A stretch of 64,000 bases of DNA from Crocinitomicaceae bacterium (GTDB lineage Bacteria; Bacteroidota; Bacteroidia; Flavobacteriales_D; Crocinitomicaceae): the NCBI GenBank assembly GCA_002709305.1, contig PAQM01000006.1, positions 124,001 to 188,000 on the forward strand, read 5' to 3'. Below, in pieces: positions 1-64,000 of the stretch (position 1 is its first letter; every line of letters starts with the position of its first letter). The notes under the pieces are model-generated. The model made no database searches, was not told the DNA's origin, and was given only the letters and a program-made list of their open reading frames with translations. The translations under genes were made by a program, and so were the position numbers.

Positions 1-1
1 T

Positions 2-283
2 AATATTAATGAATGTATAAATAAAAAACCAAGTGAACTTTCTGGTGGAGAACAACAACGTGTAGCTGTTGCAAGATCATTAATTAATAAACCTAAAATT
101 ATCTTTGCAGATGAACCAACAGGAAACTTAGATAGCCATAATTCTTCTGAATTACATAAAATATTCTTTAACTTAAGAGATGAATTAAATCAAACATTTG
201 TAATTGTAACACACAATGAGAATTTAGCAGAAATAACGGATCGAAAACTAATTATCTCTGATGGTTTAATATCACCTTCATAA
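2..283 (+). CDS. ABC transporter ATP-binding protein, C-terminal part (LolD/MacB-like)
   Basis: The gene runs in from the left edge and only its last 93 codons are present. They contain the ABC signature LSGGEQQR (from base 38), the Walker B segment IIFADEP, the D-loop GNLDS and the H-loop histidine in VTHN, so this is the second half of an ABC nucleotide-binding domain. The wording of the signature and of [10 protein letters not shown] is typical of the LolD/MacB/FtsE group, which powers lipoprotein release or efflux. The Walker A half and the partner permease are outside the window, so the substrate cannot be read. The stop is 34 bases before the next gene, which may be cotranscribed. Confidence 0.9.
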
Positions 284-317
284 TCTAAATCCCTAATACT
301 TTGTTAAATAAAAACAT

Positions 318-1076
318 ATGAATAACAAAGAAATAAAAGAATATCTGGATTTTAAATCTCAACAATACAATACTACTAAATTTATTGAAACAGACCCTAT
401 TCAAATACCACATTTATTTTCTCGAAAAGAAGATATAGAAATAATAGGATTTTTAATCTCAACAATCGCTTGGGGAAATAGAAAATCAATAATTAATAGT
501 GGTAATAAAATTCTTAAAATAATGAATTATTCACCATATGAATTCATTATGAATTATTCTCCAAAACCACTAAATTTTACTCATAGAACATTTAATTCTA
601 TTGATTTAGATTTTTTCTTTAGAAGCTTACAAAACATATATTTAAATCATGGAGGTTTAGAAAAATCATTCTCCAATGACTCTGAATTCACAAGTATTAA
701 AGAGAAAATAATAAAATTTAGAAATATATTTTTAGAAACTGAACACGAAAAACGTTCTGAAAAACACATCTCTAATCCCCAAAAAAATTCAACCGCAAAA
801 AGAATTAATATGTTTTTACGTTGGATGGTTAGAAATGACTCGACAGGAGTTGATTTTGGAATATGGAAATCAATTAAAACATCTGAATTATATATCCCAC
901 TTGATATTCATACAAGCAAAGCAGCAAGAAGTTTAGGTCTAATTAAACGAAAAAGTAATGACTGGAAAGCATTAGATGAATTAATGCAAAATCTAAGATT
1001 ATTTGACTCAGAAGATCCTGTTAAATATGATTTTGCTTTATTTGGAATTAGTGCATTTGAAGATGTAATTACTTAA
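318..1076 (+). CDS. TIGR02757 (DUF2400) family protein
   Basis: This 252-residue protein matches the TIGR02757 family, a conserved cytoplasmic family common in Bacteroidota whose biochemical role is not established. Recognisable family features are the early IAWGNRKSI segment near residue 50, the central RINMFLRWMVR segment near residue 163 followed by DFGIW, and the C-terminal DLHT/DIHTSKAARSLGL-type motif. No signal peptide or membrane segment is visible. It starts with ATG 34 bases after the ABC ATPase gene and ends 40 bases before the BatA-like gene, which has its own promoter. Family assignment is firm; function is unknown. Confidence 0.85.
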   Translation: MNNKEIKEYLDFKSQQYNTTKFIETDPIQIPHLFSRKEDIEIIGFLISTIAWGNRKSIINSGNKILKIMNYSPYEFIMNYSPKPLNFTHRTFNSIDLDFFFRSLQNIYLNHGGLEKSFSNDSEFTSIKEKIIKFRNIFLETEHEKRSEKHISNPQKNSTAKRINMFLRWMVRNDSTGVDFGIWKSIKTSELYIPLDIHTSKAARSLGLIKRKSNDWKALDELMQNLRLFDSEDPVKYDFALFGISAFEDVIT

Positions 1077-1102
1077 TTTTAAAAAACTCAACGATAAAAT
1101 TT

Positions 1103-1110
1103 TATCTTTG
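1103..1110 (+). promoter_or_regulatory. Bacteroidota -7 promoter element upstream of the BatA-like gene
   Basis: TATCTTTG matches the Bacteroidota -7 consensus TAnnTTTG at all fixed positions. Its last base is only six bases before the ATG at 1117, so transcription should begin at or next to the start codon. I see no convincing TTG element at the expected -33 distance, so the call rests on the -7 box alone. Confidence 0.5.
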
Positions 1111-1116
1111 AATATT

Positions 1117-3174
1117 ATGAATTTTTTTCATCATGAATTTCTTTGGGCATTTACAATTTTAATTATCCCAATAATTATTCATCTTTTTAACTTCAAACGA
1201 TATAAAACACTTTATTTTTCAAGTCTAAGTTTTATTAAACATGTTGATGAACAAACTAAAGCAACGAAAAAACTAAAATACCTTCTAACTCTAATAAGTA
1301 GACTACTTGCGTTTAGTTTTTTAATCCTTGCATTTGCACAACCTTATTTTGCAGATGATAATAAAAACTTAAAATTTAAAAATAGTATCATAGCATTCTA
1401 CATTGATAATTCTTTCTCAATGCAAGCAGTTGGCTCAAATGGTGAATTGTTGTCTGAAGCTAGAGAGATTGCAAGAGAAATAATAAACAAATCATCATTA
1501 GATACTAAATTTTTGATATCAACAAATGCTAAAAATGGAAGTGAAGAAAGATTATTATCTAAAATTCAAGCAATTGAAAAAATAGATGAAATAAAACTAT
1601 CTCCACTGACACGATCAATTAATGAAATAATTGAATGGCAAAATGAAAAAATAAATTCAAACAAATTAATAGGAGATGAAACTTCAATTCAACGCTTATT
1701 GATAAGTGATTTTCAATCAAATACTAGATTTGATTCAAACAGTATACCTGTCAAAATAAAATCAAATAACTCATTTTCACCAATTAAACTATCCCCTAAG
1801 AACTTTGAAAACATATTTATTGATTCTATTTGGTTTTCATCTCCAATTAAAAAACTAGGCAAAAAAAATGAGTTAAACATAAAAATAAATAACCCATCAA
1901 AAAAAGATTTAAAAAATGTCGAATTAAATATAGAAATTGAAAATTATCAAAACACTATATTTATTGATTTACCAAAAAATGAAAAAACAACCACTATAAT
2001 TGGATATACAGATGAATCTATCGGGATTAAATCTGGTGAAATAAGATTATACGATAACAACATTAATTTTGATGATAAATATTTTTTCAATTATAATGTA
2101 AGAGAAAACTTAAACATATTATTAATAAATGGTGAAGATGCTACAAACAACATAGAAAATGTATTAAACCTAGATCCATTTTATATTACTAATACAACAA
2201 CAACAACAACTATAACAAGAGAAGATTTTACTAAAAAAGATTTAGTTATAATTAATGGAGCTAATAAACTTTCCAAAGGAATTATCAATTACATATCCGA
2301 TTTTTCATTAGCTGGAGGAACAGTTAGTCTATTCCCTGGTAAATCGCCAAATCAAACAGATTGGAATGAACTTCTTCTTTCTTTAAGATTACCAACTATT
2401 GGTAAAAAAATAAATTCTGGAAATAATATTAAAAATTTAAATTTCAAGGATCCATTCTTTACAGGTATTTTTAAAGAGAATAATAGTAATTTAAATCTGC
2501 CTAATATCAACATTTCTTTTCAATCAATTAAAAACTCAAGAACATTATGTAAAAACTTAATAACGCTAAAAAATGGTCTCCCGCTTTTTGTTTTCAATGA
2601 AAATAAAAGTAAATCTTTTATGTTTTATAGTTCATTAGATATAGAATTTGGAAAATTCACTAAAGATGCACTTTTCACATCAATTATATTAAGAACAGCT
2701 GAACTAAGTCAACGAAATCAACCAGAATATATAATAATTGGAAAATCTAATAACTACCCTATATATTCGGAAATCAAAAAAGAAAAACCACTACATATAA
2801 TTGGAAATAAAATTGATTTCATTCCGCAAATAGAGACAACATCAGGAGTTAAGTATATTTCAGTTTTAAATAGTTCAAAATCTAAAGAAATATATGCTGG
2901 TAATTACTCTATCATAGAAGAAAAGAAAAAAATAGGAGAAATTAGTTTAAATTACGATAGAAAAGAATCTTTAATAAATAGCTTTACAAAAGAACAGATT
3001 AAAACGAATCTTAACAATATTGGAATTAAAAAAATTAATTTTAATAAAATCGATGAAAATTTAGTTGAAACAATAATGAATATTGATAAACCATACCAAT
3101 ATTGGAAATTTTGTATAGTATTAACTATTATTTTTGTATTACTTGAAATGGTATTTATAAGATATTTAAAATAA
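1117..3174 (+). CDS. BatA-like membrane protein (aerotolerance regulator N-terminal domain)
   Basis: The 685-residue product begins with the Bacteroidota BatA/aerotolerance N-terminal domain: a first membrane helix near residues 7-25, the basic FKRYKTLYFSSLSFI segment, and a second helix near 57-78 ending in AQPYF. A von Willebrand A-like region follows, with the start of a MIDAS-like motif (FYIDNSFSMQ) near residue 95. A third helix lies at the extreme C-terminus (about 665-681), placing the middle in the periplasm. A TTG nine bases upstream is in frame but lies inside the TATCTTTG promoter box, so the ATG is preferred. A run of ACA codons near 2194-2210 encodes six threonines. It is not next to MoxR or other Bat genes here; a DUF58 gene lies far away at 51964. 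Role unknown, possibly envelope stress. Confidence 0.8.
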   Translation: MNFFHHEFLWAFTILIIPIIIHLFNFKRYKTLYFSSLSFIKHVDEQTKATKKLKYLLTLISRLLAFSFLILAFAQPYFADDNKNLKFKNSIIAFYIDNSFSMQAVGSNGELLSEAREIAREIINKSSLDTKFLISTNAKNGSEERLLSKIQAIEKIDEIKLSPLTRSINEIIEWQNEKINSNKLIGDETSIQRLLISDFQSNTRFDSNSIPVKIKSNNSFSPIKLSPKNFENIFIDSIWFSSPIKKLGKKNELNIKINNPSKKDLKNVELNIEIENYQNTIFIDLPKNEKTTTIIGYTDESIGIKSGEIRLYDNNINFDDKYFFNYNVRENLNILLINGEDATNNIENVLNLDPFYITNTTTTTTITREDFTKKDLVIINGANKLSKGIINYISDFSLAGGTVSLFPGKSPNQTDWNELLLSLRLPTIGKKINSGNNIKNLNFKDPFFTGIFKENNSNLNLPNINISFQSIKNSRTLCKNLITLKNGLPLFVFNENKSKSFMFYSSLDIEFGKFTKDALFTSIILRTAELSQRNQPEYIIIGKSNNYPIYSEIKKEKPLHIIGNKIDFIPQIETTSGVKYISVLNSSKSKEIYAGNYSIIEEKKKIGEISLNYDRKESLINSFTKEQIKTNLNNIGIKKINFNKIDENLVETIMNIDKPYQYWKFCIVLTIIFVLLEMVFIRYLK
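2194..2210 (+). repeat. ACA trinucleotide microsatellite inside the BatA-like gene
   Basis: Five to six tandem ACA units encode a run of threonines (NTTTTTTITR). Length changes here would stay in frame because the unit is three bases. Confidence 0.8.
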
Positions 3175-3181
3175 GAAAGAA

Positions 3182-4441
3182 ATGAAGATACTCATTAAAA
3201 AAGTTAAAATCATTGATCATTCTTCCCCATTTAATGGTAAAATTAGAGATATATTAATTGAAAATAATTTAATTAAATCAATAAAAGAATCTATTCAAGA
3301 TGATAAAGCAAAGCTTATCTCAATCAAAGATCTACATATCTCTGTAGGTTGGGTTGATTTAAAATCAAATTTTTGTGATCCAGGAATGGAGCATAAAGAA
3401 ACTATCAAATCAGGATTAAATGCTGCTGCATTTGGAGGATACACAAATATTGCTATCCTTCCAAGCACACTTCCTGTAATTGATGGAAAAAGTCAGATAA
3501 AATACATTCAAAATCAAGCCGAAAATCACATAACTTCAATATACCCTATTGGGTCAATAACAGTTGGAATGAAAGGAGAAAACCTATCAGAAATGTATGA
3601 TATGTTTTCAAATGGTGTAACTTTATTTTCAGATGATTTATCACCAATATCATCAGGAATAATTTATAGAGCTTTATTATACTCTAAAAATTTTGGAGGC
3701 AAAATAATTGTATCACCAAGGAATCATTCAATTTCTAATAAAGCTATAGTTAACGAAGGAATTGCATCTACAAAAACTGGACTAAAAGGAGACCCATCAA
3801 TCTCTGAAGTAATTGCATTAGAAAAAAATATAAGGTTAGCTGAATATACCAAAGGAACAATTCATTTTACTGGAATTTCAACAGCTGAAGGTGTCAAAGT
3901 AATAAAAAAAGCAAAAAAGAGACTAAGTAATATTACTGCAGATGTTCATATTTCTAATTTAATTTACAATGAAAATAATGTATTAGAATTTGATAGTAAT
4001 TATAAAGTAATGCCCCCTCTTCGTTTCGAATCTGATCGTATTGCTCTATGGGAAGGTCTAAAAGATGGCACAATAAATACAATTGTTTCAGACCATAGAC
4101 CAAATGACACAGAAGAAAAAAATATAGAATTTCAAGAAGCTGAGTTCGGATCTCTTAATCTTCAAACAAGCTTTGGATCTCTTAATCTTGTTCCTGAATT
4201 TAATCTATCAATAGTAATTAATTCATTAACTATAGAACCACGTAGAATATTAAATTTGAAACCAACAACTATAAATATTGGAGAAACCGCTGATTTAACT
4301 TTATTCAATCCAAAAGAAAAGTGGATTTTTAAAGAAAAAGATATCCTTTCTAAAACTAAAAATACTCCACTTCTAAATAAAGAATTAACAGGTAAAGTAA
4401 TTGGGATAATAAATAAAGGAAAATTATTGGTTAAAAAATAA
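3182..4441 (+). CDS. Dihydroorotase homologue lacking metal ligands (pseudo-dihydroorotase)
   Basis: The 419-residue protein has the amidohydrolase fold of type I dihydroorotase (PyrC), but the active site is degraded. At the place of the metal-binding HxH it reads DLKSNFCDPG (residues 59-68), so K61 and N63 replace both histidines. The bridging region reads SPRNHS instead of a HxED-type motif, and the HxxxHxS-like region reads IHFTGIS. The catalytic-loop aspartate is kept in VSDHRP (D304). Bacteroidota often carry such a second, probably non-catalytic PyrC-like protein. It may be a structural partner of aspartate transcarbamoylase, as inactive DHOases are elsewhere; that is inference. It lies seven bases after the BatA-like gene and twelve before the methyltransferase gene, so the three look cotranscribed. 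Confidence 0.8.
   Translation: MKILIKKVKIIDHSSPFNGKIRDILIENNLIKSIKESIQDDKAKLISIKDLHISVGWVDLKSNFCDPGMEHKETIKSGLNAAAFGGYTNIAILPSTLPVIDGKSQIKYIQNQAENHITSIYPIGSITVGMKGENLSEMYDMFSNGVTLFSDDLSPISSGIIYRALLYSKNFGGKIIVSPRNHSISNKAIVNEGIASTKTGLKGDPSISEVIALEKNIRLAEYTKGTIHFTGISTAEGVKVIKKAKKRLSNITADVHISNLIYNENNVLEFDSNYKVMPPLRFESDRIALWEGLKDGTINTIVSDHRPNDTEEKNIEFQEAEFGSLNLQTSFGSLNLVPEFNLSIVINSLTIEPRRILNLKPTTINIGETADLTLFNPKEKWIFKEKDILSKTKNTPLLNKELTGKVIGIINKGKLLVKK
4145..4189 (+). repeat. 27-bp-period direct repeat in the dihydroorotase-like gene
   Basis: An 18-base stretch starting TTCGGATCTC recurs 27 bases later with one difference (positions 4145-4162 and 4172-4189). It encodes FGSLNL twice. The family normally has two FG motifs at this place, so the DNA identity may reflect local gene conversion or chance codon sharing. 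Confidence 0.6.
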
Positions 4442-4453
4442 TTAGTAAAACAA

Positions 4454-5002
4454 ATGAAATCAAACTATAATTTCTTTAAGCAATTTTTTAAAAATAAAAA
4501 AATGGTAGGCGCAATATCACCTAGCACGAAATTTCTAGGAAAAAAAATGCTTAAAAATATTAATTTTAATTCCTCTAAAATTTTAATTGAATTAGGTCCA
4601 GGAACAGGTGTATTTACAGACTTAATTATTAAACGAATGGCAAAAGATGCCAAATTATATGTTTTTGAGTTAAATAAAAACTTTTACAAAGACTTAGTTA
4701 ATAGAATCAATGACCATAGAGTGAAAATTTTAAATGATTCAGCAGAAAATATTGAAAAATATCTAGATAAAGAAGTTGATGTAGTAATTTCATCATTACC
4801 ATTAATGGTATTTTCTAATGAACTAAGAAATAATGTAATAAATACATCTCACAAATCTTTAAAAAAAGATGGGATTTATATTCAATTTCAATATTCATTA
4901 CAATCAAAAAAAATTCTACAAAAAACTTATGACAAAGTTGATGTGAGTTTTACAATAAAAAACATACCACCTGCATTTGTATACACATGTACAAAAAAAT
5001 AA
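4454..5002 (+). CDS. PmtA-like phospholipid N-methyltransferase / SAM-dependent methyltransferase
   Basis: The 182-residue protein has a class I SAM-binding motif, IELGPGTGVFTD, near residues 44-55, and the N-terminal FKNKKMVGAISPSTKFL segment typical of the COG3963 phospholipid N-methyltransferase-like family. This family is related to rRNA adenine dimethylases but lacks their RNA-binding tail. ISSLPLMVFS near residue 112 corresponds to the usual NLPf/SLPl motif IV. It has no signal peptide and is probably a peripheral enzyme at the inner membrane. Substrate is not proved: members annotated as PmtA make phosphatidylcholine or dimethylated lipids, but small molecules are also possible. It closes the plus-strand run and faces the OsmC gene. 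Confidence 0.7.
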   Translation: MKSNYNFFKQFFKNKKMVGAISPSTKFLGKKMLKNINFNSSKILIELGPGTGVFTDLIIKRMAKDAKLYVFELNKNFYKDLVNRINDHRVKILNDSAENIEKYLDKEVDVVISSLPLMVFSNELRNNVINTSHKSLKKDGIYIQFQYSLQSKKILQKTYDKVDVSFTIKNIPPAFVYTCTKK

Positions 5003-5010
5003 ACTTAATC

Positions 5011-5394
5011 CTAACTAAGCTTAAATTCAATAGAGTTAGATAATAACTTAGCAATAGGACACCTACCAGATATATCGGTTAATCTTTTTTTTTGTTTTTC
5101 GCTAAGTTGATCATTAAACAGAATCTTTTTTTTAATAATAATTTTTTCTTCTTTATCAATAATCGTTAATAATATTTTCACACCATCAATATTCCAATTT
5201 TTACGATTAGCATACATTTTTAGTGTTATTAACTTACAACTAATCAATGAAGACAATAGTAATTCAGAAGGTCTTGGTCCAAAATCTAAACCCTCTAATT
5301 CTTTAGGTTCATCAGAAAACCAATGATGATCTCTAGCTTTGTTAAAAACTGTATATCCCTTTTTTAATTCTCCGGAAATTTCTGCACCAATCAT
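5011..5394 (-). CDS. OsmC/Ohr family protein
   Basis: The 127-residue cytoplasmic protein matches the OsmC family. It shows the central helix segment with the first conserved cysteine (SLISCKLITLKMYA, near residue 53) and the C-terminal GRCPIAKLL segment with the second, the pair that reduces organic hydroperoxides in studied members. The early FGPRPSELLLSSL segment matches the family's d..gP.P.elLl.al motif. Many OsmC members of Bacteroidota have no tested substrate, so peroxidase activity is inference. It converges on the methyltransferase gene with an eight-base gap, and a 125-base AT-rich gap separates it from the divergent C25 peptidase gene. Confidence 0.85.
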   Translation of the reverse strand: MIGAEISGELKKGYTVFNKARDHHWFSDEPKELEGLDFGPRPSELLLSSLISCKLITLKMYANRKNWNIDGVKILLTIIDKEEKIIIKKKILFNDQLSEKQKKRLTDISGRCPIAKLLSNSIEFKLS

Positions 5395-5519
5395 AATTTA
5401 TTTTTAATTTAAATTAAGTTATTCATTTAAATTAAATAAATGTTAATTATATGTAATTTATTAAGTCAATTTGTAGAATACTACTCTTTATTTAATTATT
5501 TTTAAATAAAAATCAAACT

Positions 5520-7766
5520 ATGAAAACAATTTTTAAGGCAATTATTTTAATCAACTTCTCTCTTACATTTGGTCAAGATTTTGAATTGTTACAATCTCAA
5601 GATGACAGAATTATAATTAAACATGAACTTGAAGAGAAACCTTTATTTTACTCATATATAAATGGAAATGAATACCTTGACTTCACAAAATCTCATAAGG
5701 TAACTTACATGGAATTAGGCTCACCTGCCTTACCTTATTTTAGTGAATCTGTTATCGTTCCAAATAAAGGTGAAATCACATTATTAATCGAGTATGATGG
5801 ATACGTTGAATATGAAAATATGGAGATTTCACCTTCTAAAGGAAATTTAAAACGTAATGTTAATCCATCAGATGTTCCTTTCATATTTGGCGAATGTTAC
5901 AATGAAAATAAATTTTTCCCTGGAAATTTAGCTTTTTTAGGCGATCCTTTTAATCTAAGAAATACTCGTGGAATTACTATTTCTTTTTCTCCATATCAAT
6001 ATAATCCTGTAACAAAAGTAATGCGAGTATACAAAAATATTAAAGCGAATGTAATAGTTAATCCTCATGAAAAAGGAGAAAAAGAACTAAACACAACTTA
6101 TAAAAAGAATGATGTTTTTAATTCAATTTACAAAAACATGTATATTAATTCAAATATTCTTTTTGGAAGATATACTCCATTAGAAGAAGAGGGAGATATG
6201 CTAATTATTACTCATGATGCTTTTATAGCTAAAATTCAACCTCTTGCAGACTGGAAAAATCAGTCAGGCATAAAAACAACAATTGTTACTACATCAACCA
6301 CAGGATCAACAGATACTCAAATAAAATCTTATATCCAAAACTTTTATTCTACTAACCCTGACCTTGTTTATATACTTTTAGTTGGTGATCATTTTCACGT
6401 CCCTTCACATTCATATGGTAATGCTGGTGGAGAACAACTTTGGAGCGATTCATATTACGGTCAATTAACTGGTGGATCTAATGATTTTTATCCCGAAGCA
6501 TTTGTTGGACGTTTTTCTGGAAATCCTACACAAATTACTACAATGGTTAATCGAACAATAGAATATGAAAAATCTCCATTATCTGGAAATTGGATGACTA
6601 AAGCAATTGGTTTAGCTTCAGATGAAGGTCAAGGATTTGGAGATGATGGTGAAGCTGATTGGCAACACGCAAGAAATATGAGAAGTATTCTATTAAACTA
6701 TGGATACACCTCTGTATATGAATTCTATGATGGATCACACGGAGGTCAAGATGCTTCAGGAGATCCAAACCCTAATATGATAATACCAGTTGTGAATAAT
6801 GGAATTGGATTATTTAACTATACTGGACACGGTGATCAAAACACCTGCATAACAGGAAATTATAGTTCTTCAGACATTAATAACGGAACCAATAACGGTG
6901 CATATCCTTATGTTATATCTGTTGCATGTAATAACGGTACTTTCACATCAGGAACTTGTATTTCCGAGACATGGCTTCGCGCTACAAATAATGGTAGTCC
7001 AAGCGGTGCAATTGCTGCATGTGGCTCTTCCATACTTATGGCTTGGGCTCCCCCAATGCAAACACAAGATGAAATGACAGAGTTAATTGCTGAAACATAT
7101 TTAACAAACAGAAAATCTACTTTAGGTGGGCTTTTTTACAATGCACAAATGAGTATGCTGGAAGATTATAATTCAAATGCGACTGCTAAAGAAGTAATGC
7201 AAACATGGGTAATGTTTGGTGATCCATCTACTATTTTTAGAAATAAAATCACAATGAACATGAATGTATCTCATACAGGTAACGTTCCTCTTGGAACAAA
7301 TACAGTAAATGTTAATTGTGATACAGATGGAACAAAAATTTCTATTTCACAAGAAAACAACCTTTTAGGACACGCTATAGTTAATAATGGTTCAGCTGAC
7401 ATATCAATAACTTCTCTAACTTCAAATCAACCTTTAATAGTAACTGGAACAAAACAAAATTACAACCCCTATCAAGGAATTATAACAGTTGCTGATGGAC
7501 CAGCAGGAATAAATACTAATATTTTAGAAAACATTATTGTTTATCCTAATCCTGCTTCTGATGAACTTAACATTAAAGTATTATCAGATAATCAACTCCC
7601 TGATTTAATTGAATTAATTGACTTAACAGGTAATATAATTTATTCAAATAATAGAATTAAATCTGAAAATACAACAATTAATACAGTGAGTTTATCTTCT
7701 GGCATATACCTATTAAATGTTAAATTAAATAATAAAATAAAAATTCATAAGGTTGTTGTTAAATAA
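5520..7766 (+). CDS. Secreted gingipain-type (C25) cysteine peptidase with T9SS type A sorting domain
   Basis: The 748-residue protein has a Sec signal peptide (about residues 1-18, ending TFGQ), an N-terminal prodomain, and a C25 peptidase domain from about residue 224. The catalytic pair is visible as H437 in NYTGHGDQ and C470 in VISVACNNG; an acidic FYPEAFVGRFSG segment matches the gingipain core. A short immunoglobulin-like segment follows (about 575-650). The last 75 residues form a T9SS type A sorting domain, starting IIVYPNPASDEL and ending in a basic KIKIHKVVVK. It should cross the outer membrane by the type IX system and be attached or released at the surface. Its job is likely extracellular protein degradation. 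A small lipoprotein gene follows after 22 bases. Confidence 0.92.
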   Translation: MKTIFKAIILINFSLTFGQDFELLQSQDDRIIIKHELEEKPLFYSYINGNEYLDFTKSHKVTYMELGSPALPYFSESVIVPNKGEITLLIEYDGYVEYENMEISPSKGNLKRNVNPSDVPFIFGECYNENKFFPGNLAFLGDPFNLRNTRGITISFSPYQYNPVTKVMRVYKNIKANVIVNPHEKGEKELNTTYKKNDVFNSIYKNMYINSNILFGRYTPLEEEGDMLIITHDAFIAKIQPLADWKNQSGIKTTIVTTSTTGSTDTQIKSYIQNFYSTNPDLVYILLVGDHFHVPSHSYGNAGGEQLWSDSYYGQLTGGSNDFYPEAFVGRFSGNPTQITTMVNRTIEYEKSPLSGNWMTKAIGLASDEGQGFGDDGEADWQHARNMRSILLNYGYTSVYEFYDGSHGGQDASGDPNPNMIIPVVNNGIGLFNYTGHGDQNTCITGNYSSSDINNGTNNGAYPYVISVACNNGTFTSGTCISETWLRATNNGSPSGAIAACGSSILMAWAPPMQTQDEMTELIAETYLTNRKSTLGGLFYNAQMSMLEDYNSNATAKEVMQTWVMFGDPSTIFRNKITMNMNVSHTGNVPLGTNTVNVNCDTDGTKISISQENNLLGHAIVNNGSADISITSLTSNQPLIVTGTKQNYNPYQGIITVADGPAGINTNILENIIVYPNPASDELNIKVLSDNQLPDLIELIDLTGNIIYSNNRIKSENTTINTVSLSSGIYLLNVKLNNKIKIHKVVVK

Positions 7767-7788
7767 CATTTTATATACTTGAATTATT

Positions 7789-8145
7789 ATGAAGGTTCTT
7801 ATTTTATTTATCTTAAGTTCATTATTATTTTCTTGTAGTACTCAAAAAAATAATATTGATAAAATAAATCAAGAAAGCACAATAAACAATAGAATTATTG
7901 GTTTTATTGTTGAGACTAAAAGCAGCGAAGACTTAAATTTATCTGAAGAGTGTCCATTTCTTATTAGAACAAAAACATATTCTGGGAAAAATATAACGAT
8001 GTACCCAATAAACTTGGATGATAAATTTAAAAAAGATGGTATACCCATTCGCTTCACTTACTCTATAAGCAGAGCAATGCAACCAAAAAATTGTAATTGT
8101 AATCAAGTAGTATCTGTAAGCGATGTAACTATTTTAAGAAAATAA
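7789..8145 (+). CDS. Small lipoprotein of unknown function
   Basis: The 118-residue product begins with a lipoprotein signal (MKVLILFILSSLLFSCS) with the lipobox cysteine at residue 16. The mature part has further cysteines in EECPF and in the C-terminal KNCNCNQVVSVSDV, which could form disulfides or bind metal. The C-terminal part resembles short Bacteroidota lipoproteins whose ending reads CGCGIPIxVxDI, but I cannot name a family with certainty. It follows the peptidase gene by 22 bases on the same strand and converges on the beta-mannosidase gene with a three-base gap. Confidence 0.65.
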   Translation: MKVLILFILSSLLFSCSTQKNNIDKINQESTINNRIIGFIVETKSSEDLNLSEECPFLIRTKTYSGKNITMYPINLDDKFKKDGIPIRFTYSISRAMQPKNCNCNQVVSVSDVTILRK

Positions 8146-8148
8146 AAT

Positions 8149-10629
8149 TTATAACCATATTAATTTGAAATCTTTAATAGAAGGAAGTTTTTTATATTCT
8201 ACTTTTATTCTGTGATTCCCAGGTAATAAGCTTATAAAATTATCATCAAATTTAAGACCAGTAAGTAAAGAAGAAATCCAAAGATTTCGAACATACTTCT
8301 TATTACATACATTTAAATACATTATTTTTTCATCATAATTAATTGAATCAATCTTCAATTTAACATCCTCTACCCTTGCTTTTTCAAAGCTACAAACCAA
8401 ATTATCATAACAACGGATTAATTGCTTGCCTTCATGATTTTCAAAACTAAAATAAACAACTGAATTTTCATCTACTATCTTGTCCTTCTTTTTATATAAA
8501 CTAATTTCGTATGAACCACTACCGTTCACATGAATCAATGTATCAAATTGACTTATTAAATTACCTTCTAATGAAAAAAATTTAATATTCACTTTACTAT
8601 CAAAAGTATCAACTACATCTGAAACCAAATAATAATCAACATTATTTAAAGTATTGTTTTTAGGTAAAATAGTTACATCATCATAGTAGTCCCTAATCTT
8701 ATAGTGTAAAGCCTTCCAGTTACCATTATAATCAATTGAAGACCAAGTTGGTGCAGGCCAACAATCATTCAACTGCCAATATAATGTACCCCCACAACGT
8801 GGAAAATCAATTCGATGACTTGCAACAGCCATACTAACAGCTTTTGATTGAGTTAATTGAGAAAAGTAAACAAATTCTTCAAAATCATAGGGCTTTCCAA
8901 AAAGTCGCTTAGAATGATTTAAAATCATATCATTACCAACATAACTTTTCTGATGATGTTTCATAACCTCAGATTTTAAATTCCAATCATTCTTTTTTGA
9001 AAAAAGACTTAAAGTATTATATTCAGGGAAACTTTGAAATCCATATTCGGCGTTAAACCTTCCAATTTTTTTTCCAAAATGTTCAATAGGATCTTTACCA
9101 TGCCAAACACCCCAATAATGTTGTGATCCAAAATTATAAAGATCATCTTTTCCCCAGTTACTTAGAGGAGATGTATGAATATAAGGAACATTATTATGCT
9201 TAATTATTATTTCAGGAGCTAACCTTTTAAAAATAAGATTATATGCTGATTCAATTTCTTTTGCACTTTTACCAAACAAACCGTATTTAACTTGAAAACC
9301 CCAATTTTCCCAAGCTACCTTAACTTCATTATTACCATTAAATACTACTACACATGGATGACTAGAAATTCTAGGAATTTGATATTCAAATTCTTTAGTA
9401 ATATTGCTAATAAAAAGACTATCTCCTGGATACATAGAACAAGCAAACATTAAATCTTGCCAAACCATAATTCCTAGCTCATCACAACGTTCAAAAAAAA
9501 TATCGTCAGGATAATAACCTCCACCCCAAACACGAATCATATTAAAATTTGACTCTAACATTAAATCAACCATTTCAACAATATCTTGATCTTTTACTCG
9601 AGAGGGAAAAATATCTTGTGGAATATAGTTTGCACCTTTACAAAAAATTCGCCTACCATTAATTTTAAAATAATAACTTTCCCCCCATTCATCGCTTTCT
9701 CTAATAAGTTCAGAACTCTTAATTCCAAACTTTACATTAAAACTCTCTAAGTACTGTTTATCAACACTTTGTATGATTACTTCATCTTGATACAAATAAG
9801 CTTCTCCATGCCCTCTTGGCCACCATAATTTAGGATCATAAATTTCAACCCTTCTAGTAAAAAAACCGCTCTTACATTTAATTATTTCATCTCCAAAAAG
9901 CTTACTTTTCCACAAAATCTCTTTAATGCTATTATTAGATAAATAAATATCAAATTCAACTACAGAAATACTATCCGACACAGAAATAATACGCGTTGTT
10001 TTTTTTAACAATCTAGCACTATTATAAGACATAATTATTGATGGTTTATTTATACCTATAGTATTTATTCTTAATGCCCAATCCCAACCAAACTGATATT
10101 GAGGTTTTCTTGAATAAGGCGATATCTGAATTTCATGAACATCATTTGGAGCAGGTAGTTGATAACCTACTGCCTTCAATTTATCTTTATGATAAATTAT
10201 AGGAGGGGTAAAAACAACAATAAGCTCATTCAAACCTTTATTAGCCAAATTTTTAATATCACAAGAGTGGGGAATAAAAAAATTATCTGTTTCCAAAATA
10301 AGTTGTTCATTCAAATATACTTTTGCATAAGTATCAATAGAAGGGAAAATTAATTCAACAAATTCTTGGTCCAATTGTTTATCAAGAAAAAATATTGATC
10401 TAAATTCCCACTCATGATTTTCAATCCAATCAAACTTACTCTCATTCATTCCATAGAATGGATCTGGTAAATCCTTATTTGCAATTAAACCTTCTTGTAC
10501 AGATCCTTTAACACCAATATTTATCCACTTTTTTTTAATTGGGTGGAAAAAATCCCAAGAAAGTTCAATATGACAATTAGCATCAAACATAAAGGCCATT
10601 AAAAAAGATATAAATAAAAAATAACGCAT
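8149..10629 (-). CDS. Beta-mannosidase, glycoside hydrolase family 2
   Basis: The 826-residue enzyme removes terminal beta-1,4-linked mannose, as in Man-beta-GlcNAc of the N-glycan core. It has a signal peptide (about residues 1-19, ending DANC) and the GH2 order of jelly-roll domain, Ig-like domain and TIM barrel. The acid/base glutamate is E435 in FNGNNE and the nucleophile E528 in FNAEYGFQS; the GGTLYWQLNDCWPAPTWS segment near residue 660 is characteristic of family 2 beta-mannosidases. A cysteine near the signal end leaves open a lipoprotein, though the lipobox is poor. It follows the glycosylasparaginase gene by nine bases in the same operon, which supports a shared N-glycan role. Family firm, substrate inferred. 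Confidence 0.9.
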   Translation of the reverse strand: MRYFLFISFLMAFMFDANCHIELSWDFFHPIKKKWINIGVKGSVQEGLIANKDLPDPFYGMNESKFDWIENHEWEFRSIFFLDKQLDQEFVELIFPSIDTYAKVYLNEQLILETDNFFIPHSCDIKNLANKGLNELIVVFTPPIIYHKDKLKAVGYQLPAPNDVHEIQISPYSRKPQYQFGWDWALRINTIGINKPSIIMSYNSARLLKKTTRIISVSDSISVVEFDIYLSNNSIKEILWKSKLFGDEIIKCKSGFFTRRVEIYDPKLWWPRGHGEAYLYQDEVIIQSVDKQYLESFNVKFGIKSSELIRESDEWGESYYFKINGRRIFCKGANYIPQDIFPSRVKDQDIVEMVDLMLESNFNMIRVWGGGYYPDDIFFERCDELGIMVWQDLMFACSMYPGDSLFISNITKEFEYQIPRISSHPCVVVFNGNNEVKVAWENWGFQVKYGLFGKSAKEIESAYNLIFKRLAPEIIIKHNNVPYIHTSPLSNWGKDDLYNFGSQHYWGVWHGKDPIEHFGKKIGRFNAEYGFQSFPEYNTLSLFSKKNDWNLKSEVMKHHQKSYVGNDMILNHSKRLFGKPYDFEEFVYFSQLTQSKAVSMAVASHRIDFPRCGGTLYWQLNDCWPAPTWSSIDYNGNWKALHYKIRDYYDDVTILPKNNTLNNVDYYLVSDVVDTFDSKVNIKFFSLEGNLISQFDTLIHVNGSGSYEISLYKKKDKIVDENSVVYFSFENHEGKQLIRCYDNLVCSFEKARVEDVKLKIDSINYDEKIMYLNVCNKKYVRNLWISSLLTGLKFDDNFISLLPGNHRIKVEYKKLPSIKDFKLIWL

Positions 10630-10638
10630 AATTCAATA

Positions 10639-11634
10639 TTACCATCGACGATTGTACTCAGCATCAATTAACGATGATTTATTAACTTTTTTTAAAGCAA
10701 AATTAAAGCCATTAAAAACAGAGTAAGCCCCATAATTACCTTTTTTATCCAATGCTAGAAAGCCAACCTGCAACCCATCTAAATTTTTATGTTTAGAAAT
10801 AATTCTAGATACAGTTTCTTTGCAAGCTTCTTGGGGTGAATAACCCTGTCTCATTAACTCTACAACAGTATGGCTTCCAGAAATACGGATTACAGCCTCA
10901 CCCAATCCAGTAGCACAAGCAGCACCTATTTCATTATCAACAAAAAGACCTGCACCAATAATTGGAGAATCCCCAACTCGACCTGGAAGCTTATACCCCC
11001 ATCCACTTGTAGTACAAGCACCACTTAAATTACCATTAGCATCTAAAGCCAACATACCAATAGTATCATGATTCTCACTATTGATTATTGGTTTTTTAAA
11101 TTTCTCTTTATTACCTCTCTTCCATTCTCTCCATTCTTTTTTTACTTCTTTTATAGGCGACTTAATGTGTTTAAACCCACAACTTAAAGCAAAATCTTTA
11201 GCACCTTGACCTACCAACATAACATGAGGAGTGTCATCCATTACCCTTCGAGCAACTGAAATTGGATGTTTAATACCTTCTAAACAAGCTACAGATCCAC
11301 AATTAGAATTAGAATCCATTATACAAGCATCTAATGTAACTTGTCCACTAAGATCTGGCCTACCTCCAATACCAACACTTCTATTTGTCATATCTGCCTC
11401 AGTTGTCTTTACACCAATCTCTACAGCATCAAGAGAAGAACCATTAGCACTCAAAATATCCCATGCATTTTCATTAGCAGCCATACCATGCTCCCAAGTA
11501 GATATTACTATTGGTTTTACAATACTATCTGAATTACTTGTAAATCCATGTAAATTATCTATTGCCTTTGATGGTTTTATAAAGCTTAAAGCTGATGCAC
11601 TTAGCCCGAATTTTAAAAAAAATCTTCGTTTCAT
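10639..11634 (-). CDS. Glycosylasparaginase (N4-(beta-N-acetylglucosaminyl)-L-asparaginase), Ntn hydrolase
   Basis: The 331-residue protein cleaves the GlcNAc-asparagine bond left at the end of N-glycoprotein breakdown. It is an N-terminal-nucleophile hydrolase made as one chain that cuts itself before a threonine: ENHDTIGM puts the cut between D190 and T191. The substrate pocket segments GWGYKLPGRVGDSPIIGAG and ATGLGEAVIR are present. The N-terminus MKRRFFLKFG has a twin-arginine motif followed by a hydrophobic stretch and SKA, so export to the periplasm folded through Tat is likely. The Elizabethkingia meningoseptica enzyme is the studied bacterial relative. It sits one base after mltG and nine before the beta-mannosidase gene. 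Confidence 0.92.
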   Translation of the reverse strand: MKRRFFLKFGLSASALSFIKPSKAIDNLHGFTSNSDSIVKPIVISTWEHGMAANENAWDILSANGSSLDAVEIGVKTTEADMTNRSVGIGGRPDLSGQVTLDACIMDSNSNCGSVACLEGIKHPISVARRVMDDTPHVMLVGQGAKDFALSCGFKHIKSPIKEVKKEWREWKRGNKEKFKKPIINSENHDTIGMLALDANGNLSGACTTSGWGYKLPGRVGDSPIIGAGLFVDNEIGAACATGLGEAVIRISGSHTVVELMRQGYSPQEACKETVSRIISKHKNLDGLQVGFLALDKKGNYGAYSVFNGFNFALKKVNKSSLIDAEYNRRW

Positions 11635-11635
11635 A

Positions 11636-12700
11636 TTAGCCGTTCTTTTTTAATAAATATTTTTTTAACCAAGATCGATATATTTGAACATTTTTCTCAT
11701 GTTCAGTGTTAGTAACTGCAAAATTATGTCCTTTACCACCAGGTCTACCACACATAAAAATATAATCAACATCTGCAGGATTTAAGACCGAATCTATAAC
11801 ATCTCTAGAAACCAAACAAATTGGACCAGGAGGTAGACCAAAATACTTGTAAGTATTATAAGGACAATCTATTTCTTTATGCTTATTTAATAAACGTTCA
11901 ACACCATTCAATTTATTACCCCAACAAAATTTAAAAGTTGGATCAGATTGTAATCTCATACCTTTATTAAGTCTATTTATATATAATTTAGCAATAATTG
12001 GCCATTCGCTCTTTATTTTAGATTCAGAATAAACAATACTTGCTATTGTAACCACCTCTGAAGGTAAATTAAAACCTATACTTTTCATTTTTTTTATACG
12101 GTCTTCATTCCAAAAATTTTTAAACTCATTAGCCATAAAAGAAGTGAATTTCTTCGCATCAGTATCAAAATACATTAGATATCTTTCTGGTAAAAATAAC
12201 GCAGGCATTTGTTCATAAGTAAAACCATAAAAATCATGTGTTTTTTTATCAGACAGATAAGAGGCAATTTCAGAGCTGTCTGCTAATATACAATTACTAA
12301 TATTTGAGGCAATATCTTGAATATTGTTACATCTATTAAAATCAACATTAACCTTAACTTCTGATTTTCCATTGCCATCATCGTCTTTAAGAAAACCATT
12401 AACCAATGATGAAATTTGAGTTTGTGATAAAATTATATACTTACCAGCAGCGAAATTATTCACATCAATTTTATTACCAATAACATAATCTCGAAAATGA
12501 GTTCCATTTAAAATAATTTCATTAGCAATCAATCGAGAAATTAACTCATCTAATGAAGGATCTTCTCGAAATAGCAGTTTCACCTCAGAAGTATTTATTG
12601 TTCTTGTATCTTCTTTAAACAAACGAATAATATAATTTCTATTATAGAAAGACAAAAAAGCAAATAGAAACAAAAAAATAACAATTAGTCTTTTAAACAT
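11636..12700 (-). CDS. mltG: Endolytic peptidoglycan transglycosylase MltG (YceG family)
   Basis: MltG cuts nascent glycan strands at the inner membrane and sets strand length. The 354-residue protein has one N-terminal membrane helix (about residues 3-18), a LysM-like region (FAAGKYIIL near 83) and the catalytic YceG domain. The catalytic glutamate equivalent to E. coli E218 is E226 in IASIVYSES; the following INRLNKGMRLQSDPT and YNTYKYFGLPPGPI segments are family signatures. ASIVYSES lacks the usual first Glu of ASIVEKET but keeps the catalytic second one. Its start overlaps the GNAT gene by 16 bases and its stop is one base from the glycosylasparaginase gene. Confidence 0.93.
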   Translation of the reverse strand: MFKRLIVIFLFLFAFLSFYNRNYIIRLFKEDTRTINTSEVKLLFREDPSLDELISRLIANEIILNGTHFRDYVIGNKIDVNNFAAGKYIILSQTQISSLVNGFLKDDDGNGKSEVKVNVDFNRCNNIQDIASNISNCILADSSEIASYLSDKKTHDFYGFTYEQMPALFLPERYLMYFDTDAKKFTSFMANEFKNFWNEDRIKKMKSIGFNLPSEVVTIASIVYSESKIKSEWPIIAKLYINRLNKGMRLQSDPTFKFCWGNKLNGVERLLNKHKEIDCPYNTYKYFGLPPGPICLVSRDVIDSVLNPADVDYIFMCGRPGGKGHNFAVTNTEHEKNVQIYRSWLKKYLLKKNG

Positions 12701-13191
12701 TTCTCAAATAATATTAAATCAATATAATCATCATTAGAAATATAACTCTTTTCTAAAGAATCCTTTTTTTTAAAATTACACTTTTCAAATAAAGCTAAAC
12801 TTGCTTTATTATTAGAATAAATCGTGCAAATCAACTTATTAACACCTATATTTAAAGCTTCAACCTCAAGCAGTTGAATCGCTTTATAGGCAAAACCTTT
12901 TTTTCTATTTTCCTTATCAGCTATTAATATACCTACTCTAGCTTTTTCTTCAATTAAATTTATCTCAAACAAATCAACTGCACCCAATCTAAAATTAGTT
13001 TTTGAATCACATATAATCCATCTAGCTTGTCTTGAATGACTTATATCATCTAATGAATCAATCAACCTTAAAATATCCGCTAATTCATACTTAGAACTAT
13101 TATCACTAACACGCCAATTTTCAATATCGTTTTCCCATTGTAAAACTTTAATGGCATCATCATATCTAATTGGTCTAATATATACACTCAT
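12685..13191 (-). CDS. GNAT family acetyltransferase (RimJ/RimL type)
   Basis: The 168-residue protein has the GNAT fold: an N-terminal IRPIRYDDAIKVLQWEN segment, the strand RVGILIADKENRKKGFAYKA near residues 85-104 carrying the acetyl-CoA loop (here RKKGFA instead of R.rG.G/A), and the C-terminal YSNNKASLALFEKCNFKKK segment common to the RimJ/RimL group. Substrate is unknown. A GNAT gene beside dapF and mltG is a recurrent arrangement in Flavobacteriia, from memory. Start and preceding stop share an ATGA overlap (13188-13191), which indicates coupled translation with the unknown gene upstream. Confidence 0.8.
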   Translation of the reverse strand: MSVYIRPIRYDDAIKVLQWENDIENWRVSDNSSKYELADILRLIDSLDDISHSRQARWIICDSKTNFRLGAVDLFEINLIEEKARVGILIADKENRKKGFAYKAIQLLEVEALNIGVNKLICTIYSNNKASLALFEKCNFKKKDSLEKSYISNDDYIDLILFEKCLKD

Positions 13192-13685
13192 AAATCTTGA
13201 CTTAAAAAAATCAATCTTTTATTTATATCATCAAGATTATAATCTTTAATACCATTAAAATCTTCAGGTAAATTTAATCCATATACACCTTCTATTCTTT
13301 TCTTTTGATCAAGACAGAAAAGCAATTCTACTATTTTATTAGAATTATGCTCATTGAGAATTTTTTTTATTGGTTCAAGACAAGTAATCTTATATGGTAT
13401 AGTATTATGAAAAAAATTAAAGGAATTAGAAACATCTTTTTTAGAAATACAATCCTTCAAGCAAAAACAAATGAATGCTGTTTTTTTTATATTCATTAAA
13501 CTTACAACACTCTCAATTGGTACATCAACATCCTTTCCTCTGGATTTTAAACTAAAAAAACAACCATCGACTGAAAGACCAATATGAGGGGGTTTTTTGT
13601 CAGCATGTAACACCCATATAACAATTCCTTTTGAAACTTTTTGAAGTTCAAATTTTTTTACACTTTCAAGTTTAAAATCACACAT
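13188..13685 (-). CDS. Conserved-looking protein of unknown function between dapF and a GNAT gene
   Basis: I do not recognise this 165-residue protein with certainty. The ATG at 13685 is used; a TTG just before it is in frame but less likely. The start overlaps dapF by eight bases and the stop overlaps the GNAT gene by four, so it is a coupled member of the operon. It has no signal peptide or membrane helix. The segment VLHADKKPPHIGLSVDGCFFSLK near residues 26-48 looks like a functional core (short HADKKPPHIG motif, then a GC/F step), and four more cysteines occur (FICFCLKDC and LLFCLD). It could be a small papain-like or metal-dependent enzyme, but that is only a guess. Confidence 0.7.
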   Translation of the reverse strand: MCDFKLESVKKFELQKVSKGIVIWVLHADKKPPHIGLSVDGCFFSLKSRGKDVDVPIESVVSLMNIKKTAFICFCLKDCISKKDVSNSFNFFHNTIPYKITCLEPIKKILNEHNSNKIVELLFCLDQKKRIEGVYGLNLPEDFNGIKDYNLDDINKRLIFLSQDL

Positions 13686-14454
13686 CAATTAATGCTTCAA
13701 ATACAAATTTCACAGGACCAGTTAACCAGATATCATGAAAACTATCATTATTTTTTTTAGCCGAAACTTTTATCAATCCTCCTTTAGTATTAATTTTAAT
13801 TTCAGTTTCACTTTTATTTTTTACTATCATAAAGATTAGTGCACAAGCAACAGCACCAGTACCACAAGATAAAGTTTCATTTTCAACACCTCGTTCATAA
13901 GTAGCAATATTAATTTCATTTTTTGAAACAATAGACATAACATTTACATTAATACCTTCTGGATCAAAACATTCTTGAAATCTAACTGACCTTCCATATT
14001 TTACAACATCACAATTCCTAATATCATCTAAAATATGAATATAATGTGGAGAACCTGTATTTATAATAAAATCATCTCCATTAGTTTCATATTTTTCAAC
14101 TGAAGACATCTCTAAACATACACTATCTGATTTAACAAATGCTTTATGAGGCCCATCTATAGCATAAAAAAAAGCTTTATTATTTATAATTCCGATTGAT
14201 TCAGCATAAGCAACAGAACATCTAGCACCATTTCCACAAAAACTTTGGCTACCATCAGAGTTAAAATATTCTATTTCAAAATCAAAGCCTTTCTTTTTTG
14301 ATATTTTAATTAATCCGTCAGCTCCTATTCCAATATGGCGGTTACACAAAAATTGAATTTGAGAAATACTTAATAAATCATAATCACCTAACATATTATT
14401 AAGGATTATAAAATCATTTCCTGAGCCATGATATTTTGAAAAATGTATTCTCAT
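13678..14454 (-). CDS. dapF: Diaminopimelate epimerase DapF
   Basis: DapF converts LL- to meso-diaminopimelate, the last shared step before lysine and the peptidoglycan cross-linking residue. The 258-residue protein has both catalytic cysteines: C73 in FCGNGARC and C197 in LSCGTGAVAC. The N-terminal YHGSGNDFI segment is also a family signature. It is the first gene of a six-gene minus-strand operon that continues to the beta-mannosidase gene. A strong promoter ends four bases before its ATG, so the message may be leaderless. Other lysine-pathway genes in the window are dapA (46116) and dapB (29795), each in a different operon. Confidence 0.95.
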   Translation of the reverse strand: MRIHFSKYHGSGNDFIILNNMLGDYDLLSISQIQFLCNRHIGIGADGLIKISKKKGFDFEIEYFNSDGSQSFCGNGARCSVAYAESIGIINNKAFFYAIDGPHKAFVKSDSVCLEMSSVEKYETNGDDFIINTGSPHYIHILDDIRNCDVVKYGRSVRFQECFDPEGINVNVMSIVSKNEINIATYERGVENETLSCGTGAVACALIFMIVKNKSETEIKINTKGGLIKVSAKKNNDSFHDIWLTGPVKFVFEALIDV

Positions 14455-14458
14455 AAAA

Positions 14459-14489
14459 CAAAACTAGTTTATATCAATAAAATGACAAT
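14459..14489 (-). promoter_or_regulatory. Promoter of the dapF-mltG-mannosidase operon
   Basis: On the minus strand the region reads ATTG (14489-14486), 19 bases, then TAGTTTTG (14466-14459), a full match to the Bacteroidota TTG-N19-TAnnTTTG promoter. The last base of the box is separated from the dapF ATG by four bases. Confidence 0.7.
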
Positions 14490-14548
14490 ATTAAGCTTCT
14501 TTTTTAACAAAAAAAAAATAAAACATTTTCATTTTTTTATCGTTATTA

Positions 14549-14580
14549 TTTGAAAATAATTATAAAAAAATAGACCTTTG
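14549..14580 (+). promoter_or_regulatory. Probable promoter of the HtrA protease gene
   Basis: TTTG (14549-14552) is followed after 20 bases by GACCTTTG (14573-14580), which differs from TAnnTTTG at one fixed position. Predicted leader of about 30 bases. It is divergent from the dapF promoter; 162 bases separate the two start codons. Confidence 0.5.
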
Positions 14581-14616
14581 GCTTAATAATTGCTTAAATA
14601 AAAACAAAATTAGAAT

Positions 14617-16110
14617 ATGAAAAATAAACTTAAACTTTTTGGAATAGGAATTATAGGTGGAATAATTCCATTGACAGCTTTTTTAACATTCAATATGTTT
14701 TTTGATTTAAATAAAGAAAATCCTAAACTTTATTTAAATCATGTTAATGATAATGCAACACAAATTACTGGAAAAAAGACTAGTTCGAGATATGGAATAA
14801 TATCTAGTAATACTGATTTTGTGAACGCTTCATCAAACACTCTCAATTCTGTTGTTCATGTTACAACCAAAGTAGAAACAACATCATTTCAAAGAGACAT
14901 ATTTTCTGAGTTTTTTTATGGTCCAGGTGCAGGAGGAAGAGAATATAAACAATATGGTTCAGGTTCAGGTTCAGGGGTAATTGTATCAACTGATGGTTAT
15001 ATCGTTACAAATAATCACGTAATCGAAAATGCAAAAGAAATAGAAGTAACACTAAATGATAATCGTAAATATAACGCCAAAATAATAGGTGCTGACCCAT
15101 CAACAGATATTGCAGTATTAAAAATTGAAGAAAAAGGATTAGTTGCTATCCCCATAGGAAATAGTGACAATATTCAAGTTGGCGAATGGGTATTAGCAGT
15201 AGGAAATCCCTTCAATTTAACAAGTACTGTAACAGCCGGTATTGTCTCTGCTAAAGCACGTAATATAAATTTATTATCAGAACGTTCAAACTCAAATATT
15301 GTTCCAATTGAATCATTTATTCAAACAGATGCAGCCGTAAATCCAGGAAATTCTGGTGGCGCTTTAGTTAACACAAACGGTGAATTAGTTGGTATAAACA
15401 CTGCTATTGCATCAAAAACTGGTAGTTATACTGGCTATTCTTTTGCTGTTCCAGTGAATCTTGTTAAAAAAGTTATGACTGATTTAGTGGATTATGGTAT
15501 AGTACAACGTGGATACTTAGGAGTTCAAATAACCAACATAACACAGGAGTTAGTAGAAGAAAAAAACTTGAAAAATATTAAAGGAGTTTATGTCGCTGGG
15601 GTTTTAGAAAATGGAAGTGCAAAAAAGGCCGGAGTCAAAGAAGGAGATGTAATACTAAAAATTGGATTAAAAACAGTTAACTCAGTTGCTTCACTTCAAG
15701 AAGAAGTTGGCAAAAGAAGACCTGGAGACAAAGTAAATATTACCATACGAAATGATAAAGGGAATGAAGTTGTTAAAGAAATTATACTCCGAAATAGTGA
15801 TGGTGAAACAAAACTTGTAAGTAAAGAAGAAATCAAAAAAAATGTAGCACTTGGTGCTACTTTTGTTGAAATCACAAATAAAGAGAAAAAAGAATTAAAC
15901 ATTTTAACCGGAGTTAAAATAAAATCTTTAAATACTGGAAAACTAAAATCACTAGGATTAAAAGAAGGTATGATTATTTTAAAAATAAATAATGAAACAG
16001 TTGAATCAGTGGAACAAGTTACTTCAAAATTAAATAGCTCTAACAGAGGTATTCTTTTAGAGATAATAACAGAAAGTGGAAAAAGAGAATTTGTCGGCTT
16101 TGGTCTATAA
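14617..16110 (+). CDS. HtrA/DegP-type periplasmic serine protease (Do-like)
   Basis: The 497-residue protein degrades and refolds damaged envelope proteins. An N-terminal hydrophobic segment (about residues 8-27) directs it to the periplasm, probably anchored. The trypsin-like domain has the complete triad H134 (TNNHVIE), D164 (STDIAVLK) and S246 (NPGNSGGAL). Two PDZ domains follow: the first around 295-395 (RGYLGVQI, VKEGDVILKI) and the second around 405-495 (LKEGMIILKI). A glycine-rich stretch before the protease core (GPGAGG, GSGSGSG) matches the flexible LA-loop region of DegP. It stands alone, just upstream of the primary sigma gene, a common neighbourhood in Flavobacteriia from memory. 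Assignment as DegP rather than DegQ/DegS rests on the two PDZ domains. Confidence 0.93.
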   Translation: MKNKLKLFGIGIIGGIIPLTAFLTFNMFFDLNKENPKLYLNHVNDNATQITGKKTSSRYGIISSNTDFVNASSNTLNSVVHVTTKVETTSFQRDIFSEFFYGPGAGGREYKQYGSGSGSGVIVSTDGYIVTNNHVIENAKEIEVTLNDNRKYNAKIIGADPSTDIAVLKIEEKGLVAIPIGNSDNIQVGEWVLAVGNPFNLTSTVTAGIVSAKARNINLLSERSNSNIVPIESFIQTDAAVNPGNSGGALVNTNGELVGINTAIASKTGSYTGYSFAVPVNLVKKVMTDLVDYGIVQRGYLGVQITNITQELVEEKNLKNIKGVYVAGVLENGSAKKAGVKEGDVILKIGLKTVNSVASLQEEVGKRRPGDKVNITIRNDKGNEVVKEIILRNSDGETKLVSKEEIKKNVALGATFVEITNKEKKELNILTGVKIKSLNTGKLKSLGLKEGMIILKINNETVESVEQVTSKLNSSNRGILLEIITESGKREFVGFGL

Positions 16111-16160
16111 ATCAATATTTTAAGATGATAATTGTATATTTTTAATTTTAACGTTTATTT

Positions 16161-16194
16161 TTTTTGAAAATGGTTTTTTTTAGCCTTATCTTTG
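16161..16194 (+). promoter_or_regulatory. Promoter of the primary sigma factor gene
   Basis: TTTTTG (16161-16166), 20 bases, then TATCTTTG (16187-16194): both elements of the Bacteroidota housekeeping promoter match. The predicted leader is about 55 bases before the ATG at 16257. Confidence 0.75.
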
Positions 16195-16256
16195 CATCCA
16201 CAATTATTCTTATAAGAAATTAAATATTCATAAATAGTCCAAAGAAGAGAAAGATA

Positions 16257-17123
16257 ATGAGACAACTTAAAATAACTAAATCTATTACTAATCGTGAAAG
16301 TCAATCTTTAGATAAGTACCTTCAAGATATTGGTAAAGAAGAGTTAATAACAGCAGAGCAAGAAGTAGAATTAGCAAGACAAATTAAACAAGGTGATCAA
16401 AGAGCACTTGAAAAATTAACAAGAGCAAACCTTCGATTTGTAGTATCAGTAGCTAAACAATATCAAAATCAAGGACTAACATTACCCGATCTTATAAACG
16501 AAGGAAATTTAGGTTTAATAAAAGCTGCCCAAAAATTTGATGAAACACGTGGATTCAAATTTATTTCATACGCCGTTTGGTGGATACGTCAATCAATACT
16601 TCAAGCATTAGCAGAACAAGCAAGAATTGTTCGTCTTCCTCTAAATCAAGTTGGATCTTTAAATAAAATAAACAAGGCTTTTTCACGCCTTGAACAAGAA
16701 TTTGAAAGACCACCATCAGCTGAAGAATTGGCAGAAGCTTTAGAGGTTCCCGAAGATAAAATCAAGGAAAGTTTAAACGTTTCTGGAAGGCATGTTTCAA
16801 TGGATGCTCCCCTATCTACTTCTGAAGACGGGGGTACACTTATGGATGTTATGTCAAATAATGATTCTCCAAAAGCAGACCATGAATTAATGTCGGAATC
16901 TCTTCAAAGAGAAATTGAAAGATCGTTAAGTACATTAACAGATAAAGAAAGAGAAATTATTCGTTTATTCTTCGGTATTGGAATGAATCATGGACTAACC
17001 CTAGAAGAAATTGGAGCTAAATTTAATTTAACACGTGAACGTGTAAGGCAAATTAAAGAAAAAGCCATTCGTCGTTTAAGACATACTTCTCGAAACAAAC
17101 TACTTAAAGCTTATTTAGGATAA
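16257..17123 (+). CDS. rpoD: Primary RNA polymerase sigma factor (RpoD/SigA)
   Basis: This 288-residue sigma-70 directs housekeeping transcription from TTG/TAnnTTTG promoters. It has the compact Bacteroidota form without the long region 1.1 of E. coli RpoD. Visible parts are region 1.2 ([15 protein letters not shown], from residue 18), region 2 with the core -10 recognition segment [18 protein letters not shown] (about 100-117), region 3 ([13 protein letters not shown]) and region 4 with the helix-turn-helix [19 protein letters not shown] (about 247-265). Length and sequence fit the primary sigma of the phylum. It has its own promoter and a strong terminator. Confidence 0.97.
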
Positions 17124-17134
17124 AAATTTAGAAG

Positions 17135-17157
17135 GTGCCCATCAGGGCACTTTTTAT
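17135..17157 (+). terminator. Intrinsic terminator after rpoD
   Basis: GTGCCC, loop ATCA, GGGCAC, then TTTTT: a six-base-pair GC-rich stem followed by a U-run, twelve bases after the rpoD stop. Confidence 0.9.
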
Positions 17158-17173
17158 TTAATACATATTCAAC

Positions 17174-18622
17174 ATGAAAAGATTATCAGGTTACGAAAGC
17201 GAATTAGAATTACATATTCAGAAAGAAAGGGCTGCTGTAAAATTATCAAGTAAAGTTGGTGAACTACTTTACAATAATGGAATTGAATTAGTCTTCTTCA
17301 GAAACCACCTTGTAGATATTACTATCTCTGAAATATTAAAATTACATGAATATTCTAGAAATGTAGTTAATAAACCTGTTGATATTTTTACTACATCTGA
17401 ATTAGCTAAGATAATTCTATCAATGGATCTTGCTCCTGCAAAATTGGATATAGGGAAATTGGCAAGTGAGTGGTTAAACCAAACCAAGGAAACTGAAATG
17501 CTTGATTTTCTAAAAATAAAACTTTTAGGGTTTGAAAAAAAAGATAATTTAGATTTTGAACCCAGAGATGTTGTTTTATACGGATTCGGAAGAATTGGTC
17601 GATTAGCAGCCAGAGAATTAATTAAACAAGCTGGTAAAGGCCAACAATTAAGACTTAGAGCAATCGTAACAAGAAGTAATTCAGAAAATGATCTTATTAA
17701 AAGAGCAGCATTATTAAAAAATGATTCGGTACATGGCGCATTTAATGGAACAGTCAAATTAGATTTAAAAAATGAATCCTTGATTATAAATGGTCAAATA
17801 GTAAAAATGATTTGTGCTAATAAGCCTGAAGAAATTGATTATACAAATTACGGAATAAATAATGCTTTAATTATTGACAATACAGGAGTATTTACAGATA
17901 GAAAATCCTTATCACGTCATCTTGAAGCAAAAGGGGCTTCAAGAGTTCTATTAACTGCACCTGGTAAAGAAATACCAAATATTGTTTATGGAATAAATCA
18001 AAAAGAATTAAATATTGAAAATGATAAGATATGTTCTGCTGCGTCATGTACTACAAATGCAATATCCCCTATTTTAAAGGTCTTAAACGATGAATTTATA
18101 GTTAAGAAAGGTCATATTGAGACAGTTCATGCATATACAAATGATCAAAATCTTCTTGATAACATGCATAAAAAACCTAGAAGAGGTCGTTCTGCAGCGA
18201 TAAATATGGTAATTACTTCAACAGGCGCAGGAAAAGCTGTAACAAAAGTAATTCCTGATTTAAAAGACAAATTAACAGCAAATGCGGTACGTGTTCCAAC
18301 TCCAAATGGTTCGTTGGCAATTCTTAATCTTGAATTTAAAAAATCAACCACTATAGAAGAAGTAAATAACTTAATTAAATACGCAGCATTGAATGGAGAT
18401 TTAGTTAATCAAATTTATTACGCTTTAGACCCTGAATTAGTTTCTAATGATATTATAGGAAATACGTGTTGTTCAGTTTTTGATTCCAATGCAACAATTG
18501 TATCTAAAGATGGCAGAAATGCTGTTATATATGCTTGGTATGATAATGAATTCGGATACACTAAACAAGTAATTAGATTAGCTAAATATATAACTAAAGT
18601 AAGAAGAGCTATTTATTATTAA
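17174..18622 (+). CDS. Glyceraldehyde-3-phosphate dehydrogenase, long form
   Basis: The 482-residue enzyme oxidises glyceraldehyde-3-phosphate to 1,3-bisphosphoglycerate. The standard GAPDH core starts near residue 130: NAD-binding GFGRIGR (137-143) and the active-site cysteine C292 in SAASCTTN, with the partner histidine in VHAYTNDQ near 318. The first 130 residues are an extra domain of unknown role (ELEFFRN/IFTTSELAKI-type helices); GAPDH of about 480 residues is a known form in Bacteroidota, while the usual enzyme has about 335. A separate short GAPDH may exist elsewhere in the genome, so glycolytic versus gluconeogenic use cannot be told. It lies between two terminators, so it is monocistronic; I saw no clear promoter box. 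Confidence 0.93.
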   Translation: MKRLSGYESELELHIQKERAAVKLSSKVGELLYNNGIELVFFRNHLVDITISEILKLHEYSRNVVNKPVDIFTTSELAKIILSMDLAPAKLDIGKLASEWLNQTKETEMLDFLKIKLLGFEKKDNLDFEPRDVVLYGFGRIGRLAARELIKQAGKGQQLRLRAIVTRSNSENDLIKRAALLKNDSVHGAFNGTVKLDLKNESLIINGQIVKMICANKPEEIDYTNYGINNALIIDNTGVFTDRKSLSRHLEAKGASRVLLTAPGKEIPNIVYGINQKELNIENDKICSAASCTTNAISPILKVLNDEFIVKKGHIETVHAYTNDQNLLDNMHKKPRRGRSAAINMVITSTGAGKAVTKVIPDLKDKLTANAVRVPTPNGSLAILNLEFKKSTTIEEVNNLIKYAALNGDLVNQIYYALDPELVSNDIIGNTCCSVFDSNATIVSKDGRNAVIYAWYDNEFGYTKQVIRLAKYITKVRRAIYY

Positions 18623-18656
18623 TAAAAGAATTTTAACTAAGTTAAAAATATATAGA

Positions 18657-18684
18657 AAAGGCAGAGAAATTCTCTGCCTTTTTT
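18657..18684 (+). terminator. Intrinsic terminator after the GAPDH gene
   Basis: AAAGGCAGAGA, loop AAT, TCTCTGCCTTT, then further Ts: an 11-base-pair stem. The A-rich left arm also gives a U-run on the other strand, so it can end the lipoprotein transcript coming from the right. Confidence 0.92.
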
Positions 18685-18702
18685 AAATAAATAATTCAAA
18701 TA

Positions 18703-18915
18703 CTAATGTTCATGACAATGAACAACGTAATTTGTACCATCTACATTGTAACCATTTGCTTCTAATGCTTCTAAAGCATCTCCGCATTGTTCACCTAACT
18801 CAACTTCAGTCCCACCAGGTCCATCATAATGACATTCATGACATTCCTCTTTATTACATGATAAAAGAAGTGTTCCAGTTAAAATAAAACCTAATAAAAA
18901 TAATCGATTTTTCAT
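18703..18915 (-). CDS. Small Cys/His-rich lipoprotein, probable metal-binding partner of the TonB receptor
   Basis: From the ATG at 18915 the product has 70 residues: a lipoprotein signal (NRLFLLGFILTGTLLLSC) with lipobox cysteine, then CNKEECHECHYDGPGG, a QCGDALEALE helix, and a C-terminal VVHCHEH. The dense Cys/His pattern suggests metal binding. Similar short lipoproteins with a CHCxDPxGTEVELG-like centre occur in Bacteroidota, from memory. Three further in-frame ATGs upstream (18960, 18945, 18930) are each carried by a copy of a 15-bp tandem repeat and would add MKNKQ units; the last ATG gives the best signal peptide, but the true start is unsettled. It lies 61 bases downstream of the TonB receptor gene. 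Metal role is inference. Confidence 0.75.
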   Translation of the reverse strand: MKNRLFLLGFILTGTLLLSCNKEECHECHYDGPGGTEVELGEQCGDALEALEANGYNVDGTNYVVHCHEH

Positions 18916-18999
18916 TTGTTTGTTTTTCATTTGTTTGTTTTTCATTTGTTTGTTTTTCATTTGTTTGTTATTTATTTGTTTGTTATTTATTTGTTTTAA
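18910..18999 (-). repeat. 15-bp tandem repeat spanning the start region of the Cys/His lipoprotein
   Basis: Six units of 15 bases. On the minus strand the four nearest the gene read AACAAACAAATGAAA, each with an ATG; the two upstream units read ATAAAT in place of ATGAAA, the outermost being partly degraded. As the unit is 15 bases, copy-number change keeps the frame. Confidence 0.93.
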
Positions 19000-19021
19000 C
19001 TTATCTAATAAACTTATTACA

Positions 19022-21250
19022 CTAATTAAAATTCCGTTTTATTAAATAATTAAGGCTTATATAAAAGTTTCTGCCAGGATTAAAAACATTAATATTTTTA
19101 AGTCTGGAAAGATGATTAATATATTCAGCATTAAATATATTTTTGACTCCAAAATTAATTTCAAGAGGTGTTTTAATAAACCATTTAAATTTTAGACCAA
19201 TGTTTGATAAATCATATCCTGAAGAAGTAGTTTCGTATGTTGTCACTCTATTTTGTGCGAAAAAGTGTGAATTCTGAACTACAATTTCTTCTAAATTAAA
19301 TTTAAATCTCTTTTTAAATTTAACTCTTAAAACAAAATTTAATCTTGGTTGTGGAATCAACGCTAAATTTTCAGATCTATTAAGGGATTCTCCATAAATT
19401 AACGAATATGAACCCTCTAAATGTAACCAATGTGCAAAATGTGGATGGAAATGGATTTTCGTATCAAATCCATAAAGCTGTGCTTTATCTATTTGTTCAA
19501 AATTAAATAATGGTAAATTTTCAACAATTGAATCTTGCGCGACAATTTGAGTATAATTATTTATGTAATTATAGTATGGATTGAAAACAAAAGATAAATG
19601 CTCATTATTTAATTCATAATTTAAATCAAATTGAAGAGCACGCTCAGATTTTAAGTTGGGATTACCAACCTCATATCTCAAGGCTCCATGATGTTTTCCA
19701 TTTACTAATAATTCTGAGACATGAGGAGCTCTAAAACCACTAGAAATGTTAAGAAGTAAAGTGTTTCTGTTTATCGATCCAAATTCATATTTACCACCAA
19801 TTGAAAAATTAGGAGATGAATATTTAGAACTAAAATCATCACTAGCATTTAAGTTCCTTAAATCATACCTTCCACCAAATTGAAAACTAAAATTTGAATT
19901 AGTTTTATAACTAATTATTGAATATATACCATTATCTAGTTGATCAAAATCAGGAATTAGTTGTTCTTCTGCTTCAGCTATGTTTTTATTTATTTGATAC
20001 ATTCCTTGTATCCCAGATTTAATAGTCCATGAACCAGATTTTATATTATATCTAAGGTGATAAAGTATATTTTGTAATGACATACCTAAACCTGGAATAG
20101 TAAACTTTTCATCGTATTCATTTAAACTATTATTTGTATATCCTAACATAAGATCAATCTTATTTTTTCCGAGAAAAAATTTATTATTTAATTGAAATAG
20201 ATGATTATTTATATTTTGAGCTGGAATATTTCTTTGTCTATTTTGAAAATCTAACATAAAACTTTCAGGGTCAGGTATTGAGTCATGAGTATGACCTGGT
20301 ATACCATTGTAACTATGAGAAAACATATAATACATATTCATAACCCAGTTATTTGTATTATATGATATTCTAGTTTTAACACCCATATCCTGATAACGGG
20401 AGTCAGCAAGATACTTTCCATTTGGCATTTGAAAATCTGAAAAACTAGAATGTAAAGCACCAAGATTAAAACGAAATTTCTTTTTTGATAACTTAATTAA
20501 AGCTGAATTTGTATAACCAAGATTAACTGATTCAAATTTTGAATTAATATTAACCGAATATGCATTTTGACTTTCAAACTTTTCGTCTTCTATATATACA
20601 ACTCCTCCAAATGCATCAACTCCATAGAGTAATGAATTTGGGCCTTTTATAACTTCTAATGCACCTATACCAAGTTGAGAAATACCCAAACCATGATCTG
20701 CACCCCATTGTTGATTCTCTAACCTCATTCCATTAAGAACTGAAAGTACCCTTACTCCTTGCATTCCTCGTATTACAGGTTTTGAAATACCTGGCCCCAT
20801 TGATGCTTCCTGTACACCATTGATGTTAGAAAGAGCTTCGGATAAATTAGATACAGGAACTGTATTTAAATCTTTAATCAACAATCTATCTACTCTAATA
20901 ATATTGTCACGTTGCATTGTTCCTGACTTTGGCCTCAATAAAACCTCATCAAGCTCTAAATGAGACTTTATTAATCCTACTGAAATAAATAGCGAAGAAT
21001 TAACTTTCATTAATATTGATTCATAAAATGAAGCGCTAACAAGGATATTTATTTCTTTAGGTAAAGGAACATCTATGGAAAAATTTCCAATTGAATCTGA
21101 AATAGCATTTACCTGAACATCTTTTATATAGATATTAGCAAAAGGTATTCCTTCTTTCGTTTCAACGTCAAGAATCTTTCCTTTAAATTCCTGACCAAAA
21201 GATAATTGTACAACGAAAGATAATACAATCATCAATAAAATATTTTTCAT
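19022..21250 (-). CDS. TonB-dependent outer-membrane receptor, probable metal (Zn/Cu-type) uptake
   Basis: The 742-residue receptor imports a substrate across the outer membrane using TonB energy. After a signal peptide (about residues 1-19, ending LSFGQ) comes a CarboxypepD_reg-like domain (20-100), a plug (about 110-225, with RGMQGVRVLSVLNGMR and EVIKGPNSLLYG) and a 22-strand barrel ending in an aromatic-rich C-terminus. The plug's QQWGADHG and the barrel's HGALRYEVGNPNL segment resemble the ZnuD-like group of metal receptors. The flanking genes encode a His-rich exported protein and a Cys/His lipoprotein, which supports metal uptake; heme or siderophore uptake is less likely. It follows the His-rich gene by 76 bases, with no clear own promoter. 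Confidence 0.88.
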   Translation of the reverse strand: MKNILLMIVLSFVVQLSFGQEFKGKILDVETKEGIPFANIYIKDVQVNAISDSIGNFSIDVPLPKEINILVSASFYESILMKVNSSLFISVGLIKSHLELDEVLLRPKSGTMQRDNIIRVDRLLIKDLNTVPVSNLSEALSNINGVQEASMGPGISKPVIRGMQGVRVLSVLNGMRLENQQWGADHGLGISQLGIGALEVIKGPNSLLYGVDAFGGVVYIEDEKFESQNAYSVNINSKFESVNLGYTNSALIKLSKKKFRFNLGALHSSFSDFQMPNGKYLADSRYQDMGVKTRISYNTNNWVMNMYYMFSHSYNGIPGHTHDSIPDPESFMLDFQNRQRNIPAQNINNHLFQLNNKFFLGKNKIDLMLGYTNNSLNEYDEKFTIPGLGMSLQNILYHLRYNIKSGSWTIKSGIQGMYQINKNIAEAEEQLIPDFDQLDNGIYSIISYKTNSNFSFQFGGRYDLRNLNASDDFSSKYSSPNFSIGGKYEFGSINRNTLLLNISSGFRAPHVSELLVNGKHHGALRYEVGNPNLKSERALQFDLNYELNNEHLSFVFNPYYNYINNYTQIVAQDSIVENLPLFNFEQIDKAQLYGFDTKIHFHPHFAHWLHLEGSYSLIYGESLNRSENLALIPQPRLNFVLRVKFKKRFKFNLEEIVVQNSHFFAQNRVTTYETTSSGYDLSNIGLKFKWFIKTPLEINFGVKNIFNAEYINHLSRLKNINVFNPGRNFYISLNYLIKRNFN

Positions 21251-21326
21251 GATTATTTATACTTAATTATAAAAATTAGCATAGACTTTTCTCTAATAAA
21301 ATTTTAACTATGCTTTTTAAAATAAA

Positions 21327-21641
21327 TTAAGTAGAAGGAGGACCTCTAGAGTTAAAACTAGAATATAACGAGTATTTATTCTGAATTAAATTTATACATG
21401 TAAATTCAGAAAATAAAAATAACTTTGAACTTAATGGTAAATTGACGCTTGCATTTAAATTAGTATAATCGAAATCACATAAAAAACATTCATCAAAATC
21501 ATCTATTAATAAGTTTTGATTGTGATTATCACAATTATAATTGTCATTATGATTGTGATTTTCATGATTATGACCAACAGCCAAAGGTAGGCTAATGATG
21601 ATGAAAGATAAAACTAATATATTCGATAAGAAAATCTTCAT
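21327..21641 (-). CDS. His-rich exported protein, first gene of the probable metal-uptake module
   Basis: From the ATG at 21641 the product has 104 residues: a signal peptide or single helix (FLSNILVLSFIIISLPLAVG), immediately a histidine cluster (HNHENHNHNDNYNCDNHNQ), then a DECFLCDF segment with a CxxC pair, and a C-terminus SRGPPST. The His cluster and CxxC suggest binding of Zn, Cu or Ni in the periplasm; the RGPP ending recurs in small Bacteroidota proteins next to TonB receptors, from memory. A TTG at 21653 is in frame but lies inside the promoter box. No named function is established. Confidence 0.75.
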   Translation of the reverse strand: MKIFLSNILVLSFIIISLPLAVGHNHENHNHNDNYNCDNHNQNLLIDDFDECFLCDFDYTNLNASVNLPLSSKLFLFSEFTCINLIQNKYSLYSSFNSRGPPST

Positions 21642-21650
21642 AACGTTCTT

Positions 21651-21681
21651 CAAAAGTATATAATTGTTTTATTATTACAAT
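21651..21681 (-). promoter_or_regulatory. Promoter of the His-rich protein / TonB receptor module
   Basis: On the minus strand ATTG (21681-21678), 19 bases, TACTTTTG (21658-21651): complete TTG-N19-TAnnTTTG match. The box ends nine bases before the ATG at 21641, so the leader is very short or absent. Confidence 0.7.
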
Positions 21682-21736
21682 AATATTATTATTAAATTGT
21701 TATAATTCTTTTACAAAAAATATTAATAAATAATTT

Positions 21737-22387
21737 ATGAGAAAAATAATTTCAACTCTTTTATTAATCATAAATTCAGCAACATCTTTTTGTCAAGGAG
21801 ATATACCTTATTTAAAAGAATTATATATTCAAGAAATGCATGTAGATAAAAATTTCAGTCAAAAATATAGAATTCAACTTAGTAGACTTCGTGCTGCCTA
21901 TCCTCTTGCCTTAAAAGCAAATAATTTAATTATTGAGTACGAAAAAGACCTTCATAAATTAAATAAAAAAAGAAAAAAAAGAAAATATACTAAGCATGCA
22001 CACAAATCTTTGAAAGATGAATTCAATTATAATATTAAAGATTTATATAGATCTGAAGGAACTTTACTACTTAAATTAATCCATAGAGAAACAGGTATGT
22101 CTGTTTATCAAATAATTAAAAAATATAGAGGCAAATTAAATGCTTCGTTATATAATTCATTAGGTAAATTATGGCAACATAATTTAGATATCACATATGA
22201 CAAATATGGAGAAGATTGGATTACTGAAATTGTAATTCAAGATATCTTATCTGGAAAAATAAATTTTAATTTTAAAACAAAAAAAATCGATAAACAAGAA
22301 TATAAAAATGGAATGAAAATATATAACGAAAATCTAAAGAAATCACGAAAAAAAAATCGTAAAAAATTTAAATTATTTCGTCGTTAA
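21737..22387 (+). CDS. DUF4294 family protein
   Basis: This 216-residue protein matches DUF4294, a Bacteroidota-restricted family of unknown function. It has a signal peptide (about 1-20, ending SFCQG). The family core is visible as LRAAYPLALKANNLI (near residue 51), LKLIHRETGMSVYQIIKKYRGKLNA (near 118) and LWQHNLDITYDKYGEDWI (near 151). The very basic C-terminal tail may bind RNA, membrane or wall polymers, but nothing proves this. Its stop codon region overlaps the end of the convergent yajC gene by 15 bases. Confidence 0.85.
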   Translation: MRKIISTLLLIINSATSFCQGDIPYLKELYIQEMHVDKNFSQKYRIQLSRLRAAYPLALKANNLIIEYEKDLHKLNKKRKKRKYTKHAHKSLKDEFNYNIKDLYRSEGTLLLKLIHRETGMSVYQIIKKYRGKLNASLYNSLGKLWQHNLDITYDKYGEDWITEIVIQDILSGKINFNFKTKKIDKQEYKNGMKIYNENLKKSRKKNRKKFKLFRR

Positions 22388-22636
22388 TCGATCTTCAGCT
22401 GAATTAGAAATAGCAGATTTATCAACTCGTAACTTTCCACTTTCTGTTGCAATTAGAATTGTCGAATCAGCTACTTCAAGAATTTTCCCATGTATTCCAC
22501 CTATGGTGACAATTTTATCACCCGCTGCCATAGATTCTCTAAATTTTTTTAATTCTTTTTGTTTCTTCATTTGAGGTCTGATCATAAAGAAGTAAAATAC
22601 TACTAAGATCATTAACAACATTACCATTTGATTCAT
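22373..22636 (-). CDS. yajC: Preprotein translocase subunit YajC
   Basis: YajC associates with SecDF and the SecYEG translocon at the inner membrane. The 87-residue protein has one N-terminal helix (about residues 2-18) followed by the family signature FFMIRPQMKKQKELKKFRESM and GDKIVTIGGIHGKI. Length fits the family. It is the last gene of the dehydrogenase - nusB - DUF1573 - yajC operon, 15 bases after DUF1573, and its 3' end overlaps the convergent DUF4294 gene by 15 bases. Confidence 0.95.
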   Translation of the reverse strand: MNQMVMLLMILVVFYFFMIRPQMKKQKELKKFRESMAAGDKIVTIGGIHGKILEVADSTILIATESGKLRVDKSAISNSAEDRLTTK

Positions 22637-22651
22637 ATCAACATATTTTAA

Positions 22652-23044
22652 TTATCTCTTAATTACATTTGCTTTTATAATTACTTTGTTTATTGAAGGA
22701 TTCGTATTAGCAACTATACGAACAGATTTATTTATAATCCCAGCACCTGTCTTTTCTGTATTAATATAAGCCAAAACATAACCCGAATCACCTGGATTAA
22801 TAGGATTTTCTGGATATTCGGCAACTGTACAAGAACAAGAACCTTTAACTTCTCCTATAACCAAAGGGTAGTCGCCTATATTTTCAATTTTAAATTTTGC
22901 TGTAATCATTTCTCCCTTAATTATTTTTCCGGCATTAAATAAAGAATCAACCTTCATTATAGTCTTATTACCAACCTGAATATCAAGATTATTATTACAA
23001 GAAATAATTATAATGATAATAGAAAAGAATAATAAAAATCTCAT
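22652..23044 (-). CDS. DUF1573 domain lipoprotein
   Basis: The 130-residue protein has a lipoprotein signal (MRFLLFFSIIIIIISC, cysteine 16) and an Ig-like DUF1573 domain with the family's GSCSCTVAEYPENPINPGDSG centre near residues 69-88. DUF1573 is abundant in Bacteroidota and has no established role; the CSC motif may bind metal or form a disulfide. It lies between nusB (four-base gap) and yajC (15-base gap), a gene order found widely in Flavobacteriia, from memory. Confidence 0.88.
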   Translation of the reverse strand: MRFLLFFSIIIIIISCNNNLDIQVGNKTIMKVDSLFNAGKIIKGEMITAKFKIENIGDYPLVIGEVKGSCSCTVAEYPENPINPGDSGYVLAYINTEKTGAGIINKSVRIVANTNPSINKVIIKANVIKR

Positions 23045-23048
23045 AATT

Positions 23049-23996
23049 CTAATTTTTTAAACCCAATCCAACTTTATTCAACTTATTTTCTTTAGACAAA
23101 GATAAAATAGCCTTGTCCAAAATACCATTTATAAAAATATTACTTTTTGGAGTACTATAATATTTTGATATTTCAATATATTCATTCAAAGTGACTTTGA
23201 TGGGGATATTGTCAAAAACTTGTAATTCAGTAATTGCCATTTTCATAAGAATAACATCCATCTTAGCTATTCGATCAAACTCCCAATTTAAAGTTAAATC
23301 ATCAATCAATGTTTCATTTGCTTTGTCAAATAATATTGTTTTTAATAATAATTCACTAACAAAAGCTTTTTCATCATCATTTTCTTTATACAAATTAAAT
23401 ATTTCAAATTTATTACCTTTCTCGAAAGAATTAATTGTTTTTACAATCATCGAACAAACTAAATCTAAATCATCAACCCAAGAAATATTTTTATCATTAA
23501 AATAATCATATAAAACATTTGAATTAGCAATATCTGATTTAAATAATTCAACTAGAAATTTTTTGTCTTCTTCAAAACCATCAATACCATTATTCATGTA
23601 ATGATTATAAATATCACTTTTAATAACTTCATTATATATTTTACGAAACATTTGTTGATTTACATCACCAGACCAATTCAACTTCCTTTCCTTAGATAAG
23701 TAAATTAAGTTTACATCATTTTCAATAATATTAATTAACTCGTTCTCAACAAATTTCTTGTTTGGATTAATATCCTTATCAGTAAGAATATTTTTTTTCT
23801 TACTCTCTTCCATTCTATATAATCCATATTTTTTTAATTCTGAAAAAGTCAGTAATAAGTATATATATAAATCATATATTTTTTCTAAAGAATTAAAAAG
23901 ATTTTTTTCTACATTATCTAAATCTTCAGATTTACATTGGTAAAATGCATATAGTGATTGCAAAACTTTTATTCGTAAATGTCTTCTATTAAGCAT
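23049..23996 (-). CDS. nusB: Transcription antitermination factor NusB, long form
   Basis: NusB joins NusE on boxA RNA during rRNA transcription. The 315-residue protein starts with the family's LNRRHLRIKVLQSLYAF segment, and the C-terminal IAKMDVILMKMAITELQ and IPIKVTLNEYIEISKYYSTPKSNIFINGILDKA segments are the NusB signature. E. coli NusB has 139 residues; the central insertion of about 150 residues is the usual Bacteroidota form. It begins 16 bases after the dehydrogenase gene and ends four before the DUF1573 gene, so all are cotranscribed. Confidence 0.95.
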   Translation of the reverse strand: MLNRRHLRIKVLQSLYAFYQCKSEDLDNVEKNLFNSLEKIYDLYIYLLLTFSELKKYGLYRMEESKKKNILTDKDINPNKKFVENELINIIENDVNLIYLSKERKLNWSGDVNQQMFRKIYNEVIKSDIYNHYMNNGIDGFEEDKKFLVELFKSDIANSNVLYDYFNDKNISWVDDLDLVCSMIVKTINSFEKGNKFEIFNLYKENDDEKAFVSELLLKTILFDKANETLIDDLTLNWEFDRIAKMDVILMKMAITELQVFDNIPIKVTLNEYIEISKYYSTPKSNIFINGILDKAILSLSKENKLNKVGLGLKN

Positions 23997-24012
23997 CTTT
24001 TTTAAAAGAAAT

Positions 24013-25098
24013 TTAAGTATTTTGGATATCTAAGATCCTTTCTTCAGCAATTTTATTGGCTATTTGATATGTTGGAATACTTTCTTTTTTCGATCTTTTT
24101 ACTATATCATAAATTGTCGTATAAATTTCCTCTGCTTTAGTCATTGCCCATTCATTAGAAAAACCTTTTAATTCTGAATAACAATTAATAACACCACCGG
24201 CATTTAAAGCAAAATCTGGAGCGTAAATAATTCCTTTGTCCATAATTTTCATACCATGCACATCTTCTTTCTCTAATTGATTATTAGCTGCTCCAGCAAT
24301 AATCGAACATTTTAATCTATTTAATGTATTATCATTCAATGTAGCTCCTAAAGCACATGGTGCATAAATATCCATATCTAAATCATAGATTTCATCTATT
24401 CCAACAACATTTACATTATAGTCTTTTGAAATTCTATTTAGTAATGGAGTATGAATATCTGAAACATATACTTTTGCACCTTCTTTTAATAAATATTTAA
24501 TTAAATACTCTCCAACATGTCCAACTCCTTGAATTGCAACAACTTTTTCTGAAAGTGAATCTGAACCATATAAAATTTTAGCACATGCCTTCATTCCCAT
24601 ATAAGTTCCATAAGCAGTAACAGGAGATGGATCTCCACTTTTACCAGGTAAACCAACAACATAATTAGTTTCCACACCAACATATGTCATATCTAAAGGT
24701 TCAATTCCAACATCTTCAGCGGTAATATAATTTCCTGCCAAACTATGAACGAACCTTCCAAATCTTCTAAATAAAGCTTCTGATTTCATAGTATGAGAAT
24801 CACCAATAATAACAGCTTTACCACCACCTAAATTTAAGCCCGATATCGAATTTTTATAAGTCATACCCCTCGATAATCTTAATACATCATCTAAAGCTTC
24901 TGTTTCATTATTATAATTCCACATTCGAGTACCACCTAAAGCCGGTCCCAATTTAGTGTTATGAATTGCAATTATAGCCTTCAAGCCTGTATCATTATCA
25001 TTACAAAAAAGTAATTGTTCATGATTATATTTACTCATCTTAGCAATCACAGGATTTTCTTTTAAATTAACACCTTCAATATTTTTTACTTCAAACAT
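24013..25098 (-). CDS. Leucine/valine/phenylalanine-type amino-acid dehydrogenase
   Basis: The 361-residue enzyme deaminates a branched-chain or aromatic amino acid with NAD+, or runs in reverse. It has the Glu/Leu/Phe/Val dehydrogenase signature LNLGGGKAVIIGD (lysine near residue 88), the second catalytic region TAEDVGIEPLDM, and a Rossmann fold with IQGVGHVGEYL (near 188). Length and wording fit leucine dehydrogenase more than glutamate dehydrogenase (about 450 residues), but substrate is not certain. It is the first gene of the nusB-yajC operon. The 85-base gap to the divergent ABC exporter gene holds a 19-bp near-palindrome. Confidence 0.9.
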   Translation of the reverse strand: MFEVKNIEGVNLKENPVIAKMSKYNHEQLLFCNDNDTGLKAIIAIHNTKLGPALGGTRMWNYNNETEALDDVLRLSRGMTYKNSISGLNLGGGKAVIIGDSHTMKSEALFRRFGRFVHSLAGNYITAEDVGIEPLDMTYVGVETNYVVGLPGKSGDPSPVTAYGTYMGMKACAKILYGSDSLSEKVVAIQGVGHVGEYLIKYLLKEGAKVYVSDIHTPLLNRISKDYNVNVVGIDEIYDLDMDIYAPCALGATLNDNTLNRLKCSIIAGAANNQLEKEDVHGMKIMDKGIIYAPDFALNAGGVINCYSELKGFSNEWAMTKAEEIYTTIYDIVKRSKKESIPTYQIANKIAEERILDIQNT

Positions 25099-25135
25099 AT
25101 AAATGATAAACGTTATTTCATGTCAATTATATAAA

Positions 25136-25154
25136 TTTACAACGTCGTCGTAAA
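25136..25154. promoter_or_regulatory. 19-bp near-palindrome between two divergent genes (candidate operator)
   Basis: TTTACAACGTCGTCGTAAA pairs eight of nine positions around a central T, with a GC-rich core that stands out in AT-rich surroundings. It lies 38 bases upstream of the dehydrogenase ATG and 30 upstream of the ABC exporter ATG, a place for a regulator acting on either or both. No regulator gene is adjacent. Confidence 0.4.
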
Positions 25155-25183
25155 TGAGCGTGGCAAAAATAGAAAATTATTAG

Positions 25184-26929
25184 ATGAAGTCACTTAGCTA
25201 CCTCAATAAATATTTATTTAAATATAAATGGAGATTCCTTTTAGGATTTTTTTTCATATTTGCAAGCAACTGGTTCAAGGTAGAGATGCCTGAATTTTTT
25301 GGTGATTTTACAGATGAATTAATAAATTGGGATAATTCTAAATCAAAAAATACAGTTTTGTTCATAGCAATAAAGGCTGGAGGAATAATAATAGGTCTAA
25401 TTATTATATCAGGTTTTTTCCTTTTTCTAACAAGACATATGATCATAACAATGTCAAGGTTTATTGAATATGATTTAAAAAATGAAATATATAGAAAATA
25501 TCAAAAGTTAAATTACTCGTTTTATAAAAAAAATAATACTGGTGATTTGATGAACCGAATTTCTGAAGATGTTTCAAAAGTAAGAATGTACCTAGGGCCA
25601 GGAATCATGTATTCAATTAATCTTGTAGCGCTTAGTATTATGGTAATTAAAAACATGATTAACATTAACATTCCCCTTACTGTCATTATTTTAATTCCAT
25701 TACCAATTATGTCTTTTATCATCTATAAAGTCACAAACAGAATTGGAAAGCTAAGTTTAGATGTTCAAAAAGAACAATCAAAAATGTCAACATTAGCTCA
25801 AGAAACATTTTCTGGAATTAGAATAATCAAGGTATTTAATAGGAAAAAAGAAATAGATAAAAAATTTAATTACTCGACAGAAGAATATAAGAGAAAAACC
25901 ATGAAATTGGTTCTAACAAACGCTCTATTCTTACCTACCATTTTTATATTAATTGGAATTAGTACTATTCTTTGCATATATCTAGGCGGTTTATTTCATT
26001 ATAACGACAAAATAACTCAGGGAGAAATTTTAAAATACATTTTTTATGTTAATCACTTAACATGGCCTTTTGCATCAATTGGATGGGTTTCTTCTCTAAC
26101 ATCTCGAGCAGCTGCTAGCCAGACTCGAATAAATGAATTTTTAAATGAAAAAGCAGAAGTTATTGATAGCAATAATAAATCTTTCGAATTCGATGGAGAG
26201 ATTGAATTCATTGATGTTTCTTATACCTATCCTGACTCTGACATAACAGCAATTAAAAATTTAAATTTAAAAATAAAAAAAGGCGAATCTTTGGGTATAA
26301 TAGGGAAAACTGGTGCTGGAAAATCAACAATAATTAAGCTATTGATGCGCCAGATTGAACCAAATTCTGGAAAAATAACCATAAGTGGTATTAATTTAAA
26401 AGAAATAAATTTAAACGAATTCAGAAATCAATCTGGACTTGTTCCTCAAGATACATTCTTATTCTCAGATTCAATTAGAAACAATATATTATTTGGTATT
26501 AAAAAGAAAAATTCAAAAAATGCAGATATTGAAAAAATAGCAAAAGAATCACACATACATCATAATATAATAGATTTTAATGACAAATATGATACTTTAC
26601 TAGGTGAACGCGGTGTAAATTTAAGTGGAGGACAAAAACAGCGTATAAGTATAGCGCGTGCATTAATCCGTAATCCAAAACTTTTAATTCTAGATGATTC
26701 GTTCTCATCACTAGATACGGAAACAGAAGATATTATTTTATCTAATTTAAAAAAAAGAAGATCCACGACATTTATTATCATAAGCCATAGAATTTCTTCT
26801 TTAAGAAACATGTCAAAAATAATTACTCTAAAAAATGGACATATTATTGAAGAAGGGAATCACGAAGAACTAATTAAATTAAATGGAATGTATGCAGATT
26901 TATATAAAAAACAATTAAATGAAAATTAG
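25184..26929 (+). CDS. ABC exporter, fused membrane and ATPase domains (MsbA-like)
   Basis: The 581-residue half-transporter has six membrane helices in the first 310 residues and a nucleotide-binding domain after about residue 340. Visible are Walker A IGKTGAGKST, the Q-loop VPQDTFLF, signature NLSGGQKQRISIARAL, Walker B LLILDDSFSSLD and the H-loop ISHR. It works as a dimer. The family includes lipid A flippase MsbA and drug exporters; nothing here fixes the substrate. It is monocistronic or shares a transcript with the downstream PUR protein only by read-through, since that gene has its own promoter. Confidence 0.92.
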   Translation: MKSLSYLNKYLFKYKWRFLLGFFFIFASNWFKVEMPEFFGDFTDELINWDNSKSKNTVLFIAIKAGGIIIGLIIISGFFLFLTRHMIITMSRFIEYDLKNEIYRKYQKLNYSFYKKNNTGDLMNRISEDVSKVRMYLGPGIMYSINLVALSIMVIKNMININIPLTVIILIPLPIMSFIIYKVTNRIGKLSLDVQKEQSKMSTLAQETFSGIRIIKVFNRKKEIDKKFNYSTEEYKRKTMKLVLTNALFLPTIFILIGISTILCIYLGGLFHYNDKITQGEILKYIFYVNHLTWPFASIGWVSSLTSRAAASQTRINEFLNEKAEVIDSNNKSFEFDGEIEFIDVSYTYPDSDITAIKNLNLKIKKGESLGIIGKTGAGKSTIIKLLMRQIEPNSGKITISGINLKEINLNEFRNQSGLVPQDTFLFSDSIRNNILFGIKKKNSKNADIEKIAKESHIHHNIIDFNDKYDTLLGERGVNLSGGQKQRISIARALIRNPKLLILDDSFSSLDTETEDIILSNLKKRRSTTFIIISHRISSLRNMSKIITLKNGHIIEEGNHEELIKLNGMYADLYKKQLNEN

Positions 26930-26948
26930 TTACATACAATTCAATACA

Positions 26949-26980
26949 TTTGATTGATTAAATAAAATTAAGCATATTTG
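26949..26980 (+). promoter_or_regulatory. Probable promoter of the PUR-family gene
   Basis: TTTG (26949-26952), 20 bases, CATATTTG (26973-26980). One fixed position of TAnnTTTG is missed (C for T); spacing is right. Predicted leader about 23 bases. Confidence 0.5.
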
Positions 26981-27009
26981 CTTATTGTAAATAATTTAAA
27001 ATAAAGTCT

Positions 27010-27327
27010 ATGGATTACGACAGAAATGATGAAGTGTTTTCTAAAGTTGTTAGAGCTGGGAAAAGAACTTACTTTTTTGATATTAAATCAACAAAGGGAA
27101 ATGAGTTGTATATAACTTTAACAGAAAGTAAAAAAAGAGTAATTGACGGACAGGAATCTTATCAAAAACATAAATTATTTTTATACAAAGAAGATTTTCA
27201 AAAATTTGAAGATGCTTTTAAAGAAACAATTGAAAAAATCACTGAACTTAATGCTTCTGGAAAGTATAAAACAGACAACTATAAAAACACCGAAACAAGC
27301 GAAGATATTAGCTTTAACGATTTGTAA
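27010..27327 (+). CDS. PUR family nucleic-acid-binding protein (DUF3276)
   Basis: The 105-residue protein matches DUF3276, the short bacterial relatives of eukaryotic PUR-alpha, which bind single-stranded DNA or RNA as dimers. The PUR repeat is visible in FSKVVRAGKRTYFFDIKSTKG and in YITLTESKKRV, followed by FLYKEDFQKFEDAFKETIEKI, the usual helix. The acidic tail (about 85-105) is not conserved. It lies just upstream of parA in its own transcript. Cellular role in Bacteroidota is not established. Confidence 0.9.
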   Translation: MDYDRNDEVFSKVVRAGKRTYFFDIKSTKGNELYITLTESKKRVIDGQESYQKHKLFLYKEDFQKFEDAFKETIEKITELNASGKYKTDNYKNTETSEDISFNDL

Positions 27328-27354
27328 AATACATTATTACCAACTGTATCTTCC

Positions 27355-27363
27355 TGTTGATAA
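27355..27363 (-). promoter_or_regulatory. DnaA-box-like 9-mer upstream of parA
   Basis: TGTTGATAA is the reverse complement of TTATCAACA, one base from the TTATCCACA DnaA box. Such a match is not rare in sequence this AT-rich; listed because the same 9-mer occurs twice in tandem upstream of the HU gene. Confidence 0.2.
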
Positions 27364-27433
27364 CTACTAATAAAATTAATTCTATTTAACTTCAATTTGG
27401 TGTATCTTTATATCATATTTATGATTAATACGA

Positions 27434-28246
27434 ATGGGTAAAATTATTGCTATTGCTAACCAAAAAGGTGGTGTAGGAAAGACTACTACTGCAATTAATT
27501 TAAGTGGTTGCTTAGGTATTCTTGAATTCAAGACACTTATAATCGATGCTGATCCTCAAGCAAATTCAACTTCGGGATTAGGAATAGACTCTAAAAACGC
27601 AAAAAACATATATGATTGTTTAATAAATAATATAGATCCAAAGGACATAATAATTAAAACAAAAAATCCAAATTTAGATATTATTCCTTCTCATATAGAT
27701 CTAGTTGGCTCAGAACTTGAGATGATTAACCTTCCAAATAGAGAAAAAATTTTAAAACTTTCTTTAGATAAAATTAAAGATGAATATGATTACATAATAA
27801 TTGATTGTTCACCTTCTCTTGGTTTAATAACTGTTAATTCATTAACAGCAGCAGATTCTGTCATTATTCCAGTTCAATGTGAATATTTTGCTTTAGAAGG
27901 TCTTGGTAAATTATTAAATACAATAAAAATTGTTCAAGGTAGATTGAACACTAATTTAGAAATTGAAGGTATATTACTAACAATGTATGATACAAGATTA
28001 AGACTTGCAAATCAAGTTGTAGATGAAGTTAAAATGCATTTTCAAGAAATTGTATTTGATACAGTTATACACAGAAATACTAAATTAGGTGAAGCCTCTA
28101 GTTATGGAGAGACTATTGTAATGCATGATGCAACTTGCAAGGGATGTGTAAACTATCTAAACTTAGCTCGTGAAATTCTTCAAAATAATGACTCAACAAA
28201 AATCTTAAATAATTTTAATAAAATTGAATTAAGTGACGAACTATAA
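27434..28246 (+). CDS. parA: Chromosome partitioning ATPase ParA (Soj)
   Basis: ParA drives origin segregation together with ParB. The 270-residue protein has the deviant Walker A NQKGGVGKTTTAINL (residues 7-21), Walker A' DADPQANSTSGLG and Walker B YIIIDCSPSLG, all standard for the Soj type without the N-terminal HTH of plasmid ParA. It overlaps parB by 14 bases. The parAB genes of Bacteroidota are usually near oriC, so this part of the window may be origin-proximal, though dnaA is not seen. Confidence 0.96.
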   Translation: MGKIIAIANQKGGVGKTTTAINLSGCLGILEFKTLIIDADPQANSTSGLGIDSKNAKNIYDCLINNIDPKDIIIKTKNPNLDIIPSHIDLVGSELEMINLPNREKILKLSLDKIKDEYDYIIIDCSPSLGLITVNSLTAADSVIIPVQCEYFALEGLGKLLNTIKIVQGRLNTNLEIEGILLTMYDTRLRLANQVVDEVKMHFQEIVFDTVIHRNTKLGEASSYGETIVMHDATCKGCVNYLNLAREILQNNDSTKILNNFNKIELSDEL

Positions 28247-29141
28247 AACAACAAAACGTTCAGCACTAGGAAAAGGGTTAAGTGCATTATTAGAAAACTC
28301 TGATATAAATAATAATTCAAAAAGAGTCAATAATCTTCTAGGTACTATTTCCAACATCCCTATTTCTTCTATAGAAGAAAATCCATTTAATCCTAGAACT
28401 AATTTTGAAAAAGAACCCTTAACTGAATTAAGTAATTCAATTATGGAACATGGTATTATTCAACCGCTAACTGTTAGAGAATTAGGCCGAGGAAAATATC
28501 AGTTAATTTCAGGAGAAAGAAGATTGAGAGCTTCAAAAATAGCTGGCCTTAAGACTGTCCCAGTATACATAATGATTTCAAATGACCAAAAAATGCTTGA
28601 AATGGCATTAGTTGAAAACATTCAACGTGAGAACCTTAATCCCATAGAAATAGGTTTGTCATATTCGAGATTAATTAAAGAATGTAATTTAACACAAGAA
28701 AAACTAAGTGAAAAAATATCTAAAAGCAGGTCTAATATTGCCAATCACATTAGACTTCTTAAATTGCCTATAGAGATTCAATCTGGAGTAAAATCAAAAA
28801 AAATTTCCATGGGACATGCACGTGCATTAATATCTATTAATAATCAAAATACTCAAATAAACTTATTTAATAGAATAGTAAGTGAAAAATTATCTGTAAG
28901 GGATTTAGAATCAATTTTACGACAAAAAAAAACAAGCGCATTAAATAAAGAAAATAAGAAGAATGAATCACTAAATAGATCTAAAAATAATCAAAGTGAC
29001 TTTATTTTAAAAGAATATCTAAGTAGTAAACTTTCAACAAAAATTGATATAAAAAAATCCAAAAAAGGAAATGGTAAAATAATTATCAACTTTAATTCAA
29101 ATAAAGAACTTAATCGAATCATCGAATTATTTAAAAAATAA
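28233..29141 (+). CDS. parB: Chromosome partitioning protein ParB (Spo0J)
   Basis: The 302-residue protein binds parS and, in studied homologues, uses CTP to slide as a clamp. It starts with GTG inside the end of parA; no ATG is available. The N-terminal KRSALGKGLSALL is the usual ParA-contact segment, then the CTPase/ParB core with ENPFNPRTNFE, ISGERRLRASKIAGL and VENIQRENLNPIE, then the HTH region EKLSEKISKSRSNIANHIRLLKLP, and a C-terminal dimer domain. I found no full parS (a TGTTTCACGTGAAACA-type site) in the window. Confidence 0.96.
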   Translation: MTNYKTTKRSALGKGLSALLENSDINNNSKRVNNLLGTISNIPISSIEENPFNPRTNFEKEPLTELSNSIMEHGIIQPLTVRELGRGKYQLISGERRLRASKIAGLKTVPVYIMISNDQKMLEMALVENIQRENLNPIEIGLSYSRLIKECNLTQEKLSEKISKSRSNIANHIRLLKLPIEIQSGVKSKKISMGHARALISINNQNTQINLFNRIVSEKLSVRDLESILRQKKTSALNKENKKNESLNRSKNNQSDFILKEYLSSKLSTKIDIKKSKKGNGKIIINFNSNKELNRIIELFKK

Positions 29142-29740
29142 TGAAACTTTTTCTCCTTTTATTTTTTATAGGATCTAACATAGTTTTCGCACAAACAAGT
29201 AAACTAGATTATAATAATCTAAATCACTTATTTTTCAACAATAAACACAAACAAATAGAGGAAGACTTTAAGAACAAGCATTCTATAAAAAAAGCAGTCA
29301 TTCTATCCGGGCTCATACCAGGCTCTGGTCAAATATATAATCACATAGCTATGCCTAAAGGTAAAAAAAAAGGATTTTGGAAAGTACCTTTAATATATTC
29401 AGGTTTGGGAGTATCATCATACTTTTTAATAACAAATCAAATAACTCAAAAATCACTTAAAAATGAGTACATAGCAAGACAAAATGGTGATTTAGGAAAT
29501 ATTGAATGGGCTGATTTACAAAATACTGATCAAGTTTTGACTCTTTATAATCAATATATAGGTTGGCGTGATTTATCTATAGTTGCAGCTACCCTAGTAT
29601 ACATACTTCAATTAACCGACGCAGGTGTTGAAGCTCATTTTGTTAACTTTGATATTTCCAAAGATCTTTCTCTATCAATAAATCCAACGATTTTAAATTA
29701 TCAAAATGCAGGAATACAATTATCAATAAATTTTAATTAA
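29141..29740 (+). CDS. DUF5683 family protein
   Basis: This 199-residue protein matches DUF5683, found after parAB in many Bacteroidota. It has a signal peptide (about 1-18, ending VFAQ) and a core SGLIPGSGQIYN segment near residue 55, followed by hydrophobic stretches near 79-97 and 142-158 that look membrane-bound. Function unknown. Its ATG overlaps the parB stop by one base (TAATG), indicating coupled translation. Confidence 0.85.
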   Translation: MKLFLLLFFIGSNIVFAQTSKLDYNNLNHLFFNNKHKQIEEDFKNKHSIKKAVILSGLIPGSGQIYNHIAMPKGKKKGFWKVPLIYSGLGVSSYFLITNQITQKSLKNEYIARQNGDLGNIEWADLQNTDQVLTLYNQYIGWRDLSIVAATLVYILQLTDAGVEAHFVNFDISKDLSLSINPTILNYQNAGIQLSINFN

Positions 29741-29771
29741 TAAGTATTAGCCACAAAACATATAAATAATT

Positions 29772-29779
29772 TATTTTTG
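29772..29779 (+). promoter_or_regulatory. -7 promoter element upstream of dapB
   Basis: TATTTTTG matches TAnnTTTG and lies 15 bases before the dapB ATG at 29795. No TTG is seen at the -33 distance, so this is a -7 box only. Confidence 0.4.
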
Positions 29780-29794
29780 TTTAAATAGAAATTG

Positions 29795-30514
29795 ATGAAT
29801 ATTGGTTTAATTGGATACGGAAAAATGGGTAAAGCTATTGAAAAAATAGCTTTAGATCGTGGACATAAAATTACAGCAAAAAGTAATAGTCAAAACCCCA
29901 TCACAAATATTGATTTCTCAAAAATTGATGTAGCAATTGAATTTAGCGAACCTAATTTAGCCTTAAATCATATAAAATATTGTGTTAAAAAAAACACGCC
30001 TATTATTGTAGGTACAACTGCCTGGGAAGATGATTTACCTATGATTTCTGATTATGTGAAAGAAAATAATGGTTCTATGTTACATGCATCTAATTTTAGT
30101 ATTGGAGTAAATATATTCTTTGAAATCAACAAAAAATTAGCAAGATTAATCTCCTTTAAAAATGAGTATAAACCAAGCATAGAAGAAACTCACCATACAG
30201 AAAAAAAAGATTCTCCATCAGGTACTGCTATCTCTTTGGTCAAAGATATTATTCATGAAAAAAACAAATACGATTCATGGATACTACAGAAAAAAGAAGT
30301 AACAAAAAAATCGAGCAACCAAATACCTATAAAATCAATCAGGAAAGAACAAACTATTGGTCAACACGAAATAACATATGAATCTCATATCGATACAATT
30401 AAAATTAAACATATAGCAAAAAATCGTGATGGCTTTGCCCTGGGATCTATAATAGCTGCCGAATGGATTATCAATAAAAAAGGTGTTTTCACTATGCACG
30501 ACTTAATTAAATAA
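29795..30514 (+). CDS. dapB: 4-hydroxy-tetrahydrodipicolinate reductase DapB
   Basis: DapB makes tetrahydrodipicolinate in the lysine and diaminopimelate pathway. The 239-residue protein has an N-terminal NAD(P)-binding [14 protein letters not shown], the conserved GTTAW turn, the catalytic [16 protein letters not shown] segment (histidine and lysine near residues 130-135) and the C-terminal [16 protein letters not shown]. The ATG at 29795 is preferred over a TTG three bases upstream. lepB follows by seven bases. Confidence 0.95.
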
Positions 30515-30521
30515 TAAAAAA

Positions 30522-32423
30522 ATGAACATATTCTACTTTTATTTATTAATTCTAATTCATCCATACATATCGTTCTGGTTCATCAGTTTTAAACAAGCTG
30601 AACGAAAACAATGGGAAGCATTAATACCTATATATAATTATTTTATTGCTTTTAAATTAGGATGTAAAAAACCTTGGTGGTCTTTACTAATGATAGTACC
30701 AGGTGCACACCTAATAATGTGGTCAGTTTTAAACACCTCTTATATTAGAAGATTTGGTTATTTTTCATTCATTGATACCATTCAAGGTATTTTCTTTCCT
30801 TACATAATTTTATTTAGGATAACAAAAGAAAAAAATATATTATTACCTGAAACTAATTGGGCAAATAGTAAAGAAATGTCTGAACGTGAATGGGGTGACC
30901 ACATAGCATTGTTTTTAGCTTTACCAATTATTGGACATATAATTGCTTTAGGACTTGGAGCAGTGACTAGACACAAACCTGGAAAAAAATCAAAAGTAAA
31001 AGAATGGGGAGATTCCATCATTTTTGCACTTGTAGCAGCAAGTATTATTAGAACATATGTTTTTGAACCTTTTCAAATACCTACCGGTTCTATGGAAAAA
31101 ACATTATTGGTTGGTGATTTCTTATTTGTGAATAAGCTTATATATGGACCTAAAGTGCCTGTAACACCTCTATCCTACCCTTTAGTTCACAATACAGTTC
31201 CTTGGATAAATATAAAATCATACACTGAATTAGAGACTCTTGAATATACTAGACTTCCAGGATTTTCAAACGTCAAAAGAAACGATGTGGTAGTTTTTAA
31301 TTACCCATCAGGAGATACAGCTGTATATGACCCAAGAATGCCAAACGGATTAATGGGACATGACTATCATGGAATTTTGAATAAAGAAGCTTTATTACTC
31401 TGGCAAGAAAACAATTCTTATTTACCCAAAATAAAAAAACAATTTATAGATAGTATTAAAAAAGCTAACTCTCAAATTATATTGAATAATGAAAACGTTG
31501 CAGCATTTGCGTTACAGCAATCAAAAAATAAACTAATTAATTTTTATGGTAATGAGTTTATTGAAAATTATGAGATTTGGAGAAAAAAAGCAAGAAAAAA
31601 ATTAGCTGAAGATAAAATTGCATATGACCAAAGTACCGGAGGCACAATAAAACATTATGGTTTAATATACAGGCCAGTTGATAAAAGAGAAAACTATATT
31701 AAAAGGTGTGTTGGAATTCCTGGCGATACAATACAAATTATCAATTCTATTTTATATGTTAATAATGAAAAAGCATTTGTTCCTGAAAATCAAAATTTAC
31801 AATACATAGTTTCTAATGTTCTTCTTCCATCAAAATCTAGAATGGATGAGAAATATGATTTAGAAGATACTCGTGGTGATTATTATATAAATCCAAACGG
31901 AAATGGGACATATATTATGAACTTAACAAATAATCAACTTGAAAAATTAAAAAGAGCAAATCCTGAAGGAATTTTCAATCTAGTTAGATATCCTCAAATA
32001 CAAGATAGTATAGACATAAATACAAAAACATTTATAGATAATTTAAATTGTTTTCCTAAAGATTTCTATGTAAATAATACTATAACTGACTTTAATAAAT
32101 TTCAAATACCTTATGCAGGTCAAAAAATAAAAATAAACAACCAAAATATTGCTTGGTACAGAAGAATAATAACTGCGTATGAAGGACACTCTCTAAAAGA
32201 AATAAATAATGAAATTTGGATTGATAATAAAAAAGTAAATGAATATACATTTAAAATGAATTATTATTGGCTAATGGGAGACAATCGATTCAATTCTGCT
32301 GATTCCAGAGTTTGGGGCTTTGTTCCAGAAGATCATATTGTCGGAAAAGCTTCAATGGTATGGTTTTCTAAAAGCCCTTATCAAGGAATTAGATGGGAGC
32401 GTCTATTTAATATAATTAAATAA
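30522..32423 (+). CDS. lepB: Signal peptidase I, Bacteroidota form with large insertion
   Basis: Signal peptidase I removes Sec and Tat signal peptides on the outer face of the inner membrane. The 633-residue protein starts with about 150 residues carrying several membrane helices (not part of the classical enzyme), then a helix and the catalytic serine S190 in [11 protein letters not shown], the general-base lysine K394 in [11 protein letters not shown], and the C-terminal [22 protein letters not shown] box. About 200 residues lie between serine and lysine boxes, much more than in E. coli LepB (324 residues in all); such insertions occur in this phylum. The stop shares TAATG with wbqC. Confidence 0.95.
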
Positions 32424-33028
32424 TGAGTGTAATTCTTCCAACATCATACTTTGGAAGTATCGCATATTTTCGTGAACTATCAAAACATAATAATATTTTA
32501 ATAGAAGCAAAAGAAAACTTTCCAAAACAAACGTATCGAAATAGATGTGAACTCGTAAGTGCAGATGGAATAATATCACTCTCTATACCTACAAAACGTA
32601 TTAATGGATCAAAAACTAAAACAGAAGATATAATTCTATCAGATGATGAAAATTGGAGAATAAGACATTGGAGATCTATTAAAAGTTGTTATCAATCTGC
32701 AGCATATTTTAACTATTATAAATCTGAAATTGAAGAACTTCTATTTACAAACAAAGAAACACTCCTTAACTTTAACACCAACATAACAAATCGAATAATT
32801 AAATGGTTAGATATTAATACCGAAATACAAATAACGAAAAAATTTAAGCCATATTCTAATGATGATTTAAGGGTGAAATTAGTTGATAAAAATAATTTCC
32901 AAAAAATAAATAAATCACCATACATACAAGTATTTCAAGCAAAAAATAATTTCAAAACAAGTTTATCTATTTTAGATGCTGTAATGTGTGAAGGACCAAT
33001 AGCAAGAAATTTAATAGTCAGCAAATAA
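32423..33028 (+). CDS. WbqC-like family protein
   Basis: The 201-residue protein belongs to the WbqC family, named from O-antigen clusters but also found as a housekeeping gene next to lepB in Flavobacteriia. Family segments are LPTSYFGSIAYFREL at the start, NRCELVSADGIISLSIP near residue 39 and WRIRHWRSIKSCYQSAAYFNYY near 76. It has no signal peptide. A role in sugar modification of surface glycans is possible but untested. It overlaps lepB and the exonuclease gene by one base on each side. Confidence 0.88.
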   Translation: MSVILPTSYFGSIAYFRELSKHNNILIEAKENFPKQTYRNRCELVSADGIISLSIPTKRINGSKTKTEDIILSDDENWRIRHWRSIKSCYQSAAYFNYYKSEIEELLFTNKETLLNFNTNITNRIIKWLDINTEIQITKKFKPYSNDDLRVKLVDKNNFQKINKSPYIQVFQAKNNFKTSLSILDAVMCEGPIARNLIVSK

Positions 33029-33987
33029 TGAAATTTACTATACACTCATTTATTTTTTTTATAATATCATTATCAATGAATAATATATTAGGTCAAGAAT
33101 TCTCCATTGCTTTTTATAATGTCGAAAATTTATTTGATACAATCAATTCAAAAAATAATGATAATGAATTTCTTCCTAATTCACATAAAAAGTGGAATAA
33201 AGAAAAATATGAAGAAAAAATAAAAAAAATAAATACAGTTATTAGATCAATCAAAAATCCTATTATTATTGGATTATGTGAAATAGAAAACAAATCTGTA
33301 GTAGAAGATATAGTAAACAAAAGTATTTTAAAAGAAACACATGAAGTTATTCATTATGAAAGCTTAGATAATCGAGGTATAGACAACGCAATAATATATG
33401 ATAAAACAAAATTAAATCTCTGTGAATCTGGAATAATACGAATCCAATTACCAAGAAAACATGCTCCTACTAGGGATATTATATGGGCTAAATTAAATCA
33501 TTTAGAAGATACCATAATAATTATGGTAAATCATTGGCCAAGTAGATATGGAGGAATAAAAGAAAGTGAACCGAAACGTTTAGCAGCAGCATATTCAGCT
33601 AAAACGTTTATAGATTCTATAATGAAATTAAATCCTAAAAGTAAAATTTTATTCATGGGAGATTTAAATGATTACCCCAAAAATATTAGTACTAAAATAA
33701 TTTCAAGGTCACTAAAAAGCATGATAAAAAAATCATCTGGAAAATACAAAGGTACACATAACTATAAAGGAAAATGGAATATATTAGACCATATTTTTGT
33801 GTCAAAATCTTTATTAAAAAGAAAAGGAATTCACGCAAAAAAAGGATCAGGAATAATACATAGTAATAAATTCCTTTTAAGCACCTATAAGGGACGAGTC
33901 GTTCCATTTAGAACATATGAAGGAAAAAAATATCTAAATGGTTACTCTGATCACTTACCTGTATCTGTTAAAATTGTATTAGAATAA
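33028..33987 (+). CDS. Secreted endonuclease/exonuclease/phosphatase family protein
   Basis: The 319-residue protein has a signal peptide (about 1-22, ending ILGQ) and the EEP fold: IAFYNVENLFDT at the start (metal asparagine), GLCEIENKS (metal glutamate), VNHWPSRYGG (catalytic histidine), FMGDLNDYP (catalytic DxN) and GYSDHLPVSV (final histidine). It should be a periplasmic or secreted nuclease or phosphatase. Its start overlaps the wbqC stop by one base. It converges on mdh with an eight-base gap. Confidence 0.9.
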   Translation: MKFTIHSFIFFIISLSMNNILGQEFSIAFYNVENLFDTINSKNNDNEFLPNSHKKWNKEKYEEKIKKINTVIRSIKNPIIIGLCEIENKSVVEDIVNKSILKETHEVIHYESLDNRGIDNAIIYDKTKLNLCESGIIRIQLPRKHAPTRDIIWAKLNHLEDTIIIMVNHWPSRYGGIKESEPKRLAAAYSAKTFIDSIMKLNPKSKILFMGDLNDYPKNISTKIISRSLKSMIKKSSGKYKGTHNYKGKWNILDHIFVSKSLLKRKGIHAKKGSGIIHSNKFLLSTYKGRVVPFRTYEGKKYLNGYSDHLPVSVKIVLE

Positions 33988-33994
33988 TAATAAA

Positions 33995-34933
33995 TTAAAC
34001 ACTTAATTGCATATTATCTAAAACATTCATAACATTTCTTACAGCTTCCGCAGACTTATTCAGCATATCTTTTTCTTCATCATTAAGGTTAAGCTCAATG
34101 ATTTTCTCAATGCCATTTTTACCTAAAATAACTGGTACACCTAGAAAAATATTATTCATTCCATACTCACCCTCTAACCATGAACATACTGGAAAAACTC
34201 TTTTTTGATCTCTAACTATTGCTTCAACCATTTGAGCTGCTGCTGCACCAGGAGCATACCAGGCAGATGTGCCTAATAATTTAACAATTTCACCTCCTCC
34301 AAACTTTGTTCTTTCAATAATTTCATTTAACCTATCTTTATCAATTAATTCTGTTACTGGAATTCCACCAACAGTAGTATACCTAGGTAATGGAACCATT
34401 GTATCTCCATGCCCGCCCATAAGTACTGCTTGTATATCTTTTGGAGATACATTTAATTCTAAAGCCAAAAATGAACGATAACGAGCTGTATCTAATACAC
34501 CTGCCATACCAAACACTTTATTTCTATCAAAATTGGCTGTCAAATATGCACAATAAGTCATCACATCTAATGGATTAGAAACACATATTATTTTAGAATT
34601 TGGAGAATATTTAATAATATTTTCAGTTACCATTTTAACAATACCTGCATTTGTAGCAATTAAATCATCTCTAGACATTCCGGGCTTTCTAGGTAAGCCA
34701 GATGTAATAACAACTACATCCGAATTCTCAGTTTTAGAATAATCATTTGTAGAACCAATAGTTCTTGAATCATATGAAGCAATTGGGGAAGTCTCCCAAA
34801 TATCCAAGGCTTTTCCCTCTGCAAAACCTTCTTTTATATCCAATAATACAATTTCATTAGCAATTTCTTTATGTGCTAATACATCAGCACAAGTAGAGCC
34901 AACATTTCCAGCACCAACAACAGTTACTTTCAT
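33995..34933 (-). CDS. mdh: Malate dehydrogenase
   Basis: The 312-residue enzyme interconverts malate and oxaloacetate with NAD. It is of the LDH-like type: NAD-binding VVGAGNVGSTCADV (residues 4-17), the substrate-specificity arginine pair in TSGLPRKPGMSRDDL (about 78-92), and the catalytic histidine in LMGGHGDTMVPL near 178. The arginine in the mobile loop (PRKPGMSR) fits malate rather than lactate. It stands alone; the 150-base gap to the divergent ECF sigma gene holds a 12-bp palindrome. Confidence 0.95.
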   Translation of the reverse strand: MKVTVVGAGNVGSTCADVLAHKEIANEIVLLDIKEGFAEGKALDIWETSPIASYDSRTIGSTNDYSKTENSDVVVITSGLPRKPGMSRDDLIATNAGIVKMVTENIIKYSPNSKIICVSNPLDVMTYCAYLTANFDRNKVFGMAGVLDTARYRSFLALELNVSPKDIQAVLMGGHGDTMVPLPRYTTVGGIPVTELIDKDRLNEIIERTKFGGGEIVKLLGTSAWYAPGAAAAQMVEAIVRDQKRVFPVCSWLEGEYGMNNIFLGVPVILGKNGIEKIIELNLNDEEKDMLNKSAEAVRNVMNVLDNMQLSV

Positions 34934-34965
34934 TTTTTTATGTTTGATTTAAAAATAATATTCAT

Positions 34966-34977
34966 ATTTCGCGAAAT
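34966..34977. promoter_or_regulatory. 12-bp perfect palindrome ATTTCGCGAAAT upstream of mdh
   Basis: A perfect inverted repeat with a CGCG core in AT-rich DNA, 33 bases before the mdh ATG. It could be an operator for mdh; no regulator is known from the sequence. Confidence 0.35.
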
Positions 34978-35041
34978 TAACACAAATGTTAATAAAATCA
35001 TTTATTTTACACTCTTTAATTCTGAATTAAATTAATTGTAA

Positions 35042-35070
35042 GGCAACTAGAAAAAAACTAGCTCGTCTTT
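35042..35070 (+). promoter_or_regulatory. Candidate ECF-type promoter of the ECF sigma gene
   Basis: GGCAACT (35042-35048), 15 bases, CGTCTTT (35064-35070), ending 14 bases before the GTG at 35085. A GCAAC/GTAAC -35 with a CGTC-type -10 is the pattern of ECF sigma promoters and no housekeeping TAnnTTTG is present, so autoregulation is likely. The spacer contains AACTAG twice. Confidence 0.5.
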
Positions 35071-35084
35071 TTAATGAAAACAAT

Positions 35085-35654
35085 GTGGAGAATAAAGAAA
35101 AATTAAAGCATATAATCAACGGTTGTCTTGAAAACAAAAGACGTTCTCAAGAAGAGTTATTTAAGCTTTATTATGGAAAAATGATAAGTGTTTGTATGCG
35201 TTACACATTAGACAGAGATACAGCTGAGGAAGTTCTCCAAAAAGGTTTTATAAAGATATTTGAGAAATTAGAAGCATTTGACTATAAAGGTTCTTTTGAA
35301 GGATGGATAAGAAGAATTATGTGTAATACAGCAATTGATAATATTCGTAAAAATAAAAGAAACCCTAAATTAACAGATAATGAAAATGACTTTAAAATTG
35401 GATCCGAAAACCCAATAATTGAAGCAGAAGAACTAGAATTTATTGAAATGAAAGCTGAAATTGCTCTAGAAGCTATTAATAAATTATCACCTGCATATAA
35501 AACTGTATTTAATTTATATGTAATGGAGGAATATACTCATAAAGAAATTGGTCATATTCTTGGAATCAGTGAGGGAACGTCTAAATCTAATTTGTCAAAA
35601 GCTAAAATGAACCTTAAACAAATATTAAAAGAAAAATTCATGAATATTAAATAA
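35085..35654 (+). CDS. ECF-family RNA polymerase sigma factor
   Basis: The 189-residue protein has only regions 2 and 4, as ECF sigmas do. Region 2 holds YTLDRDTAEEVLQKGFIKIFEKL and FEGWIRRIMCNTAIDNIRKNKR (about residues 40-95); region 4 holds LSPAYKTVFNLYVMEEYTHKEI and GHILGISEGTSKSNLSKAKMNL (about 137-180). The GTG start is used because no in-frame ATG precedes the first conserved region. The next gene starts two bases after the stop and encodes a membrane protein, so the pair is a likely sigma/anti-sigma-like unit. Its promoter looks ECF-dependent. Target genes are unknown. Confidence 0.93.
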   Translation: MENKEKLKHIINGCLENKRRSQEELFKLYYGKMISVCMRYTLDRDTAEEVLQKGFIKIFEKLEAFDYKGSFEGWIRRIMCNTAIDNIRKNKRNPKLTDNENDFKIGSENPIIEAEELEFIEMKAEIALEAINKLSPAYKTVFNLYVMEEYTHKEIGHILGISEGTSKSNLSKAKMNLKQILKEKFMNIK

Positions 35655-35655
35655 A

Positions 35656-36918
35656 ATGAAAAATTTAGAAAACCATTTTAAAAAAATTTTAGAAAATCAT
35701 GAAATGCCTTATAATGAGAAGGCTTGGCATTCTTTAAAAACAAAACTTGACACAAAATCATCATTACAAAATAAACATAAGATTAAAATATATTCTTTAG
35801 TTACTGGAATTATAATAATCTCTTCTTTAATAATATATAACTTTTCATCAAATGACTCTAGTATTACATCAAAGAATATAAAGTCTAAAAATGATAAGAT
35901 AATGGAATATATGAAGAAAGAAGAAATAATTAGTCAACAAAATAATCGTGATATAAAAACTAATTTAATTGAAGACAAAAAAAGTATTACTCAGAATAAT
36001 CGAAAATCAATAGAAAAAAATATATCTGATAAAAAAACAAATCTAGAAGTTGAAAATAAATCTAAAGATATAAATCAAAATGATATAATTTTTGTTGATG
36101 AAAATAACACTAATTTAGAAGAAACAGAACCTAAAATTAATTATAATGAAAAGATTGTATTTGGTTTAAATTCCATAATACCTGAAATTAATAATTTATG
36201 TGAAGGTCAAACAATTAATATTAAAAATCCAAATAATACTGATCTTATCTTAAAAGGAAATGATTTATTAATAATAATACCAAAAAATTCTAACTATTCA
36301 GTAACCTTTAAATCAGCTGGTAATTACTCTATTAGTACAGAAAATAATACTAAAACTTTTATAGTTAAAAAATCACCTTTTATTGATTTCAATATTGATT
36401 TAGCAACAAAATTTGAAAATGGTATTCCAGTTACTAATGTCGAATGTAATCTACCTGGAAATAACTATCTATGGTCTTACAATAACAAAAATATTAACGG
36501 CAAGAAATCTACTGCACATTTCTATAAAAAAGGAAATCATGAAATATCATTAGAATTAACAGGTGTAAACGGATGTAAAAGCAGACTAAGTAAGTCAATA
36601 TATATAGAAGAATCCTATAATTTAATGGCTGTTAATTCTTTCATTCCAACTTCTATAGATTCACGTAAAAATAGATTTATACCATACGCTTTAACTAAAC
36701 GAAATGTGAAATTTCAGATGATTATAATCGATCCTAGTGATGGACATATTGTTTATCAAACTAATAATGCAAATGAAGGTTGGGATGGGATTGATCAAAA
36801 AACTGGAAAAATGGTTTCTTATAAATCAAATTACATTTGGAAGGTTGTTATTGATAATCCTGAGCCAAATGAAAACAACCAATATGTGGGTAGTATTATA
36901 CCAGTAAATTGGGAATAA
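35656..36918 (+). CDS. Membrane protein with cytoplasmic N-terminus, PKD-like and CHU_C-like C-terminal domains; probable sigma regulator
   Basis: The 420-residue product has no signal peptide. A short N-terminal part (1-43) carries MPYNEKAWHSLKTKLD, like the PPxxxWxxIxxxL motif seen at the start of many Bacteroidota proteins encoded after ECF sigmas. One helix (44-63) spans the inner membrane. Then come an Asn/Lys-rich linker (65-165), a PKD/Ig-like region (about 225-310, ending GNHEISLELTGVNGCKS), and a C-terminal segment like the gliding-motility CHU_C domain (NSFIPTSIDSRKNRFIP and NEGWDGIDQKTGK, about 322-420). CHU_C normally ends T9SS type B cargo, so its place on a membrane-anchored protein is odd. 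Two bases separate it from the sigma gene. I infer an anti-sigma or sensor role; no biochemical support. Confidence 0.75.
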   Translation: MKNLENHFKKILENHEMPYNEKAWHSLKTKLDTKSSLQNKHKIKIYSLVTGIIIISSLIIYNFSSNDSSITSKNIKSKNDKIMEYMKKEEIISQQNNRDIKTNLIEDKKSITQNNRKSIEKNISDKKTNLEVENKSKDINQNDIIFVDENNTNLEETEPKINYNEKIVFGLNSIIPEINNLCEGQTINIKNPNNTDLILKGNDLLIIIPKNSNYSVTFKSAGNYSISTENNTKTFIVKKSPFIDFNIDLATKFENGIPVTNVECNLPGNNYLWSYNNKNINGKKSTAHFYKKGNHEISLELTGVNGCKSRLSKSIYIEESYNLMAVNSFIPTSIDSRKNRFIPYALTKRNVKFQMIIIDPSDGHIVYQTNNANEGWDGIDQKTGKMVSYKSNYIWKVVIDNPEPNENNQYVGSIIPVNWE

Positions 36919-36924
36919 TAAAAA

Positions 36925-37863
36925 CTAAATTTTTAAATAAGGATATTTTTTAATTAATTTATTTTTTAAACTAGTATTTGCCTCTTTCATTTTAATATCA
37001 CTATTAGAATTAGGATGTATTGACTTGTGACTATCCGTTCTTTTTATTTTCATTACTTCATTACTTAAAAAAATAGTATCGTTTGAGCAATATACTTGTT
37101 CGAACTTTTCCCAAATAAATTTAAGTGCAAAATTACTTGGATGAACTAAATCATCAGAATAAAAACGATAATCTCTTAATTCATCAATTAAAATCTCATA
37201 TGCAGGGAAATATTCAACATTATTAAATAAAACTAAATTATGAACCAACTCAATCAATCGTGATTTACTTCTATTATTGTTAATTAAACCATCTTTCTTA
37301 TGCCTAACTGGACTAACAGTAAATATTATCTTTAAATCGGAGTTAATCATTCTGATCCGACTTATTATATCTAACCAAATCTCTTCCATTAATGAAACTG
37401 AAGTCAGTGATTTTGTGAATTTATCTTGTTTCTCTTTATGACAATTTCCAACAACTTTTAAAATATCATTATGACTGAACCCCCAAGCCGAACCGAATGT
37501 AATAATCAGAAAATTTGAAGAAATTAATCTTCGCCTGAAGTCTTGTCTAATTTTTACAATTTTTTTAATAAGCTTATCTTTAGAAAAATCAAAAATTGCT
37601 CCCGAGCTATCCCACGAATAAAATAAATCATCATTTTTATAAATATCCACACTTTTTTCATTAGTTATTGAATCATTTATGACATTTGAAATTGCTAATG
37701 GATGAAATAAAATACCAAACGGATTTTCAAAAAAAGAAAACCCCCTATTAGCAAGGTTAAAAGACATATTGTTTGAAAAACAACTACCTATTAATATAAT
37801 TTTATCCTTATGATTTAAATTAAGGCAACTCTTCTCTATATTGGTTTCTAATTTAAAATTCAT
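36925..37863 (-). CDS. GSCFA domain protein
   Basis: The 312-residue protein matches the GSCFA family, named for its GSCFS/GSCFA motif, here IGSCFSNNMSFNLANRGF near residue 26. Further family segments are NPFGILFHPLAI, LIITFGSAWGF and TVSPVRHKKDGL, and YFPAYEILIDELRDYRFYSDDLVHPS near 213-240. It resembles GDSL/SGNH hydrolases: the serine of the first motif and the DLVHPS histidine would be catalytic. Substrate unknown. It is the last gene of the 15-gene minus-strand run and its start overlaps recN's stop by one base. Confidence 0.9.
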   Translation of the reverse strand: MNFKLETNIEKSCLNLNHKDKIILIGSCFSNNMSFNLANRGFSFFENPFGILFHPLAISNVINDSITNEKSVDIYKNDDLFYSWDSSGAIFDFSKDKLIKKIVKIRQDFRRRLISSNFLIITFGSAWGFSHNDILKVVGNCHKEKQDKFTKSLTSVSLMEEIWLDIISRIRMINSDLKIIFTVSPVRHKKDGLINNNRSKSRLIELVHNLVLFNNVEYFPAYEILIDELRDYRFYSDDLVHPSNFALKFIWEKFEQVYCSNDTIFLSNEVMKIKRTDSHKSIHPNSNSDIKMKEANTSLKNKLIKKYPYLKI

Positions 37864-39518
37864 TATTTCATTAAAACTCGAGCATTATCTATGGCTACAT
37901 CTTTAATCTCAGAACCACTCATTAATCTAGCTATTTCTTCCACACGTTCATTATCTGATAATTCTTTAACTACTATTTTAGTTATATTATTATCAACAAA
38001 CTTTATTACTTTTAAATGCTGTGTTGCCTTAGCAGCTACTTGAGGTAAATGAGTAATTGCTATTACTTGAATATCTTTACCCATTTTTTTCATCATATTA
38101 CCCATTTTTTGAGCAACATCTCCTGAAACTCCAGTGTCAATTTCATCAAAAAATATTGATCTTAAATTAACTTGAGAAGACATTAAACTTTTTAAAACTA
38201 ACATAACTCTAGAAAGTTCTCCACCACTTACTGCATTATCAATAGAGACAGGATTAACTCCGACATTTGGACTAAATAAAAGCTCTAATATCGAATTACC
38301 GTATTCATTTAATTCTTTAGCATTAGTCTTAGTTAGATTAAATTTTAAAACTGTATTACCTAATTTTAAATCAGTTAATTTTTGTAATACTTTTTTTTCA
38401 ATTTCAGGAATTGACTCTAATCTTTTAGTATGAAGATTTTCAGCTAAATTAAATAAAGTGCTTTCTTCTTTTAATATTTCTTTAGATAATTCTTGAATAT
38501 TTTTTTCTAATTCTTCTTTATGGAAAGAAAAATCTGAAAGTTGATTCTGTAATTTAATTAATTCACTTTGGGAAGTTTTATTATGTTTTTGAAGAATCCT
38601 GTTATACCTATCTAACAAATTTATTAAAACCTCTATTCTATTTGGATTAGACTCTATTTTATTAAGTGTAAAATCAGCTTCTGAAGCTATATCTATTGAT
38701 TCAATTAATAAAGAATTAATTCTATCAAATAATAGATTTAGATGATCAGTAAAATTTTCACTTTTTGAAAGTAATAGCTTCAATTTGTTTAACCTTTCAT
38801 GAATCCCCGCATCACATTGAAAATATTCAATAATATTAGCATAACTAAAACGAATACTATCTACATTTTCCAATTCTATTAATTCATTTTGTAATTCATC
38901 ATATTTATGAGAATTAAGTTCTAATTCAATTAATTCATTTAATTGAAAATTATTATAATCAAATTCAGAAATACTTCGAGATAATTCAACTTTTAAGTCA
39001 TTTAATTTCTTTTTTTTATGTATTAAATTCGAGAAATTTATTGAAAATTCTTCTTGGTCTTTATATGTTCCAGATAATACATCCAAAACTTTCATTTGAA
39101 AATCTGATTTTTTTAATTCAAGAGAATGAAATTGAGAATGAATATTGATTAGTTGAGAAGAAAATTCTTGTAAGATATTTAAATGAACTGGTGTATCATT
39201 AATAAAAGCACGAGATTTACCTTGCTTAATTATTTCTCTACGTATAATAGTATCATTGCAATAATCTAAATCATGTTTACTAAAAAAATCTTCAAGGTTA
39301 AACTCTTTAATACAAAAAATTGCTTCTACAACTGATTTATTAGACAAATTACCTACAACAGAAAAATCAGCACGCTTACCCAAAACTAAGGCTAATGAAT
39401 TCAACAATATAGACTTCCCTGAACCTGTTTCACCAGTAATTACAGTAAAATCATTATTGAAATTAATCAACAATTTATCAATAAATACAAAATTTTCTAT
39501 GCTTAATGATTTTATCAT
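37863..39518 (-). CDS. recN: DNA repair protein RecN
   Basis: RecN is an SMC-like ATPase for double-strand break repair. From ATG 39518 the protein has 551 residues: Walker A ITGETGSGKSILLNSL near residue 29, long coiled-coil arms (about 150-370), and the C-terminal NAVSGGELSRVMLVLKSL and IFFDEIDTGVSG (signature and Walker B). A TTG three bases upstream is in frame, but ATG fits an ATGA overlap with the stop of the PorD-like gene. Flavobacteriia typically show bamD - rpoZ - coaBC - porD-like - recN in this order, from memory. Confidence 0.95.
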   Translation of the reverse strand: MIKSLSIENFVFIDKLLINFNNDFTVITGETGSGKSILLNSLALVLGKRADFSVVGNLSNKSVVEAIFCIKEFNLEDFFSKHDLDYCNDTIIRREIIKQGKSRAFINDTPVHLNILQEFSSQLINIHSQFHSLELKKSDFQMKVLDVLSGTYKDQEEFSINFSNLIHKKKKLNDLKVELSRSISEFDYNNFQLNELIELELNSHKYDELQNELIELENVDSIRFSYANIIEYFQCDAGIHERLNKLKLLLSKSENFTDHLNLLFDRINSLLIESIDIASEADFTLNKIESNPNRIEVLINLLDRYNRILQKHNKTSQSELIKLQNQLSDFSFHKEELEKNIQELSKEILKEESTLFNLAENLHTKRLESIPEIEKKVLQKLTDLKLGNTVLKFNLTKTNAKELNEYGNSILELLFSPNVGVNPVSIDNAVSGGELSRVMLVLKSLMSSQVNLRSIFFDEIDTGVSGDVAQKMGNMMKKMGKDIQVIAITHLPQVAAKATQHLKVIKFVDNNITKIVVKELSDNERVEEIARLMSGSEIKDVAIDNARVLMK

Positions 39519-40423
39519 CAATTTAATATCTCCTGATATTTAGAAGAATTTGCAGGATCTATTCTTTTTAAAAGATTTACAATTTCGTTTTTTTCTTTAA
39601 TTTCTGCTTCGGAATACATGTTCTTTAATTCATTAGTTTTTGCCTGCATAAAATTTAAAACATTCAAAGAGCTCGGACGTGTTGCTGTAACCTTAATTAA
39701 TTTACTCAAAGCTGAATAAATATTAGATTTAGCTGACTTATCATCATCATATAATAAATCTATGCCCTTACGGTGATATAAATACATACAGTCTCTTAAA
39801 GGAGAAAATAATTCATGAAGAATATTGTCGATTAACCAATAACGATTATTTTTTCCACGTGATGAACTTTTCCAACCCGAATTTGAAGAAGACTGAGCAT
39901 TACTAACTATCTCTTGAGCAATTGTAAACAAATCTGTTCCACCTTTATTACTAAAGGAATCATAATCCATACCAAGAATAAAATAAGCATAAAATGCTAA
40001 AACAGATGACAACTCATCTCTATATTGGTTTGGTGCGTAGATTAAAGCCGCTCCGCGTGAATAAGTAAATGAAATATCATCATCTTGAAAATTAAATAAA
40101 GTAGTATTATAGTTTGAATTAAATGCTGGACGTGAGCTTTGAATTTGAAGAGAGCCTGAAAAAGTACCAGATACTGGAATTTCATTAATTTGAAGTTGTA
40201 AGTTACAGTTAACTCTTTCCTCAACTGTAAAATTATCTCTAGTCCACTGTGTATTATTCATGAAATCATAGATAGTATTTTCGAGTTCTGTAATCATTTC
40301 TTTATCAAGAGTAGTTAGCTCTAGACGTGCATCAGAGATAATACTAACCTGACAGTTTAATTCTTGAGAATCAAGCTTAAATATTAACAGAAATAATGAA
40401 ATGAGTAATGAAATATACTTCAA
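39518..40423 (-). CDS. DUF4835 family protein, T9SS PorD-like
   Basis: The 301-residue protein matches DUF4835, which databases name type IX secretion system protein PorD; the mechanism is not known. It has a signal peptide (about 1-19, ending LDSQE). Family segments are LNCQVSIISDARLE, INEIPVSGTFSGSLQIQSSRPAFNSNY and DNILHELFSPLRDCMYLYHRKGIDLL. The start is a TTG that overlaps the coaBC stop (TTGA); no in-frame ATG gives a complete signal peptide. It fits the T9SS-type peptidase elsewhere in the window. Confidence 0.88.
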   Translation of the reverse strand: MKYISLLISLFLLIFKLDSQELNCQVSIISDARLELTTLDKEMITELENTIYDFMNNTQWTRDNFTVEERVNCNLQLQINEIPVSGTFSGSLQIQSSRPAFNSNYNTTLFNFQDDDISFTYSRGAALIYAPNQYRDELSSVLAFYAYFILGMDYDSFSNKGGTDLFTIAQEIVSNAQSSSNSGWKSSSRGKNNRYWLIDNILHELFSPLRDCMYLYHRKGIDLLYDDDKSAKSNIYSALSKLIKVTATRPSSLNVLNFMQAKTNELKNMYSEAEIKEKNEIVNLLKRIDPANSSKYQEILN

Positions 40424-41622
40424 CTTAAATACTTTTTTAAAAATAATACTATATCTTTCGCAACTTTGTCCTTTGATTTTAAATCAAAATCTTGAAAATT
40501 ATTTTTATTATCTAAAATACTAATTTTGTTAGTATCAAAACCAAAACCTGCTCCTAAATCTTCTAAAGAATTCATTACAACAATATCTAATTTTTTCAAT
40601 TCTAGCTTCTTTTTAGCATTTTGCTTAACATCATTAGTTTCTAAAGAAAAACCAACTAAATATTGATTATCTTTTTTATTTTGACTTGCCCAAAATAAAA
40701 TATCTGGATTTTTAATTAATTCAATTTTTAGTTCTTCACTAGATTTCTTTACTTTTTTATGAAAACGTTTTTTTGGTCTGTAATCAGAGACTGCTGCAGA
40801 AAATATTCCAAAAACAGAATGTTTCCATGCTTTTTTTACTTCCATTAACATCTCTTCGGCAGATTTCACATTAATAAGAGATAAATTCGGGTGATTAATT
40901 TTCAAATTTGTAGGTCCAGAAATTAAAGTTACAATTGCACCTTGATTCAAAAATTCATTAGCAAGACTATACCCCATCTTTCCGCTAGAATAATTACTTA
41001 TATACCTTACTGGATCAATTTCCTCACATGTTGGGCCAGCAGTAATTAATACATTTTTATTTTTAAACAGGGGATCTAATTTAGAATCAAAAAATTGATG
41101 AATAGAATTAAAAATATTTTCAGGTTCTGACATACGCCCATCGCCTACTAAACCACTAGCTAACTCACCATACTCGACTGGGATTATTTCCACTCCATGT
41201 TCAGATAATTTTTCGAAATTACTTTTTGTTGAAGCATGATTATACATATCCAAATCCATTGCAGGAGCAACTAGGGTATTTGTTTTCATAGAAAGATATG
41301 TTGCTAGTAATAAATTATCACAACTACCTAAAGCCATTTTACTTAATGTATTTTTGGTTAATGGAGCAATTACAAAAACATCTGCCCAAAGCCCATATTC
41401 TACATGATTATTCCATGAACCGTCTTTTTTATTCCAAAACTCAACGGCTACTGGATTACCTGAAAGAGTTGATAAGACTAGAGGGCTTATAAAATCACAA
41501 GAGGCAGGTGTCATAATACATTTAACCTCTGCCTCAGCTTTTATTAATAATCTTATAAGAAATGGGATTTTATATGCGGCTATACCACCAGTTATTCCCA
41601 GAAGTATGCGCTTACCTCGCAT
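40420..41622 (-). CDS. coaBC: Bifunctional phosphopantothenoylcysteine decarboxylase / synthetase CoaBC (Dfp)
   Basis: CoaBC performs two steps of coenzyme A synthesis. The 400-residue protein has the FMN-binding decarboxylase half (GITGGIAAYKIPFLIRLL at residue 9, APAMDLDMYNH near 119, with GGIAAYK flavin loop) and the synthetase half (ITAGPTCEEIDPVRYISN near 192, SSGKMGYSLA, and AAVSDYRPK near 275). Its ends overlap or nearly touch rpoZ and the PorD-like gene, so it is in the same transcript. Confidence 0.96.
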   Translation of the reverse strand: MRGKRILLGITGGIAAYKIPFLIRLLIKAEAEVKCIMTPASCDFISPLVLSTLSGNPVAVEFWNKKDGSWNNHVEYGLWADVFVIAPLTKNTLSKMALGSCDNLLLATYLSMKTNTLVAPAMDLDMYNHASTKSNFEKLSEHGVEIIPVEYGELASGLVGDGRMSEPENIFNSIHQFFDSKLDPLFKNKNVLITAGPTCEEIDPVRYISNYSSGKMGYSLANEFLNQGAIVTLISGPTNLKINHPNLSLINVKSAEEMLMEVKKAWKHSVFGIFSAAVSDYRPKKRFHKKVKKSSEELKIELIKNPDILFWASQNKKDNQYLVGFSLETNDVKQNAKKKLELKKLDIVVMNSLEDLGAGFGFDTNKISILDNKNNFQDFDLKSKDKVAKDIVLFLKKYLS

Positions 41623-41627
41623 TTAAA

Positions 41628-41957
41628 TTATTTTTCATCATTAATCTCAGGATCTCTATGATAAATTTTATCAGCTAATAATTCTTGAATAGCAATAGCA
41701 ACAGTTTTAGGCAATCTTTCATAAAATCTAGATATTTCTATTTGCTCTCTATTTTCAAAAATTTCTTCTAAATTATCTGTTGTAGATGCAAACTCTTGTA
41801 ATTTTTGAGTAAGTTCCTCTTTTAACTCAACACTTAACTGATTTGATCTTTTAGACATCATGACGATAGATTGGTAGATATTACCAGTCTTTTCCTCCAT
41901 TTCAGAGGTATCTCTTGTTATAGTTGTTTTTTCCGCAGTACTATTTTTAAAACTCAT
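41628..41957 (-). CDS. rpoZ: RNA polymerase omega subunit, Bacteroidota type
   Basis: The 109-residue protein matches the Rpb6/omega-like family annotated in Bacteroidota. Visible is the core GNIYQSIVMMSKRSNQLSVELK near residues 26-47 and a long acidic helical part (LEEIFENREQIEISRFYERLPK). Omega stabilises the beta-prime subunit. It lies between bamD (three-base gap) and coaBC (five-base gap), and the pairing of rpoZ with coaBC is also seen in other phyla. Confidence 0.9.
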   Translation of the reverse strand: MSFKNSTAEKTTITRDTSEMEEKTGNIYQSIVMMSKRSNQLSVELKEELTQKLQEFASTTDNLEEIFENREQIEISRFYERLPKTVAIAIQELLADKIYHRDPEINDEK

Positions 41958-41960
41958 ATC

Positions 41961-42755
41961 TTAATTTTTTATTTTATCTAATTCAATCTGTTTATAATAA
42001 TTAGAAACTACATCTATATATTCAGAATTAGGAAAACTAGCTACAAAGTTATAATATCTTTCTATAGTTTTTTCAATTCTATCCTTTTTTTTACTCTCAA
42101 CACTGTTTTTAGATAAAAAATAAGAATTTTTGACCAACAAATATGATACTTCTTCATTATAAATAGACATTGGAAAATCATTTAAAAAAGTTATAGCTGC
42201 TGATGTAGCAGCTCTATAATTACCTGTTTGAGAGTATAGTCTAACTGCATAAAAATCTTTTTTCTCTAATTTAAAACGAAGTTTATCAATAATTACATTA
42301 CATGAATCAACAAGTGTTGAAGATGGAAAACGATCAATAAATTGTTGAAGATCATTAATCGCTAAAGCTGTTTCATTTTGATCAAGTGAAAAATCGGGGG
42401 AATTTTGAACAGAACACATAGCGCTTAAAAACAATGCTTCTTCTGATTTTTGACTCATTGAAAATCTCTGAGAAAACTGACCCAAATAATAACCTGCCAT
42501 GTAATAATCACCAGCTAAATAATACCCCTTACCTATTCTAAAATAAGATAATTCTCCTTCATTTGTCTTTGGCATTCTTTGGTATACCTGTTCATATAAG
42601 TCAATTGACCTCAATTCTTGACCATCATCATATAACTCATTAGCCATTTGAAATTTAGCTGTGTAATTATCTGATTTAAGTACTTTATTATATGATTTAC
42701 AAGATGTAAAAATAAAACCGCTAGAGATAATAAAAAAAAGAAATAATATTTTCAT
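41961..42755 (-). CDS. bamD: Outer-membrane assembly lipoprotein BamD
   Basis: BamD is the essential lipoprotein partner of BamA in inserting outer-membrane barrels. From ATG 42755 the product has 264 residues: a lipoprotein signal ending FTSCKS (cysteine near 19) and about five TPR-like helices pairs, with YLAGDYYMAGYYLGQFSQRF near 77 and AINDLQQFIDRFPSSTLVD near 128 typical of YfiO/BamD. A GTG at 42761 is in frame but sits on the promoter box. Five bases separate the box from the ATG. Confidence 0.92.
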   Translation of the reverse strand: MKILFLFFIISSGFIFTSCKSYNKVLKSDNYTAKFQMANELYDDGQELRSIDLYEQVYQRMPKTNEGELSYFRIGKGYYLAGDYYMAGYYLGQFSQRFSMSQKSEEALFLSAMCSVQNSPDFSLDQNETALAINDLQQFIDRFPSSTLVDSCNVIIDKLRFKLEKKDFYAVRLYSQTGNYRAATSAAITFLNDFPMSIYNEEVSYLLVKNSYFLSKNSVESKKKDRIEKTIERYYNFVASFPNSEYIDVVSNYYKQIELDKIKN

Positions 42756-42760
42756 AAACA

Positions 42761-42768
42761 CAAAAATA
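42761..42768 (-). promoter_or_regulatory. -7 promoter element upstream of bamD
   Basis: On the minus strand TATTTTTG matches TAnnTTTG and ends five bases before the bamD ATG. No clear TTG is seen at -33. It would provide internal transcription of bamD - rpoZ - coaBC within the long run. Confidence 0.4.
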
Positions 42769-42792
42769 AAAGAAATATGATTTGTATTTTTT

Positions 42793-43704
42793 TTAACGTA
42801 CTCTAATTCTTTGACCTATCTGAAGAATAGTGTTTCGATTTATACCATTTAAAGAACATAATTTTGAAACTGATGTTCCATTTTTTATAGCAATAGCTCC
42901 CAATGTATCACCAGACCTAACTCTATGATATACCTTGTTAGAATTAGATTTTTTAGTTGATGAACCAGCTCTAAATAAACCACGATTTATTAATAAATTT
43001 TGATCTATAATTCTTTTATTCTTAAAGTCAATAATTTTTTCTGGGTTTAAAGGGATATCATAAAATCTAACTTCAAAATGTAAATGAGAACCATAAGAAT
43101 GTCCAGTATTCCCTCCTAAACCAATAGGATCTCCTGCATTAACAATTTGATTTGGAACAACTAAATGCTTATTTAAATGTGCGTAAAAAGTTTCTAATCC
43201 ATTATTATGACGAATAATCACTAAATTTCCAAAACCACTTAAATTATATTTTGCATATCTAACTCTACCCCCCCAAGCAGCTCGAACAGTGTCCCCAGTT
43301 TTTAAATCTATATCTGTTCCATTGTGCTGACGACCTCTTCTCCATCCAAATCGAGATGTAATTTGACCATCAAAAGGCAATACAAAACCTGAATCAATAT
43401 TTTCTTGAAGGCAAATCCAAAATGTGTCTTTAATTTGATTAACATCATTTTTCAAATTTGATGTATAACAAACATCAGTATTCCAATTTTGAACAAAATT
43501 TATATTCAGATCTTCATTAATAAGTGAATATAAATGTTCATTTAATACACCATTAAAGTTTTGATCTTCTATATATTCCCATGTTCTATTAGCATAAATT
43601 AAAATTTTACCTTTTTGACTATCAATAGTGTCAATTATTTGAGTAAAAGTAAATTTGATGATAGAAATAAATATTAAAGTGATGAGAAAATGAATATTTT
43701 TCAT
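42793..43704 (-). CDS. M23 peptidoglycan endopeptidase with LysM domain
   Basis: The 303-residue protein cuts peptidoglycan cross-links in the periplasm. It has a signal peptide (about 1-21, ending TFTQ), an M23 domain with the Zn ligands in GRQHNGTDIDL (H and D near residue 131-135) and GSHLHFEVR (near 202-210), and a C-terminal LysM (VRSGDTLGAIAIKNGTSVSKLC, ending INRNTILQIGQRIRVR). All LytM-type catalytic residues are present, so it should be active rather than an activator. It follows the tandem FKBP gene by three bases. Confidence 0.93.
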   Translation of the reverse strand: MKNIHFLITLIFISIIKFTFTQIIDTIDSQKGKILIYANRTWEYIEDQNFNGVLNEHLYSLINEDLNINFVQNWNTDVCYTSNLKNDVNQIKDTFWICLQENIDSGFVLPFDGQITSRFGWRRGRQHNGTDIDLKTGDTVRAAWGGRVRYAKYNLSGFGNLVIIRHNNGLETFYAHLNKHLVVPNQIVNAGDPIGLGGNTGHSYGSHLHFEVRFYDIPLNPEKIIDFKNKRIIDQNLLINRGLFRAGSSTKKSNSNKVYHRVRSGDTLGAIAIKNGTSVSKLCSLNGINRNTILQIGQRIRVR

Positions 43705-43707
43705 GAA

Positions 43708-44589
43708 TTAATCCTTTTTAGAGTCGGTATTTATTACATCCATAACCATTATGTTATAAAACAAATCTTCATTAGACTTAACTAAATTTTGATATCCTTT
43801 ATCCCTATACCCTTGATTATGTGGGATATAAACGAACATACGATCAGATTTTTTTGAGTTAATCAATGCTTTTTTCAAACCAGGAACAACTCCTTTACTA
43901 TTTAAATTAAAACTAAAAGGATTATTTGAACGGTATGTGTTAATATATAAAGGATTTGAAGGTGTCGATACCATACAATGAAATTGAATTTCATATCCAA
44001 AATTAAATTTTAATTTATTAGTATTATTTTCCTCAAAAACCCAAATCTTATTACCATCAATCTCACGTGTTGGCGCTCTATTTTCATGAACACGCATTTG
44101 AATAATGTTATTTGAATTAGGTGGAATAAGATTCTCTATACCTTTTTCACCTCTGGCTAATTTAGATGGTATAAAAATCTCTACTGAATCACCAACTTTT
44201 AATTGTTTTAAAGAAATTTCCCAACCAATGGTTTGCATATTAAAACCTAATAAAAAAGGAACATTTCTTTTTTTAATTAAATAATTACCATCAACAATAG
44301 TATTATCTTCAAGTAGTACTTTATAATCAATCATAGCACAATCAGCATATTTTAATTTTTGACCTACACCATTCTCAATCCATTTTATTTCAATTCCATT
44401 ATCTAAAAAAATACTATCAACATATTTTATGTTATTATGTTCAATATCATATATATCAGAAATTGAATCCTTAATTATTGATTTTAATTCTTTTTCTATG
44501 TTAGAATCATGGTCAACATTTGTATCACATGAATTATTAAACAAAAAGAATGTTAATGTTAATGTCAGTATAAAAAATTTATCAATCAT
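43708..44589 (-). CDS. Lipoprotein with two FKBP-type peptidyl-prolyl isomerase domains
   Basis: The 293-residue product has a lipoprotein signal (LTLTFFLFNNSC, cysteine 21) and two FKBP-like domains. The first (about 70-170) has GQKLKYADCAMIDYKVLL, QLKVGDSVEIFIPSKLARGEKG and LIPPNSNNIIQ. The second (about 195-290) has GVVPGLKKALI, MFVYIPHNQGYRDKG and SNEDLFYNIMVMDV. The second lacks several aromatic active-site residues of FKBP12 and may be degenerate. It overlaps the single-domain FKBP gene upstream by four bases. FKBPs in T9SS bacteria include GldI, a gliding protein. Confidence 0.82.
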   Translation of the reverse strand: MIDKFFILTLTLTFFLFNNSCDTNVDHDSNIEKELKSIIKDSISDIYDIEHNNIKYVDSIFLDNGIEIKWIENGVGQKLKYADCAMIDYKVLLEDNTIVDGNYLIKKRNVPFLLGFNMQTIGWEISLKQLKVGDSVEIFIPSKLARGEKGIENLIPPNSNNIIQMRVHENRAPTREIDGNKIWVFEENNTNKLKFNFGYEIQFHCMVSTPSNPLYINTYRSNNPFSFNLNSKGVVPGLKKALINSKKSDRMFVYIPHNQGYRDKGYQNLVKSNEDLFYNIMVMDVINTDSKKD

Positions 44590-45116
44590 ATTTGTATTCC
44601 AATTAAATAAATATCTATAACAACAGTATTTAATGGTGGTATTTTATTCATATCACCTACCAAACCATGGGCAAGATGTGTCGGTATTATTAATTTTGCT
44701 CTATCACCTATTGTCATTTTTTTAATCGCTTCTTGAACACCAGATTCTATATTTGAATTATCTACAACAAATTCATAGTAATCTTCACCGGTTACTCTAT
44801 AACATTCAGTTCCATCTAAAAGACTAACAACATATTGAATCTCAGCAATATCTCCTGGTAGTGGAGAATATAGTGTATCTACAACTCCATGTTCATATAT
44901 GTAATATTGTAATCCACTTCCAGTAATTATAAGATCCCAATCCTTATGTTGTTCTTTAAAAAGGTTAATATCAATTTGCTCTTCAATAACCAATTCTTTG
45001 TTAAAATCAGTAGATTTTTTTTTACTCCATTTTATTTCTGTTTTGCCAATAATATTATCCTCTTTACAAGAACACAAGAAAAACAATAATGAAAAAACAA
45101 AAGCAAAAAAATACAT
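44586..45116 (-). CDS. FKBP-type peptidyl-prolyl isomerase lipoprotein, GldI-like
   Basis: The 176-residue lipoprotein (FVFSLLFFLCSC, cysteine 15 or 17) has one FKBP domain (about 75-175) with DIAEIQYVVSLLDGTECY, SGVQEAIKKMTIGDRAKLIIPTHLAHG and KIPPLNTVVIDIYLIGI. In Flavobacterium, GldI is such a lipoprotein encoded after a DHH phosphoesterase gene, as here (three-base gap after the NrnA-like gene). The GldI name is therefore likely but rests on context; other FKBP lipoproteins look similar. Confidence 0.85.
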   Translation of the reverse strand: MYFFAFVFSLLFFLCSCKEDNIIGKTEIKWSKKKSTDFNKELVIEEQIDINLFKEQHKDWDLIITGSGLQYYIYEHGVVDTLYSPLPGDIAEIQYVVSLLDGTECYRVTGEDYYEFVVDNSNIESGVQEAIKKMTIGDRAKLIIPTHLAHGLVGDMNKIPPLNTVVIDIYLIGIQI

Positions 45117-45119
45117 ACT

Positions 45120-46115
45120 TTAAAAATATTTAGGCAATAATGATTTAAATTTTAAAATCGTATTCTCAATTGAATCATTATTAATTCCACCAGCAGCGTA
45201 CTTATGACCACCACCATTAAAATGATCAGTTAAAATTGTATTTACAGAAAATAAACCCTTAGACCTAAGTGAAATTTTAACTTTATCACCTTTTTGAGTG
45301 AAAAATGCAGCAATTTCTATACCTTTAATTGAAAGCGCTAAATTAACTAAGCCTTCTGTATCACCTTTAATGTAATTAAATGAACTTAAAATGTCCTCTG
45401 TAACTGAGATAATAGAAACTTTATAACTATTTATAACTTCTAATCTATTAGAAATTATGTAACTATGAAGTTTTATTTTATCTATACGATTACTATCAAA
45501 GGTTTTTTGATAGATATTAACGTGATCAACACCTATATTGAGTAGATGAGAGACAATATAATGAGTCCTTGAAGAAACTGAAGAAAATCTAAAAGAACCT
45601 GTATCACTTATAATTCCTAAATAAATAGGAGTTCCTATATCCGAATTCATTAATTCTAAATTTCCTGAATAATTTATTAATTCATAAACCAACTCAGATG
45701 TTGAGGAAGCAGAAGATTCAGAAATAGTAATATCAACAAATTCTGAAGGATTAACGTGATGATCAATCATTACTTTTTTTGCTTTACATGATGATAATAT
45801 TTCACCCATAGAGCTACCTAAACGATCTTGAGTATTATAATCAAGACAAAAAATTAAATCTGCAGATTTCATTTGATCTATTACTTCTAATCTATGATTT
45901 TCAAAATCAATAATAATATCATCATCTATAATCCATTTAAGAAAATCTGGACAAGAATCAGGATGACAAATTTGTGCTGATTTACCTAAAACTGAAATAA
46001 AACGATATAAAGCCAAAGAACTCCCAATAGAATCACCATCAGGAGACAAATGACTAGTAATAACAATATTATTTGAGTTTTTTATTAACTGATAAATCTT
46101 AACTGCCTCCTTCAT
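45120..46115 (-). CDS. DHH/DHHA1 phosphoesterase, NrnA-like
   Basis: The 331-residue enzyme should degrade nanoRNAs and dephosphorylate 3'-phosphoadenosine 5'-phosphate, as NrnA does. It has the four DHH-family motifs: SHLSPDGDSIGSS (residues 21-33), FCLDYN near 92, the DHH box MIDHHVNP near 125 and DTGSF near 182, and the C-terminal DHHA1 GGGHKYAAGG near residue 305. Cytoplasmic. It follows dapA directly and precedes the GldI-like gene. Some members act on cyclic dinucleotides, but those have added domains that are absent here. Confidence 0.93.
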   Translation of the reverse strand: MKEAVKIYQLIKNSNNIVITSHLSPDGDSIGSSLALYRFISVLGKSAQICHPDSCPDFLKWIIDDDIIIDFENHRLEVIDQMKSADLIFCLDYNTQDRLGSSMGEILSSCKAKKVMIDHHVNPSEFVDITISESSASSTSELVYELINYSGNLELMNSDIGTPIYLGIISDTGSFRFSSVSSRTHYIVSHLLNIGVDHVNIYQKTFDSNRIDKIKLHSYIISNRLEVINSYKVSIISVTEDILSSFNYIKGDTEGLVNLALSIKGIEIAAFFTQKGDKVKISLRSKGLFSVNTILTDHFNGGGHKYAAGGINNDSIENTILKFKSLLPKYF

Positions 46116-46994
46116 TTATAATAAAATATTTTTAGTCTCTTTTGCTATCCTAGAACTTAAATCATTAGAAACTTCATGTAATGGTTTTCTCATATATGAT
46201 TGAATTATACCTTGAGCCTCTAAAGACACTTTTACTCCACCAGGATTTCCTTCTTCAAAAAACATATTTGTTATTGGTAATAATTCATAGTGAATCTTTT
46301 TAGCTAATTCTAGTTTTCCATTTATTGAATTATGAACCAATTGTGAAAACTTATTTGGAAAAGCATTTGCAACAACAGAAATAACCCCCACAGCACCTAG
46401 AGCAATTAAAGGCATAGTAATTGCATCATCTCCAGATAAAACATCAAACCCTATTGGTTTTTCCTGTATTATATTCATGATCTGTTGAAAATTCCCTGAA
46501 GCCTCCTTTATTGCTACAATATTCTCAATTTTTGATAATTCTAAAGTTGATTCAGATGATAGATTTGATCCTGTTCTCCCAGGTACATTATATAAAATAA
46601 TAGGCAAACTTGTGCATGAAGCTAGATACTTGTAATGTTCTACAATTCCTCTCTGTGAAGGTTTATTATAATATGGTGAAACAGAAAGTATACCATCAAC
46701 TCCAGAAGGGATTTTTTTTATAGTCTCTCCTATAGCAAATGAATCATTTCCACCGGCACCAAATATAATTTTTAATTGATCATTATTTTCTTCCTGAACT
46801 GCTTCTAAAACTTTAATTTTTTCCTCAAATGTTAATGTAGGAGATTCCCCCGTTGTACCTTGAACAACTAAAAAATCTGTTTTATTATCAATTTGAAACC
46901 TTACTAATTTTTTTAGAGCATTAAAATCAATACTTAGGTCTTTATTAAATGGAGTAACCAAAGCTACACCAGAACCTTTAAATGGATTATCCAT
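46116..46994 (-). CDS. dapA: 4-hydroxy-tetrahydrodipicolinate synthase DapA
   Basis: DapA condenses pyruvate and aspartate semialdehyde. From ATG 46994 the protein has 292 residues. It has GTTGESPTL near 43-51, the catalytic tyrosine in ILYNVPGRTGSNL, the Schiff-base lysine in VAIKEASGN near 162, and the GAVGVISVVAN segment. A start 18 bases further upstream (MRKYYIM) is in frame but would overlap the DUF6913 gene by 26 bases; family N-termini match MDNPFKGSGVALVTP. It overlaps the end of DUF6913 by eight bases. Confidence 0.96.
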   Translation of the reverse strand: MDNPFKGSGVALVTPFNKDLSIDFNALKKLVRFQIDNKTDFLVVQGTTGESPTLTFEEKIKVLEAVQEENNDQLKIIFGAGGNDSFAIGETIKKIPSGVDGILSVSPYYNKPSQRGIVEHYKYLASCTSLPIILYNVPGRTGSNLSSESTLELSKIENIVAIKEASGNFQQIMNIIQEKPIGFDVLSGDDAITMPLIALGAVGVISVVANAFPNKFSQLVHNSINGKLELAKKIHYELLPITNMFFEEGNPGGVKVSLEAQGIIQSYMRKPLHEVSNDLSSRIAKETKNILL

Positions 46995-47460
46995 AATATA
47001 ATATTTTCTCAAGTGTTTCTTTTGTAAAATTAATCAATTTTAAAGGCAAATCAGTTTCTATTTTAAGAGTTATATCATGACCTGAAAAATTAGTATTTAG
47101 GCCAACCGACATCTTTTTATTTGTTTTCTTTAATAATTTTAAAAATCTTTTTGAAACATCTGTAGTAAATAAAATCATATCATATGTTCTTGAAGAAATA
47201 TTCCTTACCTCTTCATTTTTTATAATACCGAATAAGTTAAATTCTTGATCAGATATAAATACAACATTATACTGTTTAGGGATTAAACTTTTTTCTTTTT
47301 TAGTCTTTACAATTGCTAAAATGATACAATTATGAATATTTAAATTAGCAAGTTTAATAGCCTTCTTGTATTCCGATATGTTATCAATACTATCATAATT
47401 GATTACAAAAAGAACAGATTCTAAATTATTCCATATGTTTTTTTTAGTTACTTTTTCCAT
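46987..47460 (-). CDS. DUF6913 family protein
   Basis: The 157-residue cytoplasmic protein matches the flavobacterial DUF6913 family, which is encoded between ligA and dapA in this group. Visible are the DMILFTTDVSKRFLKLLKK segment near residue 96, KKMSVGLNTN, and a hydrophobic SVLFVINYDS strand at the start. Function unknown; the alternation of strands and helices suggests an alpha/beta fold. It overlaps ligA by 17 bases and dapA by eight. Confidence 0.82.
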   Translation of the reverse strand: MEKVTKKNIWNNLESVLFVINYDSIDNISEYKKAIKLANLNIHNCIILAIVKTKKEKSLIPKQYNVVFISDQEFNLFGIIKNEEVRNISSRTYDMILFTTDVSKRFLKLLKKTNKKMSVGLNTNFSGHDITLKIETDLPLKLINFTKETLEKILYYG

Positions 47461-49465
47461 TTAATAATAAAATAAAATCTTCTTCTGAAAGAATATTAAG
47501 TTTATAATCAGTAGCCTTTTTTAATTTAGATGGCCCAATTTTGTCTCCTGCAATAAGATAATCTGTTTTCATAGAAACCGCTGTTATATTTTTACCTCCA
47601 TTCATCTCTATAATCTCTTTTAATTCACTACGAGAAAAAGAATTAAAAACACCTGAAATAACAAACGATTTACCTTCAAAGATATTTGATGTTTGAAGTT
47701 TATTTTCAACTTCCATATTTAAACCAAAAGAACCTAATGTTTTTACTATATAACAATTCCGCTCATCGGAGAAGTAATCAATAATAGACATTGCTATTCT
47801 ATCACCTATTTCTTCTATCGCAATCAATTCATCAAAACTTGCAGAAGAAATATTAGAAATACTTTTTAATGATTTTGCTAATTTTTTAGCAACTGTTTCT
47901 CCGACATATCTAATTCCTAAACCAAAAAGAACTTTATGAAAAGGCATCTCTTTAGAATCTTTTATTCCTTTAATCATATTATTTGCTGATTTTTCAGCTA
48001 TCCTATTCATAGTAATTACATCTTCAAATGTTAATTTATACAAATCAGAAATATTATTTATTAGACCATTAGAATAGAGAAGATCAACTGTTTCTGAACC
48101 AAGGCCATCTATATTTAAAGCCTTACGACTAATAAAATGTTCTATTTTACCTTTCACTTGTGGCGGACATCCTAGCTCATTAAGACAATAATGATGTGCT
48201 TCACCATCATTTCTAATTAACTTAGAAGAACATTCAGGACAATTATTTATAAAATTAATAGGAGTAGTATCTTTAACTCTATTATCTATATTAACATCAA
48301 CAATTTTTGGTATAATTTCCCCCCCTTTCTCTACATAAACAGAATCGTTAATATGTAAATCCAATTTTTGAATTTGATCAGCATTATGTAAAGAAGCACG
48401 TTTAACCACCGTTCCTCCTAATTTAACGGGTCTTAAATTTGCTACTGGTGTTATTGCTCCTGTTCTACCAACTTGGTATACAATAGACTCTAACTTAGTT
48501 TCAACACGTTCAGCTTTATATTTGTATGAAATAGCCCACCTGGGATATTTGGAAGTATTACCTAATTCTAATTGATTTTTATATTTATTTACTTTAATAA
48601 CTATTCCATCTATTTCAAAAGGTAAATTAAAACGATTTTCATCCCAAAAATTGATGAAATTCATTATTCCATCAATAGAATCTGTTTTTTCAATATAACG
48701 ATGTGTCTGAAGTGGAACTTTAAATCCCCAATCTGAAACCTTATTTACAGCTTCAAAATGACCTGAAAACTTATTATCATTAAAATTAATACCATAAAGA
48801 AAACAATCTAACTGACGTTTAGAAACAATTTTAGAATCTTGCATTTTTAATGTTCCAGACGCAGTATTTCTTGGATTTGAGAACTGTGTATCGCCCTGCT
48901 CTAAACGTTGGTTATTTAATTTCTTAAAATTTTTTTTTGAGAAAAAAATTTCTCCACGAATTTCAAAATCAAAAGGATAATCACCTTTTAGAGACAAAGG
49001 TATACTTCTAATTGTTCTCACATTATTTGTTACATCTTCACCCTTAACACCATCACCACGTGTAACAGCACGAAATAACTTACCATTTATATATTGTATA
49101 CCTATAGCAACACCATCATATTTTAATTCACAAACATATTCTAAATTATCATTTATACTTTTTTTAATACGATTAACCCACTCTTCAATCTCATTTTTAG
49201 AATATGTATTAGATAAAGAAAGCATTGGATAACGATGAACAACTGTTTCAAATCTTTTAGTAATATCTCCACCTACACGTTTTGTTGGTGAATATTCAGT
49301 GATTAATTCTGGAAATAACTCTTCTATTTTTTGTAGCTCTTTAAGCAACATATCAAAATCATAATCTGATATTTCTGGACTACTTTTAACATAATATAAA
49401 TAATTATGTTTGTTAAGAATCTCTGTCAATTTTTGCACACGAATAATAGCGTCATCCTTATTCAT
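47444..49465 (-). CDS. ligA: NAD-dependent DNA ligase LigA
   Basis: LigA seals nicks using NAD. The 673-residue protein has domain Ia (YYVKSSPEISDYDFDMLL), the adenylated lysine K115 in CELKYDGVA, the NTase motifs (RGDGVKGEDVTNN), OB fold, a four-cysteine zinc finger (CPECSSKL, then HHYCLNELGCP, near 408-435), helix-hairpin-helix repeats (about 445-590) and a BRCT domain (FEGKSFVISGVFNSFSRSEL, 595-673). All domains are complete; length equals the family norm. Confidence 0.97.
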   Translation of the reverse strand: MNKDDAIIRVQKLTEILNKHNYLYYVKSSPEISDYDFDMLLKELQKIEELFPELITEYSPTKRVGGDITKRFETVVHRYPMLSLSNTYSKNEIEEWVNRIKKSINDNLEYVCELKYDGVAIGIQYINGKLFRAVTRGDGVKGEDVTNNVRTIRSIPLSLKGDYPFDFEIRGEIFFSKKNFKKLNNQRLEQGDTQFSNPRNTASGTLKMQDSKIVSKRQLDCFLYGINFNDNKFSGHFEAVNKVSDWGFKVPLQTHRYIEKTDSIDGIMNFINFWDENRFNLPFEIDGIVIKVNKYKNQLELGNTSKYPRWAISYKYKAERVETKLESIVYQVGRTGAITPVANLRPVKLGGTVVKRASLHNADQIQKLDLHINDSVYVEKGGEIIPKIVDVNIDNRVKDTTPINFINNCPECSSKLIRNDGEAHHYCLNELGCPPQVKGKIEHFISRKALNIDGLGSETVDLLYSNGLINNISDLYKLTFEDVITMNRIAEKSANNMIKGIKDSKEMPFHKVLFGLGIRYVGETVAKKLAKSLKSISNISSASFDELIAIEEIGDRIAMSIIDYFSDERNCYIVKTLGSFGLNMEVENKLQTSNIFEGKSFVISGVFNSFSRSELKEIIEMNGGKNITAVSMKTDYLIAGDKIGPSKLKKATDYKLNILSEEDFILLLNGKSN

Positions 49466-49466
49466 A

Positions 49467-50345
49467 TTACAAAATTACATTTTGTGCACGAATCATTCTA
49501 TATCTACCCTGCATATCTTTCCTCAAGTCAATGTTAACAAAACCTAAAGACGATAATAAACGAAGAATATTATGTTTGAAATCTTGATGTATTTCAAAAA
49601 ATATATATCCTTTATCTTTTAAATATTTTTTTGCATTTAGTGCAATTTCTTCATAAAATATTATTGGATTATCATCATTAACAAATAATGCTGAATGAGG
49701 TTCAAAATCAAGAACATTCTTATTGATATTTTCTTGTTCATTTTTTGGTATATAAGGTGGGTTTGATATCCATACATCAAAACTATTTTCATTAAAACAG
49801 GAAAAACTATTTGGATTAAATATATCTGATTCCAATACATCAATATTAATATTTGAAAATTCAATATTTTCAGATATTAAATCAACCGATTTACTAGAAT
49901 TTTCTATTGCAAAAACTTTAGTATCAGGTAAAGCATTTTTTATCGCAAATGCTATACATCCTGATCCAGCGCAAAGATCTAAAACTAATTTACAATTAAA
50001 TTGATTGACCGACTTCAATACCCAATCTACTAATTCTTCAGTCTCTGGTCTAGGAATAAGAGCTCTATTGTCAGATTTTAATATTACATTATAAAATAAC
50101 ACTTCACCGATAATGTATTGAAAAGGTTCACTTTTTTGCAACCTTTTCAATACATCTAAATAAAATTTAAAATCTGAATCTGACAAAAAAACCTCATCAG
50201 AAAGCAAAAAATCTGTTGAATTTATCCCAAGTCTTTTAAATGATAATTCCTTTAAAATCAAATCAAGCTCTCGATTTGAAAAAGCAGGTAAATTAATCCT
50301 AAAATGACTTTTCAACTCAGCAAGATTATTCTTCTTAAAAATCAT
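49467..50345 (-). CDS. prmC: Peptide chain release factor N5-glutamine methyltransferase PrmC (HemK)
   Basis: PrmC methylates the GGQ glutamine of RF1 and RF2. The 292-residue protein has an N-terminal helical domain (1-85), the PRPETEELVDWV motif near 111, the SAM motif LDLCAGSGCIAFAI and the substrate motif SNPPYIP near 193. All are typical. It lies one base before ligA and overlaps the upstream outer-membrane protein gene by four bases (ATGA). Confidence 0.95.
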   Translation of the reverse strand: MIFKKNNLAELKSHFRINLPAFSNRELDLILKELSFKRLGINSTDFLLSDEVFLSDSDFKFYLDVLKRLQKSEPFQYIIGEVLFYNVILKSDNRALIPRPETEELVDWVLKSVNQFNCKLVLDLCAGSGCIAFAIKNALPDTKVFAIENSSKSVDLISENIEFSNINIDVLESDIFNPNSFSCFNENSFDVWISNPPYIPKNEQENINKNVLDFEPHSALFVNDDNPIIFYEEIALNAKKYLKDKGYIFFEIHQDFKHNILRLLSSLGFVNIDLRKDMQGRYRMIRAQNVIL

Positions 50346-50977
50346 TTTTTTTTAAAAAAATAAGTGTAACCAAACCCAATAACAAAATAATTTGTATTAT
50401 TTTTTAGATTTGAATCAAGATAATCTAGATTTGATAACAACCCTATTATTTCAGGTTCAAAACTATAATTCTGTATACAATAAGCAATATTAAATCGATA
50501 TGAATTTTGTTCGTCAGAATATAAAATCAAGCCAAGAGTAGGTTCAAATATAAAAGCATTATATGAAATCGGATTAACTCCAGAAATTTTATTTAAATCA
50601 GTCGAAGCATAATTCATTGAATATCCAAATTTCATCCCCAAGTCTAAAGCAAAGCGATTAGTATAGAGTTTCTCATAACCAACTTGACAAAATAATGCTC
50701 CCATATGAATGGCACCATTATTTTCTTCATTAATAGCAAATTCATTAATTGTAAACATAGAATAACGACCACCAAAAGCAATATTTAAGTTAATTGGAAG
50801 TCTATACTGACCATAAAAATTAGTTGAAACTAAACCTTGCATAATATCTTTAAATGGCTCATTACCTAATGATATAGGTATACCAATATCCATATTAAAG
50901 GTGTAATTAGATTTATTTTCTTGAGATAAGAATTGAAAATTTATAAAAACAATAATTATAACACAAAAATATCTCAT
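50342..50977 (-). CDS. Predicted outer-membrane beta-barrel protein of unknown function
   Basis: The 211-residue protein has a signal peptide (about 1-18, ending FLSQE) and alternating polar/hydrophobic strands throughout, with many aromatic residues (YRLPINLNIAFGGRYSM, RFALDLGMKFGYSMNYA, RFNIAYCIQNYSFEP) and an ending YFVIGFGYTYFFKKK. This fits a small eight-strand barrel of the OmpA-like or porin-family group. No name can be given. It heads the 15-gene minus-strand run; a TATTTTTG box on the minus strand at 51026-51019 may be its promoter. Confidence 0.7.
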   Translation of the reverse strand: MRYFCVIIIVFINFQFLSQENKSNYTFNMDIGIPISLGNEPFKDIMQGLVSTNFYGQYRLPINLNIAFGGRYSMFTINEFAINEENNGAIHMGALFCQVGYEKLYTNRFALDLGMKFGYSMNYASTDLNKISGVNPISYNAFIFEPTLGLILYSDEQNSYRFNIAYCIQNYSFEPEIIGLLSNLDYLDSNLKNNTNYFVIGFGYTYFFKKK

Positions 50978-51018
50978 ATCGATTTAATAAAAACTAATCT
51001 AATAATTTCATTCAAATA

Positions 51019-51026
51019 CAAAAATA
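51019..51026 (-). promoter_or_regulatory. -7 promoter element upstream of the outer-membrane protein gene and the prmC-ligA run
   Basis: Minus-strand TATTTTTG, 41 bases before the ATG at 50977. No TTG at -33 was seen, so the call rests on the -7 box and its position at the head of the run. Confidence 0.35.
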
Positions 51027-51049
51027 AATAACATGATTAATTTTATAGA

Positions 51050-51940
51050 ATGAAAAAAGGGATTATATATATTATATTATCTGGAATTTGTTTTATTGTA
51101 GTCAATTTATTTGTAAAACTATTAGGTGGTGGAAATTCAGAAGTAATTATATCCGATTTACAAAAATATCCCCCACATGAATTAGTACTTGCAAGGTGTG
51201 TTGTTTCATTCATTATAAGTTTATGTATTATAAAAAAAAAGAAAATAAAAATCTTTGGAGAAAATAAAAAATGGTTAATTATAAGAGGTTTTTCAGGAAC
51301 AATTGCTTTAACTATATTTTTTTATACAATTCATTATTTACCTTTAGCTATTGCTTCAACTATTCAATACTTAGCACCAATATTTACAATAATTATAGCA
51401 ATGTTATTTTTTAAAGAAAGAATAAAAAAAATTCAATGGATATTCATATTAATATCATTTTTAGGAATTGTATTTATAAGCTTAAATAAAATGAATGGGA
51501 TTAATATAATTAATGGACAAACATCCTTAACTTGGATTACTCTAGGACTTATTTCTGCTGTATTCTCAGCAATTGCATATAGTGCAATTGTTAAGCTTAA
51601 GGACACAGATCAACCAATAACCATTGTTATTTATTTCCCAATGGTTGCTATACCATTGATGATTTTGCTTTGTTTATTCGATTTCACTATCCCTCAGGGA
51701 ATTGAATGGTTTTTTTTAATAATAATAGGTATTTTCACTCAATTTGCACAAATTCTAATGACAAAAGCTCTTCACATTGGCAATACATCAGAAATAATCC
51801 CTTTTCAATACCTAGGAGCAGTATATGCATTCTTGGTTGGTTACTTTATTTTTAATGAAACCCTAAATATGATTACAAATATTGGTATATCACTAGTCAT
51901 AATAGGTGTAATAGTCAATGTAATAATCAGAAAGAATTAA
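51050..51940 (+). CDS. DMT/EamA superfamily transporter
   Basis: The 296-residue protein has about ten membrane helices in two EamA halves (about 1-140 and 150-295). The first half shows LARCVVSFIISLCI and TIHYLPLAIASTIQYLAPIFTIIIA, the second FTQFAQILMTKALHIGNTSEIIPFQYLGAVYAFLVGY, both standard for EamA. These carriers export amino acids, nucleotides or other metabolites; the substrate is not visible. It is divergent from the outer-membrane protein gene, with 72 bases between starts, and 23 bases before DUF58. Confidence 0.9.
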   Translation: MKKGIIYIILSGICFIVVNLFVKLLGGGNSEVIISDLQKYPPHELVLARCVVSFIISLCIIKKKKIKIFGENKKWLIIRGFSGTIALTIFFYTIHYLPLAIASTIQYLAPIFTIIIAMLFFKERIKKIQWIFILISFLGIVFISLNKMNGINIINGQTSLTWITLGLISAVFSAIAYSAIVKLKDTDQPITIVIYFPMVAIPLMILLCLFDFTIPQGIEWFFLIIIGIFTQFAQILMTKALHIGNTSEIIPFQYLGAVYAFLVGYFIFNETLNMITNIGISLVIIGVIVNVIIRKN

Positions 51941-51963
51941 AAGAATTTAATATTTTTAATAAA

Positions 51964-52881
51964 ATGAATAGAATTGATAAAAATAAAATTAGCAAGTTTA
52001 AAAATATTGATCTTCTAGCAAAGCAAGTTGTCGAAGGTTTTATAACAGGGTTGCATAAAAGTCCTTTCCATGGATTCTCAGTTGAATTTGCAGAACATAG
52101 ACTTTATAATAAAGGAGAATCAACTCGCCATATTGACTGGAAAATATATGGGAAAACAGAAAGGCTTTTCACAAAAAAATATGAAGAAGAGACAAATTTA
52201 AGATGTCAAATAGTTATTGATTGTTCTAGCTCTATGTTATTTCCTCTAAATCAAGAAATATCAAAACTTTCATTTTCTATATATTCAGCAGCATCATTAA
52301 TTGAATTACTTCAAAGACAACGCGATGCTGTAGGTATTTCATTATTCACAGATCAATTAAATTTAAATACAAAAGCCAAAGCATCAAAAAGTCATCATAT
52401 ATATTTATTTAGTGAATTAGAAAAACATTTGAAAAAATATTCACAAACATCTAAAACAAGAACATCAACAATTCAGGCATTACATGATATTTCAGAGTTA
52501 ACCCATAAGAGGTCATTAATAATCATTTTTTCTGACTTATTAGAAAATCCTGAAAATCAAAATGATTTTTTTCAAGCCTTACAACATCTTAGACATAATA
52601 AACATGAAGTTATTCTTTTTCATACTATTGATAAAAAACAAGAAATTGATTTTGAATTTGAAAATAGACCATATAAATTAATTGATATGGAGAGTGGTGA
52701 AAAAATTAAATTACAACCAAATAAAATAAAAGAAGAATACAACAATAAAATCAAAAAATATTTCAAGAAAATTGAATTAAAATGTACAGACTACAAAATT
52801 GAGTTTATGCATGCCGACATCAATAAAGGATATCACGATATTCTATTGAAATTCCTGTTAAAACGTCAAAAAATGTACTAA
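51964..52881 (+). CDS. DUF58 family protein with von Willebrand A-like fold
   Basis: The 305-residue cytoplasmic protein has the DUF58 core KGESTRHIDWKIYGKTERLFTKKYEEE near residues 55-82 and a MIDAS-like IVIDCSSSM near 95. DUF58 proteins usually lie next to a MoxR AAA+ ATPase and Bat proteins; here neither is adjacent, though a BatA-like gene lies at 1117. Role unknown, maybe chaperone-linked. Its end overlaps the convergent DUF4301 gene by four bases. Confidence 0.88.
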   Translation: MNRIDKNKISKFKNIDLLAKQVVEGFITGLHKSPFHGFSVEFAEHRLYNKGESTRHIDWKIYGKTERLFTKKYEEETNLRCQIVIDCSSSMLFPLNQEISKLSFSIYSAASLIELLQRQRDAVGISLFTDQLNLNTKAKASKSHHIYLFSELEKHLKKYSQTSKTRTSTIQALHDISELTHKRSLIIIFSDLLENPENQNDFFQALQHLRHNKHEVILFHTIDKKQEIDFEFENRPYKLIDMESGEKIKLQPNKIKEEYNNKIKKYFKKIELKCTDYKIEFMHADINKGYHDILLKFLLKRQKMY

Positions 52882-54218
52882 GCTTTATGTGCAATATTGT
52901 TAAGACCTAAAACGGTTTTAACTGGACTAAACACTTGAGATGGAATTTCAACAAAGATAGTATTCCAATCGCTCATACCGCCATTCCATAATCCGGGTAA
53001 TTCACGGTATTTCATCTTAATATCTTTATTTGTTTTTTCAACAACAAAATATTTACTATCATCTCTGAAATCCAATAAATTAAGCTTATTACCTTCAATA
53101 TCAGTTTTACAGACAACCATAAAAACAGGATTAAAATGAGAACTATTCCTTAGAATTTCTTGTTGCTGATTTGACTTTGAAATTTGAATGTCCTCAACTA
53201 TTTGTTTAGTTATATTGTTTTTATTATTAACCCAAAAAGGTCCACCACCTGGTGCACCTTCATTTTTAACCATTCCACATACACGAGTAGGCCTTCTTTT
53301 TAAATGATTAAATTTAGATTCAGTAAAATTATTTATTTGTTGTTTGGATAAAAATTGATATCTAGAGTTTAAAGAAATAAGCCCATCTAAAGTATAAGAT
53401 TTACTTAGGTTAAGTATATCTTCTTGAAAATTCTTTAATGTTCCAATTAAAATTCCCCAAATATCCTCTGTTAAATTTGCTTTAGTAATGTGTTGAATGT
53501 TATCTATATTTTTTATTAAAATTAAATCAGAATCAATTTCATTTAAATTAGATAAAATGGCACCATGACCTGCTGGTCTTCTTAAAAAACTATCACCATT
53601 AACAATCGGGTCTTTATTAATATCAAAACAATAAGCATCAGAATCTCTATTCTGGTATGAAAATGAGCATTTCACATCTTTACTAACTTGCTTGATGTTT
53701 TGAAGTATTCTATTTTCAAATTCTTTTTGAATAGTGAAATGAACATTAACATCATTTTTTAAAAATAATTTAGCTTGTCTAACATGTTCTTGAAAAGCAG
53801 TATAAATTTTACCATTATCGACATGAAAAGGTATTAAACCTTTAGGGATTTCTCCATAATTTAATTCTGATTCACTTAACAATTCATGAATAATATTAGC
53901 ACGATGTTTTCTAGATTTAACAAGAGATGCAAAAGGAAATAAATCAAATTGATTAAAAAAAGCACTTACTACATCAGTATCTTTTCCTAACTCTATCCAC
54001 TCATATAAAAAATTAAACATTCTTGATCCAGAACCAGAAGCAGGTATGAAAAATGAAGGTGAAATATCAAGCTCTCTAAATGCCCTATAAGCTCTTTGTC
54101 TTTCCTTATTATTGAATCTAATTATTCCATCACCTATAGTACAAGCGGAATCCAAAACAACTCGACATTCATTATCAAAAACTTGACTTTTTTGTAGTAA
54201 AATATCTTCAGTGCTCAC
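52878..54218 (-). CDS. DUF4301 family protein
   Basis: The 446-residue protein matches DUF4301, a Bacteroidota family of unknown function. It has FIPASGSGSRMFNFLYEW near residue 57, which looks like the nucleotide-binding loop of nucleotidyltransferases, plus RPAGHGAILSNLNE near 224 and RVCGMVKNEGAPGGGPFWV near 324, which resemble sugar-phosphate nucleotidyltransferase motifs. Activity is inferred only. No ATG is near; the candidates are GTG 54218 and TTG 54227. The TTG lies in a near-consensus -7 box, so GTG is used, with doubt. Confidence 0.82.
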   Translation of the reverse strand: MSTEDILLQKSQVFDNECRVVLDSACTIGDGIIRFNNKERQRAYRAFRELDISPSFFIPASGSGSRMFNFLYEWIELGKDTDVVSAFFNQFDLFPFASLVKSRKHRANIIHELLSESELNYGEIPKGLIPFHVDNGKIYTAFQEHVRQAKLFLKNDVNVHFTIQKEFENRILQNIKQVSKDVKCSFSYQNRDSDAYCFDINKDPIVNGDSFLRRPAGHGAILSNLNEIDSDLILIKNIDNIQHITKANLTEDIWGILIGTLKNFQEDILNLSKSYTLDGLISLNSRYQFLSKQQINNFTESKFNHLKRRPTRVCGMVKNEGAPGGGPFWVNNKNNITKQIVEDIQISKSNQQQEILRNSSHFNPVFMVVCKTDIEGNKLNLLDFRDDSKYFVVEKTNKDIKMKYRELPGLWNGGMSDWNTIFVEIPSQVFSPVKTVLGLNNIAHKA

Positions 54219-54308
54219 TTGAATCAAAAATTATATTATGTAATAAAAGTCAAATTGATGAATATACAACTTAACATTGCAAATCTATAAAAAGAAATGT
54301 TTACGATT

Positions 54309-54971
54309 TTATTTTTTAAACAAAAACTTATTTGGAGATATTAGATCAGTCTTAACAGCATACATAACAATCCCAGCAGTATTTTTAACTCCAAGTTTTG
54401 ACATTATATTTTTTCGATGAGTACTCACAGTATGGGGACTTAAAAATATATATTTTGCAATTTGAGCATTAGTATATCCTTCTGCAATTAGACTAATAAT
54501 CTCACACTCTCTTTTAGATAATGAAATTGATTCACAAGATAAAATATCAGAATCAAGATTGTCTATATCTACATCTTTTATTATTTCTAAAATAGAACCA
54601 CAATAAAATTTTTCACCTTTTAAAGTTTCAGATACAGCATCCATGATCTCTGAAATTGAACAATCTTTCTTGACATAGCTAGTAACTCCTGATTTAAAAG
54701 CATCCACTATAACTTGAGGTGATTTCTCATATGTAATAGCTAATATCTTTATATTTGAATACAACTTTTTAAGTTTAACAACTACGTCGATACTAAAATT
54801 CATAGATGTGTAATCAATAATAACTAAATCAATGGTAAAAGAAGTAAGAATATCAAGAAGATCTTCAGAACTATTAGCTTCGGCAACAACAGAAATATCC
54901 TTATTTGTATTAAGTATAGACCTTAAACCTATTCTAATCAAATTATTACTATCTGCTAATACTATATTCAT
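54309..54971 (-). CDS. Orphan LuxR-family response regulator (NarL/FixJ type)
   Basis: The 220-residue protein has a receiver domain (1-120) with phospho-acceptor D54 in LVIIDYTSM, the lysine in SYVKKDCS, and a C-terminal LuxR HTH (about 150-212) with LSKRECEIISLIAEGYTNAQIA and LSPHTVSTHRKNIMSKLGV. The usual acidic pair near the start is reduced to D7-S8. No histidine kinase is next to it. Receivers of this type in Bacteroidota often answer hybrid or two-component kinases elsewhere; target genes are unknown. Confidence 0.93.
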   Translation of the reverse strand: MNIVLADSNNLIRIGLRSILNTNKDISVVAEANSSEDLLDILTSFTIDLVIIDYTSMNFSIDVVVKLKKLYSNIKILAITYEKSPQVIVDAFKSGVTSYVKKDCSISEIMDAVSETLKGEKFYCGSILEIIKDVDIDNLDSDILSCESISLSKRECEIISLIAEGYTNAQIAKYIFLSPHTVSTHRKNIMSKLGVKNTAGIVMYAVKTDLISPNKFLFKK

Positions 54972-54995
54972 TATTTAGAATAAATATAAATAAAG

Positions 54996-55003
54996 CAAAT
55001 ATA
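54996..55003 (-). promoter_or_regulatory. -7 promoter element upstream of the LuxR regulator gene
   Basis: Minus-strand TATATTTG, 24 bases before the ATG at 54971. It matches TAnnTTTG; no TTG at -33. It would let the regulator be transcribed independently of ilvE. Confidence 0.4.
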
Positions 55004-55023
55004 AAAATAACTATTATTAATTT

Positions 55024-56094
55024 CTACACTATGACAGACCAATTCATAGTATCTTCAATTCTTCCAAGTTTAAGATCACTTAAATGTTGACTAACTCTAG
55101 TTGATATATTTTTATTTGTCACAGGAGGAAGACTAAAAATTTGATTTCTAAATGCAATTTCACTTATTGAAGCAACAGTTGCAGCAGTACCTACTCCAAA
55201 TACTTCAGAAACTCTACATTTCTCTAAAGCAAAAACTAATTCATCAACTGAAATTTCTCGCTCTTCAACTGCAATATCCCATTTTTTTACTATATCAATT
55301 ACAGATCGTTTAGTTATACCCCTTAAAATAGTATCAGAAGATTCAGATGGTGTGATTAATTTTCCATCAATTACAAACATGATATTCATTGTACCTGATT
55401 CTTCTATGTATTTATGTTCAATTCCATCAGTCCATATTAATTGATCAAAGCCTTCCTTTTTAGCTTTTTTTGCAGGATATAGAGAAGCTCCGTAATTCCC
55501 CGCTGTTTTTGCTCTACCAACCCCCCCTTTACTAGCTCTTGTATAGAATTCTTCAATTTTAACACGTAATGGTTTTGAATAATAAAAGCCAACTGGACAA
55601 GTAAAAATGATAAAAGTATAATTATCAGATGGCTTAATACCAATAAAGCTATCAGTAGCAAACATAAAAGGTCTTATATATAAAGAAAAACCCTCTTTAC
55701 TAGGTACCCATTCCCTATCAATGTCAATTATCTTTTTAACTAAATCAAGAAAAACATCTTGATCAATAGTAGGCATACACATTCTCTCACATGATTCAGC
55801 AAACCTTTTAGCATTCATTTCAGGCCTAAATAAAAGAACATCACCTGCTTCATTTTTATTAGCCTTCATACCCTCAAAAACTGACTGTCCATAATGAATA
55901 GCAGATGTTGCAGGGTGAAGAGAAATAGAATCAAAAGGTTTTATTTCAGGGGTTTGCCAATCACCATCCATATAATTCATAACCAACATATGATCTGAAA
56001 AAACCTTTCCAAAAGTAATATTATCCCAATCAACATCATGAAGTCTTGATTTTTTTGTTCTATCAATGTTAATAGATGTAATTTCTTTTAGCAT
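55024..56094 (-). CDS. ilvE: Branched-chain amino-acid aminotransferase IlvE
   Basis: IlvE is the last step of leucine, isoleucine and valine synthesis. From ATG 56094 the enzyme has 356 residues. It shows LHPATSAIHYGQSVFEGMKA near 50, the PLP lysine in GRAKTAGNYGASLYPAKKAKKEGFDQLIW (lysine near 200), and IEESGTMNIMFV. The open frame extends upstream by 66 codons, but that region is hydrophobic, lacks family similarity and carries a strong promoter. The promoter predicts a short leader. Confidence 0.95.
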   Translation of the reverse strand: MLKEITSINIDRTKKSRLHDVDWDNITFGKVFSDHMLVMNYMDGDWQTPEIKPFDSISLHPATSAIHYGQSVFEGMKANKNEAGDVLLFRPEMNAKRFAESCERMCMPTIDQDVFLDLVKKIIDIDREWVPSKEGFSLYIRPFMFATDSFIGIKPSDNYTFIIFTCPVGFYYSKPLRVKIEEFYTRASKGGVGRAKTAGNYGASLYPAKKAKKEGFDQLIWTDGIEHKYIEESGTMNIMFVIDGKLITPSESSDTILRGITKRSVIDIVKKWDIAVEEREISVDELVFALEKCRVSEVFGVGTAATVASISEIAFRNQIFSLPPVTNKNISTRVSQHLSDLKLGRIEDTMNWSVIV

Positions 56095-56112
56095 AAATTT
56101 TTTTGTAGGGTG

Positions 56113-56145
56113 CAAAAATACACATAATGCTTGAATTTTCAAAAA
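56113..56145 (-). promoter_or_regulatory. Promoter of ilvE
   Basis: Minus strand: TTTTTG (56145-56140), 19 bases, TATTTTTG (56120-56113). Both elements match the consensus. The predicted start gives a leader of about 10 to 13 bases before ATG 56094. Confidence 0.75.
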
Positions 56146-56177
56146 GCAGATTAATAACATAAAATAAATTAATTGAG

Positions 56178-56185
56178 TAGATTTG
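56178..56185 (+). promoter_or_regulatory. -7 promoter element upstream of recQ
   Basis: TAGATTTG matches TAnnTTTG, 15 bases before the TTG start at 56201. No clear -33 TTG. The ilvE promoter lies 33 bases to the left in the opposite orientation. Confidence 0.45.
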
Positions 56186-56200
56186 ATTAAATGAAATAAT

Positions 56201-57865
56201 TTGAGTGAAACTAAAGATATACTAAAAAAATATTGGGGATTTGACCATTTCAGGTCAAAACAAAAGAATATTATTAGTAGTATTTTAGACAAAAATGATA
56301 CTCTGGCAATACTACCTACCGGAGGAGGGAAATCAATATGTTTTCAAATACCGGGAATTTTATTAAATGGAGTAACTATTGTTATATCTCCTCTATTAGC
56401 CTTAATGAACGATCAAGTAAATAAATTAAGGGCTAAAAATATTAATGCTAGTTTATTATCAAGCTCAATGCATTATAGAGAGATTGACATAATACTAGAT
56501 AATTGTCGCTTTGGTAAAACAAAATTTTTATATATATCACCTGAAAGATTAAAATCTAAACTATTCATAGAAAGAATAAAAGAAGTAAATGTCAGTATAA
56601 TAGTTATTGATGAGGCACATTGTATATCACAATGGGGACATGATTTTCGAACTAGTTATCAAGAAATTCATCAATTAAAAAAACATAAACCAAAAGTGCC
56701 TACCATTGCACTTACCGCCTCTGCAACAAGAATTGTAAAAGAAGACATCATTAAACAATTGGATTTAAAAAATGTAAATTGCTTTGAAGATAACTTAGCA
56801 AGAAAAAATATTCACTATAAAGTTATAGAAACAGAAAATAAATTAAACGAAATAAATAATTTCATTAAAAAAAACAAAGATGAATATGGAATTATATACT
56901 GCCAAACAAGAAAAAGTGCAGAATTAGTAACCAAGTATTTAAAAAAAAATAATTTAAATGCAAGTTTATATCATGGAGGCATAAATAATGATAACAGAAA
57001 AACTATACTTGATAATTGGCTAAAAAATAAGGTACAATTTATAGTTGCTACTAATGCATTTGGTATGGGTATAGACAAACCTGATGTTAGATTTGTTATT
57101 CATTACGAAATTCCATTTAACATTGAAAATTATTATCAAGAAACCGGCAGGGCCGGAAGAGATGGCAAAGAATCTATGGCAATTACATATTTTAATAAAA
57201 ACGATATAGAATTAATGTATTTAAAACTTAAAAAAAAATATCCACACAAAAATGATATTAAATCAATTTATAATTCTATATGTAATTTCTTAAATATTTC
57301 AATAGGTTCTGGAAATCAAGAAACATATAATTTTGATATCATTAAATTCAAAAAACTATTCAAAATTCCTTTAACAAAAATCTATCATTCATTAAAAATA
57401 CTAGAGACTAATGAAACAATTGATTTTTTTGAAAATACTATAAACCCTACACGATTAAAAATCATTGTTAATAATAGAGATTTACATGATTTTGAAAATA
57501 ACTTTCATAAACTTTCAAAGGTTATAAATATATTAACTAGAAGTTTCCCTGGTATATTCAATCAATACATTAACATTAATGAATCTAATTTATCACAAAA
57601 GATAAATATAAATGAATCAGAGCTAATCAATCAATTAAAATTACTTGAACAATATAATATAATTGATGTTAGCTACAAATCACTTTTACCGAAAATTAAA
57701 CTTTTACATGATCGAGTTACTGAAAAATATCTAAATATTAAATCAAATGCATATGAAGAGAGAAAAAAAATAGAAAAAGAAAAACTAGACGCTATGATAA
57801 ACTATATTAATACAAAAGATTGTAGATTAAAAATAATTAATGATTATTTTAATTCTTCTTCTTAA
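56201..57865 (+). CDS. recQ: RecQ-family ATP-dependent DNA helicase, C-terminally shortened
   Basis: The 554-residue helicase has all superfamily 2 motifs: LPTGGGKSICFQ (Walker A, near residue 38), IDEAHCISQWGHDFR (motif II plus aromatic loop), ALTASAT, GMGIDKPDVRFVIHY and the arginine-finger motif ETGRAGRDG. A WH-like region follows (about 370-520). The end INTKDCRLKIINDYFNSSS stops just after the CRxxxxxxYF part, where relatives continue into the CxxC zinc cluster; that part and any HRDC domain are missing. The start must be TTG, since no ATG lies before the first motif. Either a short natural variant or a 3' truncation. Confidence 0.9.
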   Translation: MSETKDILKKYWGFDHFRSKQKNIISSILDKNDTLAILPTGGGKSICFQIPGILLNGVTIVISPLLALMNDQVNKLRAKNINASLLSSSMHYREIDIILDNCRFGKTKFLYISPERLKSKLFIERIKEVNVSIIVIDEAHCISQWGHDFRTSYQEIHQLKKHKPKVPTIALTASATRIVKEDIIKQLDLKNVNCFEDNLARKNIHYKVIETENKLNEINNFIKKNKDEYGIIYCQTRKSAELVTKYLKKNNLNASLYHGGINNDNRKTILDNWLKNKVQFIVATNAFGMGIDKPDVRFVIHYEIPFNIENYYQETGRAGRDGKESMAITYFNKNDIELMYLKLKKKYPHKNDIKSIYNSICNFLNISIGSGNQETYNFDIIKFKKLFKIPLTKIYHSLKILETNETIDFFENTINPTRLKIIVNNRDLHDFENNFHKLSKVINILTRSFPGIFNQYININESNLSQKININESELINQLKLLEQYNIIDVSYKSLLPKIKLLHDRVTEKYLNIKSNAYEERKKIEKEKLDAMINYINTKDCRLKIINDYFNSSS

Positions 57866-57893
57866 AGATGTAAATGAATAAAAAAGTGTTTAA

Positions 57894-58694
57894 TTATGAT
57901 TTATTTATCATAGATTTTAATTCATGTAATTCTTTTTGTACTGTATTTATTGATTTAGAAAGATTATTATCATCTAATCGGACGTCTGGTAATTCTGGTG
58001 AAATATAATTAACGAATTTCCAAATTTCTAGTATGTCATTAACATGTACATAATAAGGTTCATAAAATGTATTGGTCGAAGAAAGTTGAAATGATTGTTT
58101 GGATTCTAACAAATTATGAATTACTTTAAAAACAACTCCTTCATCTTTAGTAATAATAACACAAGGAGTTCCATTAGAAATAGACATCCAATTCTGCACA
58201 AATTCACCAACTACAAAAGATCCCTCAACAACAGGAGGCATAGAATCACCTTTAATTGGAAAAGATCTATATTTTCTATCTCTAGATAAAAAGGGTAAAT
58301 GAAATGTTGGCAATACCTTTAAATAATCAGGATCTGCATATCCTGTAGTATATCCAGCACTAGCTTTAACAGGTACATGCTCAATTAAATCTTCATTTTT
58401 ATCATTAACTATAGTAGTTAACACACGTAACTTTTTACCTTCAATATCAATACTAAATCCTTGATCAACTTTCTTCCAATCGCTATTATTATATTTTTCA
58501 AAATCATTACGAACTAACTCATCTATCGAAACTTTAAAATAATCACTAATAAGCATTAAACTTTCAATATTCGGTTGAGCCACATTATTCTCATATCCAG
58601 AATATGAACTTCTTGTTAATCCCAATTCTTTAGCAAGATCTTCTTGAGATTTTTTAGCTCTCTTTCTTAATAATTTGAGATTTTTACCCACCAT
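57894..58694 (-). CDS. XRE-family repressor with LexA-like S24 peptidase domain
   Basis: The 266-residue protein has an N-terminal HTH_XRE domain (residues 4-60, QEDLAKELGLTRSSYSGYENNVAQP), a linker, and an S24 autopeptidase-like domain. The cleavage site A113-G114 is in VKASAGYTTGYADPDY, catalytic S151 in KGDSMPP and K190 in GVVFKVIHN. It resembles LexA and phage CI repressors: the damage signal (RecA filament) would make it cut itself and free its operators, though many Bacteroidota S24 repressors are not proven RecA-responsive. It is divergent from a MATE gene, with a perfect 17-bp dyad in the 181-base gap. Confidence 0.92.
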   Translation of the reverse strand: MVGKNLKLLRKRAKKSQEDLAKELGLTRSSYSGYENNVAQPNIESLMLISDYFKVSIDELVRNDFEKYNNSDWKKVDQGFSIDIEGKKLRVLTTIVNDKNEDLIEHVPVKASAGYTTGYADPDYLKVLPTFHLPFLSRDRKYRSFPIKGDSMPPVVEGSFVVGEFVQNWMSISNGTPCVIITKDEGVVFKVIHNLLESKQSFQLSSTNTFYEPYYVHVNDILEIWKFVNYISPELPDVRLDDNNLSKSINTVQKELHELKSMINKS

Positions 58695-58834
58695 AATGCT
58701 TAGTTTTTCGTCAATAAAATGACTGAAAATTAATCATTTATTCTACTACAAACAAATTTTATTGAAATTTTAAGTATAAAAAGAACAAAATGATAATTAA
58801 TATTCCAAAGTAATTTTAACGTTTTATTAAATTT

Positions 58835-58851
58835 GATTCATATAATGAATC
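58835..58851. promoter_or_regulatory. 17-bp perfect dyad, candidate operator of the XRE-S24 repressor
   Basis: GATTCAT-ATA-ATGAATC, both arms perfect. A second, outer inverted pair (AATTTGATT near 58830 and AATCAAATT near 58859) partly surrounds it. It lies 24 bases before the MATE ATG, where a repressor would block transcription, and 140 bases from the repressor's own start. Confidence 0.55.
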
Positions 58852-58875
58852 GTTTAAAAATCAAATTAACACTTA

Positions 58876-60204
58876 ATGTTAAACCTTAATTACAGTACAA
58901 TACTAAAAGTATCAATACCGTTAATGGCATCAACATTTATTCAATCTATTGTTTTAATAACAGATTCATCCTTTTTAAGTCGTTATGACACCTTAGCATT
59001 TGATTCAGCAGGAAATGCAGGTCTAATTTATATGACTTTCATTATGGCCATTAAAGGTTTTGGAGATTCTGCTCATATTTTGATAGCAAAAAATATCGGA
59101 AAAAATAATGAAAAAAAAATATCAAGTATCTTTTGGTCAACAATAATATTGAATCTAATAACATCAATATTACTTATTGCCATAGTATTTTTTACAATTC
59201 CAGATATTATAAATTCATATATAAAAAGTCAAGAAATTGCAAATGGACAAATAAGTTACTTAAAAATAAGATCATATGGTTTATTATTCATAACAATATC
59301 AATAGTAATAAATTCATATTTGATGGCTATAGGTAAAACAAGTATTTTACTTATAACATCTTTTATAATAGCAATATCGAACATACTACTAGACTATCTT
59401 CTTATTTTCGGGAACAATCTTATACCTCAAATGGGGATAGAAGGTGCAGCAATTGCATCAACTATTTCAGAAGGAATAGGGGCTTTATTCATTATATTAA
59501 TCCTATCACTCAACAAAAAACAAAAATCTCATAAATTATTTAAAAAAATAAAATATGACTTAAATACATTTAAAGAAAGTATTAAAATAGGTTTTCCAAT
59601 ATCAATGCAAGGTATAATTGGTCTATCTACATGGACAATATTTTTTATTTGGATTGAACAAATAGGAGAATATGAATTGACAATATCACAAACTATTCGT
59701 TCTATATATTTCCTGGCATTTATACCTATATTTGGATTTGCAGCTACAACAAAAACATATGTAGGGCAATATTATGGCAAAGGAAGTATAAAAGAAATAA
59801 TAATTTCTATTAAACGAATATTGTTTTTGTCATTATTGTTTTTATTAATTTTCTTTCATGGATCAATCTTATATCCCGACAAACTCATCAGTATAATAAA
59901 TCCAAACAAACTCTATATAAATGATACTATAGATATTTTAATATTCATGTCTGGATCAATTTTAATTTACTGTATTTCAAGCGTTTTTTTTCAAACAATA
60001 AATGGGGTTGGAAAAACAAAAGTAACCTTCTATATTGAAATAATATCCGTACTTATATATATAATATCAGCATATATTTTAATCAAAATAATTAAAGCTG
60101 ACATTTTTTGGATTTGGTCTGTAGAATATATATACTTCGCATCAATGGGAATACTATCATACATTTATCTAATTAAAATGAAATGGAAAACACAAAATAT
60201 CTAA
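58876..60204 (+). CDS. MATE family multidrug exporter
   Basis: The 442-residue protein has twelve predicted membrane helices in two MatE halves (about 10-180 and 230-400). The first half has LMASTFIQSIVLITDSSFLSRY; the second GFPISMQGIIGLSTWTIFFIWIEQ. These exporters swap sodium or protons for drugs or metabolites. The 3' end overlaps fmt by 22 bases. Position opposite an XRE-S24 repressor with an intervening dyad suggests regulated expression. Confidence 0.9.
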   Translation: MLNLNYSTILKVSIPLMASTFIQSIVLITDSSFLSRYDTLAFDSAGNAGLIYMTFIMAIKGFGDSAHILIAKNIGKNNEKKISSIFWSTIILNLITSILLIAIVFFTIPDIINSYIKSQEIANGQISYLKIRSYGLLFITISIVINSYLMAIGKTSILLITSFIIAISNILLDYLLIFGNNLIPQMGIEGAAIASTISEGIGALFIILILSLNKKQKSHKLFKKIKYDLNTFKESIKIGFPISMQGIIGLSTWTIFFIWIEQIGEYELTISQTIRSIYFLAFIPIFGFAATTKTYVGQYYGKGSIKEIIISIKRILFLSLLFLLIFFHGSILYPDKLISIINPNKLYINDTIDILIFMSGSILIYCISSVFFQTINGVGKTKVTFYIEIISVLIYIISAYILIKIIKADIFWIWSVEYIYFASMGILSYIYLIKMKWKTQNI

Positions 60205-61163
60205 ATAAAAAATACAGTATTGTTTTTATGGGTACACCAGAATATGCTGTCGAAATACTTAAATCACTATTTGAAAATGGTGTAATAATAAAATCTGTCA
60301 TTACTTCTCCTGATAAAAGATCAGGAAGAGGGCAAAAAATAAAGAATAGCCCTGTCAAAGAATATGCTCTAAAAAATAACTTAAGCATAATGCAACCTCA
60401 AAATCTTAAAGAAAAATCATTCATTAAAAAACTAACTAATTTAAAAGCAGACTTGTTTGTTGTTGTAGCATTTAGAATGTTACCCGAGATAGTATGGCAA
60501 ATCCCCCCCAAAGGAACAGTAAATCTTCACACATCATTACTACCTAATTATAGAGGAGCTGCGCCAATTAACTGGGCAATTATCAATGGTGAGAAAATAA
60601 CTGGAGTAACAACTTTTTTTATTGAAAGTCAAATTGATACAGGTGAAATAATTGATCAAACTTCCGTAGAGATAAATGAAAATGAAAATTTTCAATCTCT
60701 TCACAATAAATTAATAAAAATAGGATCCAAAACACTAATTAAAACAGTTACTGATATTTTCAACAATAACTTTAAATCAACTCCACAAAAAAACCTCATA
60801 AAATCTACTCATAAAAAAGCACCAAAAATATTTAAAGAAGATTGTAAAATAAACTTTAATCAACCAGTCAAAAATGTTCATAATTTTTGTAGAGGCCTTT
60901 CACCCTATCCAGGGCCTTGGATTAAATTTATAGATAAGAAAACTAATAAAATAAAAACAATGAAAATTTTTGAATCTAAAATAACTAATATTCATATTGA
61001 TAAGTCTTCTAATATAAACAAGAATGAAAACGGTTTACTTTTCCCATGCAATGATTATTATTTAGAAATACATGAAATACAGATCCAAGGAAAAAGAAAA
61101 ATGAATTTCAAAGATTTTTTAGCTGGAAACAATGTCAATAATATTAGTATAATTAATACTTGA
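60183..61163 (+). CDS. fmt: Methionyl-tRNA formyltransferase
   Basis: Fmt formylates initiator methionyl-tRNA. The 326-residue protein has VFMGTPEYAVEILKSL at residue 14, the catalytic N-H-D set in TVNLHTSLLPNYRGAAPINWAI and IESQIDTGEIID, and the C-terminal OB-like tRNA-binding domain. Family length is about 310 to 315. The ATG at 60183 lies inside the MATE gene, so expression is probably coupled; no separate promoter was seen. Confidence 0.95.
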   Translation: MENTKYLNKKYSIVFMGTPEYAVEILKSLFENGVIIKSVITSPDKRSGRGQKIKNSPVKEYALKNNLSIMQPQNLKEKSFIKKLTNLKADLFVVVAFRMLPEIVWQIPPKGTVNLHTSLLPNYRGAAPINWAIINGEKITGVTTFFIESQIDTGEIIDQTSVEINENENFQSLHNKLIKIGSKTLIKTVTDIFNNNFKSTPQKNLIKSTHKKAPKIFKEDCKINFNQPVKNVHNFCRGLSPYPGPWIKFIDKKTNKIKTMKIFESKITNIHIDKSSNINKNENGLLFPCNDYYLEIHEIQIQGKRKMNFKDFLAGNNVNNISIINT

Positions 61164-61224
61164 ATACTATTAAAGAATAGTAATTACAAATCATCACAAC
61201 CTTATTTACACTAATTTTCAAAGA

Positions 61225-61260
61225 TTTTATCAACAAAAAAAGAGTTTTATCAACAAAAAA
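61225..61260 (+). repeat. Tandem 16-bp direct repeat with DnaA-box-like 9-mers upstream of the HU gene
   Basis: TTTTATCAACAAAAAA occurs at 61225-61240 and 61245-61260, exactly 20 bases apart. Each holds TTATCAACA, one base from a DnaA box (TTATCCACA). The 20-base period places both on the same face of the helix, roughly. Function could be binding of DnaA or of HU itself. Confidence 0.6.
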
Positions 61261-61282
61261 CATGTTTTTTTCCCTAAAACCC

Positions 61283-61312
61283 TTGTGTGATTGGGATATT
61301 ACAATATATTTG
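61283..61312 (+). promoter_or_regulatory. Promoter of the HU gene
   Basis: TTG (61283-61285), 19 bases, TATATTTG (61305-61312): complete match. Leader about 35 bases. The tandem repeat at 61225-61260 lies directly upstream, a place suited to activation or autoregulation. Confidence 0.75.
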
Positions 61313-61354
61313 TTACGACAATTTTTTTTTTTAAACAATCTAAAAAAACACACT

Positions 61355-61627
61355 ATGAACAAAGCAGAATTAATTGATGCAATGGCATCTGATGCTGGAT
61401 TATCAAAAGCTGATGCTAAAAGAGCATTAGAAGGATTTGTAAATGCTACTACATCAGCATTAAAAAAAGGTGAAAGAATTTCTTTAGTTGGATTTGGATC
61501 TTTTTCTAAATCTCATCGTGCTGCAAGAACTGGGCGCAACCCACAAACAGGTGCAGAGATTAAAATTGCTGCTAAAAACGTTGTACGTTTTAAAGCAGGA
61601 TCTGATTTACAAAGCAAAGTAAATTAA
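61355..61627 (+). CDS. hup: HU family DNA-binding protein
   Basis: HU bends and compacts DNA as a dimer. From ATG 61355 the protein has 90 residues, the usual length: MNKAELIDAMASDAGLSKAD, LKKGERISLVGFGSFSK near 40-56, and the DNA-arm segment RTGRNPQTGAEIKIAAKN. The open frame extends 31 codons upstream, but that part is out of family and holds the promoter. A terminator follows 15 bases after the stop. Confidence 0.96.
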   Translation: MNKAELIDAMASDAGLSKADAKRALEGFVNATTSALKKGERISLVGFGSFSKSHRAARTGRNPQTGAEIKIAAKNVVRFKAGSDLQSKVN

Positions 61628-61641
61628 GAATATCTTATTCT

Positions 61642-61676
61642 AAAAAAAGGGAATCAAACGATTCCCTTTTTTTTTT
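61642..61676 (+). terminator. Intrinsic terminator after the HU gene
   Basis: AAAAAAAGGGAATC, loop AAAC, GATTCCCTTTTTTT followed by more Ts. Perfect stem of 14 pairs (seven of them A-T at the base). Confidence 0.92.
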
Positions 61677-61692
61677 ATAACTACATTTCATA

Positions 61693-62358
61693 ATGAACAA
61701 TAAAGTACTCGAAGAATTTTATAAAATCATTTCTGAAAATAAAATAAAAAAATACGAATACATTGCATCTGAAAGAACAAAACATATAACAGTTGTAATG
61801 GAAAATATTCAAAAAAATCATAACGCTTCTGCTGTTTTAAGAACATGTGATTGCTTTGGTATTCAAAATCTTTATGCAATTGAAAAATCAATTAATTATA
61901 AAATCAATCGTGACATTGCTCTAGGTGCCGGAAACTGGGTAGACTTGCACTCTTTTTATGAAGGAAAATCACCTACTCAAAAATGTCTTAAAAAACTAAG
62001 AACTGAAGGATACCAAATTATTGGCACATCACCACATTCGAAAAAAAATATTACCGAATTAAACATACAAAAACCTACTGCATTAATTTTTGGAACAGAA
62101 AAAACCGGTGTTTCTAAATCAGTTATAAATTACTCAGATGAACTAGTTAAAATACCAATGTATGGATTTACTGAAAGTTTTAACATAAGTGTATCAGCTG
62201 CTATAGCTCTAAACATACTACGAACAAAATTAAATAACAGTAATATTAACTGGAGATTATCTGAAGAAGAACAAACATTATTAAAAATAAAATGGTGTAA
62301 AAAAATATTAAAAGAAGGAGACAAAATTGAGAAAGAAATTAGATCTCGCATAAAATAA
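61693..62358 (+). CDS. trmH: tRNA/rRNA 2'-O-methyltransferase of the SpoU/TrmH family
   Basis: The 221-residue SPOUT enzyme probably makes Gm18 in tRNA, as TrmH does. The three SPOUT motifs are visible: ENIQKNHNASAVLRTCDCFG near residue 37 (motif 1 with the arginine), ALIFGTEKTGVSK near 137 (motif 2) and IPMYGFTESFNISVSAAIAL near 157 (motif 3). N-terminal and C-terminal helices match the TrmH subgroup. Other members methylate 23S rRNA, so the exact target is inferred. Confidence 0.85.
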   Translation: MNNKVLEEFYKIISENKIKKYEYIASERTKHITVVMENIQKNHNASAVLRTCDCFGIQNLYAIEKSINYKINRDIALGAGNWVDLHSFYEGKSPTQKCLKKLRTEGYQIIGTSPHSKKNITELNIQKPTALIFGTEKTGVSKSVINYSDELVKIPMYGFTESFNISVSAAIALNILRTKLNNSNINWRLSEEEQTLLKIKWCKKILKEGDKIEKEIRSRIK

Positions 62359-62371
62359 AATGGAATAATAT

Positions 62372-62379
62372 TATATTTG
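62372..62379 (+). promoter_or_regulatory. -7 promoter element upstream of the ribosomal protein THX gene
   Basis: TATATTTG matches TAnnTTTG, 28 bases before the ATG at 62408. No TTG at -33 is seen. Confidence 0.4.
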
Positions 62380-62407
62380 TGATAGATAACTATTTAACAA
62401 TAAACCT

Positions 62408-62584
62408 ATGGGTAGAGGAGATAAAAAAACAAAAAAAGGAAAAAGGGCTATGGGATCTTTCGGTGTTACTCGAAAGAAAAAAAAGAGCCCTAGTACCACA
62501 AGCAAAAAAAGCACTCTAAAAAAATCAACAACAAAAAAGAAAGCTGCAACAAAAAAGAAAGATTCTAAAAAAACAGAGAAATAA
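62408..62584 (+). CDS. 30S ribosomal protein THX (bTHX)
   Basis: This 58-residue gene begins MGRGDKKTKKGKRAMGSFGV, the signature of bacterial THX, a small basic peptide that fills a cavity in the 30S head. The remaining 35 residues are a Lys/Ser/Thr tail (KKKKSPSTTSKKSTLKK and following), longer than the roughly 25-residue Thermus form; extended lysine-rich tails occur in Bacteroidota. It is too short for common gene thresholds and its opposite strand has a long spurious frame. A -7 box lies upstream and a strong terminator follows six bases after the stop, so it is a single-gene transcript. Confidence 0.9.
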   Translation: MGRGDKKTKKGKRAMGSFGVTRKKKKSPSTTSKKSTLKKSTTKKKAATKKKDSKKTEK

Positions 62585-62590
62585 ATATAC

Positions 62591-62616
62591 AGCTGCCTTT
62601 GGGCAGCTTTTTTTTC
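62591..62616 (+). terminator. Intrinsic terminator after the THX gene
   Basis: AGCTGCC, loop TTTG, GGCAGCT, then eight Ts. Seven-base-pair stem rich in GC. Confidence 0.93.
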
Positions 62617-62632
62617 ACATAATGATATAATC

Positions 62633-63706
62633 ATGAAGCATAACTTTGGAGCTGGCCCCTGTATACTTCCTAAAAGTGTATTTGAAGAAGCATCTAAATC
62701 CGTAATTAATTTTAACGGATTATCAATTTTAGAGATATCACATAGAAGTCAAGACTTTGTTGATATTATGGATGAGGCTCAATCTCTAGTAAAAAAAACA
62801 CTAAATGTACCTGAAGGATACTCTATATTATTTATTCAAGGTGGAGCTTCACTTGGATTTACAATATCAGCATTAAATATGATTAGTAGCTCAAAACCAA
62901 CAGCAGGATACATAAATACTGGTACTTGGTCACAAGGAGCAATAAATGAGGCTAAAAATATAGGTATTAAAGTAAGTACAATAGCTAGCTCTGAAGATAA
63001 AAATTTCAATTATATACCTAAAAACATAAATATTACTGAAAATTTTGATTTTATTCATTATACATCAAACAATACAATATTTGGAACTCAATTTCAAGAT
63101 ATAGTAAATACCAATTTACCACTTGTTTGTGATATGTCTTCAGATATTTTTTCAAAAAAAATTGACATAAGTAAATTCGATATTATTTATGCTGGAGCAC
63201 AAAAGAACCTAGGCCCAGCAGGCGCAACATTATTTATTGTAAAAAACAACATATTTGATAATTCTGTTGGTGGAGAATTTATGCCTAAATATTTAAATTT
63301 AAAAAATCATATAGATAAGAAATCAATGTTAAATACCCCACCTGTTTTTTCAATCTATACTTCAATGCTAAACCTTAGATATATGAATAAAATTGGAGGC
63401 ATCGATACTATTGAATCTAATAACAATCTAAAAGCTTTAAAACTATACGAAGAAATTGATTCAAATCCATTATTCAACTCAACTGTTAAAGGCATCGACA
63501 GATCCAAAATGAATGTAACATTTCTCCTAACCAATGAATCTTTAAAAGAAACTTTTGATAAGATGTGGAATGAAGCAGGAATAATAGGTCTAAAAGGACA
63601 TAGGTCAGTTGGAGGATATAGAGCATCAATGTATAATGCTTTACCACTTGAAAGTGTTAAAATATTAATAGAAGTAATGAAAGAATTCAGCAAAAAAAAC
63701 GGATAA
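62633..63706 (+). CDS. serC: Phosphoserine aminotransferase SerC
   Basis: SerC turns 3-phosphohydroxypyruvate into phosphoserine, in serine synthesis, and can serve pyridoxal phosphate synthesis. The 357-residue protein has HNFGAGPCILP at the start, ILFIQGGASLGFTISALNM near 65 (phosphate pocket), the PLP lysine in IYAGAQKNLGPAG near 190-200, and the C-terminal GHRSVGGYRASMYNAL. Full length. serA follows by one base. Confidence 0.96.
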   Translation: MKHNFGAGPCILPKSVFEEASKSVINFNGLSILEISHRSQDFVDIMDEAQSLVKKTLNVPEGYSILFIQGGASLGFTISALNMISSSKPTAGYINTGTWSQGAINEAKNIGIKVSTIASSEDKNFNYIPKNINITENFDFIHYTSNNTIFGTQFQDIVNTNLPLVCDMSSDIFSKKIDISKFDIIYAGAQKNLGPAGATLFIVKNNIFDNSVGGEFMPKYLNLKNHIDKKSMLNTPPVFSIYTSMLNLRYMNKIGGIDTIESNNNLKALKLYEEIDSNPLFNSTVKGIDRSKMNVTFLLTNESLKETFDKMWNEAGIIGLKGHRSVGGYRASMYNALPLESVKILIEVMKEFSKKNG

Positions 63707-63707
63707 A

Positions 63708-64000
63708 ATGAATGTACTAGCAAACGATGGAATTTCAAAAACTGGAATAGATAAATTACAAAATGCTGGATATAATGTAATTACTTCAAAAGTTAATCAA
63801 GAAAACTTAATTACATATATAAATACTAATGAAATTGAAATTTTACTAGTAAGATCAGCAACAACTGTTAGAAAAGAACTAATAGATGCTTGCCCAAAAT
63901 TAAAAATAATAGGTCGCGGAGGTGTTGGAATGGATAATATTGATGTAGAATATGCACGCTCTAACAATAGAATTGTATTAAACACTCCATCGGCTTCATC
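63708..64000 (+). CDS. serA: D-3-phosphoglycerate dehydrogenase SerA, N-terminal part
   Basis: The gene runs out at the right edge after 97 codons. It begins VLANDGISKTGIDKL and has ILLVRSATTVRKELI and LKIIGRGGVGMDNIDVEYA, the substrate- and hinge-region motifs of D-isomer 2-hydroxyacid dehydrogenases, then ending within IVLNTPSAS. Together with serC it forms the first two steps of serine synthesis. One base separates it from serC, so they are cotranscribed. Confidence 0.92.
   Translation, partial: MNVLANDGISKTGIDKLQNAGYNVITSKVNQENLITYINTNEIEILLVRSATTVRKELIDACPKLKIIGRGGVGMDNIDVEYARSNNRIVLNTPSAS

Follow-up and report, generated by a model that had tools for sequence, protein, structure and literature searches.

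How Bacteroidota match the production of very large surface proteins of the type IX secretion system (T9SS) to export capacity is a question to which, to our knowledge, no answer is known. It is raised here by a pair of adjoining genes, encoding an extracytoplasmic function (ECF) sigma factor and a membrane protein with an end resembling a T9SS type B export signal, located in a stretch of 64,000 nucleotides (the window) that is part of contig C6 in a 2.3-Mb genome. In the sections available to us of the papers on Porphyromonas gingivalis (PorXY-SigP) and Flavobacterium psychrophilum (SM6 promoters), control of the T9SS concerns mainly the genes of the machine (PMC7712824, PMC9723704). The most probable reading of the pair, to which we give a probability of about 0.6, is that of an ECF sigma factor and a tethered membrane anti-sigma that acts as a cargo mimic and gauges T9SS cargo load.

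The Sigma Gene and Its Partner

The product of the sigma gene scores 105.4 bits against TIGR02937 (cut-off 42.9), which identifies it as an ECF sigma factor, and both PF04542 and PF08281, corresponding to sigma regions 2 and 4, match above their cut-offs. Its closest named relatives are found in Crocinitomicaceae and Fluviicola MAGs of the order Flavobacteriales. The 420-aa partner is encoded at 35656–36918, and a single base separates its start from the sigma stop codon; the sequence-only reading had counted two. A plasmid search found nothing. The gene of the T9SS protein PorD (333.5 bits) is located at positions 39518–40423 of the window on the minus strand, 2.6 kb from the pair, with no sign that the proximity matters. 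The features of the locus are listed in Table 1.

Table 1. Features of the sigma/partner locus; coordinates are those of the window
Feature	Coordinates	Strand	Basis
ECF-type promoter: -35 GGCAAC (35042–35047), 16-bp spacer, -10 CGTCTTT (35064–35070)	35042–35070	+	Sequence, conservation
ECF sigma factor, 189 aa	35085–35654	+	ORF call and profile matches; GTG start; VENK start in most near relatives
Partner, cytoplasmic N-terminal module, residues 1–43, motif PYN..AW..L..KLD; proposed sigma-binding part	35656–35784	+	Sequence; two low-confidence helices in model
Partner, single membrane helix, about residues 44–62	35785–35841	+	Sequence, hydropathy of 80 family members; helix 49–62 in model
Partner, disordered periplasmic tether, about residues 63–170	35842–36165	+	pLDDT under 50 for residues 33–170
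Partner, first Ig/PKD-like beta domain, about residues 178–238	36187–36369	+	Model; relatives L155, L157 and L163 each have two stretches matching PKD
Partner, PKD domain, residues 238–320	36367–36615	+	4aqo: Z 11.2, rmsd 1.9, 79 residues aligned
Partner, CHU_C-like (T9SS type B signal) domain, residues 320–420; WDG retained, cargo RWG replaced	36613–36915	+	Family-level sequence comparison

Conservation of the Pair

With an E limit of 1e-6, the partner protein matched in 199 of the 200 genomes of the family that were searched, in some cases through the cargo-like end only. The sigma gene lies upstream in all 29 loci retrieved by the partner (L007–L035). Conversely, the partner lies downstream in all nine near loci retrieved by the sigma factor (L036–L044), several of which share contigs with the first group. 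Four sigma-retrieved loci remain: the sequence of L045 stops shortly past the sigma gene, and L046–L048 are distant.

Among the matches listed for 120 genomes of the order, full-length partner proteins are spread over many families. An order-wide set of 50 loci from 11 families was composed of the 30 best matches and 20 others picked for coverage of the other families. The sigma gene adjoins the partner gene in all 50. The proposal of the sequence-only reading that an ECF sigma gene is paired with a one-pass membrane partner is supported by both ORFs and by this adjacency, the membrane orientation being predicted from the sequence.

Among 99 genomes sampled across the phylum, matches reaching the N terminus at E ≤ 1e-20 were found only in the genome of the window itself and in one other (G207), both of the order. 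Similar proteins common in genomes that lack the T9SS would have spoken against the sequence-only reading; none of the 96 sampled genomes outside the order has such a match, which agrees with it in part, the sample being one not sorted by presence of the T9SS. In ten of these 96 genomes, only C-terminal, cargo-like matches were found.

Contig C22 of this assembly, which may or may not derive from the same organism, contains a second, simpler pair of an ECF sigma factor and a CHU_C protein (L232). The partner protein of that pair has a canonical CHU_C domain above the cut-off and no PKD match; a W-like motif, a single hydrophobic segment and a charged linker are also present. A loose GCAAC-N17-AGTCTT can be noted by eye upstream of this pair.

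Architecture of the Membrane Partner

About 43 mostly polar residues precede the sole strong hydrophobic segment of the partner. This arrangement, read from the sequence, argues against a Sec signal peptide, and the N terminus is predicted to be cytoplasmic and the ectodomain periplasmic. The W-based module in residues 1–43 would be the part that binds the sigma factor. In some anti-sigmas (L163, L014, L023, L041–L043), this module is present two or three times, and in 10 of 80 family members the hydrophobic segment begins at residue 72 or beyond.

The AlphaFold model, built with nine sequences, contains an ectodomain at about residues 171–420 (block means of 82 to 95) preceded by a disordered region at residues 33–170. 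The distance between the membrane helix and the first cysteine has a median of 120.5 residues and is at least 97 residues in 79 of the 80 family members.

The presence of PKD and CHU_C domains had been proposed from the sequence, and this claim fared differently at two levels. The window protein alone, compared with Pfam and NCBIfam, yields only sub-threshold chance matches and neither a CHU_C nor a PKD match, which taken literally counts against the claim. Single-protein scans were therefore replaced by family profiles, and with these both domains are significant, the PKD domain being recovered in the model as well. An HMM constructed from 14 CHU_C cargo domains of the same genome matches all 34 family members with E values from 1.3e-15 to 1.5e-9 (3.2e-10 for the window protein), and it is matched at 49 of the 50 order-wide loci, with the exception of L275. 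Profile–profile comparison of the anti-sigma family with the CHU_C cargo of this genome gives E = 3.4e-18. At E ≤ 0.1, members of alignment A2 match PF13585 (CHU_C) in 7 of 10 cases, PF18911 (PKD_4) in 6 of 10 and TIGR04131 in 5 of 10. Relatives from other genera exceed the curated cut-offs for both PKD and CHU_C (L155 and L163), and L157, also of another genus, does so for PKD_4 (98.2 bits), CHU_C (53.6) and TIGR04131 (39.7).

Residues 238–319 of the model superpose on the PKD domain 4aqo, which supports a predicted PKD fold in the partner. The three fold lists obtained for the family were filled by other domains, so that the CHU_C part was assessed by sequence only; by these comparisons, a CHU_C domain is present at the C terminus of the partner at the level of the family.

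The Promoter of the Sigma Gene

The sequence GGCAACT-N15-CGTCTTT occurs once in the window, ending 14 bp ahead of the sigma GTG, and in none of 100 shuffles. The first set comprises 34 distinct regions upstream of sigma genes, that of the window included; 33 of them contain [GA]GCAAC-N16-CGT and one contains the same boxes with N17, the distance from CGT to the sigma start being 17–20 bp. The pattern [GA]GCAAC-N16/N17-CGT was met in only 2 of 6800 shuffled copies. In the order-wide set, GCAAC-N15..17-CGT is found ahead of the sigma gene at 50 of 50 loci in 11 families. The autoregulation that the sequence-only reading had deduced from a candidate promoter is thus supported, as far as a conserved sequence motif can indicate it.

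A position weight matrix (PWM) of the sigma promoter was also tried, and it gave low scores to the cargo promoters of the same genome. The probable cause is that spacer sequence and the bases ahead of the sigma start had entered the matrix as well, and one string among the 33 used for training seems spurious. The plain pattern was therefore preferred.

Sites of the Motif in the Genome of the Window

The genome has 23 matches to TIGR04131, 20 of them above the cut-off, and eight PorP/SprF genes in addition to the PorD gene of the window. Eight GCAAC-N16-CGTC sites were detected, four of them on foreign-looking contigs. The matches on contigs C9, C14 and C21 were set aside because their GC-rich spacers suggest contaminating DNA (the listed contamination is 3.95%). 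The other four sites precede the sigma gene, two CHU_C genes (loci L058 and L057; sites C12:46781 and C3:15798) and a small lipoprotein-like gene that is not type B cargo (L059; site C12:173029). The CHU_C domain of L057 scores 31.8 bits, which is under the cut-off. At L059, the lipoprotein-like gene is followed by that of a short protein with an end that looks type A-like by eye.

A third CHU_C gene, L127, is preceded by GCAAC-N16-CGT. With the looser pattern GCAAC-N15..17-CGT, a site is present ahead of 3 of 20 CHU_C genes of the genome, with 17 of 20 lacking it, and ahead of none of 60 genes of the window, the sigma gene excluded. These 20 are the CHU_C genes with readable upstream DNA; three of the 23 were omitted, two located at contig ends and one belonging to the C22 pair. 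The six other sigma-family genes of the genome all lack an adjoining GCAAC-N16-CGTC site, which favours the sigma factor studied here as the reader of the motif.

The Apparent Regulon in Genomes of the Family

In 60 genomes of the family, GGCAAC-N16-CGTCT occurs at 68 sites, compared with 33 for the reversed pattern. At least one exact site is present in 35 of the 60 genomes, and none in the other 25. Fifty-seven of the 68 sites were read; those left out comprise three from the genome of the window and eight next to known anti-sigma genes. Four of the 57 proved to be further sigma/anti-sigma pairs.

A CHU_C domain is encoded within the first three operon genes at 20 of the 53 non-self motif sites versus 0 of 33 control sites (Fisher, 1.3e-5). 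Control sites lie mostly inside open frames (27 of 33 within a frame of at least 100 aa, compared with 14 of 57 motif sites), so the base rate is the fairer comparison: in control DNA, a CHU_C domain is found within three genes at 3 of 411 gene starts. Restricting the count to the first gene gave CHU_C at 13 of the 57 motif sites and at none of the 33 controls. The rule was widened to three operon genes after small first genes had been seen, and it then gave 24 of 57 sites (the 20 of 53 when non-self), the control again being 0 of 33. The operon parser misses L173, L180 and L185, which have CHU_C by simpler parses and are absent from the 24, and at 8 of the 57 sites the operon extends beyond the sequence read. 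First genes that look exported by a crude hydropathy rule were found at 31 of 57 motif sites versus 0 of 33 control sites.

At seven loci (L165, L166, L168, L169, L172, L174, L181), a small first gene of 86–137 aa, in most cases with a start resembling an export signal, precedes a large CHU_C cargo gene. Comparison of two of these small proteins (L172 and L174) with Pfam gave no significant match. They are possibly cargo-specific partners.

Motif Sites in Other Families of the Order

In 29 genomes of other families, 84 sites were found, compared with 23 for the reversed pattern; their positions identify 17 of the 84 as promoters of the sigma gene itself. Of the remaining sites, 41 in 40 regions, selected before their genes were seen, were read and 26 were left out. 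CHU_C was found at 11 of the 41, and these all belong to the 25 sites read in families other than f9. Within f9, CHU_C is nearby at 0 of the 16 sites read, although this family has CHU_C anti-sigmas. Half of the f9 sites (8 of 16) precede one family of small membrane proteins, grouped by eye.

The motif stands ahead of a membrane protein of about 140–150 aa at L374, L378, L380, L381, L383, L384, L385 and L387 of f9 and at L365 of family f2. The L380 protein, the only one of the group tested, is a DUF5684 protein. A DUF5684 domain also begins the signal peptidase encoded at 30522–32423 of the window.

One site (L353) is located directly upstream of a PorP/SprF gene (173.5 bits), and at L361 a PorP/SprF gene lies downstream of the CHU_C gene. 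As the motif precedes type B cargo operons and one tested PorP/SprF gene, the link with the T9SS is stronger than the sequence-only reading could see.

Loss of the RWG Motif in Anti-Sigma CHU_C Domains

The partly available report on the type B C-terminal domain (CTD) of SprB from F. johnsoniae states that each of its five conserved motifs is needed for secretion and that PorP/SprF shuttles handle type B signals (PMC12618676). RWG would be one of these five motifs. It is retained, as [RKHN][WY]G, in 13 of 14 CHU_C cargo domains of the genome of the window and in 28 of 32 motif-linked ones, versus 1 of 34 and 3 of 50 anti-sigmas in two overlapping sets; the window protein lacks it. In the same anti-sigma sets, 32 of 34 and 42 of 50 members keep W[DNTS][GA], and 24 of 34 and 35 of 50 have K or R within the five C-terminal residues.

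A fold that is kept while one motif is gone fits a mimic that docks and is not exported; it also fits a relic, and the anti-sigma CHU_C domains, having lost RWG, may no longer bind the T9SS. The latter is the essence of the main rival explanation, according to which the pair is an ordinary envelope-sensing sigma/anti-sigma system, with Ig-PKD-CHU_C as a generic beta-sandwich sensor of ligand or stress that has no contact with the T9SS. The absence of RWG from nearly all anti-sigmas examined would be expected from a relic, as would the divergence of the window copy, in which Pfam and NCBIfam miss both domains, and the f9 sites are not ahead of cargo. Against this explanation stand the other conserved motifs of the domain and the finding, made in two separate samples, that the promoter motif occurs ahead of type B cargo operons, and we consider it unlikely, though not negligible. 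Probably, the sigma factor drives CHU_C cargo genes, and the CHU_C domain on its partner differs from that of cargo in one motif.

Proposed Mechanism and Alternatives

Beyond the observation that the promoter motif precedes cargo operons, every step of the cargo-mimic mechanism is what we infer. The cytoplasmic W-module would hold the sigma factor, and the tether would in principle be long enough to span to the outer membrane, as described for the Dma family. The CHU_C end would dock on a reader of type B signals, either the translocon or a PorP/SprF shuttle, and would stay unexported because the RWG motif is gone. Cargo awaiting export would compete with it. When the machinery is free, the tether would be engaged and the sigma factor released, by pulling or clipping, so that cargo is made; with a backlog of cargo, the anti-sigma would drop off and recapture the sigma factor. 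This sign, in which free machinery releases the sigma factor, is the most likely one and at the same time the least certain step of the scheme, with chances that we put slightly below even.

In the flagellum, the secretion state of the machine gates sigma 28, required for late products, through FlgM. The logic is alike, although FlgM is soluble and exported, whereas the partner described here is membrane-anchored and unrelated. In its widest form, our proposal is that a copy of the type B signal, tethered to the membrane and unable to be exported, reads export load and gates the ECF sigma factor that makes type B cargo. The circuit would be the T9SS equivalent of the FlgM checkpoint and would be kept in 11 or more families of a single order; in this form it is tentative, and we hold it to be rather more doubtful than probable.

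The opposite sign would give positive feedback: the anti-sigma, docked at the outer membrane, would hold the sigma factor at rest, and periplasmic cargo would displace it, freeing the sigma factor for a burst of cargo and shuttles. The shuttle gene behind the motif at L353 and the PorP/SprF gene following the CHU_C gene at L361 agree with this scheme, but its stability needs a second brake and the sequence gives no support for such a sign, which makes it improbable. That the 420-aa protein is surface cargo merely sharing the sigma operon is hardly credible: CHU_C and PKD are typical of cargo, but the polar 43-residue N terminus precedes the hydrophobic segment, the W-module is conserved and sometimes repeated, and a sigma gene adjoins in every locus read.

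Comparison with Known Systems

According to the part of the report available, the Dma family, which acts with the ECF21 sigma factor Das in Bacteroides thetaiotaomicron, shares with the cargo-mimic candidate an N-terminal sigma-binding part, one helix, a long disordered tether, a C-terminal beta domain and an adjacent sigma gene (PMC13088901). The long disordered tether after one membrane helix, a trait of the Dma family, is found in the partner. However, Dma proteins end in an outer-membrane beta-barrel, as described in the same portion of that report, whereas the partner ends in Ig-PKD-CHU_C in place of a barrel; the likeness noted is one of plan (PMC13088901). A marginal match (9.5 bits) was obtained between the N-terminal module and L046, which is the partner protein of a distant ECF sigma factor, and the single-sequence AlphaFold model of L046 is too poor to show a barrel.

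In the PorA-PorXY-SigP system of P. gingivalis, as far as the accessible text describes it, a protein with a T9SS signal domain likewise acts upstream of an ECF sigma factor controlling T9SS genes; there, the T9SS CTD belongs to PorA, a surface protein in its own right that acts via a two-component system, whereas here a type B-like domain is located inside the membrane partner of the sigma factor (PMC7712824). The SM6 ECF promoter regulon of F. psychrophilum also has CGT-box promoters before T9SS genes and an ECF/anti-sigma pair (PMC9723704). Among the targets printed in that study are the T9SS components GldN and PorU; the likeness noted is one of promoter and targets (PMC9723704).

ECF sigma factors with tethered membrane anti-sigmas are already known, and the P. 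gingivalis work connects an ECF sigma factor with a protein that has a T9SS CTD (PMC7712824). The new part is that a type B signal domain belongs to the anti-sigma itself and that cargo genes follow the same promoter. Literature searches for this combination, with subscription papers and the ECF classification tables outside their scope, found no description of it.

With the conserved sigma factor, its promoter, the apparent cargo regulon and the tag-copying partner laid out together, the question of how production is matched to export becomes testable by short genetic experiments. If the proposal is true, a secretion signal would have been reused as a sensor, and the cell may match the production of tagged proteins to its ability to export them.
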